Shown in pieces: positions 1 through 64,000 of a stretch of DNA of 64,000 nucleotides (the stretch's first letter is position 1; each line of letters starts with the position of its first letter). Source of the stretch: Diabrotica undecimpunctata. Lineage: Eukaryota; Arthropoda; Insecta; Coleoptera; Chrysomelidae. The notes beneath the pieces were generated by a model. That model had not been told where the DNA came from and did not search any database. It saw only the letters and a program-made list of their open reading frames with translations. Where the stretch lies: positions 18,316,741 to 18,380,740 of the forward strand of contig NC_092805.1 of assembly GCF_040954645.1 (NCBI RefSeq), read 5' to 3'. A program made the translations under genes and the position numbers.

Positions 1-609
1 ATTATATCTTTTAAAACTCTGGATTTACGAGATTTACCAACTATTACTGGAGTCAATCTATGCGATCCATCGGCGTTAGCACAAAGCGGTGCCGAAATCC
101 TGTCCTTGATAATTTTTCTTCCAGAATTCGATTGTTCATATTTGGAGGCTTGTGGGCTTTCAGGCAAAGTACACCATAACAAATCAGTTTCGTCAACATT
201 TTAAATCTGAGATTCTAATAGCATTTCGTTACTCACATGTGCTACTAATGTTGCCTAAATGGTTCTCTTTCTTCTGTTGGTGCACTTGAAGCTTCGCCAG
301 AAATTCTATTATTCATGATTCCGTGCCTTTTGCGACAGCTCTAGAGCCATCCATTACTTGCTCTGAATGGTATGTTTATATGATATGCCAATTTAATTGC
401 AGCAGATTTCAATTAGACTGCTCGGACCAGGATCCCACTAGAACGTTGTTGGCCATACCATTTTAAGATTGCTTCTTCCAACTTCCAGTGAAGTTTCACG
501 AGCCAATTTCATTCGCTTAACAGTATGTTTTTTTTACATTTGAAGGGATTATTTGTCCGTTATATCCAAAGTCCGTTAAATAGAGGTCCGTTATATCGAG
601 GATTTACTG
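1..609 (-). mobile_element. Tigger/pogo-like DNA transposon, 5' part, decayed
   Basis: On the minus strand the outer end reads CAGTAAATCCTCGATATAAC from 609 inward, followed by repeated AACGGAC-like words. A TA at 610-611 fits the usual pogo/Tigger target site. Further in, stop-ridden sequence (about 520-210) resembles the CENP-B-type DNA-binding region, for example KRHGIMNNRISGEASSAPTE. Positions 203-1 encode the start of the DDE nuclease core: NVDETDLLWCTLP carries the first catalytic Asp, followed by SGRKIIKDRISAPLCANADG and TPVIVGKSRKSR. Several stops and a shortened N-terminal part mark it as inactive. The rest lies outside the left edge. Family assignment is by motif. Confidence 0.82.
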
Positions 610-764
610 TATGTTCATTAATAATGAACAGGAATAAGGTAAATTTTCTTTACTGGCCTAAAGAAGGTCTCTGACTAGCCTAATACTAGTGTGTGTGCAT
701 GTGACACATCAAATCAAACGACGTCGTGAGACGTATAGTACATGTAATGTATATAGCTTTCCAT

Positions 765-899
<135 letters not shown>

Positions 900-1340
900 A
901 AACTCTACAAAACAATAATACGCCCAGTCCTAACATATGGTTCAGAGACCTGGACTATAACAAAAATAATGAAAAAATGTTATAATGTTTCGAAAGGAAA
1001 GTACTAAGGCGAATCCATGGAGCAGTGAATGACAATTTAGCGTGGAGAAAACGATACAACTTCAAACTTTATAGAATATACCAGGAACCAGGTATTGTAA
1101 AACATATTAAGATAGGATGTCTGAGGTGGATAGGGCATGAAAAACCCATCTAGAAAAACGCTTCTTGATAAACCCATTGGTCAGAGAAAAAGAGGAAGAC
1201 CTAGAACAAGTTTCCTTGATAAGATCGACGAAGACAAGTTTAGCGGAGAAAGGCGATGGATAGGGACGACTGAAGAGAAATTCTTTAGGGGGCTAGAACC
1301 TACGCAGGGTTGTAAAGACAGAATGATGATAAAGTTGTAG
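900..1340 (+). mobile_element. LINE fragment, C-terminal end of reverse-transcriptase ORF
   Basis: Plus-strand frames encode the typical tail downstream of an insect LINE reverse transcriptase. [18 protein letters not shown] lies near 896-950. A frameshifted continuation (about 985-1140) includes SKGKYXRRIHGAV-like and RCLRWIGH-like text. KPIGQRKRGRPRTSFLDKID follows at about 1171-1230. Frameshifts and stops make it a relic without the polymerase core. Clade is uncertain (RTE/Jockey-like endonuclease-reverse transcriptase). Confidence 0.7.
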
Positions 1341-1374
1341 ATTAACAGTAATGGATAAAGTGAGAACTGAACGA

Positions 1375-1640
1375 ATTAGAGACTAATAAATGTGAATGAG
1401 ACACTAATGACGAAATAGTAAAACGAAAATTACTCTGGTATGGACACGTGCGAAGGATAAATGAGATCAGAATACAAGAACTTGATAATAAAAGACAAAC
1501 AGAATGAGGAAAATAGGACGACCTAGATTACAGTGGAACGGACAAATAAAAACAGTAATGGAAAAAAGAGACCTTACTGAGGAAGATACATATGAGAAGA
1601 AGAAATGGCGATTGGGATGTACGAGTAGTAAACGACAAAC
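1375..1640 (+). mobile_element. Second LINE C-terminal fragment
   Basis: Reading on the plus strand gives EIVKRKLLWYGHVRRI, then KIGRPRLQWNGQIKTVMEKR and DTYEKKKWRLGC. This is the usual WYGHV / GRPR..W / WRLGC tail of an insect LINE ORF2. It differs from the copy just upstream, so two independent LINE ends lie side by side. It is broken by at least one stop near 1507. Confidence 0.68.
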
Positions 1641-1825
1641 AAAATATACTATGTAAAGCCATGGATAAATAAGTTATAAGTAAGGAAAATGTCTAAATCA
1701 ATATTTGGTAATTCCAACTTAAAAAGAAGTCTTACTCCAGATATAATATCACTTGTATTTTGTGTGAATTAGCATAACTCTGTATAATATATGAATCAAA
1801 TCAAATTGAATTAAAATTTTTTTAC

Positions 1826-1982
1826 CTGATGAATCTAAATGGTAGGCTGTTCCTATAATAGGCAAACCTTTCGGACCAGGAATGGCCATTACATGTTTCC
1901 AAAATAATCGATTTTTTCGTGTTTTATTCACTAACCACACACAAGCTACGGAAACTAGAACGATCAGCACGACCCAATACAT
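1826..1982 (-). CDS. CYP4-like cytochrome P450 gene A, exon 1 (5' part only)
   Basis: Microsomal P450 N-terminus; the family catalyses NADPH-dependent monooxygenation at the ER membrane. The first ATG in frame is at 1982-1980. A hydrophobic anchor (YWVVLIVLVSVACVWLV) is followed by basic residues and FWKHVMAIPGPKGLPIIG, the proline-rich hinge. The exon ends at 1826 with donor G|GTAAAAA in phase 1, exactly as in exon 1 of gene B. The hinge is close to that gene's [18 protein letters not shown], so the two are paralogs. No further exon is visible between 1825 and 1, so the gene continues beyond the left edge. Function and substrate cannot be deduced from this exon. Confidence 0.85.
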
Positions 1983-2014
1983 TGTTATCAAAATAAAATT
2001 GTGTGTCTTCTCAA

Positions 2015-2024
2015 TATTTATATA
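2015..2024 (-). promoter_or_regulatory. Candidate TATA box of P450 gene A
   Basis: TATATAAATA on the minus strand ends about 32 bases before the gene A ATG. A start site about 30 bases downstream would give a very short leader. Gene B has a similarly placed TATA word. Inferred from sequence only. Confidence 0.5.
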
Positions 2025-2457
2025 CTTACTAGTACGTGATTCTTTCTAGGATTTGTTTATTTATTATCAGTATAATAAACACGAAATATCAAGTCAGACG
2101 ATATCGCCACTAATTAGATTGAAAATTAAATAAGTCAAATTTTCTAAAACACATTTTTGGTAATTTACACTAAGTGATGTACAGGTTATTATAGTTTGGA
2201 TGTGATCACCTAATTATTTATTACAAAAATAGGTTTTTACAATTATTTCAAAACTGTACTAATGAATGATGCTCTTAAATATGGTAATAAAAACATGAAA
2301 CAATGCTATACAAAACGAATAAAAACAAAAAGTGGCTGTGTATCAACAAAAGACCAAAGCTGGTTTAGGGATGGAACAAATATTTATTCTTAAGCTTTCT
2401 ATATTCTGTTAGGGTTCTGCTTACTTAAAAGTTAAATTTTCTTCCAATTGATGTAGA
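2025..2457. other. Upstream flank of gene A, nothing recognised
   Basis: AT-rich sequence with no coding signature. It is the presumed 5' flank of P450 gene A. Confidence 0.5.
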
Positions 2458-3260
2458 TTGGTGCAATATATATATAGACCATGGGATTTTAGCGTACATG
2501 AATTTTATTCTATTCTTGAAAACAAACTTGACATGTTGAATGAGCTGAACAAGAAATGCTGGATTTTGGATGATATTATTGTCGACTATTCGTCGACTAC
2601 GCTTCTAAACGTTCACGACTTTTTCTCTGTAAATGATGACCCCAACATTTTATGTGATGAATTAATTAGAACCTTCCAAAGAAACCTTGTACAAGTTACA
2701 CTAAAGAATCGTTCTCGGAAAAATAGTGCCCCCTGGTTCTTTGTTGACATACTAAAATTAGTACAAGAAAGATACTACCACTACAAACGGTCTAAGCTGT
2801 ACCCCACTAGTAGCAATATACTTCAGCTTTATAAAACATTTATCTTTTAAAAATCATTTAAAAATAATCCAAAAAAATTGGGGTATACTAAATACCATAA
2901 TACATAATAAGAAACTAACCAAAAAAAAACCAACAACTATTTTCAAACTTAATACAGACGGTTTAGTTATTAATGAACCTAACCGCATGTCTAACAAGCT
3001 CAATTTAAATACTTTGCTACAGTTAGTTCAGAACTTGCTCAGGCCATTCAACTCTCTGGATATGTTACACCAGGACCACCATTAACAAAAACATATTTTT
3101 TCGGAGCTTCACAACATAGGAGGAAATTGAAGATGTATGCCGATGATACCTGCACCGTATACTGCAGCAAAAACCACAACGAGGCAAAAAATGATGTTAA
3201 ATTTGACTTACATATGGTAAAGGGCTGGGAAGCCCTTTACTTTAGGCTCCATACTAAAGG
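2458..3260 (+). mobile_element. LINE fragment, linker and reverse-transcriptase remnants
   Basis: Codons 2458-2850 give a 130-residue open stretch resembling the segment between endonuclease and reverse transcriptase of Jockey/I-type LINEs (APWFFVDILKLVQERYYHYK). After a stop the reading continues with KNWGILNTIIHNKKLTKKKP. At about 3129-3235 a frame gives KMYADDTCTVYCSKNHNEAK, carrying the YADD polymerase active-site box. The segment between has been deleted or scrambled. Confidence 0.68.
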
Positions 3261-3339
3261 TTGGAATCCCGTGGGACTCTGCCGGTCTGAATTATGTTTG
3301 TAATAACCATTATGTAATAAAATGTGATAGCCAGGTTTT

Positions 3340-5080
3340 TGTGTATTTCCCGCAACTGATTATAAATTTGGGGTGGATGCCGTCGAAACCTGGAGCTTTG
3401 ACCGGGGAAACGCCTTTAAGGGCGATATCTATTTCTTCAACTGTGAAAGAGTAAGAGTGTTTGGTCTTGATTAATTGCGATTTCAAGGCTTTTAAATGTT
3501 TCTATATGTCTCATGTTTGAGTTTTATCTCTGGCAGCACTTGATGTCGAAACAATATGAGATGCCACTAAGTTTGGGTTTATACCTTCTTTCCGTTGTTG
3601 AAAGCTTTTATCATCTCCAAGTTTTCTTATTAGAGCCCAGGCTTTCCGACTTGATTTTTAAAAGTTTAGGTTTTTTACTATCTCAGTCCATTTTTGCTAG
3701 CGTTTTGCATTCAGACTATGAATAAGTTCATCTGCAATCTCTTGGTCTCCAGTTTTAAGAAAGTTCTGTTATAATATATCACTATTTTAACACCTTTTTA
3801 GCTGTGCTTATCACAGCCACGACAAAACGACCATAGCTCTTACTGATAGGAGGTATCCAGCCCAGGCACTTATCAAGATCAGAAGCGAGCTTCCTCCAGT
3901 CTGGTCGTGAAAAGTTCCATCTTGGTTTTGGAATTGACTTAATTAGGGAAATTTGTATGCCCAGCTCTACAATGACTGGGCGATGCTGGCTGTGTAAAAA
4001 ATCTGGAAGAATACTTCTTGTGGCTGCCAAAGAGGCGTTGTTACAGTCGCTTGATACGAAACATAAGTCGGGGTTGTACTCCCTGTTCCATGCGGCTAAT
4101 TTAAATGTGCCTTTGCCTTTAGCATCAAAAGTGAGATATAAATGCTTACCTTCACTCCATTTTACTAAAGTATCCCTATTTATGTCATCGTTACTGTATT
4201 TCCACTGCTCGTGATGACTATTGAAATCTCCTACATACACCGCTGGATGGGAATAAATTTTTAGAACGTTCGTTGGCCATTGCTTGCTTGGAGGTTTATA
4301 GACATTGGTGATAGTAATGCTGCCGACTTTTGTAACAACGGTTTGTATGTGAAGAAGAAGAAGAACCAATTACCACATATGGTGCCGAATGTTGGACGAT
4401 GACAAAGAATGAACGAGATAAAGTAGACGTTGTGGAAATGGATTATCTTAGAAGGTCATGTCGAGTATCGAGAATGGAAAGAATCAGGAATGAGGAAATA
4501 CGAAACCGTACAGGAATTAGAGATACTCTTTCAGACAGAATACAAGGAAGGCAATTACAATGGTATGGTCACGTGATGAGAATGGAGGAGGAGCGGTGGC
4601 CAAAGAAAGCCTTAATGTATGTTCCGCCAGAAAGAAGGAAAAGGGGAAGACCACCAAATTCCTGGAGAAGAGAAATTACAAAAACAATGCAATCTAGAGG
4701 CTTAGAAGAGGAAGATTGGAGAGATAGGAAAAGATGGAGGCTGAAATGCGGGAAGCGGCAATCGCCGTAGGACCCCCGTTATATGATGATGATGGTTTGT
4801 ATGTTGTCCTCAGAAGAGGTGGTAACAAGGGATGCGTTTTCTATATTTGTTTTTATGTATCTGGCTGTGCCGTGTGTTTGATGTTAGGTAGCACCCAGCA
4901 GTTCGTAGCCTGGTATTTTTCCCCTTTTCCAGAGATTATGTTCTGTTATACAATGGGTTTCCTGTATGGCACATACGTCGATATCGTTATCTTTAAGTAT
5001 CCTTGAGAGATACTGGCTTTTGGCCTAGCTTATGTTTTCTATATTAATGTGACAAATTCGAACTAAAGACCCGATTTGTA
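3340..5080 (-). mobile_element. Jockey/I-type LINE, endonuclease domain plus start of RT, decayed
   Basis: Minus strand, 5' to 3' from about 5080. ILKDNDIDVCAIQETHC is the APE endonuclease N-terminus. SITITNVYKPPSKQWP, YVGDFNSHHEQWKY and NREYNPDLCFVSSD then HSQHRPVIVE complete the endonuclease. At about 3440-3350 SPVKAPGFDGIHPKFI is the start of the reverse transcriptase. The domain is interrupted at 4351-4793 by a LINE in the opposite orientation, flanked by an 11-bp duplication. Without that insert and one duplicate, the frame runs SSEDNIQTVVTKVGSITI without a break. A stop lies upstream near 4890, so the copy is inactive. Confidence 0.8.
4351..4793 (+). mobile_element. 5'-truncated LINE inserted in the Jockey-type endonuclease
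   Basis: Only the ORF2 tail is present: YGAECWTMTKNERDK, then MDYLRRSCRVSRMERIR, RQLQWYGHVMRMEEERWPKK, KRGRPPNSWRREITK and RWRLKCGKRQSP, all in one frame to a stop at about 4768. The 3' end is a GATGATGAT-type tail. Both sides carry the same 11 bases, GGTTTGTATGT (4340-4350 and 4794-4804). This is a target-site duplication expected from target-primed reverse transcription. The tail frame is undamaged, so the insertion is fairly young. Confidence 0.88.
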
Positions 5081-5089
5081 TAGTAGAAT

Positions 5090-5710
5090 AGCTCTGAAAA
5101 GAGCTTGTTAGTAGGTTTTGAGTCATACTTCTGTGTGTTGTGATTAGGAGATACTAAGATTGTCTGACCGCCAGTATTTGCTAGTTCATTTAGTGTTACC
5201 CAGGGTGCACGTGTAGTATTGTACTACGGACGAGAACTAGCTCTACACCTCGATTAAGTGTGATGTGAGTTGTGTGCCAAAAAGATTCCAATGAAACTCA
5301 ACGGAGGCTCTGTTTGCTTTCAGATGATTTTACCTCAGCAGAGGCCTCCACTTCAGTATACTGTTTGTTATCTGCCAGAAACTGCTACGGTCTGAAAGGA
5401 TTTTAGGATATTTGAATATCATTTTTATTATCATCATGTCTAGTACCATTTGACCAATACACTACCAATTCACAGAAAGTTCAGCATTACCCTGCACCCA
5501 CTTATATTTTTTCCACGGTCAAGATCGCCACTGTAAGTATTGTCATGTCAGCTTATGTCTTGTTACTCATATAGGAAGTAGGTTCTTTATAAATGATTTA
5601 GGGACATTTATAATACTTTTTATACTTGTTTATAAGATTTTATTTTAAAACAGTAAGTAAAGTAGGCAGTGGCAATAATAAAAAATTTAAAACTTTTTAC
5701 AAAATACTAT
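5090..5710. other. Unassigned stretch, gene A/B spacer
   Basis: Possibly the 5' leader of the adjoining LINE (5090-5400), then AT-rich sequence downstream of P450 gene B. I see no gene. Confidence 0.4.
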
Positions 5711-5715
5711 CACAA

Positions 5716-5721
5716 TTTATT
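5716..5721 (-). promoter_or_regulatory. Polyadenylation signal of P450 gene B
   Basis: AATAAA on the minus strand, 40 bases past the gene B stop codon (5763-5761). It is in the normal place for a short 3' UTR. Confidence 0.55.
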
Positions 5722-5760
5722 AATCTTACTATGGCAGCTATAAATTAGTAAGATAAATAA

Positions 5761-5921
5761 CTATCTTCTAGGTATAAACTTGATATTAATCCCAGCTTCT
5801 GGTCTTAATACAAAATCTTGCTTGTGGATAAGAGTTTTCTGTGTTGTTACTGCTTCAAGTTTAAACCGCCTTAATATCCCACACAGAGCCGCTTTAATCT
5901 CCAGAATGGCAAATTTTTGAC
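5761..5921 (-). CDS. P450 gene B exon 8 (terminal)
   Basis: Acceptor TTCATAG|GT. Encodes [18 protein letters not shown] after the heme cysteine, then [17 protein letters not shown] and TAG. It is 161 bases long, identical in length to the terminal exon of gene C. Confidence 0.88.
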
Positions 5922-8900
5922 CTATGAATTAAATAATAAAATTTAGTCATTAACGTATATATGCGAAATCATTCAAATAAACAGGCCAACAAAAAAAGAT
6001 TTATAAAACTTTTCTTACAAATATTATGTATCACCCATAGTTTTCCCACAATATACTACTGGTTTATTCTACATTATAATAGTTTGAAAAAGACAAAATA
6101 TCGAAATACATTAAAATGATACATGACACATTATTAGAATAATACCCTTTATTTAATTCTTATATTGTAATAGTATAGGTCTGTACAATCATTTCAGTAG
6201 TCAATGCTTTTGTATTTTCTTTCTTTTTTTCTGTAAAACTTCTCAAGTAGCTTTTTCTCCCATGCGAGACACAATTGCGATTGTTGTGCTAAAAATTACA
6301 ATTTTCTTTGAAATTCTATTTTTCACCTGAACTTGAAGTCTTGCTATAGAAAAAAATGTATTGCACACGACGATAAAATCGCATTATCTTCTCGAGCATA
6401 ATTAGCGTCTCGACTGACGTCTCGAAGCTAAAAAACACTCTCGAAGATAAAGTACGATTTTATCGTCTTGTACAATAAATAACTATTATTTAAAAATCCT
6501 TCATAAAAAGTATATTATTAAAACTACCCTTTCGAGCTACATCAGAATGATTTCGAATTAAAAAGTCCATCATCAGTGTAATATAACCTGGAATAAGTAT
6601 TACCACTTTAGTGAAAGCAAACATAAAGGTAAAACTTTGACTAATGTTGAAAAGGCAATGTGATTAAATACTAATCAGGTATACAGGTAACCAGGTATAC
6701 ATGAGTCAAGCCACTAAATATCTGGGTAAAAACCCTTAAAAAGTTACAGAATATGTTGTTGTGTGTTACATTATTGTTAAAAACAAATAACCTGCATGAC
6801 AACGTGAGATTCCCAATAGGAGTTGCTGCTGACCCCCAGACCTTGTCTGAATGGGTTCTAGATGACAACTAACTAAAATGACCCTTTTTAAACGGATGCA
6901 TGAACAAAGAAGTCAATGTAACTTGCAGTATGTGTCTTAATGTGACACCAGCCAACAATGTGTTAAATGAATATGTTAAGAGGTTTTCTTTAAATACTTA
7001 AAATCAAGAGAAACTAAAGTCTAAACAAATTGTACACTTGGCTGAAAGCACCACTATTGGTTAAATGATAATCTAGGTACTTACTAAGACTTCTAAGAGG
7101 AACTTAAATGACAAAATAAAAAGGATTTACTTAATTTTTTTTGATTGATACAATGAAGTATAAACGGATTCCATGTAACTTTAATTATTGAAATATATGT
7201 TGAGCGATGAGGCTATCTGAAAATATAAGAAAGACTAAAGTCTGGTTCTCCAGATGGGGACTTGAATGTTGGGCAAACTCCTCTTTATTTAAACAAAAAA
7301 ATAAAATGTTAAAAAACCTAACTAAAGTCTTAAGAAAGAATTGATTAAAATACAAATAAAATGGCAAAGACATATTGCACTTAGAAGATACGAGGTCTAT
7401 AAAAAAAATAATAAAGTTATGCATGAAATAAAAGAACCAAATATGAACATAGCTGTAATAATTAAAACAAAAAAAGGACAGGAATCTAAAAACCTAGGGA
7501 TATAATGATCGTTTCTTTACTAGTATGCTTCTTGCTATGAAACTTTCTTTTCTTGCAAACATTCGAACATTCTTATAGAAATGACCGGCAAGTTATCGCA
7601 GGTCCCTCCTATAAAAACGGCTTGACAGATAGTGCGAATTACAGATTTTGTCAGGCTGAAACGAGACATTTGAACATTATTAAAACGAGTCATAAGTTTT
7701 CGTAGAAGTATCACCAAAGGCCATAATAGACCTTGTTAAAAAGTCTCGGCTAAAAGAACAACTTTAACCTTGAGATGAACCACAAGGTTAAAGTTGTCCT
7801 TTCACATTGAAGTGAAAGTTGACTTGTCCTTTCCTTATCCTTTCAAGTTGATTTTTTCGTCCAGGTCGAGTGAAAGGGTAATTAGACGCTTACTTATATT
7901 GAACCTAGTCTACCATAATCTAATGTTTTAATTGGCAGGTTTTAATTGCTACTATTCCCAAAGAGTATGCCACCTGCATACTAGATATGTAAAATTCGGA
8001 AAGATCAAAACCAACATGTGTGAACTGCAACAACTTACAGGAGGTGTCCAAAAGCTCAAAACAGAAGAACGTACGTCCAGGCCACTAAAAAAGAAGCGAC
8101 AGTACAAGACAGTGTACCACGAGCGAAAATTGTCGCAGGAATTGTACAACAACTCTGCATTAGAGCACTAGTGAGATAAACAGAACAGTATCAGGAAAAG
8201 CACACTAAAATGAACCAGGTTTTAAAAAGCCGTATTCGACCCAACTAATTAAAATAAGAAATGTGAATGACGTAAGACACGGCTAGTGAGGTGAAGTAGA
8301 AGATAGAAGGCGTTGGGTTATGGAGAAAAAAATAGAAACACTCTTTATATTTTGTAGTACTAATAATTCGTGGTGATCACAAGCTTCAAATGATTTAAAA
8401 GAAGACAGCAAACTCACTAATTATCTAATGTTTTAGTTACTACAAATGAGTATTGAGGCCATGCAGCGCCAGACATAGGCTCGTTGCCGAGATCTTTTGG
8501 ATAATAAGCAAGCGAGGAAAGCAAATACGTTTTGCTAAATCGACAGCTGACCGTTTAATAAAAGATATATAATAATATATTTGGCTAGAGAAGTTATAAC
8601 AACAAACGCCTTCCGAAAAAAAGCCGAATTAAGTTTTGTAAATAACAAAATAATTACTTTGAATTTATAAGACTGTCTCTCATTATATAAAAATAAGATT
8701 GTCAAAATGATATGTTAAATGATATATGTATTTTTTACCTATACAGTTCCTGCTTCCAGCACTGAACGGAATATAGGCATAAGGATGCCTATCTTTACAA
8801 TTCTCAGGAAGAAACCTATCTGGATTAAACTTGTCGGGATCTTCGTAAATTTCAGGTCTTCTGTGTAAATCGTGTATCATTATATGTATAAAACAGCCCT

Positions 8901-11900
8901 TTGGAATTATATAACCTGTTTTTGTGTGTATTTCTTCACCTGCAACTCTTCCTATTAACGTCACACTTGGATAGAGTCGCAAGCTTTCTTTAACACATCT
9001 GTCCAAGAATGGCATATCTTTTAGATCCTGAAATGTAGGTGGCTGTGATTCGCCTAGTACTGACACCATTTCTTCGTAGAGTTCTTCCTAAAACAAATTT
9101 CACAAACATTTCAAATTACAGGTTATATGGAAATAGTGAAACAGAATCAGAATAAAACGGTTATGTTGCAAAAAAATATTTGTAAGTTACGTTTATGTAA
9201 GATTGCTGTGTGACTTGTGATTGCTGTGTGAAAGTTTAAATGTGACTTTCTAACAATCAAAAATTTAGTTATTGTCGACAACTCAAAGAATTACCTCCTT
9301 TCAAATGTAGTTACATTGGGTTTTTCGATTAACCTTGGGTAAATACTACATACATACTATCATACATTTCCAACGTTAAAAAAACTGTTTTTTGCACATA
9401 GTAACAAAAAACACCATTGTGTTGTTACTAGCAGAGTTTTTTTTTATAATATTCTAACTCTACAATTCTAAGTTACGGTAAGATCAATAATGTTTTTAAT
9501 AGATAATATATGGTAGCTAATTATAATTTATTCTCTTTCAGCCCTGAAGAAGCCAAATTAATTCTCTTTGGCGAAAACGTTCGGCGAAACATAGATTCTA
9601 CAGTATTCACTGCTTTCCCTCGCTCAACGGTTTCCATCTCTTTCTGTTGTCCTATTCTCCATCGTTTAGGCCTCTCTTACTCATGGCGTCGTCTACTTCA
9701 TTCCTCCAGGATTTTCGGGGTCGTCCTCTTTTCCTTTTCCTATGGGGCCCATTCGGTTATTCTCTTTATCCATCTGCTGCCGCTAGTTTTTCTTACATGT
9801 CCATACCACTTTAGTCTTTTTTGTTCTATATATGTTAGTATGTCTGTTTCTATTGATGTTCTTTGCTTTATTTCGTCATTACTTCTCCTATCTATTCTTG
9901 TTACTCTGCAGCATCTTCGCAGGCATTCCATCTCTGTTGCTACTATCTTACTGCTGTTTTTCTTGTTTATGATCCAATTTTCAGCCCCATATGTTATAAT
10001 ACTTCGCACTGATGTTTTATAAATCTGTGTTTTTGTCTTCATATTTAGGTGTCTATTCCACCATACTGAGTTAAGTTGCCGGATTGCTGTTCTTGTTTGT
10101 CCTAATCTTTGTGTAATTTCTTCTTCTGTTGTTGCCTTTTTCGTGATTATAAACCCCAAGTATTTGAATTTATCCTTTCCTTTGATTGTTACGTTGTCAT
10201 CAATCTGTAGATCTTCTATGTCTTCTTCACTTATAGATAGGTACTTTGTTTTCGCGAGGTTAACATCTAGGCCAGCCTTGGTATATTCTTCTTGTAGGTT
10301 CTTCATCATGTAGCTGAGGTCATCTTGGTCTTGTGCAATCAATACTTGATCGTCTGCAAAGCTTAACGTATATAGGTATTCGTTCCGTACCGGTACTACC
10401 ATGCCTTCTCATTTTCTTTTCCATGTAGTCAAGGCTTTCTCTAAGTATATTTTGAATAGGGTTGGAGATGTGAAACAACCCTGCAGGAGCCCTTTTGTTG
10501 TGGCGAAGTCTCCTATGATTCTTGTTCCCATTTTAATGAACACTTTATTTTCTTTATATAGAGCTTTTGTCGCTTCTATGAGTTCCGTCTGTATTTCTAA
10601 TTTGTACATTGCCTCCCATAGTTCTGACCTTGCTACAGAGTCATACGCATTTCTCAGGTCCACAAATGCCAAATGTATATCTCTATTTTTTGTTTTTTTG
10701 TTTTCCAACAGTTGTTTCAGTGTGTATATGTGGTCTATGCATGATCTTTCTGCCGTGAAGCCCGCCAGATTAGAACAAAATGCCTTAATTATGTATTCGA
10801 TTTATATGTATTTCTTGTCTACAGATAATATCACAAGAACAATAAGTGTTACTCAAAAATTTATCAAACTTAAATTAAAAAAATTGTACTAAATGTAAAA
10901 TAATTATTCTTACCTGTATTGCAGATTCTTCAGCTAGTGCCATTAAAGTGTGAAATAAAGACACAGATGTCGTGTCGTGTCCCTAAAAATAAAGTAAATA
11001 TTTAACTTTCTGTATCTACTAATTATTTATATAGATATATCAGCTATACATAAAAATTATTTAAACTTTGATCAAATAAAAGGCAGATATCGAGCACAGT
11101 TTAATAATTAAATCTTGCCCAAGTACTTTCGCTTCCTAGAGCATCTTCAAAGGCATTTCGTCAATTTTGGCCTATCCAGCAATCAAAGAATGTCATAAAC
11201 ATAAAATTGTACATTACACTACAATTACACTACTACTTGTTGGATAGGCCAAAATTGACGAAATGCCCCTGAAAATGCTCGAGGAAGCGAAAGTACTTGG
11301 ACAAGATTTAATTATTAAACTGTGCTCTTTATCTGCCTTTTATTTGATCAAAGTTCATTTATTTCCATTGATATTTACCGCAAACATAAAGGTATCCAAT
11401 TCTTCACTAATTCCAGCTGCATCAATATCGGCGCCATCATACTTTTGCTGCAAAAGAATGTCCAAGAAAGCCATTCTCTTTTGTTTAGAACCACTTGGAA
11501 TAAAATCTGCCTCGCGCTTCTTCACTACACTAGAAGAAAATGTGTGTAAGATGTTTATGATTTTCTGGTTTCTTTTCCATACAAAACTAAGTTTATAAAG
11601 GAAAGGGACAAACAGCCAAGGTCGGCTTATTCTGAGTGCGAATGATTCTCCGTAATCCACAACGGCTTGTTTATATTCCATAAATTGAGGATTATCGCGA
11701 AGTCTAACACCGAGGGAGGTTTCTGAAAATAAATAAAAAATATAAGTAGAAAAACCTCATTCGTGTGTAAAGTTGTTAAATTTATATATTTAATATTACA
11801 TTTGTTGTAGTGTAACGATATATTTTGCCTACCATAGGGGTATTACTATTAGGGGTAGAAGATGGGGGATAGAAATTCTTGGGGCGAAGATAGGGCAAGC

Positions 11901-14900
11901 AAAATAAACGCTACTTGTGCGAACGGCACTCAGGGTTTGGTAGGAGAGCTGGGGTCGTGGATAAGTAAAAGACAAGGGGGTTTGGATTGGGGCAACTACA
12001 GAAAAAAGAAATAAAGGGTCATAAATCTCTTGGGACAAACAGAATGAAAATAAACCGGAAACACCTCAAGAAATTTAATATAGGGCGCCACTTGAGGTGC
12101 CTAATTATACCTATTAAAACCAGCTAGTTGTAACTGGAGATATAATTATTAAACATAAAAAAACATATCTTTTCCAAATGGAAACTCAAAAAAAAGGGTT
12201 AGTTAAAAAAAATAAACAAATGTTAAGAAACAAAATTTAACATTTATTTTTGTGTCACCACAAACAGTTACAAAACATAGAGAACACAAGAATGCTCAAA
12301 ATAAAAATACAAAATATTACCACAATAGTCGCAAAATACAAAAATACAAAAAAGACTTACATGTGTCATCTGTTTACAATTTCCAGGAGTTGGAGATACT
12401 ACAAAAACTTACAAAATTTAAATGTAAGCTAACCTTTCTTTTAAAGAAAACAAAACAAATCAAAAATGCTAAAACGGGCTGTCATAAATTAACTTTCAAT
12501 TTAAAACAAAACTGAATAAATACAATGACAGCTAAAAGCCAAACCATAAAATTTACTACTTTAAATATTACAATTACTTTTTTGTTATGAAAGCAATTAT
12601 TATGTTTATTTAAAAAATGTCTGCTTTACTTTAAATTTACACAAAAAAATGTTACCTGGATTTCACAATAACACGAAAACAAGTTCCTGGGGTTGGAAAC
12701 TGGAGTTGAATTCTGGACAGGAACACACGAACAAAAGGAACTGGATCTCACACTGCAAATTGGATCGACCATTTGAGGCCGAAGCCGGCACTGAGCACAA
12801 AACTTATGACTCTGCCTCTTTAACAACCGGAACAGGTAGAATTAGACGATTAACTGCTACTAAAATTGATTTCCATTACGTAAGACGAAGATTTCCCTGA
12901 AAAGGGACAAAAACAGAAAACTACAAATTCGACGTGAATTTGGACATGACGCTGGACCACTGGAGATCACCGCTCTTCACCGCGGCTCCAACGAAAGTGA
13001 CGAAATTATCTTTAAAAATTGCTCGCATAAGTTAGAACAAACAAAGCACTTAGGGTATAAACTAAACACAACGGAAATTAAGTCGTAAATTAATTTGAAA
13101 ACGCAATATCGGGCGGTTTGAACAAAGGAATATCAAAGAATTTGCGCCTGTGTCATAAATAAACAATAAAATGATTTATTATCAACGTCGGCGACCTAAA
13201 AGGAACGAAAGATTATAAATTGAAGGATACGAACTAAGAAACATTGAAAAAATTCTTCGTTATTATATTGCATATATAAGAGGATTTCAATTAACATATA
13301 TACGAGGGGATTCCAATAAATTTCAAATGCTACAGTAGTTTCGCAACAACTATTAAACCAAATATTAAATGAAGATTATTTCTGCGACATTAGTCCAGCA
13401 GTCAGAGAATTGACCCCTAAAAATCATACGAACAAACTGAATTTTGCCAAGAATATTAATTTTAGGACCCAAAAAAATATGCAAAAAAGTTTATTACTTT
13501 TGCCCCCAGGCTTCCCCTTGAAACCTCCTCCAGAGAGGGGTAAATCGATTTACCAAGAATCTGTACGTCGCAAAAAAAAATGTTTTAAATAAAAATTGTA
13601 GCTAAAATAATGTTCAACAAAAATGTTAATTACCACTTTTTAAGTAGAATGAACCGTTCTCTCAGAAAAAACGCTTGAAGAGACCGATCATTCTACACAA
13701 AAAGTGCTAATGAACATTTTTGTTTAAAATTATCTCAGCTACATCTTTTATTTAAAACATTTTTTCTGTGGCGTACAGATTATTGGTAAATCGATTTTTT
13801 TTTCGTTTTTGCCCCTTACTGGGGGGGGGGGGTTAGGGGGTAGCCCGGCGGTAAAAGTGGTAACCTTTATTGCATCTATTTGGAGTCTCAAAATTAATAT
13901 TCTCGGCAAAATTCAGCTTCTTTATATGGTTCTTAGAGGTTCAGTGGCATTTTCGGCTCTGACGACTGGAGTAGACACCGGCAACCCCATCTAAATGGGG
14001 GAGATACGGATCACAGGCGAAGGTATCACCACTCGTTTTGAGAATTCAGCAACATTGGCGCTAATAGTCGCTCCCATCTAAATTTCTGGTATGCAGTCAC
14101 CCGCAGGTGAACTATCCACGATCTCAACTCTTTAGTGTTGTTCCTGAATCTCACCCAAGCAGAATGCAATCAGTTGTAAAAGTCGTTACATTATTATTCA
14201 ACTATTCATTAATTTTTTTATTAACTTACAGTAAGTTGCAAGTATACAATTGTTTGTGCTGATGTATATTTCATATTGTGTCGCAAGTATTAACTTTATT
14301 GTATCTACGAAATTTCATTGATTCTATTTTTAATTTGCTTGTATAAATAATTATATTAATTATAACGAAATTTGCATTATAATAAGGTATTGCATTTTGT
14401 ATGCCATAACTAACAAGGTTTATTGATTTTAGTATTAATTAATTGAGCTCTTATTGATAATTTACTTTATTATTATATGTATTCAAATTTTTCACCTATG
14501 TATTACATGTATTACATTAATTACATATTGATTGCATTATGATTTTTGCATATTAGCCCAGTCTGGTTAAAAAAAAGGCGGAAAAATGTTTCGCAGATAT
14601 CTGAAGCTTTTAAGACATAGGTGGGGGATACTTGATGATGAATAGATGAAAAGATACTCCTAGTTTTACCTTGTGTTTTTTTAAGCAATAATTTATGGTC
14701 ACAATTTGATTTTTTGTCTATAAATTTTTTCCCTTATATTTTAAATAAACAATATTTATGTCATTTTTTATGTCAAGAATATCTTTATTTTCCCGTTTTT
14801 TTAATTAAAATTGATAAATAATTTACAGAGATATTTGCAAAAAAGCAGTTTTTTTTCACTAATTTATAAATTTCATTAATTTTTTTATTAACAAAATAAA

Positions 14901-17900
14901 ATGGTAATAATACATTTAAACATCAAGGAATTACCATATTTTAGATTTGTGTGAAATTTCCCCCCAATCAGTCAAATATTTTATAAGTTATTTAATTTGT
15001 TTATCCCTGAGGCTAATTATTTAAACTATTGAGCTTGCCCTATGCATGTTGCTAGACACATTCAGCAAATTTCATAGGATTCTTTAAGACTTAGACTAAC
15101 TCAGAAGTTAAATGCATATTGAGTTTTCATCAAAATTATTTACAAAATAAACGTTTGAAAAAGGGGTATGTTTTTTACTTATAAACAATTTTAATAACTT
15201 CTATATTTTTTAAGCTACAGACTTGTACGTACAACCATTGGATAGCTGGAAAAAAGCTCACATTAAAAAGTTGGTGACTATTTTTTAAAAAATCATATCT
15301 CCATTGTTTATAAACATTAAGAAGTAAAATTTGCACAAATTTTAAATGAAAATCTAAACTTTATATTGAAACTTATAGCTATAAAATTTATCTAATTTTT
15401 CGAAACGACGGTACTTTCGACAGATCGACATAGGAAAGTGGAGAGGATATCTGTTTCAGCTCCATTTTTTTTTTCGGCATCGGAACTTCAAATTGCAACA
15501 CGTAGGAAAAATTTACATTATCTCGGCTTCCTTTGCAGCTGCAAGCCTCTTTTTTTTAATTCTGGGGTAGCTCGTTGAAATATGAATAACTACATAGTTT
15601 TCACTCGCCGGAAAATATGGGAAAACTCGGAAAAATTGAGTCCATTTGAAATTCACCCTAAATACTTACTTTTTTTTAATTTGCTCGAAGAATAGTCTGT
15701 CGCAGTATTAATAATGATGACATAATTTTCACCCCCCCATAAATCTCGGAAAATCCCGGAAAATCAACATATGTTTTTTCATTTTATATTAATGATGTAA
15801 TAATACTTATATATTTTATAAATTAAATTTCAGGTAATTTTTTACACACTATATTATTATAATACTTATATTAATTATAATTGTTTGTATTTTTATAATT
15901 AACAATATTGATTTTTATTCTATTTTTCTTACAAATATGATATAAAAATATTAATCTAATCTGCCTTACTGCTTTGATAAAATAAGTCGATTTTTCCATC
16001 ACTTGCCTTATTAAATTTTGCAATGTTTATTAAACTTTACTTTTTTTATTTTTCTTTGCATACATTGGTTTAAAAGTTAAAATTTGGTTCATTTATTCGA
16101 CTTCACTGTCACGTCTGAACCTTTTTGTTGCAGGTTGTTTCTCTTCACTTATTAAGTCAGTCTTTCCATACATTAACATAATAATGGGCGATCTTAATGC
16201 CAAGGTGGGTCAAGGTAAGGTAGGGGAACAAGTAGGAAAATATGGGCTTGGAAACAGAAATGACAGAGGAGATCGATTGATTCAATTTTGCCAAAGTGAA
16301 GACTTCGTAATAACAAATACCTTTTTCAAATTACCTCCTCGACGGTTATATACATGGACATCTCCACAACATACCAAAGAAAAAAAAGTGAGAAATCAAA
16401 TAGACTATATTATGATAGCAAGGAGGTATCATAATGCTGTTAAATGTACTAAGACGTACCCAGGAGCTGATATAGGCTCAGATCATAACCCAGTAGTTAC
16501 TGTGATAGAGGCGAGGAAAAAAAAGATTAGAAGACCACACAGAAAGGTACTAGATTTAAATAAACTTAGAAACAAAAATATACGACAAGAAACAGGAGAA
16601 GAAATCAATGAAAACCTCCGTTTAGTGCAGCAACAAATTAACGATACAAACAACGTTAACCAAAAATTAAAGTACATAAATACAGCTATACAAACAGCAG
16701 GAAAGAAACATTTTACAAAAACAACAACAAAGAATAAGGGGTGGATGACACAAGATATACTAGACTTGATGGAACAAAGAAGAAAGATGAAGAATTACCC
16801 AGACAAATACAAAAAAATAAATAAACACATAAAAAAGGGAATAAAAGAAGCCAAAGAGGAGTGGATTAAAGAACAATGTGAAGAAATGGAAACCTATGAG
16901 AAAGAGTACGATGCGTTCAATATACACAAAAAAGTAAAAGAGATAACAGGAAGCATAAAGAAATGCCAAATAGGTTAACTTAAAGACAAAGATGGAAATC
17001 TTATTGTAGATCAAGAGAGTAAAATAAAAATATGGACAGAATACCTGAATGAATTATTTGAAGACGATAGAAACAACTTAACTCAGATAATCAATGCAAC
17101 TGGGCCAGACATATTGAAAGAAGAAGTAGAATACGCAATAACAAACGCTAAAAATGGAAAAGCAAATGGACCTGATGAAATTTCTACAGAACTGTTGAAG
17201 CTTTTAAATGATAAATCCGTAACCATAATATTAAATTTTGCAGCGAGGAGCTAAAACAGTTTCCCCTCTACTTTCCTATGTCGATCTTTCGAAAGTAACT
17301 TCATTTCGAAAGGTTTTAAGTTTCGAAAAATTGGATGAATTTTATAGCTATAAAATTTCTTAATGTTTATAAACAATGGAAATATAATTAACAAAAAAAT
17401 TGTCTCTAACTTCGTTCCTATTGTTTATAGAAGGTTTATTTTTTTTTAAAATGTGAGTTTTTTTACCAGCTATCTAATGGTTGTACGTAAAAGTCTGTAG
17501 CTTGAAAAATATAGAAGGTATTACAATTGTTTATAAGTAAAAAACATACCCCTTTTTCAAACGTTTATTTTGTAAATAATTTCGATGAAAACTTAATATT
17601 CATTTAACTTCTGTGATAGTATAAGTCTTAAAGAATCCTATGAAATTTGTTAAATGTGTCTAGCATCATTCATAGGGCAAGTTCAATGGTTTAAATAATT
17701 AGTCCCAGGGATAAACAAATTGAATAACTTTTAAACTATTTGACCGATCGGAGTGAAATTTCGCACAAATTTAAAGGACGATAATTCCTCAATGTTGAAA
17801 TGTACTAATAACATTTTGTTTTATTAATAAAAACATTATTTAAATTTATAAATTATTCCAAAAAGCTGCTTTTTTGCAAATATCTCCGTAAATTATTTAT

Positions 17901-20900
17901 CAATTTTAATTGAAAAAACGGGAAAATAAAGATATTTTTGATATAAAAAAATGGTATAAATATTGTTTATTTAAATTATAAGAAAAAAAATTATAAATAA
18001 AAAATCAAATTCTGACCATAAATTATTTAAAAAAAAAACGCAAGGTAAAAATAGGAGTATCTTTTTATTTATTCTTCATCTAGTAACCCCCACCTATGTC
18101 TTAAAAGCTTCAGATATCTGCGAAACATTTTGCCGTGAAATCGATGATTTTTGTATAACCAGACTGGGCTATATACACTATGCCAGCTTTTCCCAAACTT
18201 ATTTTTTAGTGGCCTGGTTATTTCTGTGCTTATCTTTTTTGCCACTAATTTTTTGCATACCCTGGTGTATGTGTGTGTGCAATAAAACATATTTAAATAT
18301 TTAATATTGTTTTATATATTTTAATAAACAATCATTAGCTTAAACAAAAATGTAATAAAACAAAATGAAAATCGAATACTTTATTAATGAGAAGTATACA
18401 GTTGTTCCTGGTTAACTAAAAATTTCATGTTTAAAGGAAAATATGTTAATTTTATCCTCAGGTCCGATTCGACTTCCAAACGGTTCCTATATATTTATTT
18501 TTTAGGAAAACCGATGTTGAAAACCATGCCTCATACCTACAGTTCGTAACAAAAGGAATTAGAAACTTTATCGCTTTTTCTGCTAAAACTGGGTACTCCT
18601 TAAGTCAACACAATGTCCAGTCAAATCGTTGACTGAGCGAACGAGCACACACAAACACTTCCGATCAGAGAACCGCTAGTCACGGCTGGGGACTCTCTGA
18701 TCGGAACACACGAATTTTTTAGGGACTTCAGTCCCCACGTCAAGTCAAGACAAACAAATAGAATCAGTAAAGTAAATAGGGAGAAAAGCCGACATTTAGG
18801 CTACCCCTACAGTCAGGTGGCATAACCACAACTACTAAAAACGGAAGGAACTTCATTACCCAAAGTACCTTAGTAAATTCTAAGATCATAAGCCTCGTCA
18901 CGTTAGTCATACGCTGAGGAGGGGTGGAGGAAAATCCTGGGGGTCAGATAGGTACCATCTCGACTAGCGAGATGAAAACGGTTTAATCTTCGAGCATGTG
19001 GATCCCACTCTTATATTGGTATACACATGGTCCTAGGGGTAGGGTTGATCACCTCGTGTGTTAATGTGTGTGTGTGGGTACTCCTCGCGACAAGACAACC
19101 AAAAATCTATCATTAGTTTTTTGTCAAATATGTCTTTGAGTGCCCTATCACACAGTAGTTCAATTAGTTACTCAACATCTAAATCCGGAAGTCCTGTCTC
19201 GAATTCTACAACCATTGTAAATGGATCCGGTATCCATGCTGTGTTGCTGTGGATGGGGACAAAATATTCCTTAATGTCATATTTAAATTGTTCAAGAAGT
19301 CTAAAATATCACAAAGATAGACTACCTTGATTAACCAATTGACATCATGAAAACTGTCTTAAAATTAAAATATTGCATTCCTCGCCGTTGGTGAATGTTG
19401 TTCTAAGAATATTGAAATTTCTTCCTTCAATTCAATAAGTCTTTTTAAGAAATTCCCTTTTGATAGCCAACGCACTTTGCTGTTTATTTCTATTTATGTT
19501 CACCTCCCAGTTTTTTGAACAAAGCAGATAATTCTTGTTGAGTGGGTGAGATTTTATGAAGTTTATAAATTTTTCACACTCTTGCATATCTTCGGTTAGA
19601 AGCAGTGGCATTTTGTACAGCTAATGCTTCTCTATGGATGCTACAAAAACACATTCTGGTGCTACGGCTTTGATCCTCGAAAAAAGCCCAGTACGAGCGT
19701 CTGCCATTGCCCATGCTCCATCGCTACTTAGTTTTTACACATTTATTCCATTCAATTCCATTGTCATTAATGTAGCTATCAATCAGATTAAATAATTCTT
19801 CAGCTATTGTTGTTGTTTACAGAGATTTACAAACTAGAAATTCTTCTTGAATAGTATTTTCAAAATCGTTTCTTACAAAACACATTAGATTCGCATTATC
19901 TTTCTGTACTTTCATCAATTTTGCAAGCAAAAATCGTTACACTCCTTTAAGTAACCTATAATAGTTTCTTCAATACTATCTGTCATCTCCACAATCCTAC
20001 GCTTCACTGTGTTACTTGGCATAGCCACCAAATTCACTTGCTTTTCCTGCTTTTTATAACTTATCTGAGATGCTACCATTTTCATTGCTGGAACTATTAA
20101 TTTCTCGGCAATTGTGTGAATATAACCGATTTCAGCAATTAATTTTGATATTTTATAAGAAGCCAGTACAAGGTTTTCAGATTGAGCGTCCTGAGAAAAA
20201 TTCAAAGATATAGACTTTTTGGTAGCTATTAATTCTCTTTTTATTTATATAAAAATCTAGTGGCTTAAAATACCACTGTATTCTCCTTGTGCTTCAATTC
20301 CAAGTGCTTTAATTTTGAAGGTTTCATAGACTCATTTGAAAGACTTCACAAAACCGAACTGTAGGTAATCTTCAGAATATTGCCTGGTCCATGACTCCCT
20401 CTTCTTTTTTGTGACAGTTGTAGATTGCGCATCGAGGGGCCGTTTGTAATTACCACTCGTACCTGCCTCTGGATGGACGTTACTCGACTGTCTATTATTA
20501 TTGACGCTCTTAGAACTTGTACCCGGCCGCAGATCACTCGACGGTCTGTTTATGCAAGTCTTAGAACTTGTACTTTGTTTTATAACAAATTTATCCATCG
20601 TCAAATTCAACGTAATCAATCTGCACGAAAAATACACACTCTCTGGCTTGACACCAAGCTTAAACTGAATGGAATAAAAGAAGCAGATTAAATAAAAGCG
20701 GTGGCGTTAGTCAGAGCGCGGTCTTAAAAAGCAAGATGTAAAACGGAGAGTCGAGGCGACCGAGCATTTTGCTTTCGGGGCCCGGTACCAGGTCGCTACA
20801 CACCATTTGGGAAACGCAGCGCTAAACGAAACAATAAACTAGCAATTGCATTCGTAAATTCTATTGTTAATAGTATGTTTTGTCACATGGCATATTTTAG

Positions 20901-23900
20901 TTTTGTAGAAATGGATCAGTTAGAATTAAATATGTATATGAGATTTGTTCCTTTATTTTTCTTGCTGTATATTTCACTATAGTCTACTTGCTTATTTCTT
21001 TTGTATTTCTTAATTACATATTTAAATCGAAGGAGTGAAACCAGCGTGTTGTATACTGAACGTATATACCTAGACTCACTTTCTGATGTCCTCATATTTT
21101 ATATAAAGTCCATCATATGTGCAGAAAGTAACAACAGTTACTAAAATTGTATATAACTATAAAATAACGTGATTAAGATGAACTTCATCATGGAATCACA
21201 TATTTATATGGCTTGTCGGTACTTCAGTCATCATTCTGAATGACGTGAACTACAGATTAAAATTGTCAATATAGTTTGTTTATAATCCTATAGATTTTTT
21301 TTACAGGTAATTTGTTTAAGGTTTTTTAAAATTAAATTAAAATATTGGTGTTTAACATAGAAAAACACATAAAACTTATTCACTCTTACTTCCGAAAAGG
21401 CGTGAAAGTGACTTGTTCAGCCCATGATTGCAATACTTTTTACAATGTTTTGATAAAATTCAGCAATTATTCAGAGGTACCGGTATTTTATAGTGGGTGG
21501 AGGGCAGACCTACATCAGAGATGCGACACTGTCATACGCAAGCCTTGATTCTCTCTTAAATACCCACCATATCCTACCAAGTTTTCCAAACCTACTCACC
21601 TACCCGTCTTATCCTGAGGAAGTCCAATTACCCATTTGTCATAAGAGATCCGAAAAAAATTATTTAGGTAAGAGTTGGAACACAAGTTTTGCAGTTATAC
21701 GAGGCAATTTAAAAGATAATTAGGGAAAATTAGCCGAAATTGTACCGGCGCCAATATTGTACCAACGCTGTATTTATCTTTTATGAAGAAGCCAGAGCGC
21801 TCTTATGTCGTTTAGTGGAACTAGGTAGTTACTACGTAGAGTTGAGTGCTAAAGTTTTACAAGGTTCACATTTGTAAATTTTGTTTTATTGAATTTTTTG
21901 TATTTCATGGTGTTTCAGTATAGTTTTCTAGTTCCACATGTAAGGTTACAGCATCTGTAAAGTTATGTGCAAACCATTTTTATTCATAAATACAAGAAAA
22001 GTATGTATTTAGGTGTATAAAACTGAGTTGTTTTCTTTTGTCGGACAATTTTTAGGTTAGGAATCGTAGTTTATTCACATAAAGTGCAAGTTTCCCATAT
22101 TGTACTACGCCGAGTTGCTTATATTGTACCTGTACAATTTTAGATAGCATTGGGTATTTAAGACCTACTTATTTTCAAAAATAAATAAATAACACACACC
22201 GTCCCTGTGTATTTTAGATTCCCAAAAGAAAATATGGGACTTGTGGAATACGTGGGCGGGGCTCTTCAAACATTACTTAATGGAGACATGGGATTAAATG
22301 AATGCTGCAGGTAGTATGGAGTCCATAAGCCTACCTTGCTTCGTCACCTTAAGGGGTCTAATGTCAAGGCACATGAAGAAACGAAGGCTTTTGGCCGAGG
22401 CAGTGTGTTACCAAAAAAAATGGAAACGTTGATGTCTGGTCTTAAGATCAATGATGTTCAACGGCTTGCATTTCAAATCTTTGAGAGAAATCAAATACCA
22501 CATAATTTTAATAAAGAATCCCAAATGGCAGAAAAAAAGTGGTTTTATGCTTTCAAAGCTGGTCATAAGAACATAATCTCACTGAGAGAACCTCAAGCAA
22601 CGTCCATGACGCGCGCAAAAGGATTTAATAAAAGGAATGTTTACGTCTTTTTCAACCTTCTAATAAATTTTATTTAGTTACATCTCTGATATTTGTCCAT
22701 TTCTCATATATATTTGCAAAATCTATGTGCTATTATTTAACATAAATTAAAAAATATCTACTCAAACGGATTCTAAAAGAACGCATAACTAAGGCGATGG
22801 ACAAAATATATTTTTCTCCTTATTATTCTCTCTAATGGCCTGTATGCCTATTCATTCATCGAATTATTCTTCAACTTTAGATTTCTCGGTTTCAGAGACA
22901 GTCGTTTTCTCAGTCTCCTCGTTGAAATCTCCTCATTTGGTATTTTAAATTGTGATATTAAAGTTTATATAAGCATACCGCTATAGTTATTGGCTAGATA
23001 ATTATGGAAATAACTATTGTAAATTATTTTCGACATATTACAAAATATTAGTCTTATTACCTTCCAACTTACCTCCAATAGAATTTAACGCAAACTCCGT
23101 TAGAGGTTGTACGACATCAACGTATGCCTGATGACACAATTTATTTAAATTGTTAACGAGACTTTCCGTCTCGTTATTAAAAAGTTCCACAAATTCTTGT
23201 AGTATACTGAAATGGAACGCTGGTGTTATAATCTTTCTTCTTTTGAACCATTTCTCTCCTTAAACAAACATATAATAAATAACAAAGTATATAAAAATAT
23301 AATGTCAACCTACCATCAGCAGTTAAGAGGCCTGTACCTAACCATTCGTGAATAAAATTGTATACAAAACTTTTAGTAGAGTGTTTTGGATTGCTAAGTA
23401 CCAACTGAAATAAAACAATAAATTTAATATTTTTATTAAAATGTTAAAAAATTTAATTACTGCAGTTAAACAAAGATATAAAAAAGAGAAAAATCAATTC
23501 CGAAAAGGCTACAGAATTCAATGTCATAATTTGATATATCAAAATAACTCTACATCCTATAGGTGTAGAAATCCATTGTAATACCTTCCCATGCTCAAAT
23601 ACCAACGTGACTTTTACATGGTACCATCGAGTTAGAATTTATGGAGAGGACATCACGTGACTAAAAACAACCTCACTTCGGCCACTGTGTGGCATTGTTA
23701 TGATCGTTGTGTCAGATCGTGTATGATTGTTTACGTTTGTTGTTTTTAGAATATTTTTTAGTTTTAATACCTTTATAGTAACTGTAATATTATATTGTGA
23801 TAGTGCATAATAATAGTTTCTTGTTCTCAACGTAGCTGCAGTAGCAGTAGCAATGTTGATAAAAAATCTTCAGGAATAACGTTTCTTAGGTTAGTATACA

Positions 23901-26900
23901 AATATGTAAACAAAGTAATGGCTCGTACTTCAGAGAAAAAATTAATAGTATCAATAAAAAAGTCATTATTGAATATTTTGAAAAATTTACAAAATAGCAA
24001 TTAAAACATCCACTTCCAATAAAATGGAACTATTGAATACACAGAATATAAAGATATTAATGAACAATTTCTATGCTTTTTATAATATTTTTGAGTTCAT
24101 TAATCATATTTGTTATTTAAAATATAAATTTGTTATTAACGCTTAGTGATGCATATCATTGTATTTTTAGGTTTCATCTCAAATCAACCAAAAACCGGAA
24201 GTTTTATGATCGGAGATACCACCGACTCCAGTTTAGTGGTTTATCGTCTTATCATTCTAAATTTGTCACTTTGACGATGGACAATTGATAACATAAAAAG
24301 CCGAAGAATAATTCTTAATAATATTTACTTGTATAAGTATATACGAGTATGTATTTTTGTCTTATTTATTAGTAATTGTATATAATTAAACCTTAACAGA
24401 ATCAAATTCCAAGATATTTTTTGCATGATATTCTTGAGAGTATTCAAATATCTTAAATCTAAATATCTTAAAGTTCAATATTAAATTCGGTAACATAATT
24501 TTGTTATTTCTACACAATATTACGATTGTGATATTCGGCAGATATTCATTATTGTTTGTTTAATAATAATTTTTCGAACTTTGTTAATTGAACTTTTTTT
24601 TGGCCAACTTTGTAACGAATTTTGAACAGCGTTCAGTTAATTTGAAGTTATCAAATACATAAGTTGTAAAACGAACGTATTTCTTTTATTTCATACCGTA
24701 TATTTATTTTACCCTTTAAAATATTATTTATATTATTATCTCTTTCAGGTACAAATTGTTATTTGATTGTATTAATTATTCTTTATATATTATGTATATA
24801 TGTCGTACTTTTAGTGTTTACAGCGGGATATATCTTTCCTACTCTTTTTGTTCCCGTCTGGGAATCATCTGTATCTTTCTCGTATTGTTTTTGTCTTATT
24901 TTCTTTCCGTTCCCGTCACTTTATATCTTTAACGTTATTGCTCTTATCCAATTTTCTATCCATTCTCGTATTTACAAGGTTTCTTTATTCCTTCAAAAAT
25001 AGGGTGGTGCCCAAAACATTCTTCTCTTTCGTGTATTTATCTCACTCGCGAATCTCTTGTAGTCTAGCTCTGTCGAACACCAACCCAGATACCTCTACCA
25101 GACTGAAGCCCATAGCGTAGTACCCTTATTTGTGTAACCGTGCTGCCAATGGTCAGAGCATTTTCCATCTTCCATTAAGCACACTTCTCCACAGCCTAAC
25201 AGTGTCATTTATTACGCTACACTTTTAATCAATTTGTTTCCTACATTTTTTATACTCGTGCAGTTAGTGAATATAGTTTATATCATGATTGTTACATGAT
25301 TTTTTAATAGCTACCCAAAGGCAACCCTTTAATTTTGATTTAATAAGTCATAGTTTATTACTAATACTAATTGTATAGTAGTAATAATAACAACTAATAA
25401 TAATTGTATAGTAGTTTTAATACTATTGAGTCCGGCCTTGATCCCACCGCCATATTGGTATGATCGCTAACCACACCTTCTGACGCCGTTTTAATATACA
25501 CGTTAATATGCTCATAGCTTCTCCATAGATTCTAACTCGATGCATGGTACGTACCTATTTCCTGACCCCTAACGAGTCTACGATGATCGAGCAGTTATTG
25601 AAAAATTAGTCTCCCATTAATTTTTCAGTCAACAGTTTTAAGTGAAAATCCCCAAAATATCTCTTTTATAGACATCATCATGAGAGCAAAGTTGATTGGT
25701 TATGTTAGTATGAGGTCAAGATTTTGGATGAAAAGTTACATTGCATTTTATGCTGCCACTAGCGAAAACTATATCAAAATATTACCAATCGATTATTACA
25801 AATATCAACATGGAATGTTAACTTCTGCGCATAAGGGAAAATTATGGGCCATGAAATAAAGGATTTTCTTTTCTTCTGCTCTTATTGCGCTTTCTCCGTT
25901 CGAAGGTTGGCGATCCAAATGGAAATTGTAGCTTTGGAAACTGCTGCACGAAAGATTTGTGTGGATGAGCGGTAAAAGCATCTCCTCAGGTCTGTCAGCC
26001 ACGAGTTCTAGCGTCTTCCAACTGATCTTTTGTCCGGCACTTTACCTTCCAATATGATTTGGAGTAATTCATATCTTTTACCTCTCAACACATGACCCAA
26101 ATACTGTATTTTTCTGTCTTTGATTATTCTTAGTAATTCTTTTTGTTTACATGTGCGACGAAGTACCTCAACATTAGTAACTTTTTGTACCCATGGAATT
26201 CTCAACATTCGTCTGTATACAGTGATGAGTGTCTTACCACCCGGCTTTTTAACGTAAGAGATAGAAAACACAGTTACCTTGTGAAATAAAAAGAGGTGAA
26301 ACTCGTAGAGGTGAGAAATAATCGGTAGAAACCTATAATTTACATTACATTACATTACCACTATCGATAGTCTCACACCTTTAGACGTTAGCTTCGAGCT
26401 AAATCACCTCGGTTATAATTCGTATGTGTGACGTATTTCCATTTTTAATTTGGCATAAAGTAAAAACTGATTGACCACAATAAAGCAAAAATGTGAATAA
26501 AATAATTTAATTAATAGTGATTATTTAATCTAAAGTTTTAAATTATTAACCAAGAATAATTTCTACTATGATTTGAGGAGTTTTATACACTCTTGTCACA
26601 GAATAATTATCAATCCTTCGTGGCTTAGTGGTAAAAATTTGATACTGCGACACAGACGTCGCAGACGTTTAGAGAATGATTTGAAATTATGCAGAGATCG
26701 TTTTGCTTTGAATCACTAAACATTTATGTCACTCGTTACTAGTATTAGAAGTGTTTAAAGTTAAACATAAATATCTTATTGAAAAAACAGTATCGTTGTA
26801 CTTCGAAAATAAAGTAAAAATTCTTCAAAATTAAAAGAACGTTTAAAGAATGTTTAAATAAGTAAAAATTCTACAAAAATAAACTGTACAGAGGACAGAG

Positions 26901-28462
26901 AACTGTAAATCTACCTGTACAGAGGAATTGATATTAATGCTGAGATTCGCCGGATTATTTTGAATTAACAACTGAAGACTGTAAAACTGGAATTGAATTT
27001 GAATTATTTTGTATTTCTATTTTATAACATTGGAATAAGAATAAATTGTAAATAATGAGTTTTTCGAGAACTTGTTACCCAATATGTAACATATTTTCTA
27101 TTATTTTTTGATTGAGTCAAACAAAAATTTTATCCTTGGTGTGAATTAAACCCCAATCTTCTTGTCAATAGACCACGTCTCTAACTATTACACCAAGTCC
27201 ACATACAATAATTGTTTTCGGACAGAACATAATTACCTTTAATTTAGTCAAATATTTCAGTTGAGTTATTTTTATTATTAAATAAACTTAAAGATTTATA
27301 ATTTAAAATCGCTACTAATTAATGTTTTTTACTATAATATATCTTAATTTATTCAATCATTTATTCTAACATCAAAAATTATTAAAATAAAATATTTTCG
27401 AGGTCATCCGTATAATTATGACTAAAGTAAAATAGCCACGTCTAAAAATTAGCTTTATCACGTACTATCTCACAACTTAATCTGTCTTCTATCCTTTCCG
27501 CTATTTTGCCGGGTGGTAAGACACTCATCACTGTATATATACATCTCAAAGGCATCTATTATTTTTTCTATTTCAGAGTCCATTGTCCAACTTTCACAGC
27601 CATACAGCAAAACAGAGAAAACGTAACATCTGATCATTTGAATTCTAAGCTGTAGACCAAGGTCTGATCTTGTAAAAACTATTTTCATGTTCATGAGTGT
27701 TTTCCTCGCTTGTTCGATTCTTGACAGGATTTCTTTTTTTGGGTGACAGGATTTTTTTTTTTGGTTTTGGGTTTAGAAACCATCTAATATACTACTCAGC
27801 TAATTAAGAATCTGAATATCAAAACAAAGTCGTCATAATGATGCAAAATTGTTTTCCGATGTACTTAATTTGAATTTTCTCTCTATATCCTATTTACTCC
27901 TATAGCGAAAACAGAATTTAAAATTATTCTATACATTATATTTGAAGAATATTTTTGGTTGAAACATCTCATTTTTTGTGGTAAAAAATATCTTAATTTA
28001 TCTGGACTAAAGGTGGTAATTGTTTAAATTTGCCGACGGACCATAGATATATGGAGGCAACTTTACATTTTCACTATTCGGACAACCTTGAGTCAGTTAT
28101 AATTTGCTGTAGACCGGTTTTTTTTTATTAACGGTTTAGTCAATTTTAGATATGGAGTATCTTTATATTATAAGTAGTAAATTGTTCTTCCCAAATTCAA
28201 AGATTTGTGAAAATAATACCTTAATGAATCATATCCTCAGTTTTATCAAAACTGATTAAATACGGAAATAGTAATAGCTAAATTATAAAATATATACCCA
28301 CCACAATAAATGTTTTTACAGAGATTGTGTGTAAACAACTTTATTTTATTTTTATTTTATTTTGTAATAACAGATTTGAACAGATTGTAATTTTGTTAAT
28401 AACTACCACAATAAATGGTAAATAAATTTTTAATAGCCTGTGTAAATAACAAGCAAGGCGAG

Positions 28463-28547
<85 letters not shown>

Positions 28548-29377
28548 TCTCGCCATTCATCTCTGTTGTTTGTAAAACGTCATTGGCCCTGCAGTTGTTT
28601 TAATACCTTTTATATGTCTTTTGGCTTCATTTGGCCGCCAATTCCCGATTTCTTTATTCCATCGGCCATCCTTAAGACGTTCGTTATGTCCAGCCCTTTT
28701 CCATTTCAGTTTAGCTGCCTATTCGACAGCTTTTACTTTTGTTCTATTACGAATGTCTTCATTGGTTTTATGATCTTTGAGTGAGATACCCAGCATCTGT
28801 CGTTCTATAGCTCTCTGAGTTTTTCTGATCTTCGCCATGTTTATATTAGTGAATGTTCATGTTTGAGCTCCATATGTAAGTACAGGTAGGATACAGGAAT
28901 TAAACACTTTGGTTCACAGTCTTTGAGGTATATTTTTATTTTTAAGTATATATGAGAGTCTTCCAAATGCTGTCCGTCCCATTTTTATACGTCTGCTTAT
29001 TTCGGTAGTCTGATTTTCTATGCTTACTTTGACATTTTGACACAGATATGTATATTCATCTACGTGTTCTATCTCTGTCCCTTGTAAGTTTAGCATAGGT
29101 TTGTCATCTTTTTTTGACTTTTGACATTAAATTAGTTTTGCTAAATTTCATTTTCAGTCCCTTTTTTGGGGATTCTGTCTGTAGCTCCTCAATCATCGTA
29201 TTCAGTGCATTCCACGTGTCAGCTATTAGTACTACATCCTTGTTCCATCCTATTAGTCCTTGTTCATTTTTAAAGGTTATTATCTTTTTCTTTTCTAGTT
29301 TCGGTTTGGTACATTTGAGACAGTTTTTCTCTATGACTTGTTCTATACGGTCTTCTTGATGTTTTTTAATAACTTAA

Positions 29378-29449
<72 letters not shown>

Positions 29450-32400
29450 TAAAAGTTTTATTAGGACCAACTCTATTGAAGATGGCGTGACGAATCTTAA
29501 CTGTTGATCGCGCAAAGACTTGCATTGTTCTATTCAAGCAGATTAATCTTAACTACTGTAATTTGTTACGCCTTCAATAAAGCAATTCCATAGGGTACAA
29601 GACGCTATTGCCAAAACACAGATACGGCCAGTGGCGTATTTCGTTGTATATTGAAGAAAATAAAAAAATAAAGAGTAAACTAAAAAAAATAGCTTATATT
29701 ATAATAAATACTTAATGAAACATGCACATTACAAAACAAAATGTTTAGTTTTTTGTAAGAAAAACGGTTTTGAATTATAAATAAAATGTTACAACAGTTG
29801 AACAGAGTTGTAAAAAATTAAAGTCTAAGAGTTTTATTTCCCATTGCCTACGCATTTTCTTGACTTTTAACCTTTACTTCTTGCATAATGGAGGCAAAAA
29901 TTCCTATAACGTTCTACAAATGGGTCGGTGGCGTTGCGAAAATGTTCAGAAATTTATTAATCTCCGCGCAGTGTACGCGAAACATCAATTTCTTTACTAT
30001 CACCATCATTATCATCATCAACAACATGTAGGCGTCCATTGCTGGACATAGGTCTCTTTCAGCTCTTTTCATCCGTCTCTGTCTTGTGCGGTCTTAGGTA
30101 TAGCTAATACGCTTCAGGTCAATCTGATGGTGAGCATCCTTTGCTCCGTAGTGCTTCTTGTCTTGGCCTTCACTCGACATTACGTTTTGTCTATCCGTTG
30201 GAGATGTGCACTGACCAATTCCATTGTAGCGACGCGATTTCTTCGATAATGCCTGTTGTTTTTATTTTGCGATATATATTTATTAATTTGGGATTCGTCT
30301 TTCAGAGAGATACTGATTTTCTGTTATACATATGGGTGGGTTCGATTTAAAGATATTGTTCAATTAACCAAAGGCTGTCCAGGCTAATCCTATGCGTCGT
30401 GGGATAGCTCACATGTCTGGTTATTTCTGCCCTACCGAATTTCATGTCCTAAGTACTTATACGATACAGTCTGCTCAATATCCCTTCCATCGCCAGCAAC
30501 ATTACGATTTAGAACTAGAGTAGTAATTTGGCCTACTATGGGTACAGCAAAAATGCATTCCGACAGTTTCTATAACTATAATTGGAACAATAAAGAGTAA
30601 CTCTTTATTTAAATAAATTCTTGGTACTGAAAATTGTGTTAAGTTGTGCCAATGGGCTGTTCGGGTATCGTTACTCCCACATACATTTCATTTTTCTTTA
30701 CATTTTTAATTAATTAACCAGCTAACTATATTTCCTACGTAAACAGTGCTACAGTACTACAGTAAACAGTCAATTATACTTAAAAATATAAATAAATGTA
30801 AAATAAACAAAAAGTTACAGTGACAACTACATTATGCCTATGCATAGACTTTATCCCAAAGATATTGTTCTGAAGCTATTTTCTTGTGTCATCTTAAAGC
30901 AATATTACTGGTAGAGAAGTAAAGAAACAGATGGTAAAAAAAGAAAAATCAAAGAAACGGCTCTAATTATGCTAAATGAGACCAATCGTGTCGCAAATTC
31001 TTCGGCAGAATGCAGTAGGATCTGGTTACATATAATAAAAGAGCAAGTTAATAAAAGGATAATATTTCTTTTAGTAAGTTAGCAACATATCGAGGATACA
31101 TAATTTACGTTTTTTAAAAAATGCAAATAAAATCAGAGTTTGGTGTTTACTGAGAATAAACTAAATGTAACACCAAATAGTTACCATGTCGGAATAGTAT
31201 TATGAGGTTTTTTTCCTGGGTTTCTCTTCATGATTTACTATGAAATCACTAACACGAGGATTTTACTGTTATCATGGCATGTGGTTGTCTTTTTAAAGAC
31301 GAATCACATGCTACGATTTTTCTGACGGATATTTTCAAGTTAAAGTTAATTTCATGTAATCGAATGAACTGTCTTACAATAAAGTCGTCTCAGGAACGCA
31401 GCTCAGCAATATTGCCAATGTTTTTTAATGCCGTCTGCTTTAAAATGTATAATATATGTCTGAATGTCTGAATTGTCAACATGAGTTAGATAAAATTAAA
31501 TTATTAGAAGAATTTTTCATCAAGTAACAAAAAACAAAATTGATTTACTTTATTAATGTTTGTATTTTGAGAACGATTTCCAAAGTGGAAATTGAAGCGT
31601 CAATAAACTTATTTTAAATTTCAATTGTGACTTATTTCCATTAAAATAGTAATTGCAATGTATGTGTGCATTTAAAACAATTTTCGATAACAAACATGAA
31701 CCACATTTGGCATTAAATACCTTATGAGATAGTTTAGACCTTCACATTTTTTTATTGTTTACTCAAAAAAATATATAATCGTAAAGTTTTTCAAACATTA
31801 ATTTGTATCTACTTTTTTTATTTTAATAAGGTGTTTTATAACTAATTATGTACCATAAATAAGCATTAATTATTAACATTTTATAATTTTTCTTGTATTT
31901 GTGTCGGACACTGTTTACTTTAATCATTAATTTAAATTATTTATTGTATCCTTATGGTTCTTGTAAATAAAAATATTTCATATTCTATTTTATTTCAAGG
32001 TCTACTTAAAAATTAAAAAGAAAATAATTCGAAACACGATCAGAGTATCCGAATTACATAAAAGAAATATGCTTAAATTCCACATATTACTACTATTGTT
32101 TAAAACAATGTTACAACTATACTCCAGAGAAATAGTCAAAATTTAAACGTGTTCAGGAAATCTCAATAGCCAAGTTTTTCCGTTAATATAAATAAATATA
32201 TTAAGAAAATTTATACGTTTTCATCAGAAATTTTGGCGTTGTATTTTAATAATTAACAATTTAGTGCAGCTTTTTGTGTAATTTTCGCTTATTATTAAAA
32301 AGATATCTATTTATAGGGTAAAGTCTCAATGACTAGCATTAGAACGGTAACGCTAGACAATCGCATTTTAGAAGTGGCAACACGCCTTTTGGTTTGACTG

Positions 32401-35400
32401 GAATGCGTTGGTTATTTGTGAACACGCTTTTAGCAAGTGAAAGTTTTTGTTGTTGGTCACATCTTCGACGTGAAATCTGTTTGGCAGTTTTATTTAAATT
32501 TTAAAAATTGTGGTAACAGTTATAATCTTCCGAACATAAACATCCGTCTAGAATAAGTATTATTAAAACTTTTTTTTTTTAATTGTTATAAAAAATACTT
32601 GCAAAAGGGTATTTATAGATAGTTATAAAAAGCTAGCCGTTTTGATTGTGTGTTAATAATTGTCTAATTTATGGAGTCTCCTGATGCTAATGTCTTGACC
32701 GACGAGAATTCTGGTGATAAAGATGGTGGCGGATTTCTGGATAATTTAAGCGGTCGACAGTTGACCAGTAGCTGAATTAGTCCCTCTTCGTGCTACCAGA
32801 GCTTTTATCGACGTACCTGAATTGAGCCAGTTTCAAATATCGTCCACTCTGGGTCAGAAAAATATTCTGGATTGGAAATGACTTTGAAAATGTGAGCAGA
32901 GATTTTCTTAAAGGAGATTATAGTAAATATAGTGATTTGGAATATTTAGATATATTCGAGATGTTTGTTGATAGAGAAATAATTGAACTACTTGTGGAGG
33001 AAACAACGAAAATACGCACTTTTCTGCAATAAATTGGATCCAAAAATTTCTGACGAAGAAATAAAATGTGTAATTGCGATTATGATTGTTACAGGATATA
33101 CTGAGTTACCTGGAAGGCAGTTTTACTGGGATTCCAAACAAGATATGGAAAATATTGTAGTCACTGAATCTATGAATAGAGATCGATTTCGCCAAATTTT
33201 AAAATATTTACACTGCGCCGACAACACACAGCCTGTACATGGTGATAAAATGTAGAAGCTACGACCACTGATGGGCCTTTTCCAACGCCCCTTTATGGAC
33301 AACTGGATACCTGAACAGAAGTTGAATTATGATGTGGCTATTATCAATTACTTTGGCAAGAATTCATGTAAACAGTTTATTCGGAAAAAAACCACCAGAT
33401 TTGGGTATAAAATGTGGTTTCTGAATTTTGCTTTTAGGTATTTGGTGAACTTTGATATATATCAAGGAAAAAACCCAAAGTCAAACACTACTTACGAAAT
33501 CGATTTTAAAAAATGAATTCATGTAAATAGTTTATTCGGAACAAAACCACCAGATTTGGGTATAAAATGTGGTCTCTGAATTTTGCTTTTAGTTATTTGG
33601 TGAACTTTGATATATATCAAGGAAAAAACCCAAAGTCAAACACTACTTACGAAATCGATTTTAAAAAATGTGCTGTTCCTTTACCTTGAGTGTTTAATAA
33701 GTTTTAGGATAAAATAAATAAGCTCCCGTTCACATTTTACTCTACTATCTTTCAAACGGAAATTTAAGCTATAGAGATGTGCCTGAACAACTGCAGGGAC
33801 ATATCTATAAAAATTATATCAAGCGACTAGAGGGTATGAAAGGCAATCAGAAAAAGTAATAAAGTAAGTTTAGTCTGGGTGCCCGAACATACTGGTACTA
33901 AAAAAGATGAAACAAGGACAATTCAAGAGCTAATGAACTTGCCAGAAGAGCGTCAATTACAAAATACTCCGTTTCAGAGTTGACAAAGTCAAAAAGCGAC
34001 CGGCAAAAAACCTGGATCCGAAGGCAACATGACTCTCTGTGGGAAAATATACCACATTAAACATATGGCAAAATGTATAGTAAAAGGACCCATGCTAATA
34101 GGGAAATACTGCGAACAAAAAGCAAAAAATAGCTCAGAGTCATAACTCGACATGCGCATATTAAGCGATATCTGCATACAATTAGAGTATTTCATAGAAA
34201 CTTAAGCTGCATACTCTAGAAAAGAATAGTCAACTACAGCTTGCATGACAGCGAGTTTTTGGAGACTACCAAGTGACGCTAAAAACATATCGCACCCCCG
34301 GAAGAAACGTGACACAACTCCAAATTCTGAAAATTTCATTTTATGCCCGCATTATTTTCCAAATAGAGTAATCTTCAATCCCGAAAATTATTACAAGTTG
34401 ATTTTTTATAATTCTCCCGAGATATCGCTAGTGTCGTTATGTGCTTTTCCGTTATTCACCTCATTTGAATCAAGAATAGTGACACGTTGCAGTTGCGTCC
34501 TGGTAGCCGACGAATAAGGTCGCTCTGCTTCTTAGGAAAACCGAATATTTCGAATTGTGACGTTTTTCCTGTTTTATGCTGTGAGAATTCAAAGTGACAA
34601 ATAAACATATTTTGGTTTAGGATATTTTTCCTGTTTAATGTTCATTTATGGACATTCATTTATTTCTGTTTATTTGGCAATATGTGACTTTTCCTGTTAG
34701 GGTCTGATTTAATTTACAGCTGTGATAGGAGTCGTACATAAAAATATTACGTTTGATGTCGCAATGATAAAGCACTATAATATAGACATTCTCGCCCCCT
34801 ATTTTGTGGCCGGGGATAGAACGTTTTTTTAAGAATGTGTTAAGTTTAGGTGTGTATTTTGTAATTAAAAGTTATTATATGGATAAAATATGAACAATAT
34901 ATTAACTTCTACCACATAACTTCCCGATAGTTCTTTTTTTAGGTCTAAAGCATTCAGAAATTAGCTACGGACAGGCTACTAAATGGCCGATGTTAATATT
35001 CCCTTTTATATTGCCTTAGAAGAGATAGGAAATGACAATATACTGTGCTTTTTGAAATACACAGTAACATAACCATAAGTGTGTCAAATGGACACACCTT
35101 TTCCAGATAAGAGTTTAAATTAAAATTGGTATCTAATTAAAAATGTTAAATTAATGATTTTGACTTGTGTCACTTTTCTTGCAGGAGTGCGATATGGTAT
35201 CCATCCTCTTGGATACAGGCTGGTACAGAGTTCCAAAATCCTAGTTTGGGTATCATAAATAAATGAAAAATGTACAGTAAGCCGTACGATCTTTTTACAA
35301 CTGACGGCTTCTGTGAACCGAGTAAGATCTAATGCTATAGATAAAGTCACGTTGAGATGGCAGTGTACGGATATAGGATAACAGCGTTGCCAATTCTACT

Positions 35401-38400
35401 GCTATTGTAAGTTTTGCTACTTTTGTAAAATAAGCAGGGCCAAACTCACGGTAAACTAAGATATGTTTAGGTAAGCTAAAGTTGTTAATAGAAAATTCGT
35501 GAATGAAATAAATGGTAATAATTCCTAAAATGCTTTTACACATAATACCGCAGTTAATAGGGAAAAAAATATGAAAAATATTCTACAGGTTTTTTAATGT
35601 TCTAAACGGTAGATAAGGGATAACTGATGATAATTCCTTGAAGAATTACAGCCAATTTTGCTTTGTTTATTTTTTAAAGAAAGATGAAGTTTGGAAAAAA
35701 TCATTTTTTTGCCTATTTTGTTCCTCGTGCATTTTAGGGAAAAATGTTTCAAATAAATGTTGCAGATCTTAAACAGTTTTTTAATTTTTTAGTTTGTAAA
35801 TTAAAATACATAAACAAATGACTGAGATAATTGCAAAAAACCCTTAATTGAGGCCCCTAGAACACAAGGGTGTAAGTGCAGTTGCTTATCACTTAGCAAC
35901 TGATATCTAACAACAGGCACGTACTTTTGGCTTCAAACTTTCTACATTAACAACAATAACACCATTAAAAATTACATGTCATTGAAAACATGCTGAAAAC
36001 TGAAAAAGTGCTACCTAGGTTTTTAAATTTATATCGAACTTTGAACAAAGATTTTTCAAAACTTTGTTTTTGGCCGTTACACCCCTTGTGTTCTAGGGGC
36101 CTCAATTGTGCACTAATTTATTAAATGTTCATAACTTTATTTTTTGCATAATGACGTCTAATATAACTACTTGAAATTATGTCGATTAATGAGTTATTTA
36201 AGTGTGCTACATTTCAACCAGATCAACTAAATATTTTATTACCTTTACTGAGAAAAGAATACCCCCGAAAAACAATTTTCAATCATCTTCATTTTCATAA
36301 TCTAGTTCATCTTCAGAGTCATCGTTTAATGAAATTCTAATAGGTTCAATGTCATCTTGAATGTTGTCTACTGTCCAAAAATTATTCTCCAATTTTATAA
36401 CATGGTTGACGTAATTTTTCCAATGTCCATTGTTCTGTACTTTATCATAACCTTCATAAATCAATGTTTTAACGTCGTTTTGTTTGAAACTTGAATTCTT
36501 AGAGGACACGTATCGTTTCAGTTCACTCCACACCATTTCTATTGGGTTCAGTTCACAGTGATAAGGCGGAAGTCTTAAGATATGTACATCTACGCGGCAT
36601 TGTTCGTCACTGTGATTCCTGTATTTTTCACCAATACAATCAATTTTGTATTTGTCATAAATATTTTTAAATACATTAGCAGTTTCCAGAAGTTCATTTT
36701 TTAAGTAATCTTCTTCAAAATAAATGTCCTTTTCATAGAGCCACTCCTTAATTTGACGTTTCACCCAATATTGTTTGGGAAAATTTAATTTCCTAGAGTG
36801 ATAAGATGCATTGTCCAAGATAATGACATTCTTTTTATTTTTTGGGAGATTCGGTATTAACATCTCTTCAAACCATTTTTCAAATAGATCTCCGTCCATC
36901 TCTTCATGGTAATCTTCAGCACCTTTTTTGGCAAGAAAAGTGATGTCAGCACCTTCAACAGATCCGTCTTTGTTTCCTGCATGGACTAAAACAAATCTTG
37001 GTCCTTTTCGGGTCGGAGTTTTTAAACCTGTGGTAAGTCCATTTACGAAAGCCTGTCGGCTATTTTTTATTGTTGTATCTTGCCATACTTGCCCATTGGT
37101 TATTCCAGTATTAACCCATGATTCGTCCATATAAATGATATTGGCTCCTTCGTTCCTCAGTTTCTTTATTTCCCGGAGATAGTGACGCCTCCAAGCGACT
37201 ATTTCTTGTTTTTCTATTAATATTGAATTTCTACCTTGTTTGCCATATATAAAACCCATGTCGTGCAATAGTCTTCTCAACGTACTCTTGGAAAAATTCG
37301 GAAGATGCTCCATTTGCTTAATTTTTTCTAGTACTACGTCAAGGGTTGGAGGAATATTGTCCATAAAAAAACCGTGCACTACTTGTCTTATTCTAGACCG
37401 AGTTGCTTCATCATATCTATTCTCACGACTATTCAAATAACCGGTTCTTTTTTTTCTTATAGGAGTTACGAGTGGACCATTTTTACTTTCACTTCTATAT
37501 CGGAATATCGTTCGCTCAGAGACTCCAGTCATAGCAGAAACTTCCCGCACTATTGTTGATACACTTTTATCATTATTACTGTTTGATAAATACTTAAAAA
37601 CATTTAACACTATTTTTTTGCATTCACTATTTACCAAATTACCGTTTTTGAATTTTATTACACTCGCGGCCATTTTGACACTGACACGACACAAACGTCT
37701 GATATCAACTGAAAATTCTTTTAATGACTCTCAAGTATTTACCTGAATTTATAATTGCTGGCATTAGACAATAATTTTGAATTTATAAATAGGTATATTT
37801 TTTTAATTCTAAATTATTTTTTAATGTCTGTAACTGTAAATGCAGGTAGAGAAAGTGTGTCATTAAAAGGACATTAAGATCAAAAACGGATTATACAAAT
37901 AATTATTTCATTTCCACGAATTGTAAACAATTTTGAACAGAAGATATAATTCCGAAAAGACCAGATTTCCGAAATATAACTTTCTATTTTTAAAATACCA
38001 ACAGAAAAATTATATAATTAAAAAAATGTAGTATTTTTCCGTTTCACATTCATAAATATTTCCGAAATTATAATTCTTTTATAGGAGCCGGCCCATAACG
38101 TACGATTGTAGGTACGATTAAAAACTGACAACAATGTAGTTATTTCTGGCATATAGAAAGTACAGGCCTATCTCTGGAACGCTGCCATCTGAATGTGAAT
38201 TTATCTATAGATACTTAAGCAGGACATATCTGTAAAGCGGATTGTATTGGTGTTTTCCAAAATCAAAATTTATGAAGAAATTTAATTATAGAAGTTGGCC
38301 ATGCATACAGGTTGTAATGAATATTTGAAAGTGCTATTTCTACCTACAATTTTTATAATTTATTTTATATTTACCTCAATATCCTCTGGGTTCACCAAGC

Positions 38401-41280
38401 AAACAATTGACATATTAAAAGTCCATAGTCTGTAGATAGGAGCATAGTTATTGCTGTTTTCCCTTTCATTCTTAAAGAGCGATTCTGAAAATACAGTTTT
38501 TTATAATAATTAAATTTATTAAAATGGAAGGAGAAATATATTTTTATTATTATTTTTATAAAACATTTACTTTTAACTTTCGTTCTTTTTCCTTTATTTT
38601 TCGCTTTTTTATCGTTGGCAATTTTAAATTAAAAATTATTATGGCTCTCTCTCTTCTGCTTCATCTCCTACTCGCTAGATGTGACCTAGACATCTAGTTC
38701 TACATTGTTTTATTTTGGTCACGATATCTTCTTTCAATACTTTGTTAATCTCTGCATTTGTTCTGCTTATAGATTCATTTTGATTTGTTTTGTATGGTCC
38801 CATTGTGGTTCTAATGATCTTAATTTGCACTATTTGTAGGACAAACAGAACACATTCAAAAGACAAAACAGACATTTAACTTTTTAAATGTCTGTTTAAA
38901 TTAAATGTCTGTTTTGTCTTTTGAATGTGTTCTGTTTGTCCTTAAATGATTTTGATCTTTAATTTTTTTTTAACTTTTAATTTTAATTTTTGAAATAAAC
39001 ATCAAAATAATTTCTTTTCTGTCCAAATATAGACCAAAAATGTTAGAGTAATTGCACACTCAAACTTACATCGAAAATAGAACATCCATTTTATTTTCAC
39101 TTGTTACAGTGCTGTCTGTTCTAGATAAATAATTTTAATTGATAACACAGATTTCAAAATATACTTTTTCAATCACTATAAATAACTTTTAAATAATAAT
39201 AACATCACATTTCATTTTCAACAAACAATTTATATAATACATATATTCCTAGCTTAGTTGTTAATATCTTTTCCCCTCAAGAACTATCCGTTTATTCGTT
39301 AAATAATTGCAGTAAAACCGATGATCACCTGTCACCAGTTTATCATGACAGGTTTTTTAACTATGTTTTCTTAAAGATATAATAATAATGCCTTGTATCG
39401 GCATCACTTAGTTTACCATGTACCGTTGACCTGAAGATCCATAGCAAATTATAGTATAGTAGCGGTCGTACAAGAAACATATCCACAAGAGTAGCCTATT
39501 TAATCGCAAAGCTAAACCGAAGGTATAAAATAAAGATTATTCAAGTATATGCTTCAATAACGGACCATCCGGATGAGCAGATTGAAGAATTCTACGATGA
39601 TATCTCAACGGAACTGAAAGAAACACCAACACACTACACGAGTATATGCGGCGACTTTAATGCAAAGATCGGTTTGAAGCAACATGAACATGAAACAGCA
39701 CTAGGTAAATTTGGAGCCAGAGGCAGTAACGAGCGTGGACAAACACTACTAGAATTTCTATTACAACAAAATCTATACCAGATGAAAAGTTTCTTCTCTA
39801 AAAAAGACCACAGATGATGAACGTGGCAAAGCCCAGATATCAAGATCATAAACGAGATAATCGGTGACAAAAAACATATATTCAACTATATCACATGTAA
39901 TAGCTTTACCACAGGTAGCGATCATAGAATGGTAAGAGCCAAACTAAAATTAGACTTATTAACAGAAAGATCCAAAATGATTAGGAAGAAAGCCAACGCG
40001 ATATGGAACGACCCAACAAATTTAAATGAATACCAAGACAATATCAATAAAAGCCTACAACAAAATTAATGCATAAATAATGTAAATACCCTAAACGAAA
40101 ACATCGTAGAAGCTATTTGAGAGGCTCAAGTAAAATGCTACCCTAAAAGACGCCAAGACGAAACAATAACCATTGAAACAAAGCAACTAATGGAAACTAG
40201 AAGAGAAACCAAAGAAAACTAAAGCATTGCCGAAGAAAAAAAAAGTGACTTAAGAACAAAGAAGGAGTCCCCATATCAAATAGAGAAGAACTACTACACA
40301 TAGTTGAAGACTTATATCAAGAACTATACACAAGTCAAAGAAAAGATCAAACCAGGGTTTAGAGCTCAAGCCAGAGATCATTAAGCCAAATTCAAGACAC
40401 AATGAGAAGGATGAAAAACAACAAAGCACCAGGAGAAGCTGGAGTCGTTATAGAAGCTGTAATGATGGGCGGATGTGCCCTTCTCAACCAAATAAAAATT
40501 TTATTTAACCTTTGCCTAACAGATTGTTGCATACCGGAAACATGGAACAATGCAGTAACAATTTTAGTACACAAGAAAGGAGACAAGGCGCAACTAGAAA
40601 ACTATAGACCAATCAGCTTATTGAACCACATCTATAAAATGTTTACCCGAATAATTACCACAAGACTAGGAAAAAGTTGGATTTCTACTAGCCCCGAGGA
40701 CAGGATGGCTTCCGCTTAAAATTCGGAACAAATGATCACCTACAAACAGTAAAAACCTCAATAGAAAAATTTATAGAATATAACAGATCACTGGTACTTA
40801 TCTTTGTAGACTTTCACAAAGCATTCGATACCGTAACCGTGGAATTAGACAGCATTATAATTGCTCTGAACAATAGTAGAATAGACTACCGGCTTACAAA
40901 GTTAGTACAAATATTGTACGAAAATGCCACAATGCGTGTAAAACTACATATTACCACCAGAGAAATTTATATAAAGTGAGGGGTGAGATAGTAAATTATT
41001 TATAACGGTCCTGGAATACGTCTTTAAAATGCTAAAGTGGAAAAATAGAGGAATACGGAGAAATGTTCAATCATCTGCGTTTTGTCGATGATATAGTACT
41101 TATTACCGAAGATCTACGTAAAGCACAACAAATGCTACAAGAATTAGAAAACGTATCTTCGTTATTACCGCTATACGTTATTAAAATGTATTAATATGTC
41201 TAAAAATGAACATCAATAAGACCAAATTTATGACAACTTTGATTCCCAGCGAACACTTAACCATCCAAAATTAAGTGGTA

Positions 41281-41345
<65 letters not shown>

Positions 41346-41973
41346 TCATGAAATATGGATAATCAGATCTGTGAATTTCAACGACGAATAACACTTGTTT
41401 GGTCAGCGTATGGTTCACTAAGAGATATCTTTAAGAGCAACATCCCGATAGCTATGAAACGGAAGACATTTGACCAATGCATTCTTCCTATTAAGACATA
41501 CGGAGCATGCCAATACCTAAGGAAAAGAACAGGTGTCACTGATGTCGTCGAACGTATGAGCCAAGCTGAAATGAAATTGGACAGGTCACATAGCGAGACT
41601 AAAAGACTCACGATGGACCGGAAAACTAATTGATTGGCGCCCAAGAGAAGACAAACGCAGCAGAGGACGACCACCAACACTCTGGATGGACGACATTAAA
41701 CGAATCCCCAAGAAATGGCCACAAGACGCACAGAAAAGGGAAGAGTGGCAAAAAATGGGAGAGATATATGTCCAGCAGTGGACAGAAGAGTGTGCATGAT
41801 GATGATGATGATGATCGGTGGTTGGTGGTAGAATATATTGATTGTGAGTAAGTCTTATTCTTATTTCATTTTACCTGTTTATTTATTTCTTTGTATAGAT
41901 ACTCCACTAAAGACATACATAGTTGTTATGAAATTGTTTATCGAAAATACACACCCAAATTAATGATAACCTT

Positions 41974-42055
<82 letters not shown>

Positions 42056-45000
42056 ATCCGGCAATGAACAAATATAATTATTTATAAAGGGGAAGAAGAA
42101 AAGGAAAAAGGACAATACACAATACACTTAATACACTTATTAAATTAGAAACTGAATCTTCTCCAAAAATATTGTAGTTTCTCATATAAATATTGTGCTA
42201 AAATTTGGTGTATGTTGATGTATTTATATTTTGCTATATTTATGTTAAAATTAGTGTTTTATTAGTGTTATCATTCATTATATGTTTACTAATTGTTTAT
42301 ATTTATACAATTATATACGGAAAAAATTTATTTATAAATAAATCTTGAAGATGTTTACCTAAACAAACTATAGAGATATTTAAAAACCACGTAAAGATAT
42401 CGAGTAATCGGAAAGAATACTACACTGTAGAAGTTTCGAATCTTGACCTCGATATATAATAAATAATTTAGTTCATTTATACCGAAGACATGAGAACAAA
42501 TAATATACAAATCTGCTGAAATACCAACAAAATGACTACTAATTGCTACCAAAAACCAAGAACCCCAAACACGGTGATGATCATAGATTGATCAGTTTAG
42601 TATCACAATTATTAAAAAACTTTTTCAAAGATGAAACATACAAGAATATTCAGAAAATATGAAGCGGATATAATTAATAGACAGTTTGGCTTTCGTACCG
42701 GCTTCGGAACAAGGGAGGTCTATCTATATGGTTTCACAGCTCTTATAAAAAGATCTTTACCTCGCTTTTATAGACTGTGAAAAAGCTTTTGACACGGTTA
42801 AGCATAACATTCTCATAGAATGTCAAAAGCGAAAAGGACTCGACAGAAACGATATAAACATAGTGAGATATCTCTATTGGAACCAACAGACTGTGGTAGC
42901 ATTAAATTGAAATATAACGCATGGGTAACAGATTATCAGATATTATAAGATAAGGCTGTTACTATTTAATATATATTCCAAAGAATTATTCTCACAAGCA
43001 TTTAAAAAATATACAGAAGGGATCAAGATATATGGTGAAACTTTAAATACCACTCGTTACGCCGACGATAAAGTCATTGTTGATGAAAATGAGACAGAGT
43101 GTAGACGATACTAAACACAACTTACGATACTGAGGAATAGTTTGGTTCAATAATAAACATAAAGAAAACAAAAGCCATGTTTATCAGTAAGGATTTAGAT
43201 AAAGAATAAAGATATTGAACAAGTGGACTACAATAGCGTATCAGCAAACGAATAGGAAAGATACCTGACGGAACTGCTTAAAAGAAAGGAAAATAATAAT
43301 CAACACAATAACGTACCTGAATTAAGACACAAAATAGAAATCACTTTTCATGAAGTAGAGATAGCCATAAATTCACTCAAAAATAGAAAGGTACCAGGAC
43401 CAGACGGAATAACCAACGAGCTTCTAAAACACGGAGGAGAAAGTATAACTCTAGAGATGACAAAACTTATACAAAAACTAATATTGAAAGATACCAGAGG
43501 TATGGAGAAACAGCATAATGATACCAATGTTCAAGAAAGGAGATAAAGAAGACCTCAACAATTATAGAGGTATGAATCTACTGAAAACCTTACTTAAGAT
43601 TACCACAAAAGTCCTAACCAACAAAATCAATAAACTAACAACTTTATCAGATGAACAACAAGGATTCAGATCCGGAAGATCTTGCGGAGACACCGTATTT
43701 GTACTAAGACAAATCACAGAAAAGGCCATCGAGTACAATAAACCAGCATATCTATGTTTTATGGACCTGACAAAGGCTTTCGATCACATCCAAATCAAAG
43801 ACATCTTACACTTACTGTATAAAAGAAACATATCAATCAATATTATACAAACCACCGAAAACATCAACTTCCTTAATCGAATAAAGGCAAAGTTAAATGG
43901 AAAACTAATACAGTGTATACCAGTACAAAGCGGGGTAGGGTAACTCGTTAAGCCCACTTCTTTTTAATATAATAATGGACGAAATAATACAAGCAGTACG
44001 TAAAGGTCATGGATACAGAATGGGAACCAAAGAAATCTAAATATTATGTTACGCAGACGACGCCGCATTAATCGCCGAGACAGAAGAAGAGCTCCAAAGA
44101 TTATCACACATCTTCAATACAACAGCCAAGAAATACAATATGATAATATCAGTAGAAAAAACCAAATGTATGACAATATCTAAATACCCACTACGAAGTA
44201 AAATTTAAAGTGATGGGAAAATAATAAACAGGAAGCAAGTTTTAGATATCTAGGAATAGATATAACTAGTTACGGAGGTGTTGAAGAAGAAGTACAAAAA
44301 GAAAGCTTAAAAGCAAGTAAAGCGGCGGCATCTCTTACTGACACAATCTGGAAGAACAAACAAGACAAGACAAAAAAATAAGAATTTATAAATTAGCAAT
44401 TAGACCTATTTTAACATACACGGCGAAGACAAGACCTGACAAATCTAAAACACCTGACTACTAGAAACAACAAAGATGAAAACACTCCGACGGACATCAG
44501 AGACAAGTAGGTTGGATAGAAAAAGAAGCGAAAACATAAGAAGAGCATGCAATATAGACGACATACATGGATGGGTGACAAAACGAAAACAGGAGTAGAA
44601 CGAACACATTAGTAGAATGGCAGAGGATAGACTAGTACGAATAGCACGAGATAAGTCACCAAATGGACGAAGAAGTATTGGCAGCACAAAAAAAAGATGG
44701 TGCGATAATTTAAACAATTTAAACGGCTAATATTGAAGAAGAAACGGACTTTAAAGCCTACATACAAAAAGGAAGAAGAAGAAGAAGAAGAAGAAGAAGA
44801 AAAAGTAGACAAAATAAAATCTCAAAGATCTACCAAGAAAAGAGCAATCAGAGGAGCAGCGTTTTTAAAGATGAATATATTTATGAGTAACCAAACATTC
44901 AGGCCCCAACAAATCAGATATCTGATGGTAAAATGTTATACCCACTTTATTCTTCTTTATGTCGCCAAAGCCTGGATTATTAATGTTGACTTAATGAGAA

Positions 45001-48000
45001 AGCTGGAAGCTTTTGGGATGTGGCTTTTTTGGAGACTTTTTAAAATATCATGGACAGATCATATTGCGAACGAAATGCAAAGAGACAAATATCTTTTGAT
45101 CGCCATTAAAAGGAGAAAGACAGCATATTTGGGCACACACTTGTAAAATGATAAGTACGAGTTCGTGCAGCTGATTTTAAAGTGCAAAGTCGAAGAAAAC
45201 TGGGTCCTAGTTGAAGACAAATATCCTCGCTGAAAAACATTCGCGACTAAAACGGTTCAATAAAGACTCACTTTTAAGAAAAGCCAAAGATAGAAATGAA
45301 TTTGCGATGGCTATATCCAATCTTAATGGAGTCTGCACTAAAAAAAGATATGAAATACCGAAATCAGAAATACCGTTTAATAAATACTGCAGTAAAAAAT
45401 ATATCCATTTAAAGTTATACACAAATTATTTACTAATAAATAAAACGAATAACATGCTAAACTATTACTTTCTAAAAAATATACCAAATCTGTTAAATCA
45501 CTTCAAAAAACGATGTTAGTCAAACAATCAATTACAATAATTTTCATTTGTATTGTGACATCGTTAAATAGAACAGTTTTTCAAAATTCAATGAACACTT
45601 GAATTAAATAAACTTTGAAATTTTATTCTTAAAACGTTTCTCTGATCAAATGCCAACTCACTCAAAAACAAATCAAGGCCGGACAATGACATTTAATTGT
45701 TACGTCTCAATCAAAGTAGGATTTTTTAGATTGCTTCGTTCATATCAACGTTGGGGTTTAAACAAACCAAGAAAAAGAAAACCTAGAAACTGAAAAGTGG
45801 ATTGCAGCTAATTTTCACCCCAGTCTGCCTATTTCCCTTAATATTTTTGTTTTTAGCGTACTTGTGAGGTTGTTATCATAGCACATTGTTTTTATAAGCT
45901 TAAAAAGCAACAACCACAAATCTGTTAATTATTTCTAAAAATTAAGAACTTACTGTAAAAAAAGTAAGAGCATGTGGAGCGAAAATTCACCCCACTTGGT
46001 ATTTGGTGTCGGTTGTCTGTAATATATTTATTGATCAGAACTTTTTTCATCAGATCAGAACGGAGGAGTTTTATTTGTGCCCGTGAAAAGAGTGCGTGGG
46101 AATTCAGAAAGTATTTAAAGTGCATTTTGATAATGGCGACATCTTTTTCTTCGAGATCAAGAAAAATTTTGCAGTTGGAAGAAGCTGCTTATATTTCTGG
46201 TTAGCAGAATGAACAAACTATTACTGAGTTAAACTGTGTAATTATTTAGACCTAATAAATGTTATCACTTATAAAAGAATATGAAAACCCCGTGGATGAC
46301 TACTTAAATACAGAACCTATTTATGATACCTCAGAACATAAAACCCATCATAGAAGAAAGAGATGCGATTACCAGCGATGCCAATGACGATAAGAAGATG
46401 ATGGAGATTAACGACCTGCAAGACGTATGGTTCGTTTTGGATAAAAAAACCTGTTCCAAGAAAAAGAATTCGGTCAAAAAATATAATCAGAACTGCCGTT
46501 TGTGTTTATCATAGTGTACCAACATCCATAAGTATGACTAAGTTGTTCAAATTATTTATTTCTGAATATATTGTACGAGATGTGGTGACTTTCACAAATC
46601 AACGAAGCCTGTTCGAGGTAGAAAGTCGCAATCGAGTTAGAAAGACATTAACGAAATTGAAATTTACGCATATATTGGGCTTTTATCTACGCTATTGCCC
46701 TAAAAAGTAATCGAGAGACTGTAGGAATCATATCGTATGTACCGTATGTACCGTATATCAGATGACTATGGTTTCAAGACGCCGCTATATTCTGCAAATC
46801 AATTTTCTGGATGTAACTTTACATAGAGAAAATAGTACTATAACTAGTTCATGGTACACCAAAAAAACTTGGTCGTCGAGATAACTGAATTTCAACTCTC
46901 ATCATCCCTTGTCTCAAAAAAAATCTGTAGATATTGGCCTCACCGACAGAGCTATCAGATTAACCGATCATATCAATAGACCTCAGGCCATAAAAAAAGC
47001 CAAAACTGCACTAGCACTTTATTCATACCCACACTACCTTATCTAAAACACTTTCAAATCGCGACTGCATAATTTTACAATAACAAAAATAACAACAAAA
47101 CTAACATGGCAAAGAAAAACTATATTTCTCTCCTATATAAAAGGTTTATCATAACAGCTTGCAAATCTTAACATTACAGTTGCTTATAAACAAGATAATC
47201 TATTGAAAAAGAATTTTACAAAACAAAAAACAAAAAATCCCCAATTAAAAAAATAGCATGTTGTATATGAAATTCTCTGCTCGAGTTGCGATGGGGTATA
47301 TATTGGACAAATCAGTCAACTACTTAACACAAAAACACGTTCTCACAAATATGACAAATAAACTCAACCACCCTCACAAAACATGAAAACAAAAAAAAAC
47401 ATAAATTTGATTTTGACAATACTGATATCTAAAAAAGTGAAAACAACAGGAAAAAGAGTGAGCTTGTGGAGTCTAAAAAAAAATAATAATACAATAAATG
47501 GTGAAACAGAGTCAAAATTCAGTGCTCGAATTGCAATGGGGTATATATTGGACAAATCACTCAACTATTTAACTCAAGAATAGGTTTTCACAAATATGAC
47601 AAAATAACTTAACCGTACTCCCAAAACATGAAAACAAAAAGAAAAAAAAATAAGATTTTGACAATACTAAGATCCTAAACAGTGAACATAACAGGAAAAA
47701 TATGGAGCTTCTAGAGTCTATAGAAATAAAATATAATAATGCAATAAATGGTAAAAAAGATGTCAATCAGTGCTCGAATTGCAATGGGGTATATATTGGA
47801 CAAATCATCATCATCAGCATTGGTGCTACAGGACAGTTGTTCTGCTGTGATCTTGCCAGATATCCTGCCCATCTTAGTCTTCATATTTTTATAAGGGATA
47901 CTACGTCTTTACCACCAAATATATCTTTATATCTGTGATATATCTCGTAGTTGTACCTCCTTCTCCAAACACCATTTTCACAGATGCCACCGAATATTCT

Positions 48001-50046
48001 TCTCAGGATCCTTCGTTCAAATATGTGCAGGAGGTTTTCATCTGCCTTTGAAATGGTCCATGTCTCCGCATATGTCAACACTGGTTGTATAGGGGTTTTG
48101 TATATGGTTATTTTTGTTTTTTTTTTTTTTGGCTTAAGTGTCTGCTTCTCATATGTCTACTCAGTTCAAAATAGCATTTGTTTGCTAGGATTATTCTTCG
48201 CTTGATTTCTTCCGTCATAACGTTCTCCTTGGTTATCAACCGTGAATTGGTGTTAGATGTTTCTGGCTCTATTGTTGGGTGTTAATGCTATTATCTTAGT
48301 TTTCTTCTCATTTACTTTTAGCAGGCCCATATTTTTTGAGGCATTTGACAAGGTGGTATACATTTCTTCTAGCTTGCGTGTTGTGCGGGCAACTAGGTCA
48401 ACATCATCTGCATCTGCTAAAATTTGGGATGATTTATTAAAAAATGTTTCCTCTGTTGTCCATTTGGGCATCCCCGACCGCCTTTTCTAGAGCTATGTTG
48501 AAACGGATACACGCCAGCGCATCTCCCTGTCGCAGCCCAACATGCGTTTCAAATTCCTGAGATTGTTCGCCCCGTATTTCGACTTTGCAAACAACTTTAC
48601 GCATTGTAGCCTTAACCAATCTTACCAGTTTATCGGGGATGTGGAATTCATCCATGGCTTCATACAATTTATTTCTTAGGACACTATCATAGGCCGATTT
48701 AAAATCTACGAAAAGATGATATGTGTCGATATTGAATTCATTGGTTTTTTCCAGTATTTGCCTTAGCACAAAGATCTGGTCTGTTGTTGATCGACCAGGC
48801 CTAAAACCACTTTGATATTCGCCAAGAAGCTCCTCTGAATATTCACTCAGGCGACCATATAAAATACTCGAAAATATTTTGTATGCTGTATTAAGGAGGT
48901 TTATTCCACTATATTTTCTGGATTTCAATTGATCACCCTTTTTGTGTAGCAGGCAAACGATTCCAGTACATCACTCTTCCGTAATTTGTTCCTCATTCCA
49001 GGCTCTCAGTATGATTTTATATATATGATTAGTCAGAGTAGCACCTCCACATTTAAGAAATTCCGCCGATATACCATCACTTTCTGGAGATTTATTATTT
49101 TTTAGGCGTTTTATTGCACCCGTACTTTTTGAATTGATGGAGGCTCCAATGGTGTATTGTTGCTTGCTCCTGGGGGTGGTTGATTTGAATCTTCTACTTC
49201 GATAGTAAGTAGTTCTTTATAGTGTTCCACCCACCTTTTCAATACTTCTTCTTTTGTATTGAGTATATGCCCCTCCTTATCCTTACATAGTTCGATCCTT
49301 GGTTTAAATTCTTTTCTTGCTTTATTTAGATTTTTATAGAATTTTCTTGTTTGATTATTCTTTTTTAATGCCTCAAGTTCTTCCAATATTCTATTTTCAT
49401 AAGTTCGCTTTTTTCTTCGATGGATGTACTTCTCTTCTCTTCTTAGATCTTTATAATTTTGTTCTTTTTCTCGGGTTCTTTTTTGCTGCATTAGTTTATA
49501 TGCATTGTTCTTTCTTCTTGCAATGTCTTTGCACTCAGCATCGAACCACTCATTGCGTGGTGGTGGTCTTTGGACATCTATTGGACAAATCACTCAACTA
49601 TTTAACTCAAGAATAGGTTTTCACAAATATGACAAAAAAAACTCAACCGCCCTCACAAAACATGAAAACAAAAAAAAAGATCCTAAAAAGTGAACATAAC
49701 AGGAACAAGAGCCTTTTACAGTCTAATTTAAAATAGGTAATCTCAGAACTCCTACGATGTTAAAACAACTGATTGTTTAAATGATAAACCAACATCAACA
49801 AACACCATATTAAATTTTAAAATACATTTTACTTGTAGTGACTTAATGGGTCTGTCCTATGCTTTTATTATTTATTATTATTTTAATTGCCTTTTAATAA
49901 AATGTTTTTTAGTCAATATTATTTCTTGAAAAAGGCAATATCCATGCTGAAATGTCGAAAAAAGTCAATAAAAATGTCTTAGTAGCATGGACAATGTTTT
50001 TTTTATGAACTTAAGCCAAAAAAAATGTACTAATATATAGATATAT

Positions 50047-50098
<52 letters not shown>

Positions 50099-50451
50099 CT
50101 TTCTCCTTTGCTATTTCCACTGTGTGTTGTTATACGTATATCCAAATATTAAATGAATGAAACTCGTTTAAATTAATTCAATTGTTGAGTTACGTTTTGT
50201 TGCCTCTAAATCGTTGTGTTATTGATTAAATTAGATTGACAATAATTTTTGTAGAGCTTCGTCACACAGCCCAATATTATTACTTAATTACCTGGCGTAT
50301 GAATTTTATAGTGCGTCCCAAGGATAGGCACTGCTTTTGGTCCAGGAATAGCTAAAACATGTTTCCAAAACTCCTCGTATCTACGTTTGCGTTTCACATA
50401 GTAAACAATGAAAAGCGGAACAAAAATCGCGAACAACAACAACGACACCAT
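5761..50451 (-). CDS. CYP4-like cytochrome P450 gene B, complete, 8 exons
   Basis: Exons on the minus strand: 50451-50292, 38484-38375, 23404-23314, 23258-23073, 11722-11379, 10982-10914, 9087-8739 and 5921-5761. All junctions are GT-AG and all phases agree (1,0,1,1,0,0,1). The 1,470 coding bases give 489 residues, normal for a microsomal P450. Landmarks: membrane anchor at residues 1-19, IPGPK at 35-39, I-helix AGHDTT at 297-302, K-helix ExxR at 354-357, FNPDRF, and heme loop [10 protein letters not shown] with Cys435. The CYP4 signatures YAPIYR, LTADGEKW and ETSLGVRL are present. Expected role: ER monooxygenase using NADPH-P450 reductase. Insect CYP4s act on fatty acids, hydrocarbons, hormones or xenobiotics, and the substrate is not readable here. 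The ATG at 50451-50449 is the first in frame. The residue before GHDTT is Ala instead of the usual Glu. No disabling mutation was seen. Confidence 0.88.
5922..8738. other. Intron 7 of gene B
   Basis: 2.8 kb of AT-rich sequence. Apart from the hairpin at 6360-6476 I recognise no element. A 79-codon plus-strand open stretch at 7932-8171 has no recognisable motif and is probably chance. Confidence 0.6.
6360..6476. repeat. 117-bp imperfect palindrome
   Basis: Left arm starts ATTGCACACGACGATAAAAT and the right arm ends ATTTTATCGTCTTGTACAAT. Arms of about 50 bases with small gaps meet near 6418 (CTCGAGCATAATTAGCGTC against a matching inner segment). It resembles a small fold-back/MITE. No target duplication was defined. 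Confidence 0.75.
8739..9087 (-). CDS. P450 gene B exon 7 (K-helix to heme loop)
   Basis: Acceptor TTTTAG|GAA, donor AG|GTAAAAAA in phase 1. Encodes [25 protein letters not shown] (ExxR), [12 protein letters not shown] and [11 protein letters not shown], which holds the heme-thiolate cysteine. Confidence 0.92.
9540..10800 (-). mobile_element. LINE reverse transcriptase, 5'-truncated, nearly continuous
   Basis: Lies in intron 6. Minus strand from about 10790: [39 protein letters not shown] (RT motif with catalytic Asp), [35 protein letters not shown] (FADD box), then a thumb region with [17 protein letters not shown] and [12 protein letters not shown]. Two shifts divide the frame, near 10405 and near 9735. 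The end near 9560 reads into TTCGCCGAACGTTTTCGCC-type sequence. Endonuclease is absent. Confidence 0.85.
10914..10982 (-). CDS. P450 gene B exon 6 (I-helix)
   Basis: 69 bases, phase 0 on both sides. Encodes [20 protein letters not shown] then AIQ. It holds the oxygen-activating D-T-T of the I-helix. Acceptor TTTTTAG, donor AG|GTAAGA. Confidence 0.92.
11064..11355. repeat. 292-bp near-perfect palindrome filling intron 5
   Basis: Arms 11064-11178 and 11241-11355 (115 bases each) surround a 62-base loop. Matching words include ACTTTGATCAAATAAAAGG / CCTTTTATTTGATCAAAGT and GGCCTATCCA / TGGATAGGCC. Intron 5 is only 396 bases, so the hairpin begins 23 bases past the exon 5 donor and ends 81 bases before exon 6. 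The inner text (CCTGAAAATGCTCGAGGAAG) resembles tails of Penelope-like elements; that link is inference. Confidence 0.9.
11379..11722 (-). CDS. P450 gene B exon 5
   Basis: 344 bases. Begins with the second and third base of Glu in [20 protein letters not shown]. Continues through [13 protein letters not shown] and [19 protein letters not shown], and ends TFMFA just before donor GCG|GTAAAT. This region spans helices D to I. Confidence 0.9.
11723..13399. other. Intron 4 start, possible LTR remnant
   Basis: No coding signature. On the minus strand TGGCGCCC at 12090-12083 could be a primer-binding site. That would make 12.1-13.2 kb a candidate LTR, but neither LTR ends nor internal genes could be defined. 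Confidence 0.3.
13400..13950. repeat. About 550-bp fold-back (imperfect palindrome)
   Basis: Arms of roughly 270 bases converge near 13670. Matching pairs are AAATCGATTTACCAAGAATCT (13544) with its complement at about 13777-13797, AGTAGAATGAACCG with its partner at 13675-13700, and CTGAATTTTGCCAAGAATAT (13437) with its partner at 13892-13915. Similarity looks about 75-80 percent. A G run sits in the right arm. It is probably a non-autonomous fold-back element. Confidence 0.8.
13951..14553. other. Unassigned intronic sequence
   Basis: Mixed-composition segment to about 14180, then AT-rich. No motif recognised. Confidence 0.4.
14554..18171. mobile_element. 3.6-kb element with about 900-bp inverted arms
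   Basis: Left arm 14554 to about 15470 and right arm about 17245-18171 are inverted copies, perhaps 80-85 percent identical. Both termini read TAGCCCAGTCTGGTTA going inward. Shared internal words include AACGTTTGAAAAAGGGGTAT, TTTGTTTATCCCTG and TTTCATAGGATTCTTTAAGA. If the terminus is GCCCAG, a TA flanks each side. The core (15470-17245) holds AT-rich sequence and a LINE fragment on the plus strand. No transposase is visible, so it is either a large non-autonomous fold-back element or two opposed copies of one element. Confidence 0.78.
16184..17240 (+). mobile_element. LINE endonuclease and start of RT inside the inverted-arm element
   Basis: A 264-codon open stretch encodes an APE-type endonuclease C-terminal half: [50 protein letters not shown] and GSDHNPVV (catalytic D/N and H motifs). 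It continues with a basic linker. After one stop at 16975, [20 protein letters not shown] and [20 protein letters not shown] mark the entry of the reverse transcriptase. It stops abruptly at the right inverted arm. The endonuclease N-terminus is missing on the left. Confidence 0.85.
18172..19090. other. Unassigned intronic sequence with a short hairpin
   Basis: TTCCGATCAGAGAACC at about 18660 is the inverted partner of GGACTCTCTGATCGGAA at about 18688. Otherwise no gene or known element is recognised. Confidence 0.4.
19090..20825 (-). mobile_element. hAT-type transposase (ZBED5-like), heavily decayed
   Basis: Minus strand from about 20600: a low-complexity start, then [18 protein letters not shown], a BED-finger-like N-terminus. 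[20 protein letters not shown] with [27 protein letters not shown] and [10 protein letters not shown] follow. Past a stop, [21 protein letters not shown] and [14 protein letters not shown] match the RNase H-like core of ZBED5/SCAND3-like hAT proteins. Many stops and shifts follow down to about 19100. At the right, a terminus-like word GTTTCCCAAATGG sits near 20816. Ends were not delimited exactly. Confidence 0.78.
20826..21730. other. Unassigned, one short C/H-containing open stretch
   Basis: At 21345-21490 the plus strand reads [18 protein letters not shown], then [13 protein letters not shown]. It is faintly like C2H2 finger spacing, but has no ATG context and is short. Otherwise nothing is recognised. 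Confidence 0.3.
21730..22690 (+). mobile_element. Tigger/pogo-like element, N-terminal HTH region only
   Basis: The plus strand at 22220-22665 encodes the psq/CENP-B-like DNA-binding region of pogo-type transposases: [20 protein letters not shown] (one stop), [54 protein letters not shown]. The DDE core is absent. The 5' flank repeats variants of ATATTGTACC (21740-22135), possibly subterminal repeats. Confidence 0.75.
23073..23258 (-). CDS. P450 gene B exon 4
   Basis: 186 bases, phase 1 on both sides. Encodes (G)[19 protein letters not shown], then [20 protein letters not shown] and [13 protein letters not shown]. This is the helix C WxxxRK motif that contacts a heme propionate. Acceptor TTTAAG, donor GAG|GTAAGT. 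Confidence 0.92.
23314..23404 (-). CDS. P450 gene B exon 3
   Basis: 91 bases. [20 protein letters not shown], then [11 protein letters not shown]. Acceptor TTTCAG|TTG, donor G|GTAGGT. It is separated from exon 4 by only 55 bases, the shortest intron here. Confidence 0.92.
23405..25790. other. Intron 2, unassigned AT-rich part
   Basis: 2.4 kb without recognisable protein motifs. Short hydrophobic open stretches at 24763-25120 look like chance translations of T-rich DNA. Confidence 0.5.
26220..27533. mobile_element. 1,314-bp non-autonomous DNA transposon with perfect 26-bp TIRs
   Basis: The left end (26220-26245) starts CAGTGATGAGTGTCTTACC. The right end (27508-27533) is its exact 26-base inverted copy. 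Both sides are flanked by TATA (26216-26219 and 27534-27537), and the host LINE frame is restored by its removal. Inside there is AT-rich sequence without a transposase and with two tRNA-like stretches. Superfamily is not settled: a 2- or 4-base TA/TATA duplication with CAGTG ends fits pogo/mariner-like or another TA-targeting family. Confidence 0.88.
27134..27200 (-). ncRNA. tRNA-like / SINE-head-like sequence
   Basis: The minus strand has an A-box-like TGGTGTAATAGTTAGAG, and 30-odd bases later a B-box-like GGGGTTTAATTC. Outer bases CTTGGTGT and ACACCAAG pair. The anticodon arm is not canonical, so this is not a functional tRNA call. It may be a tRNA-derived promoter carried in the surrounding transposon. 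Another A-box-like TGGCTTAGTGG lies at 26619 on the plus strand. Confidence 0.3.
27741..28462. other. Unassigned intronic sequence
   Basis: AT-rich, no motif. A direct repeat of GACAGGATTT with T runs sits at 27723-27765. Confidence 0.45.
28463..28544. repeat. (TA)n microsatellite
   Basis: About 80 bp of TA repeats at the 3' end of the LINE to its right. Confidence 0.95.
28545..29370 (-). mobile_element. LINE, RT thumb and C-terminal part
   Basis: Minus strand from about 29340: [82 protein letters not shown], then [20 protein letters not shown] and [14 protein letters not shown]. Stops and shifts are present. (TA)n tracts border it on both sides. Confidence 0.8.
29378..29447. repeat. (TA)n microsatellite
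   Basis: About 70 bp of TA repeats with one TACA interruption, immediately 5' of the LINE piece on its left. Confidence 0.95.
29448..29999. other. Unassigned intronic sequence
   Basis: No recognisable element or gene. Confidence 0.4.
30000..30560 (-). mobile_element. LINE 3' end with ATG-triplet tail
   Basis: On the plus strand, CATCATTATCATCATCAACA at 30003 is followed by GGCGTCCATTGCTGGACATAG. That is the complement of the common insect LINE ending in ...CCAGCAATGGAC and a (GATGAT)n tail. Upstream, on the minus strand, scattered fragments of the ORF2 tail remain ([20 protein letters not shown]). The 5' limit is uncertain. Confidence 0.65.
30561..32660. other. Unassigned AT-rich stretch of intron 2
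   Basis: 2.1 kb, strongly AT-rich, no protein motif. The last 300 bases are the 5' flank of a piggyBac relic and may be its leader. Confidence 0.5.
32671..33860 (+). mobile_element. piggyBac-like transposase pseudogene
   Basis: Starts at ATG 32671 with an acidic leader. The DDE_Tnp_1_7 fold signature follows in shifting frames: [96 protein letters not shown] and [16 protein letters not shown]. Stops at 33010, 33253 and 33512 and a 155-bp tandem duplication break it. No TTAA termini were defined. Confidence 0.85.
33361..33670 (+). repeat. 155-bp tandem duplication inside the piggyBac relic
   Basis: Copies 33361-33515 and 33516-33670 both begin AATTCATGTAAA and end ATCGATTTTAAAAAATG. They differ at only a few bases (AACAG/AATAG, GGAAAAAAA/GGAACAAAA, GGTTTCTG/GGTCTCTG, TAGGTATT/TAGTTATT). 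Confidence 0.93.
33855..34200 (+). mobile_element. Possible LINE RNase H remnant
   Basis: [20 protein letters not shown] resembles the VWVPGHxGIxGNE motif of RNase H domains in Jockey/I-type LINEs. The following 200 bases give loosely similar text in shifting frames. Short and damaged. Confidence 0.4.
34201..35845. other. Unassigned intronic sequence
   Basis: No gene or element recognised. Short open stretches have no motif. Confidence 0.45.
35846..36107. repeat. 262-bp MITE-like element
   Basis: Ends are inverted repeats of 29-30 bases with one inserted C: left AATTGAGGCCCCTAGAACAC, right GTGTTCTAGGGGCCTCAATT. The interior is non-coding. The AATT at each end may be part of the repeat or of a short target duplication. 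Confidence 0.82.
36279..37673 (-). CDS. Intact IS630/Tc1-mariner-type DDE transposase
   Basis: 464 codons without interruption from ATG 37673-37671 (AAAATGG context) to TGA. Residues about 37-63 form a helix-turn-helix ([19 protein letters not shown]). A second winged region follows ([15 protein letters not shown]). The catalytic triad reads IYMDESW (D183), ILDNASYHS (D287) and ELNPIE (E379). That leaves 91 residues between the second Asp and Glu, against about 34 in Tc1, so there is an insertion of roughly 57 residues (about 300-365). The C-terminus is acidic. It lies in intron 2 of gene B, same strand. Terminal inverted repeats were sought at 36.1-36.3 and 37.7-38.2 kb and not found. The open frame suggests recent activity or domestication. 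Confidence 0.85.
   Translation of the reverse strand: MAASVIKFKNGNLVNSECKKIVLNVFKYLSNSNNDKSVSTIVREVSAMTGVSERTIFRYRSESKNGPLVTPIRKKRTGYLNSRENRYDEATRSRIRQVVHGFFMDNIPPTLDVVLEKIKQMEHLPNFSKSTLRRLLHDMGFIYGKQGRNSILIEKQEIVAWRRHYLREIKKLRNEGANIIYMDESWVNTGITNGQVWQDTTIKNSRQAFVNGLTTGLKTPTRKGPRFVLVHAGNKDGSVEGADITFLAKKGAEDYHEEMDGDLFEKWFEEMLIPNLPKNKKNVIILDNASYHSRKLNFPKQYWVKRQIKEWLYEKDIYFEEDYLKNELLETANVFKNIYDKYKIDCIGEKYRNHSDEQCRVDVHILRLPPYHCELNPIEMVWSELKRYVSSKNSSFKQNDVKTLIYEGYDKVQNNGHWKNYVNHVIKLENNFWTVDNIQDDIEPIRISLNDDSEDELDYENEDD
37674..38374. other. Intron 2, flank of the transposase gene
   Basis: AT-rich. It presumably contains the 5' end of the transposon, which I could not delimit. Confidence 0.45.
38375..38484 (-). 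CDS. P450 gene B exon 2
   Basis: 110 bases. Completes the split Glu codon, then [20 protein letters not shown] and [16 protein letters not shown]. Acceptor TTTTCAG|AATC, donor GAG|GTAAAT in phase 0. The YGPIYR-like motif and PEDIE are standard for CYP4 exon 2. Confidence 0.9.
38640..38880 (-). mobile_element. Short LINE C-terminal relic
   Basis: Minus strand: [40 protein letters not shown] and CLGHI. It resembles the region before the LGH motif in LINE ORF2 tails. It overlaps the left arm of the 105-bp palindrome. Confidence 0.5.
38838..38942. repeat. 105-bp palindrome with perfect 42-bp arms
   Basis: Arms 38838-38879 and 38901-38942 are exact inverted copies (AGGACAAACAGAACACATTC at the outer left). 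The 21-base loop itself carries AAATGTCTGTTTAAA. Confidence 0.95.
38943..39470. other. Intron 1, unassigned AT-rich sequence
   Basis: No motif recognised. Confidence 0.45.
39480..41815 (+). mobile_element. LINE with endonuclease, RT and (GAT)n tail, inactive
   Basis: Plus strand: [57 protein letters not shown] and [11 protein letters not shown] (endonuclease); [40 protein letters not shown] and [18 protein letters not shown] (RT fingers); [11 protein letters not shown] and [17 protein letters not shown] (palm); then [25 protein letters not shown] and a [14 protein letters not shown] tail. The 3' end is (GAT)n at 41798-41815. Numerous stops and shifts, and a (TA)n expansion at 41282-41343, inactivate it. 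Confidence 0.87.
41282..41343. repeat. (TA)n expansion inside a LINE coding region
   Basis: 62 bases of TA lie between GTGGTAGAA and GGTCATGAAAT. This is where related LINEs read EYIYLGHEI, so the repeat appears to have grown from the codons for YIY. Confidence 0.9.
41976..42053. repeat. (TA)n microsatellite
   Basis: About 78 bp of uninterrupted TA. Confidence 0.95.
42054..42540. other. Unassigned AT-rich sequence
   Basis: No motif recognised. Confidence 0.45.
42545..43215 (+). mobile_element. LINE reverse-transcriptase core, decayed
   Basis: Plus-strand fragments: [55 protein letters not shown] text around 42770, and [21 protein letters not shown] text around 43055. Frequent stops and shifts. 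It is truncated where the next LINE begins. Confidence 0.75.
43230..44805 (+). mobile_element. LINE with RT and (GAA)n tail
   Basis: Plus strand: [109 protein letters not shown] text near 44060, [50 protein letters not shown] and [13 protein letters not shown]. The end is a (GAA)n tract at about 44772-44800. A 141-codon stretch is still open (43518-43943). Elsewhere it is frameshifted. Confidence 0.86.
44850..45400 (+). mobile_element. LINE C-terminal fragment
   Basis: [59 protein letters not shown] and [14 protein letters not shown], then [18 protein letters not shown] in a shifted frame. It belongs to the same family as the split LINE at 25.8-27.7 kb, on the opposite strand. Confidence 0.75.
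45401..46120. other. Unassigned intronic sequence
   Basis: No motif. The last part may be the leader of the piggyBac-like relic to its right. Confidence 0.4.
46130..46790 (+). mobile_element. piggyBac-like relic
   Basis: An N-terminal [20 protein letters not shown] is followed, across stops and shifts, by [31 protein letters not shown] text at about 46690-46740 and [10 protein letters not shown] near 46755-46790 resemble the first domain of piggyBac transposases. The catalytic core is missing. It abuts the Penelope fragment. Confidence 0.5.
47278..47807 (+). repeat. Tandem partial Penelope copies, period about 245-248 bp
   Basis: TGCTCGA(G/A)TTGC(G/A)ATGGGG starts units at 47278, 47523 and 47771. 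Each unit encodes the same GIY-YIG entry and linker. The third unit is cut at 47807 by a LINE and resumes at 49593. Confidence 0.85.
47808..49578 (-). mobile_element. LINE inserted in the Penelope repeat, with 14-bp TSD
   Basis: TATTGGACAAATCA flanks both ends (47794-47807 and 49579-49592). Minus strand: [60 protein letters not shown] text, [99 protein letters not shown] and [20 protein letters not shown]. The 3' end is a TGATGATGA tail. Five-prime truncated: no endonuclease. Few disabling changes, so a comparatively recent insertion. Confidence 0.9.
50032..50098. repeat. (TA)n microsatellite after the Penelope tail
   Basis: About 65 bp of TA with an ATAGATATATAGAT start. Confidence 0.93.
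50292..50451 (-). CDS. P450 gene B exon 1
   Basis: ATG at 50451-50449, the first in this frame; an upstream in-frame GTG is not needed. [19 protein letters not shown] is the ER anchor, then basic [23 protein letters not shown] and THYKIHTP. Donor CAG|GTAATT in phase 1. Confidence 0.9.
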
Positions 50452-50499
50452 ACTTTGCACAATATTTTTCAGCACTGGACGTACTCCTACCTTAAGATC

Positions 50500-50506
50500 T
50501 TATATA
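50500..50506 (-). promoter_or_regulatory. Candidate TATA box of P450 gene B
   Basis: TATATAA on the minus strand, about 49 bases before the ATG. A start near 50475 would leave a leader of about 25 bases, comparable with gene A. Confidence 0.5.
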
Positions 50507-50509
50507 TGG

Positions 50510-50970
50510 TCTGCTAATTGATGACAAACATTCAGGACCGAAGTAAGGTTGAACAATTGATAAAGTAGATTCGTAATATTTATCTTAACGTTTTGTTATT
50601 AGTAAATAAAGATTAAATAGTTTTTTGTTTATTTCAAATCTATAAAGTAACATTGTTTATGATGAAAGTGTAAACAATTGTACAAATATTATTTTTTAAT
50701 TTATAAATTCACCTTCCGTGTTTGGATGTAGATCTATTTATGGAAATTACTATAAATTAAATTTGTGCAAAAACAATTGTAAATTACTTGTTATGAACGT
50801 AAAAGCACACACTTCTTGTTCTTCAGGTTTCGTCTCCTCGTCGCTAATTGGAAATCAATATTGTGATTTTAACTTTATTCACTGTTGTTGTGGATTCCAC
50901 ATTAAATGTGGAACCACATTCACACACACGCTTTTCCACATTCGACAACTCAGGGCGTAAATGTATTTCA
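50510..50970. other. Upstream flank of gene B
   Basis: AT-rich. ATTCCACATTAAATGTGGAAC near 50896 is a short palindrome. No other signal is recognised. Confidence 0.4.
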
Positions 50971-52870
50971 TTAACCCTCCGTCGGTCACAAATGTATCAA
51001 AATGATACAAGCTCGCCAATTTTCAATGATATTATTGAACCCTAAAGTAAGGAGAACCCACCTTCATAGTACCTTCCTAGACCGGTTTAGTCTACCGCTC
51101 AGTCGTATAAGTAACGTCCTAGTGATTGAGTGTGTTTACATACAAGCGAGCGTATTGTATCATATTGATACATTGCGACATAACGTGTAAGTGTTGTTTT
51201 ATTTTGGTCGTATTTTAGGATATTTTCGATCTACTTATTATAGGTGAGTGTTATTTAATATTTTTATTTTTAGTATATTGGCTGCAAAGCAGATTTACAA
51301 CCTAAATTATCCGAATAATGTAGAATATCTTCGAAAATTTATGTTAGAAGAGGACGAAAATGAAGACACAGATGCCGAAGATTAGCCAACGGAAAAGTTA
51401 GTAACTCTGATACTGAAGAGAGTTGGACAAAAGAAGAACCAGATTTACAACTTATTTTACATTGGAAAAGATAAAACCACTAGATGGATGAAAACACTAC
51501 GCGCGAAGAAGCGACGCAGTGAGCCACATGACCTGGTTACACTTCTCCCAGGAGTAATACATGAAGCACGACTAGCTAAGTTACATATAGAATGTTTGAG
51601 TCAGATATTTTCTGATAAAATCCTATAAACAATAGTCAGGTTCAGTACATTCATCTTAAAGTATGATGACAGACATGACGGAACTTAAAGCTTTTATATG
51701 CCTTTTATATCTAAAAAAAAATGATGTTAGAGGATCTCTGGAGTACAGATGGACAAGGCGTGGTAATATTTCGATTGGTTATGAGTTTCAGAAGGTTTAA
51801 CTTTCTTATGAGATGCCTGCGTTTCGATGACCACATCACAAGACCTTAATGGAAAGCTGTTGACAACATTGCGCAGATTCGTGAACTTTTCGACGATTTT
51901 GTTCATAATGGTAAATATAGCTATTCACTAGGACAGTGTGTGACTATTGACGAAAAACTGGAGGCTTTTAGAGAATGTTGCAGGTTCCAACAATATATCT
52001 CTTCAAAGTCATCCAAATACGGAGTAAAAATTTATGCTATGTGTGATGCAGTTACCTTTTATAGTTAAAGTCTGAAATATAGAACTGGGCACAATATAAC
52101 GGCAGATAATTGGCTTGCAGATGTGCAACTTTTACTGAAATAAAAAGTAATAGATTGTGGTATCTTGGCGCAATAAAAAAAATTAAAGGGAACTTTTAGT
52201 AGATCTGCTAAATGTAAAAGGACGACCACCACAGTCAACTATGTTTAATTTTGGAGAACCGCCCACTATTGTTTCCTACGTACCAAAAACGAATCGAAAT
52301 GTTCTTGTTATATCTTTTTAGCATTACGATGATTTCATAGATCAGACGTCAGGACAAGCTACGAAACCAGACATGATCACCTATTATAATAAAACCAAGT
52401 CAGGTGTCAGGTGTTCCTACGACGTTGCTAGAAATATACGTTGTTGGACCATGGCCGTTTTTTTTCATACTGAACATTGCAGGCATTATTGTCCCAGTGA
52501 TTTCAATCGACAATGGACAGGGAATATACGGCGTCGCCTTTTTCATCGGAAACTAGGCCATGACTTAGCCTTACCACAATTCCAAAAAAGAAGTCTTATG
52601 ACACAAGGTATACCACGTTCTCTTTCTGAAGCACTCAGCAGATTAAGACCAACGGAAGAGCCCGATGCAGAAGCTGGACTAGTAGCTGCAGAAGATGTAG
52701 TTCAAACACAACGTCGTCGCTGTGCTTTATGTTACACATCACGAAGGACCAGGTTGACCAAAATCATTTGCAAGAATTGTAAACGATATATTTGTGACGA
52801 GCATATAACCCCAGTGTGCACATCATGTCACTCAAGGTTACAAGAACAAGAAGACTCAAGTGATACATAA
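50971..52870 (+). mobile_element. piggyBac-like element, left end and decayed transposase
   Basis: The left terminus reads TTAACCCTCCGTCGGTC, typical for piggyBac-type elements (TTAA target plus CCC). From about 51280, shifted frames give LPGVIHEARLAKLHIECLSQ, LWSTDGQGVVIFRLVMSFRR-like text, FNFLMRCLRFDDHITRP-like text and SLGQCVTIDEKLEAFRECCR. A final 165-codon open stretch (52373-52870) includes DVARNIRCWTMAVFF and a Cys-rich tail, CALCYTSRRTRLTKIICKNC then CDEHITPVCTSC, the usual terminal zinc-binding domain. The right terminus was not found. Confidence 0.83.
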
Positions 52871-54590
52871 GTGATAGATCGCCACCGCAATGAACTGAAA
52901 TAAAGATTTTCTTGGTTTGAAATGTTTGTAAGAAAATAATATATTTTAATGATCAACTTACCTCAGCAAGGTTTCATTCAGCAAACAATTAAAAAAATAT
53001 ATTAGGTATTTTGAATAAACTTTTGTGCACTTCACTTGTAATTTCACAGCATCCTTACTCATCTAAAAATATTAACTTTTAAAGAATGTTTATCATATTT
53101 ATTTTATATATATTTATTTATCATAACAGTTGGAAAACTTTAACTATCCATAATAATAAAATTCAAAAGAGAACTAATAAATTAACTAAATAGAACTAAC
53201 AAAGAATTAAACAAAAATAATAGAACAATAAAACTATAGTAACTAAAAAAAAAATCAACGCGAATAATACAAATGTTTACTACACAATATGTTAAATTGT
53301 TACAACTCAAATATTAAATTTTAAATATACAGGGAAAATTTTATGGGTTTAGTATACACTTCCATATTTATAGAATAATTCTTCTTTTTTCAATGGAAGA
53401 AGTCTGCAATAGTAAGTATATTTGAGCTCTTAATACTGAGAGATATAAATTTTTGTGTTGTAGGTTTTCGACTATGAATCTGTCAAAATATGACCGAGCT
53501 AAGCGAATGGACAATGAACCTTAACTGTTTTTTGTGTCTCCTGTAAAATTAGGATATTTTTACATTGGAGATATTTCATTCCTAACGACGATTTAATGCA
53601 GACTCTTAAAATAAAAATAGGTTCTGCTTATTGATATAATATTAAACAATAAATCATATCAACTTATCGTTAAGAGACCGCCTTATTCAGGTTATTTAAA
53701 CGCGAATACGAGAATTTTGAAGATGGCAAAATAATGAAAGTTAGTATTTCAGCAGACGAAGAAAGTGTGACCCAATTTTTAAAAGAAAATGTACCTATGC
53801 AAAAATACATTAAACATTTATTTCTCATTTCAAGAATCACGAGAAATTTTTCAGAATGTATGGCGTAAATATTTTATAAAATTAAATTGATTGAGTGAGA
53901 AGACAAGACTTTTACTATTTTTAAAGGTATTTTTAAAAAAGCAGCAATATATGTTTCCATTTTGCCAAATTCTTTAATGAATGTCCTTTAGGAAGTGTGT
54001 TTAACGTTCTAAAAGTTGTATTTTTTGCATATTTCATAATTATTATTAGTAACTAAATTTTCGAAGCGGTTTTGTTTTGGTTTTAGGCACATTTAATAAA
54101 TGAGATAATCCAAGGTCGTGTAAATTATTAATTTTCATGCAATATGTCCAATTACTCTGACAATCACTCATTATTACCAATATTAGTGCAACCTTGAAAA
54201 AAAATATGTTCATCAAAAATCATAAATTTTTTCTCTAGACGAATTATTAGCTTTAATAGGATGTAAATATTCAATGTTTCGCTTACTTCTCATTTCATAT
54301 GAATTTCTATTTTATTCCTTGCATATTCCAAGCATTAAATAATGGATCATTCGATTAGAGGATTTATATTTTGTAGCTACTTTTGTAAAATACGACGATT
54401 TAATATTTTTGCTTTGTTCAGTGTAAAACAAATTCCATCATGTAATTTCAGCAGTTTATTTCACTTGCTAAGATACGCAAGACAATCCACATGTAAGTTC
54501 TAGAAGTTTATTCCACAGCTTTATTGCAGAATTCAAGCGAAGTTTGGTTTATTTCGAATTGGAAATCCGAAGATTTCTTAGTTTTTGAAA
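52871..54590. other. Unassigned AT-rich sequence
   Basis: 1.7 kb without recognisable coding or repeat structure. It may contain the unseen right end of the piggyBac element. Confidence 0.45.
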
Positions 54591-54599
54591 ACAAAATTA

Positions 54600-54985
54600 G
54601 AAAAATTGAGACAAGCTTCTGTATAGTCGCGCTGAGGAGTCCTGATAGGACGAAAAACGTATAAGCAAATTGTGTAACCGATATACTGAAATCAAATGTT
54701 AACTCATCTCAATGATTTCAATCAATTAACTTTCTTGATCTTACCATTACCAGATTAAATGAGCACTTCGACTTCAGTATCTATAGGAAATTCTAGCTAA
54801 TTCTAAAGACCTCATCAATTATATGAATAGTGGTGTTTAATGTTCAGGTTGTGATGCTACCTATATAGGAAGAACCTGTAGATCACTAACTTCACGTTCT
54901 CTAGAGCACACAAAAAGAGAAAACACTTCCACTTTCTTTTAAAATTTGAAAGAACATAACCACAGTCTGCCAATTACCGGTTCCA
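54600..54985 (+). mobile_element. Second Penelope-like relic (GIY-YIG end)
   Basis: TCCTGATAGGACGAAAAACG at 54635 is Penelope-tail-like. LTITRLNEHFDFSIYRK-like text, then CSGCDATYIGRTCRSLTSRS and LEHTKREN, give a CxxC plus GIY-YIG-type motif at about 54845-54925, followed by HLKEHNHSLP. Damaged by stops. It belongs to a different family from the copy at 46.8 kb. Confidence 0.65.
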
Positions 54986-54986
54986 A

Positions 54987-55199
54987 TTACCACTTCCACC
55001 TTAATGGAGGTAAATTGTTCTCTTTTATGAACACTAATGGGTGTTCCGCAACTTCAACGTTGGTAGTAGTCCATTTGGTACGTTTTTGTAGTTCGGATAT
55101 GTATTCTTTGTTCCATCGTTCCACTGGCATATGACGCAAGATAAAGACAGACAATGGTATCATTACTCGTTCTTTTTCCAAGGCGTATCCGTTACCCAT
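54987..55199 (-). mobile_element. BEL/Pao LTR retrotransposon fragment (DUF5641 region)
   Basis: Minus strand, one frame: HMPVERWNKEYISELQKRTK, then VFIKENNLPPLRWK. This resembles the C-terminal domain after the integrase of BEL/Pao polyproteins (RW..EYL..LQ.R.KW ... V.....NLPP..W). Only about 70 codons remain. No LTRs were seen. Confidence 0.6.
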
Positions 55200-55555
55200 T
55201 TCGGCTTAAGTGCATTTTAAACATTCTAACAGTTAGCGTTAGCAGTCGAGTTTGTTGGCAGTGTTTGCTAAGGTGGGGAACATGTTCACGCCATTATATG
55301 TTTTAAGTTAACTTCATACATTTTTCTGATACGACAAAGTAGCAGTGTCCACGCAGATATGTCATATGAGAAGATTAAAACGAGTCCAATAAAGCTAGTC
55401 AAGAAACGAGTCGAAGAGCGAAAGCAAATCCACAATCAGAATTTGAAGACCACGCCGGCGAATAGCGAAGCACAGTTGTTAGTGGACGGACACCTACCCG
55501 TCAAATATGTATGTGTTAATTCAAATAAAGTCCTTTTTCACACAGGGTTTTTGAT
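55200..55555. other. Unassigned
   Basis: A 75-codon plus-strand open stretch (55359-55586) has no recognised motif. Confidence 0.35.
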
Positions 55556-55680
55556 TTTTTTACCAGAGGCACATATCGAAGTGTAAATCAAGTAAAATTC
55601 AGACAGTCTTGACAGAAATGAAAAATGACTATGTAAGGGAGGCTGCACCATAATATGTAGAATGATGATGATGATGATAG
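55556..55680 (+). mobile_element. LINE 3' tail
   Basis: A short non-coding end with GATGATGATGATGATG at 55662-55678, like the tails of the LINEs at 4.8 and 41.8 kb. No coding part is recognisable. Confidence 0.4.
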
Positions 55681-55816
55681 TATACTATGAATATCTTTTC
55701 TACTTTCTCAAAATAAAACACTTATCGATTGTCTATTAATTTAAATAAAATAAACTAGGGTTAACATTTTTGGGTTTCTTGCTTGGACTTGGAAAACAAT
55801 AAAATACGTATATAAT

Positions 55817-55977
55817 TTAATTTCTTGGTATAAACTTAATTCTCATTGCACAAGCAGGTCTTAATACGATATCCCCTTTGTGCCGCATATCAGCTGGTTT
55901 GGTAATTGCTTCCATTCTGAAGCTTCTTAAAATTCCATGAAGTGCAGCCTTCATTTCCAATTTGTCATATTTCTGTC
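55817..55977 (-). CDS. CYP4-like cytochrome P450 gene C, terminal exon
   Basis: Acceptor TTTTACAG|GA in phase 1, stop TAA. Encodes (G)QKYDKLEMKAALHGILRS, then MEAITKPAD and IVLRPACAMRIKFIPRN. At 161 bases it matches the last exon of gene B in length, phase and motif (GQK.....KAAL.GILR.F..EA, IKFIPR). It is the segment after the heme cysteine. The exon with the heme loop is not visible up to 64000, so either the last intron exceeds 8 kb or this is an orphan exon. The FA after GQK is replaced by YD. Confidence 0.8.
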
Positions 55978-56139
55978 CTGTAAAATAAAAAATTGGTAGA
56001 TGGTTTAAATAATAATAAATGATTAGAGGCATTTGAAATGTAGCGCTATCGATGTATGTTAAGTGTCTCATATATACACCATTAAATATTAGTAGGTTCG
56101 TTATCACAGTTCCCAAATATGTTATTTTTGGATATATGT

Positions 56140-56505
56140 TCATATGTCAACTTGGACTCCATTTAATTGAAGCTTTGCATCGCGATGTGGGTCACGACTA
56201 AACACTAAAAATTTGTTTGAGTTTATTTTTATGCTCATTTCCTCTCCTACCTCGTGAATACGATCAAGCAGAATTTGGAGACCTTCAATATTATCTGAAA
56301 GAATTACTGTACCGTCTGCATATCTAATCACATTAAGTAGTTCCCTGTTGATTTTTATTCCATATGGTTGTCTCTCAAGTGCCCTTTTAAATAACTGGTC
56401 CCAGTAAACATTGAACAATGTTGGCGATAAAATGCAACCTTGTCTGACTTCTCGTTGTATGGAGATTTCATCGCTGTAGTTATCTCTAATTTTTACCATA
56501 GCAGT
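56140..56505 (-). mobile_element. LINE reverse-transcriptase fragment
   Basis: Minus strand: MVKIRDNYSDEISIQREVRQ, GCILSPTLFNVYWDQLFKRA, then VIRYADGTVILSDNIEGLQI. The active-site box reads YADG instead of YADD, a damaging change. The frame is open for 119 codons. It is probably interrupted upstream by the next LINE. Confidence 0.82.
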
Positions 56506-56509
56506 TTAA

Positions 56510-57110
56510 TTCCAGTCTTCTTCTTCTTCAGCCTTCAGTAATCCAACTTTGGACATAGGCCTTCCCCAAATAAATCCAGTGTCTTCTATTTTACGCCACT
56601 TGCTTCCAGGTGTGTCCTCCGATCTTCTTAATATCATCAGCCCATCTCATTTGTGGTCTGCCTCTGCTTCTCTTTCGTAACCATGGCCTCCATTGTTGTA
56701 TTTCGTGGTTCCACCTCTTATCATGCAGTCGGGCATTGTGTCCTGCGAAGCTCCATTTTAATTTGGCAGCATGTTCTCCTGCGTCTTTTACTTTGGTTTT
56801 GCTTCTAATCCATTTGTTTGTTTTTTTATCTCACCCCGAGCATTGATCTTTCCATCGCTCTTTGTGCTTTTACTATTTTATCCATATTGGACTTGGTGAG
56901 TGTCCACGTCTGCATAGCAGATTATTTTAAGTTGGTTTTCTCCCATTTGGTATCCTCTTTTAGTCGTTACTTGTTTTATTATATTGTCCATAATAAGGTT
57001 GAACAATAGAGGACTCAGAGAATTTCACTGTCTTATCCCATTGTTAGCTTCAATAGGGTCAGTTAGTTCTTCTGGTACTCTTACTTTTTTTGTGTTGTTT
57101 TTTTAAATAT
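56510..57110 (-). mobile_element. LINE C-terminal fragment with (GAA)n tail
   Basis: Minus strand: [20 protein letters not shown], then after a deletion MQTWTLTKSNMDKIVKAQRA, KMELRRTQCPTA, DKRWNHEIQQWRPWLRKRSR, GRPQMRWADDIKKIGGHTWK and GKAYVQSWITEG. It ends with GAAGAAGAAGAAG at about 56519-56531. It stands right next to the 5' side of the RT fragment on its left. Confidence 0.8.
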
Positions 57111-57954
57111 TTTCGATCATTTTGATTATTACCAAAGATACAATAAGTGAATAACGTACAATTACTTGCGTACAAGTGGATAAGGTCCTTTAACTTGTCA
57201 AATTCATCCTTGAAGTATTGTTGTATTCTAAGGATTTCTCTAGCACTTGCCTCATTATAAATGTAGCGTCGTTGAATGATCTTCCCGACCTGGAAACCTT
57301 GTTATTCTTCTGCTAGTGTTATAGTTTCATTCAGTTTATTTATTATCTGTAGTTAATAGAGGTATTAGGATACTTGATCTTCATTCATAAGGAATTCTGT
57401 TTTGTTCTTTTTTTTGTATTAGTTTTAATAATTGTTTGGTTAGACCTGGTCACCGGTACTTTAGGTCATAAGGTATTCTGTCCTCTTCTAGTGATTTTCT
57501 CTTTTTAATTTTCCTAATACTTCCTTTTACCCCTCCCTCCTCAATGTTTTAAAACACTATACCAAAAAAAGAGCGTGGCCTTGGGGAGTGCCGACAAAAC
57601 TGAATATTTCTTATAGTGTGTTATTACCAATATGTATGTTAATGAAATTTTCTGTCTACTTATTACTAAATTTTTTAATATTTTTACGATACCACCATAG
57701 ATTTAAGTCCTTTAAAATTAAAATTTTTTTCTTTAAAAATTTTGGAAGAGATAGTCGGAAGGTAATTTAAGTAATTTTAAAAATTTGTTCATATAAATAT
57801 AATACTGTTACACTTCTTTGAAATCACTTTATGAACAATAACTTGTTTACAATATTTAATACAATGTATTGTACAAATTTTTGTACAAAATTTCTAAATA
57901 TTTATCTATAAACGACTATAAAATTTCTAAAATACCTTTCTGTTTATATTATTT
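57111..57954. other. Unassigned AT-rich sequence
   Basis: No convincing motif. From about 57945 the composition grades into TTTTA repeats. Confidence 0.4.
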
Positions 57955-58037
57955 AATTTTATTTATTTTATTTTATTTTACTTTCTTTAATTTTATATAA
58001 CTTTATTCAATTTTATTTAATTTTATTTAATTTTAAT

Positions 58038-58401
58038 TAATTTAATTTAATTTAATTTAATTTAATTTAATTTAATTTAATTTAATTTAATTTAATTTAA
58101 TTTAATTTAATTTAATTTAATTAAATTTAATTTAATTTAATTTAATTTAATTTAATTTAATTTAATTTAATTTAATTTAATTTAATTTAATTTAATTTAA
58201 TTTAATTTAATTTAATTTAATTTAATTTAATTTAATTTAATTTAATTTAATTTAATTTAATTTAATTTAATTTAATTTAATTTAATTTAATTTAATTTAA
58301 TTTAATTTAATTTAATTTAATTTAATTTAATTTAATTTAATTTAATTTAATTTAATTTAATTTAATTTAATTTAATTTAATTTAATTTAATTTAATTTAA
58401 T
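58038..58401. repeat. (TTTAA)n pentanucleotide tract
   Basis: About 73 consecutive TTTAA units with a single irregular unit near 58120. Degenerate TTTTA/TTTTAA units flank it from 57955 and to 58420. Confidence 0.97.
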
Positions 58402-58559
58402 TTTATTTTATTTAGTTTTATTGAAAAAATAGGTAAAAACTGTCTAGATAGTCTGCTAATTAAAATAAATCGGTAAATAATGCGGATTATTTAAAATGCG
58501 GAAAATAAATAATAAATTCCTAATTAAAAGCTAATTTCTTGCAGAAATAAAAATGAAAT

Positions 58560-59430
58560 ATTTAACTGAGACCCACCGAATGGAGTTTAATGATGATCGG
58601 TTACGGGAAGAATTGTAGAAGTCAAGTTGAAGTAGAAAACTTATTTAATTAGAGGTATCCTCAGTTGCCTAATATTGCACAAGGTACTGTGTCTAAAATA
58701 TATGCACAATTCAGAGAACTTGGACATTAAAACCATTAAAAAGAAAACCAAACTTCATTGAAGATGAGGTGAAAGTAAATATTTTGGTAAGTATCGCAGA
58801 GAATGCAAAGTCAAGTTCACGTCAAATTGCAAGTCAAAATAATGTGAGTTACAAAACTGTCCTAAGGTGTCTTCTTGAAGAAAAACTTCATACATATAAA
58901 TTGACTTTTGTGCAGGAGCTAACAGAAAACGATCCAGATCGTAGAATGGATTTTTGCGAAATGTCCTATATTTGTAGATTTTAATTTGACAGTCGAAAAA
59001 TATTTAAGCATGCTAAGAGACGATGTTCTTCCTCAGTTAGCTAACTTGTATCCCAATCCAATAGATCCGACCCTACCGCATGAAATTGTCTGGTTCTATC
59101 AAAACGGTGCAACACCCCATTATGCTTTAATGGTGAGAAATTACTTGAATGAAATATTCTTCAATAAATGGATTAGACGAAGGGGTACTAGTGAGTGACC
59201 AGCTAGGTTGCCGGATCCTATTTGGTTTTTTTTCTTGAGGTTATCTCAAGAACAAAGTATATGCAACACAACCAACTAGCATTGAAGACCTCAAAGAAAG
59301 GATAACTACAGAAATACGGAATATTTCACCTCAAACTTTAAACAAAGTTCGGGACGAGTTTTATAGGAGACTGTGTTATTGCCAACAACAAGGTGGAGAA
59401 CATTTTGAGCATTTATTTTAATGTAATCCA
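58560..59430 (+). mobile_element. mariner/Tc-like transposase pseudogene with internal deletion
   Basis: The plus strand starts RMEFNDDRLREELXKSS-like and includes NILVSIAENAKSSSRQIASQ and YKTVLRCLLEEKLHTYK (helix-turn-helix), then ENDPDRRMDFCEM. After a junction near 58975 it resumes YLSMLRDDVLPQLANLYPNP and VWFYQNGATPHYALMVRNYL, the second motif with N where the catalytic Asp is expected. Then RRGTSEXPARLPDPIW and ITTEIRNISPQTLNKVRDEF. The part with the first catalytic Asp is missing, so it is dead. Confidence 0.82.
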
Positions 59431-60573
59431 ATCAATTACCTCGGGTATTTTATGAATTAATTGTCTTGAAGAAAATTATACTTAATTTCAAAATTTCACC
59501 TTGTATTATTCATAATGATCCTACACGATATAGTTCGTTGAGATCAGGTTGTTAAGAAGCTTTTAAAAACAAAAATATACATGCGTGGATCACCCTGTGC
59601 ATTCAAATTTATGTTTAAAAAGGGCACATTTAAATTTAAAAGTTCAGTGGAAAATTCTAAATTCTTGAATTCCTGCTTCCCTAATTATTTTACACCAAAA
59701 GGCAAGAAAAAATATTTGTAGAGGACTGAAATATGTATCGAAAATAAATGTTAAAATTGTTCTACGAATTAAACGTATTCCAACATTTTGCAAGATCCCC
59801 AGTCATATTAGGTAAAAAAAGGGGTCAACCTCGGAATGAAAGATAATAAGCTGCAAATTGGTATGAACCTTTGTTTTGTCATTCTAAATGTTGTCTCAAA
59901 AGTCACAATCGTTATCGTGTCCGCGTCTCAAGATATTCAAGGTCAAAGGTCACAAAAATCGGTTTTTCGCGAATATCTGGCTTCCTATCGGTTAAATGAG
60001 ATTTGCATTTATTATAAAAGTTGTAGGCTATAAAATTCCCTACAACTTTTGTTTAAACTTTTTTTTCATACGACCAACCGTTTTGAAGGTAGAGCGCGAA
60101 GAGTGCACATCGTACAGTCATATACGGCCTAATGCAAGGTCAAGCGTGAGTTATGCTTATCAATACGTTATAAAGTCAATTATTTACTTGGAAATTATAA
60201 ATATTAAACAATGCCTATTATTTATGTACTAACTATTAATTATTTATATTTAATTAAAGTAAGTAACTTGATTATTTATATATAATTATTCATATTTAAC
60301 TATTTAAGTATAAAATATTATTAATTCTGGATTATATATTTTAGTTTTATTTTAAGTTAACACGACATTATATATCTTTTCTTTAAAACGCGTAAATTTC
60401 TCAATACTTATATACCTGGAAATACTTGTCCCTACCCTATGCCCTTTTCTATTCATTGCCGGGACAGATGTTCTATAGTATTCAAGGCCACTCTCTCCAC
60501 TTTGTATGAGTCAAGATTATTCGTTAGTTTGAAATTGTACCGTTGCAACTACGGACGTACGGTTTTAAGAGCT
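59431..60573. other. Upstream flank of the giant open frame
   Basis: No gene recognised. AGTTGTAGGCTATAAAATTC and CCTACAACTT near 60020-60050 form a short hairpin. From about 60380 composition becomes less AT-rich, as expected for a leader or promoter. A weak TATA-like word TACTTATATAC lies at 60405. Confidence 0.4.
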
Positions 60574-63500
60574 ATGGCTGATTTGTGTTTTATATGTGAT
60601 AAGAAACTTTCAGAAGGTGTTTCTGTGAATGTCGTACGTGGTTTACAAACTTTAAAAACTGCAAGTATTGAAAGAAATGATGGACATATAGACTATTTAA
60701 ATACTTTAAGTTCTGTAAATGTGCATTCCGAGTGTCGAAAAGTGTACACGAGTAAAAATGTTATTATTGCATCAAAACGACGCACAGATGAGAGTGAACC
60801 TTCAACGTCAAGTGCACCTCGTAAAAAACGAAATGAAGTCTTTGATTTTGGAAAGTTATGCTTATTTTGTGGCCAAGAAGCTGATGAAATAGCAGAAAAG
60901 AAAAAAAAATTAAAGTATAGACGGACAATAAGTAATGTAAGTACTCTTGCATTCAAAGACAACGTAATTAAGAGAGCAGAAGAACGAAACGATTCCTTAG
61001 GAGAATTAGTAAAGGAACGTATATATTACGAGTATGATTTGATCGCTGCTGAAGCAAAGTATCATACTATTTGCTATACCAACTTTTTAACCCGAGTACC
61101 ATCTGCAGATAAAATGCCTCGCCAAGATGATCAAGTCACTCAAGCAATGAAGGAGATTTTTTGTTATATAGAAAATAATGAAGATTCTCAATTTACTTTG
61201 AAAGAACTTAAAGATGTCCCTACGGAATACATACCTGACGATAAGACAATTATTACAAAATTACAACAAAAGTATTTAACTGATATAATAATCACAAAAA
61301 AAATTGGATCATTTACAATTATATCTTTCCGTGATACACAGCTTAACGTATTATCAAGAGCTTGGTACGAAAATAAAAAAAGTACTCCTGTAGAAGAACG
61401 TCTACGGATTGTAGAAGCTGCTGCGGCTATTATTAGGGAAGACATCAGATCATCTGTAGTTGAAACAAAAACGTATCCACCTCCGAATAAAATGCTAGAT
61501 TGTATTAATGAAGAAATACCAAAAACATTATCACATTTTTTGGAAGAAATAATATTAAAAAATAGAAAAGGACAAGTAGATCATTTAAAAACGAAATGCA
61601 CATCTATTAGCCACGCAATAATGGCTTCGATACAAGAACGTTCATTTTCATCACAGCTACTGTTGGGCCTTTCCGTATTTCTTCACAGAAGATATGGGTC
61701 TAAAAAATTGTTGGATGTTTTATCATCTTTAGGATTTGCTGCATCATATAGTAATACCATACAGTATGAAGTTTCATCAGTTTACCATCCACAACCTCGT
61801 ATTTTACCATCAGAGTCTGGTGCGTTGGTACAATATGTTGGAGACAATGCAGATATTAATGTCAGTACTCTTGACGGTAATAATACTCTTCACGTTATGG
61901 GAATGATAAAAATAATTACTCCGAAAGATGCTGTAATTTATGATGATCGCATAAAAAAATGTACAACTAAACCGAGTGCAAAAGAGTTAGCAGCAATATC
62001 ACATGTATCTCTTTTAGCATATGAAAAGCCAGTTGTACCTGGGTACAGCAAGATTCAAGTCCAAAATCTACATGATGATCAAGTACTGATTGAAAAAAAA
62101 TTTAATGCAGTTGATTTGTTGTGGTTATACGGAAAATGGAAGAATCTTTCACCGTTGCCAGGGTGGAATGGCTATCTTCAACAACTTACGAAAAATAATC
62201 AAAATTTTTCAACTTCTCAGGTTATATTTCTACCTTTCATTGATCATCCTGCCAGTAATTTAGACACAATTTATACAACTTTACATAGTGCTATAAATAT
62301 TGCCAAGTCACATCAACAAAAAACGTGCATAATTACATTTGATCAGCCCCTGTACTCAAAAGCACGTGAAATGGTTGCTGCGTCAGATGCAAACTCAGAC
62401 TTGTCTAAAACAGTTGTCAAACTTGGAGGATTTCATATGCTCATGTCTTTTCTTGGATGCATAGGACATGTAATGGACGGTAGTGGTCTCAAGGAAGCTT
62501 TAAGTAAAATATATGCTACAAATTCGGTCGACAAAATGTTGAATGGTCACGCTTATGCAAGAAGTATCAGAGGCCATATATTATTACGACTTGCATTATC
62601 AATAAAGATTTTTGAAGAGATGAAAATTGAAAATTGTGTGTTAGATGAGTTAATTGAACAGATAACTAGTCGCGATGTTTCCTACGAAGATGTTGAAGGA
62701 TGTACGAGCAGCTCCAACTCGTTAATTGATCAATTTCAGGATAAACTAAAAGAATTAAAAGCTCGAGGTCCCACGGCACAGTTATGGGTGCAATATTTTG
62801 AAATGGTATCAATAGCCCTAGATTTCATTCGCGCTGAAAGGCTGGGACTTTTTCAAGAACATTTGGATGCAGTGCGAAAAATGCTGCCCTATTTTCATGC
62901 TGGTGGTCATTTCCTATATGCGAAATCAGCTCATTTGTATCTTCAAGATATGTTAAAACTTGAGGAGACAATGGATCAACAGGCTTTTGAGAACTTTAAA
63001 AACGGATTCTTTACTGTAAAACGAACAGAAAAATTCAATTCTGGTACATGGACAGACATGGTAATCGAGCAAAGTCTGATGAAATCTATGAAGACAGAAG
63101 GAGGAGTATCTCGAGGCCGAAGTACACAAGAAAGTGTTCTATGTAAGTGGGTATATGCTATGTATGCCACGAATACAATTTGTGAAGAAATTGAACGGTT
63201 TTGTAACATTTCTTTCGATTCTGTGGACCAACATGTTGATGCTAGAGATTCACGAATAAAAAGGGATGATACTGATGTAAATGAACTGGTTGGTTGGTTT
63301 ACGCTTCATAATCCCTTTCCAAATACGAATCAGTTGGTATCCTTAGCTTCAGGAATCGTTGGAAATGACCAAATTAATTGTCACCGAGCCCATGAAATCG
63401 GATTGCAATCTATGGTAAAGATAACTGGTTTGAACTTCAACGAAATAAAGTTAAAACGCGTCGATAAGGTTTTACCGCTTTCAGCCATTAACAAATCTGT

Positions 63501-64000
63501 CAAAATTAATGATTGTAAAGTTTCTATAGATCCAATGTTACTTTTCCAGAGAATAACTGTAAGCAAAAAATTTGAAAGTAATTTACAAGAATATCTTCAG
63601 TATGAACTAAGCCCGTATCCGACATCTTTATTTGATAGTAATGGCATGAGAAAAACCACGAAAGCAACATTATATGACAATATGATGCCTGTCGTTATCG
63701 ATCTTGATGAAAATAATGTAACATACATCATCGATGGTGGATTTCTTCTGCATCGCGTCGTATGGAGCAAAGACGATACTTTCTCTATTATTTTAAATAA
63801 GTACATTAAATATTTACAAACACATTATGGCTCAGCAATTGTTGTTGTATTTGACGGATATTCGGACTATAGTAAAAATATTAAAGCACTGGAACAACAA
63901 AGAAGAACTGCTGCACTTTCAAAATCATATGAAGTTTGTTTTGACGAAACAATGGTTGTGCCAATCAGTCAAGAAAAATTTTTATCAAATCGGTCTAATA
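60574..64000 (+). CDS. Giant uncharacterised protein: two CxxC/HxxC modules, FEN1/XPG-PIN-like motifs; open at right edge
   Basis: ATG at 60574 opens a frame of 1,142 codons with no stop and no intron up to the edge, exceptional against the neighbouring relics. Module 1 has C5, C8, H51, C54. Module 2 has C96, C99, H164, C167. Both share TL...R.D...L before the H-x2-C, so they look like a duplicated zinc-binding unit. The long middle (about 180-1040) contains blocks such as CIITFDQPLYSKAREM, LGGFHMLMSFLGCIGHVMDG and MVIEQSLMKSMKTEGGVSRG. I remember similar blocks from multi-copy uncharacterised invertebrate proteins, but no function is known to me. At the end VTYIIDGGFLLHRVVW (D1054) and IVVVFDGYSDYSKN then EQQRR (D1094) resemble the first Asp and the VFDG...K..E..RR motif of FEN1/XPG-type PIN nucleases. 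The remaining acidic residues would lie beyond the window. A TE-derived or mobile origin is inference. Confidence 0.8.
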   Translation, partial: MADLCFICDKKLSEGVSVNVVRGLQTLKTASIERNDGHIDYLNTLSSVNVHSECRKVYTSKNVIIASKRRTDESEPSTSSAPRKKRNEVFDFGKLCLFCGQEADEIAEKKKKLKYRRTISNVSTLAFKDNVIKRAEERNDSLGELVKERIYYEYDLIAAEAKYHTICYTNFLTRVPSADKMPRQDDQVTQAMKEIFCYIENNEDSQFTLKELKDVPTEYIPDDKTIITKLQQKYLTDIIITKKIGSFTIISFRDTQLNVLSRAWYENKKSTPVEERLRIVEAAAAIIREDIRSSVVETKTYPPPNKMLDCINEEIPKTLSHFLEEIILKNRKGQVDHLKTKCTSISHAIMASIQERSFSSQLLLGLSVFLHRRYGSKKLLDVLSSLGFAASYSNTIQYEVSSVYHPQPRILPSESGALVQYVGDNADINVSTLDGNNTLHVMGMIKIITPKDAVIYDDRIKKCTTKPSAKELAAISHVSLLAYEKPVVPGYSKIQVQNLHDDQVLIEKKFNAVDLLWLYGKWKNLSPLPGWNGYLQQLTKNNQNFSTSQVIFLPFIDHPASNLDTIYTTLHSAINIAKSHQQKTCIITFDQPLYSKAREMVAASDANSDLSKTVVKLGGFHMLMSFLGCIGHVMDGSGLKEALSKIYATNSVDKMLNGHAYARSIRGHILLRLALSIKIFEEMKIENCVLDELIEQITSRDVSYEDVEGCTSSSNSLIDQFQDKLKELKARGPTAQLWVQYFEMVSIALDFIRAERLGLFQEHLDAVRKMLPYFHAGGHFLYAKSAHLYLQDMLKLEETMDQQAFENFKNGFFTVKRTEKFNSGTWTDMVIEQSLMKSMKTEGGVSRGRSTQESVLCKWVYAMYATNTICEEIERFCNISFDSVDQHVDARDSRIKRDDTDVNELVGWFTLHNPFPNTNQLVSLASGIVGNDQINCHRAHEIGLQSMVKITGLNFNEIKLKRVDKVLPLSAINKSVKINDCKVSIDPMLLFQRITVSKKFESNLQEYLQYELSPYPTSLFDSNGMRKTTKATLYDNMMPVVIDLDENNVTYIIDGGFLLHRVVWSKDDTFSIILNKYIKYLQTHYGSAIVVVFDGYSDYSKNIKALEQQRRTAALSKSYEVCFDETMVVPISQEKFLSNRSN

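What the first reader, a model, noticed from the sequence alone, without database searches (positions are those of the whole stretch)
60574..64000. Uninterrupted >1,142-codon frame combining duplicated CxxC...HxxC modules with FEN1/XPG-like PIN nuclease motifs
Seen directly: no in-frame stop from ATG 60574 to the window end, two copies of a C-x2-C...H-x2-C pattern, and late motifs IIDGGFLLHR and VVFDGY....K..EQQRR spaced about 40 residues apart. Known: FEN1/XPG nucleases begin with an Asp in a short hydrophobic strand, followed by VFDG..P..K..E..RR. Inference: this is a very large zinc-binding protein with a structure-specific or RNA-processing nuclease at its C-terminus. One intronless frame in a TE-rich insect region suggests it is encoded by, or derived from, an uncharacterised mobile element.
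Basis: partly seen in the sequence, partly recalled or inferred. Interest (0 to 1): 0.92.

Follow-up and report, generated by a model that had tools for sequence, protein, structure and literature searches.

The report
Jumping-gene transposase carrying a flap nuclease
The long reading frame is the beginning of a transposase gene from what is most likely a known kind of insect jumping gene (the Academ group), which carries a DNA-repair-type flap nuclease at its tail; very similar copies in different insects suggest that it moves between species.

Summary

The window protein is 1135/1142 identical to a butterfly protein. Another lineage is 92% identical between a beetle and a wasp or a moth, although two lineages in that beetle are 52% alike: protein-level signs of horizontal transfer, which has been reported for Academ. 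New member of a known kind.

The parts
60574..63999 (+). 5' part of a transposase-nuclease gene, open to the window edge (1142 of an expected ~1,480 codons)
   Evidence: longer relatives P0003, P0007, P0009, P0022, P0030 of 1377-1508 aa
60586..60735 (+). Zinc module 1 (C5-x2-C8 ... H51-x2-C54)
   Evidence: conservation of H51 and C54; relation to module 2 by profile comparison
60859..61074 (+). Zinc module 2 (C96-x2-C99 ... H164-x2-C167)
61120..61338 (+). Possible winged-helix DNA-binding domain, residues 183-255
61825..63192 (+). DDE (RNase H-like) transposase core, residues 418-873; candidate catalytic residues D424 or D427 (61843-61854), D590 (62341-62343), E832 (63067-63069)
62488..63009 (+). 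All-helical insertion between D590 and E832, residues 639-812
   Evidence: secondary structure; its role as an insertion in the RNase H topology is inferred
63658..63999 (+). First part of the FEN1/XPG-type nuclease; D1054 at 63733-63735, D1094 at 63853-63855; the rest lies beyond the window
   Evidence: on relative P0006 (its residues 648 onward correspond to window residues 1029 onward)

Best explanation
This is the 5' part of the large gene of a DNA transposon of the Academ superfamily, AcademX branch. The zinc modules and winged helix would bind the element's ends (inferred); the DDE core would cut and join DNA (fold and conserved residues by prediction, chemistry inferred); the FEN1/XPG-type nuclease would trim flaps or cut a strand at the excised or integrating ends and so help to set the short 3-4 bp target duplication (inferred from literature on the group, not tested here). 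The C-terminal Cys-rich segment of relatives would be another DNA-binding part (inferred). The family has probably passed between insect orders by horizontal transfer.
Confidence: 0.85

Rival explanations
1. It is a DNA transposon of this architecture, but of a superfamily separate from Academ that captured an XPG/FEN nuclease on its own.
For: No Academ sequence could be compared. The nearest solved transposase fold is the P element. No Pfam model reached its cut-off on the window protein or on the five relatives P0002, P0003, P0007, P0022, P0030.
Against: The printed description of AcademX (PMC10045372) and the hosts named for Academ fit. P element Pfam domains are absent from the same six proteins.
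Confidence: 0.08
2. It is a host gene derived from such a transposase (domesticated), kept as a single-copy nuclease or regulator.
For: One long open frame without a stop; near-identical to a butterfly protein; NCBI gene models exist in several insects.
Against: The identity pattern does not follow host relationships. The transposase residues and the nuclease acids are both kept across the family. The annotated butterfly protein P0002 departs from the family shortly after residue 1142, as would be expected of a decaying mobile copy.
Confidence: 0.05
3. It is an ordinary host DNA-repair or RNA-processing nuclease with zinc modules.
For: The FEN/EXO1-type fold is predicted with confidence.
Against: The central transposase-like core and the mixing of orders are not those of a repair gene; no relative among solved structures by sequence (no hit at E <= 10; one unrelated hit at E 8.1).
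Confidence: 0.02

Closest known systems
AcademX branch of the Academ DNA transposon superfamily
   Same: Transposase and nuclease in one element; recorded in Lepidoptera and parasitoid wasps; element size near 5.5 kb in bivalves; horizontal transfer reported (passages)
   Different: No difference shown; terminal repeats, target duplication and sequence similarity to a reference could not be compared. That the Academ nuclease is of XPG type is recalled, not read
AcademH branch of Academ
   Same: Same superfamily
   Different: AcademH carries a helicase and makes 9-10 bp duplications (PMC10045372); Pfam finds no helicase in the six family proteins scanned
Drosophila P element, Transib, hAT (Hermes) and RAG1 transposases
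   Same: Predicted fold of the DDE core, with a helical insertion before the last acidic residue
   Different: No P element GTP-binding domain by Pfam; fused to a FEN/XPG-type nuclease
FEN1 / XPG / EXO1 / GEN1 nuclease family
   Different: 10-15% identity in the listed alignments; fused to a transposase; no relevant sequence-level hit

Membership tests
DDE (RNase H-like) DNA transposase | RNase H-like core fold | tested here: met
DDE (RNase H-like) DNA transposase | Conserved D, D, E triad at the expected fold positions | tested here: met
   D424/D427 in a strand, D590 right after a strand, E832 in a helix; D424 in 87 of 88, D427 in 88 of 88, D590 in 88 of 88 and E832 in 87 of 87 sequences; superposition on a solved active site was not done
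FEN1/XPG nuclease | PIN-type FEN/EXO1 fold | tested here: met
   on relative P0006; only the first part of the domain lies in the window
FEN1/XPG nuclease | Seven acidic active-site positions | tested here: met
   P0006 numbering: D673 91/92, D713 91/91, D786 86/89, D788 89/89, D810 89/89, D812 89/89, D870 87/87; only the first two are inside the window. Equivalence to the seven FEN1 acids is recalled, not computed
Academ superfamily, AcademX | Transposase and nuclease encoded by one element | tested here: met
   definition from PMC10045372
Academ superfamily, AcademX | 3-4 bp target site duplication | not tested
   The 3' end lies outside the window; the genome search did not complete
Academ superfamily, AcademX | Terminal inverted repeats | not tested
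   Only the 5' side is in the window; the repeat scan of 59430-60600 cannot identify an end by itself
Academ superfamily, AcademX | Sequence similarity to reference Academ transposases | not testable with these tools
   No Repbase library; no Pfam model above its cut-off; Kojima 2020 (PMC7165386) not held
P element transposon | P element HTH and GTP-binding insertion domains (Pfam TNP-like families) | tested here: not met
   absent from P0001, P0002, P0003, P0007, P0022, P0030; among the eight proteins scanned, present only in the chimeric Arctia gene models P0010 and P0055

The most novel reading that the evidence does not exclude
A very recent, perhaps still-spreading horizontal invasion of insects by one nuclease-carrying transposon family: nearly the same protein in the window's insect, a butterfly (Euphydryas) and, over the parts its gene model keeps, a tiger moth (Arctia), and a sister lineage shared at about 92% by a beetle, a parasitoid wasp and a bagworm moth, with the built-in FEN/XPG nuclease making transposition less dependent on host repair and so easing moves between orders.
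Probability: 0.3. Interest if true: 0.5.

Novelty: new member of a known kind. Interest (0 to 1): 0.33.

Why it matters
It suggests that a set of large insect genes now filed as 'uncharacterized' or 'Tesmin/TSO1-like CXC domain-containing' (names) are transposon proteins. It gives a structural reading of the group: a P element-like DDE core joined to an EXO1/FEN1-like nuclease, so the role of the nuclease in transposition can be tested by single-residue changes. The near-identity across insects adds cases for tracing transposon transfer, including between parasitoids and moths.

Tried and rejected
Searches that said little about the protein: Pfam on the window protein (best E 0.13, DUF4960, and 0.96, DUF4674, both under their cut-offs: taken as chance); PDB sequences with the single protein (no hit) and with profile A2 (one unrelated hit at E 8.1); Rfam and tRNA scans of the window (no match). 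Scans of IMG/VR viral contigs with A2 and P0001 and of GTDB genomes with A2 found no relative, so viral carriage is not supported in those collections.

Host identity: an intact Tc1-like transposase (36279-37694, -) and an RTE-type endonuclease ORF (16184-16978, +) were searched to name the host; the best 120 of 700 and of 570 hits are listed. Best hits were unnamed (84% Logan, 95% JGI). Best named hits by E-value were Macrosteles (46% over 81% of the query; Gonioctena follows at 56% over 63%) and Sitophilus (48% over 99%), where Euphydryas editha appears at 63% over 44% of the query. So the host is probably not E. editha, but 'beetle' is not shown.

The C-terminal CXC label comes from UniRef names; Pfam did not find it on P0003.

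Rows dropped: one search lists the best 120 of 131 hits (the 7993 candidates sharing most words were scored). Alignment A2 used 91 of the 120 plus the window, A3 used 87 of the 120 plus the window; the 29 and 33 others were left out by hand, mostly because they were short or chimeric gene models, though some interrupted models (such as P0011 and P0024) stayed in. The tree used 32 sequences: the window, 28 of the 31 named hits (P0055, P0073 and P0119 left out) and three unnamed ones; it was rooted on Patella by choice. One search compared 12 proteins and printed pairs with at least 150 aligned residues.

Papers: passages only of PMC10045372, PMC10799480, PMC10294476, PMC9783078, PMC9587614, PMC5704228 and PMC5791352. 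The Academ occurrences in PMC10799480, PMC9783078, PMC9587614 and PMC5791352 added nothing decisive. Kojima 2020 and Zhang 2016 were seen only as cited titles. Library searches for XPG, nuclease or flap endonuclease together with Academ gave no paper on the subject; 'AcademX' is in one held paper.

Full report
The reading frame is as described. Window 60574-63999 (+) gives 1142 residues without a stop. It is the longest of the 10 ORFs of 150 aa or more in the window; the next longest is 471 aa. An in-frame ATG lies upstream at 60439, but four relatives begin at MADLCF/MANLCF (P0002, P0003, P0005, P0022), which corresponds to 60574. No second copy of the gene was found in the window (tblastn, self-blastn).

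It belongs to a large family. A search with residues 380-1142 gave 131 proteins at E <= 0.001, of which 120 are listed. The 31 named ones include Euphydryas editha, Arctia plantaginis, Diatraea saccharalis, Brassicogethes aeneus, Aquatica leii, Phaedon, Photinus, aphids, ants, parasitoid wasps, thrips, a mayfly, the mollusc Patella caerulea and one rust-fungus record. Five longer members printed (P0003, P0007, P0009, P0022, P0030) are 1377-1508 aa, so the window holds roughly the first three quarters of the gene.

Zinc modules. H51, C54, C96, C99, H164 and C167 are kept in every sequence that reaches them (63-71 of 88 rows). The two modules align with each other at profile level (hhalign probability 92%, E 6.6e-7), though the single sequences do not (139 of 500 shuffles score as well).

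What it is. A DDE transposase with a nuclease fits what is printed for AcademX: AcademX makes 3 or 4 bp and AcademH 9 or 10 bp target duplications, a difference tied there to the nuclease and helicase they encode (PMC10045372, one passage seen). The primary paper (Kojima 2020, PMC7165386) is not held, and that Academ nucleases are of XPG type is recalled. [quoted passage not shown] PMC10294476 (passages) gives a mean of 5565 bp for curated bivalve Academ elements. Architecture, hosts and size fit. Terminal repeats, target duplication and direct similarity to a reference were not tested, so the name Academ is likely rather than proven.

Horizontal transfer. The window protein is 1135/1142 identical to a protein of Euphydryas editha. 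It is 449/451 identical over two segments to an Arctia plantaginis gene model that is fused to pieces of other transposons, and 697/747 identical to a Diatraea gene model. In another lineage the beetle Brassicogethes (P0011) is 594/643 identical to the wasp Cotesia glomerata and 644/700 to the moth Eumeta (396/455, 87%, to a second, chimeric Eumeta model), while the two Brassicogethes lineages are 555/1066 identical to each other. The 32-sequence FastTree tree groups Brassicogethes_b with Cotesia and Eumeta at support 0.98. This is protein-level evidence only; silent sites could not be compared. The window's host could not be named: for two other mobile-element proteins of the window, the named relatives cited here are 46-63% identical, some over part of the length, so the host is unlikely to be E. 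editha itself.

Verdict: real, well conserved, and largely explained as a new member of a known transposon group. Its interest lies in the structural reading and the cross-order identities, not in a new kind of system.

Noticed in passing
window 36279-37694 (-): Intact 471-aa Tc1/mariner-like transposase ORF; the closest relative is an unnamed Logan protein at 84%, and the named hits among the best 120 of 700 are at 56% or less.
   Followed up: partly
window 16184-16978 (+): RTE-type endonuclease ORF, 95% identical to an unnamed JGI protein and at most 63% (over under half of the query) to named insects among the best 120 of 570 hits; the window's host may be known mainly from a metagenome.
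   Followed up: partly
window 14554-15463 and 17247-18171: Inverted repeat of about 0.9 kb at 81% identity that flanks the RTE-type ORF at 16184-16978.
   Followed up: no
window 58030-58410: Long near-perfect array of 5-base units (AATTT-type) upstream of the gene.
   Followed up: no
window 60016-60050: Perfect 12-bp inverted repeat with an 11-base gap in the upstream non-coding stretch; it may be a subterminal hairpin of the element, but the element's 5' end was not found.
   Followed up: partly
P0010 and P0055 (Arctia plantaginis gene models): Deposited gene models that fuse pieces of this transposase with P element-like and piggyBac-like domains; probably nested transposons annotated as one gene.
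   Followed up: partly
P0048 (Austropuccinia psidii): A rust-fungus record encodes a relative 40-42% identical to the window protein or to P0003 and falls among insect sequences in the tree with weak support; either contamination or another transfer.
   Followed up: partly
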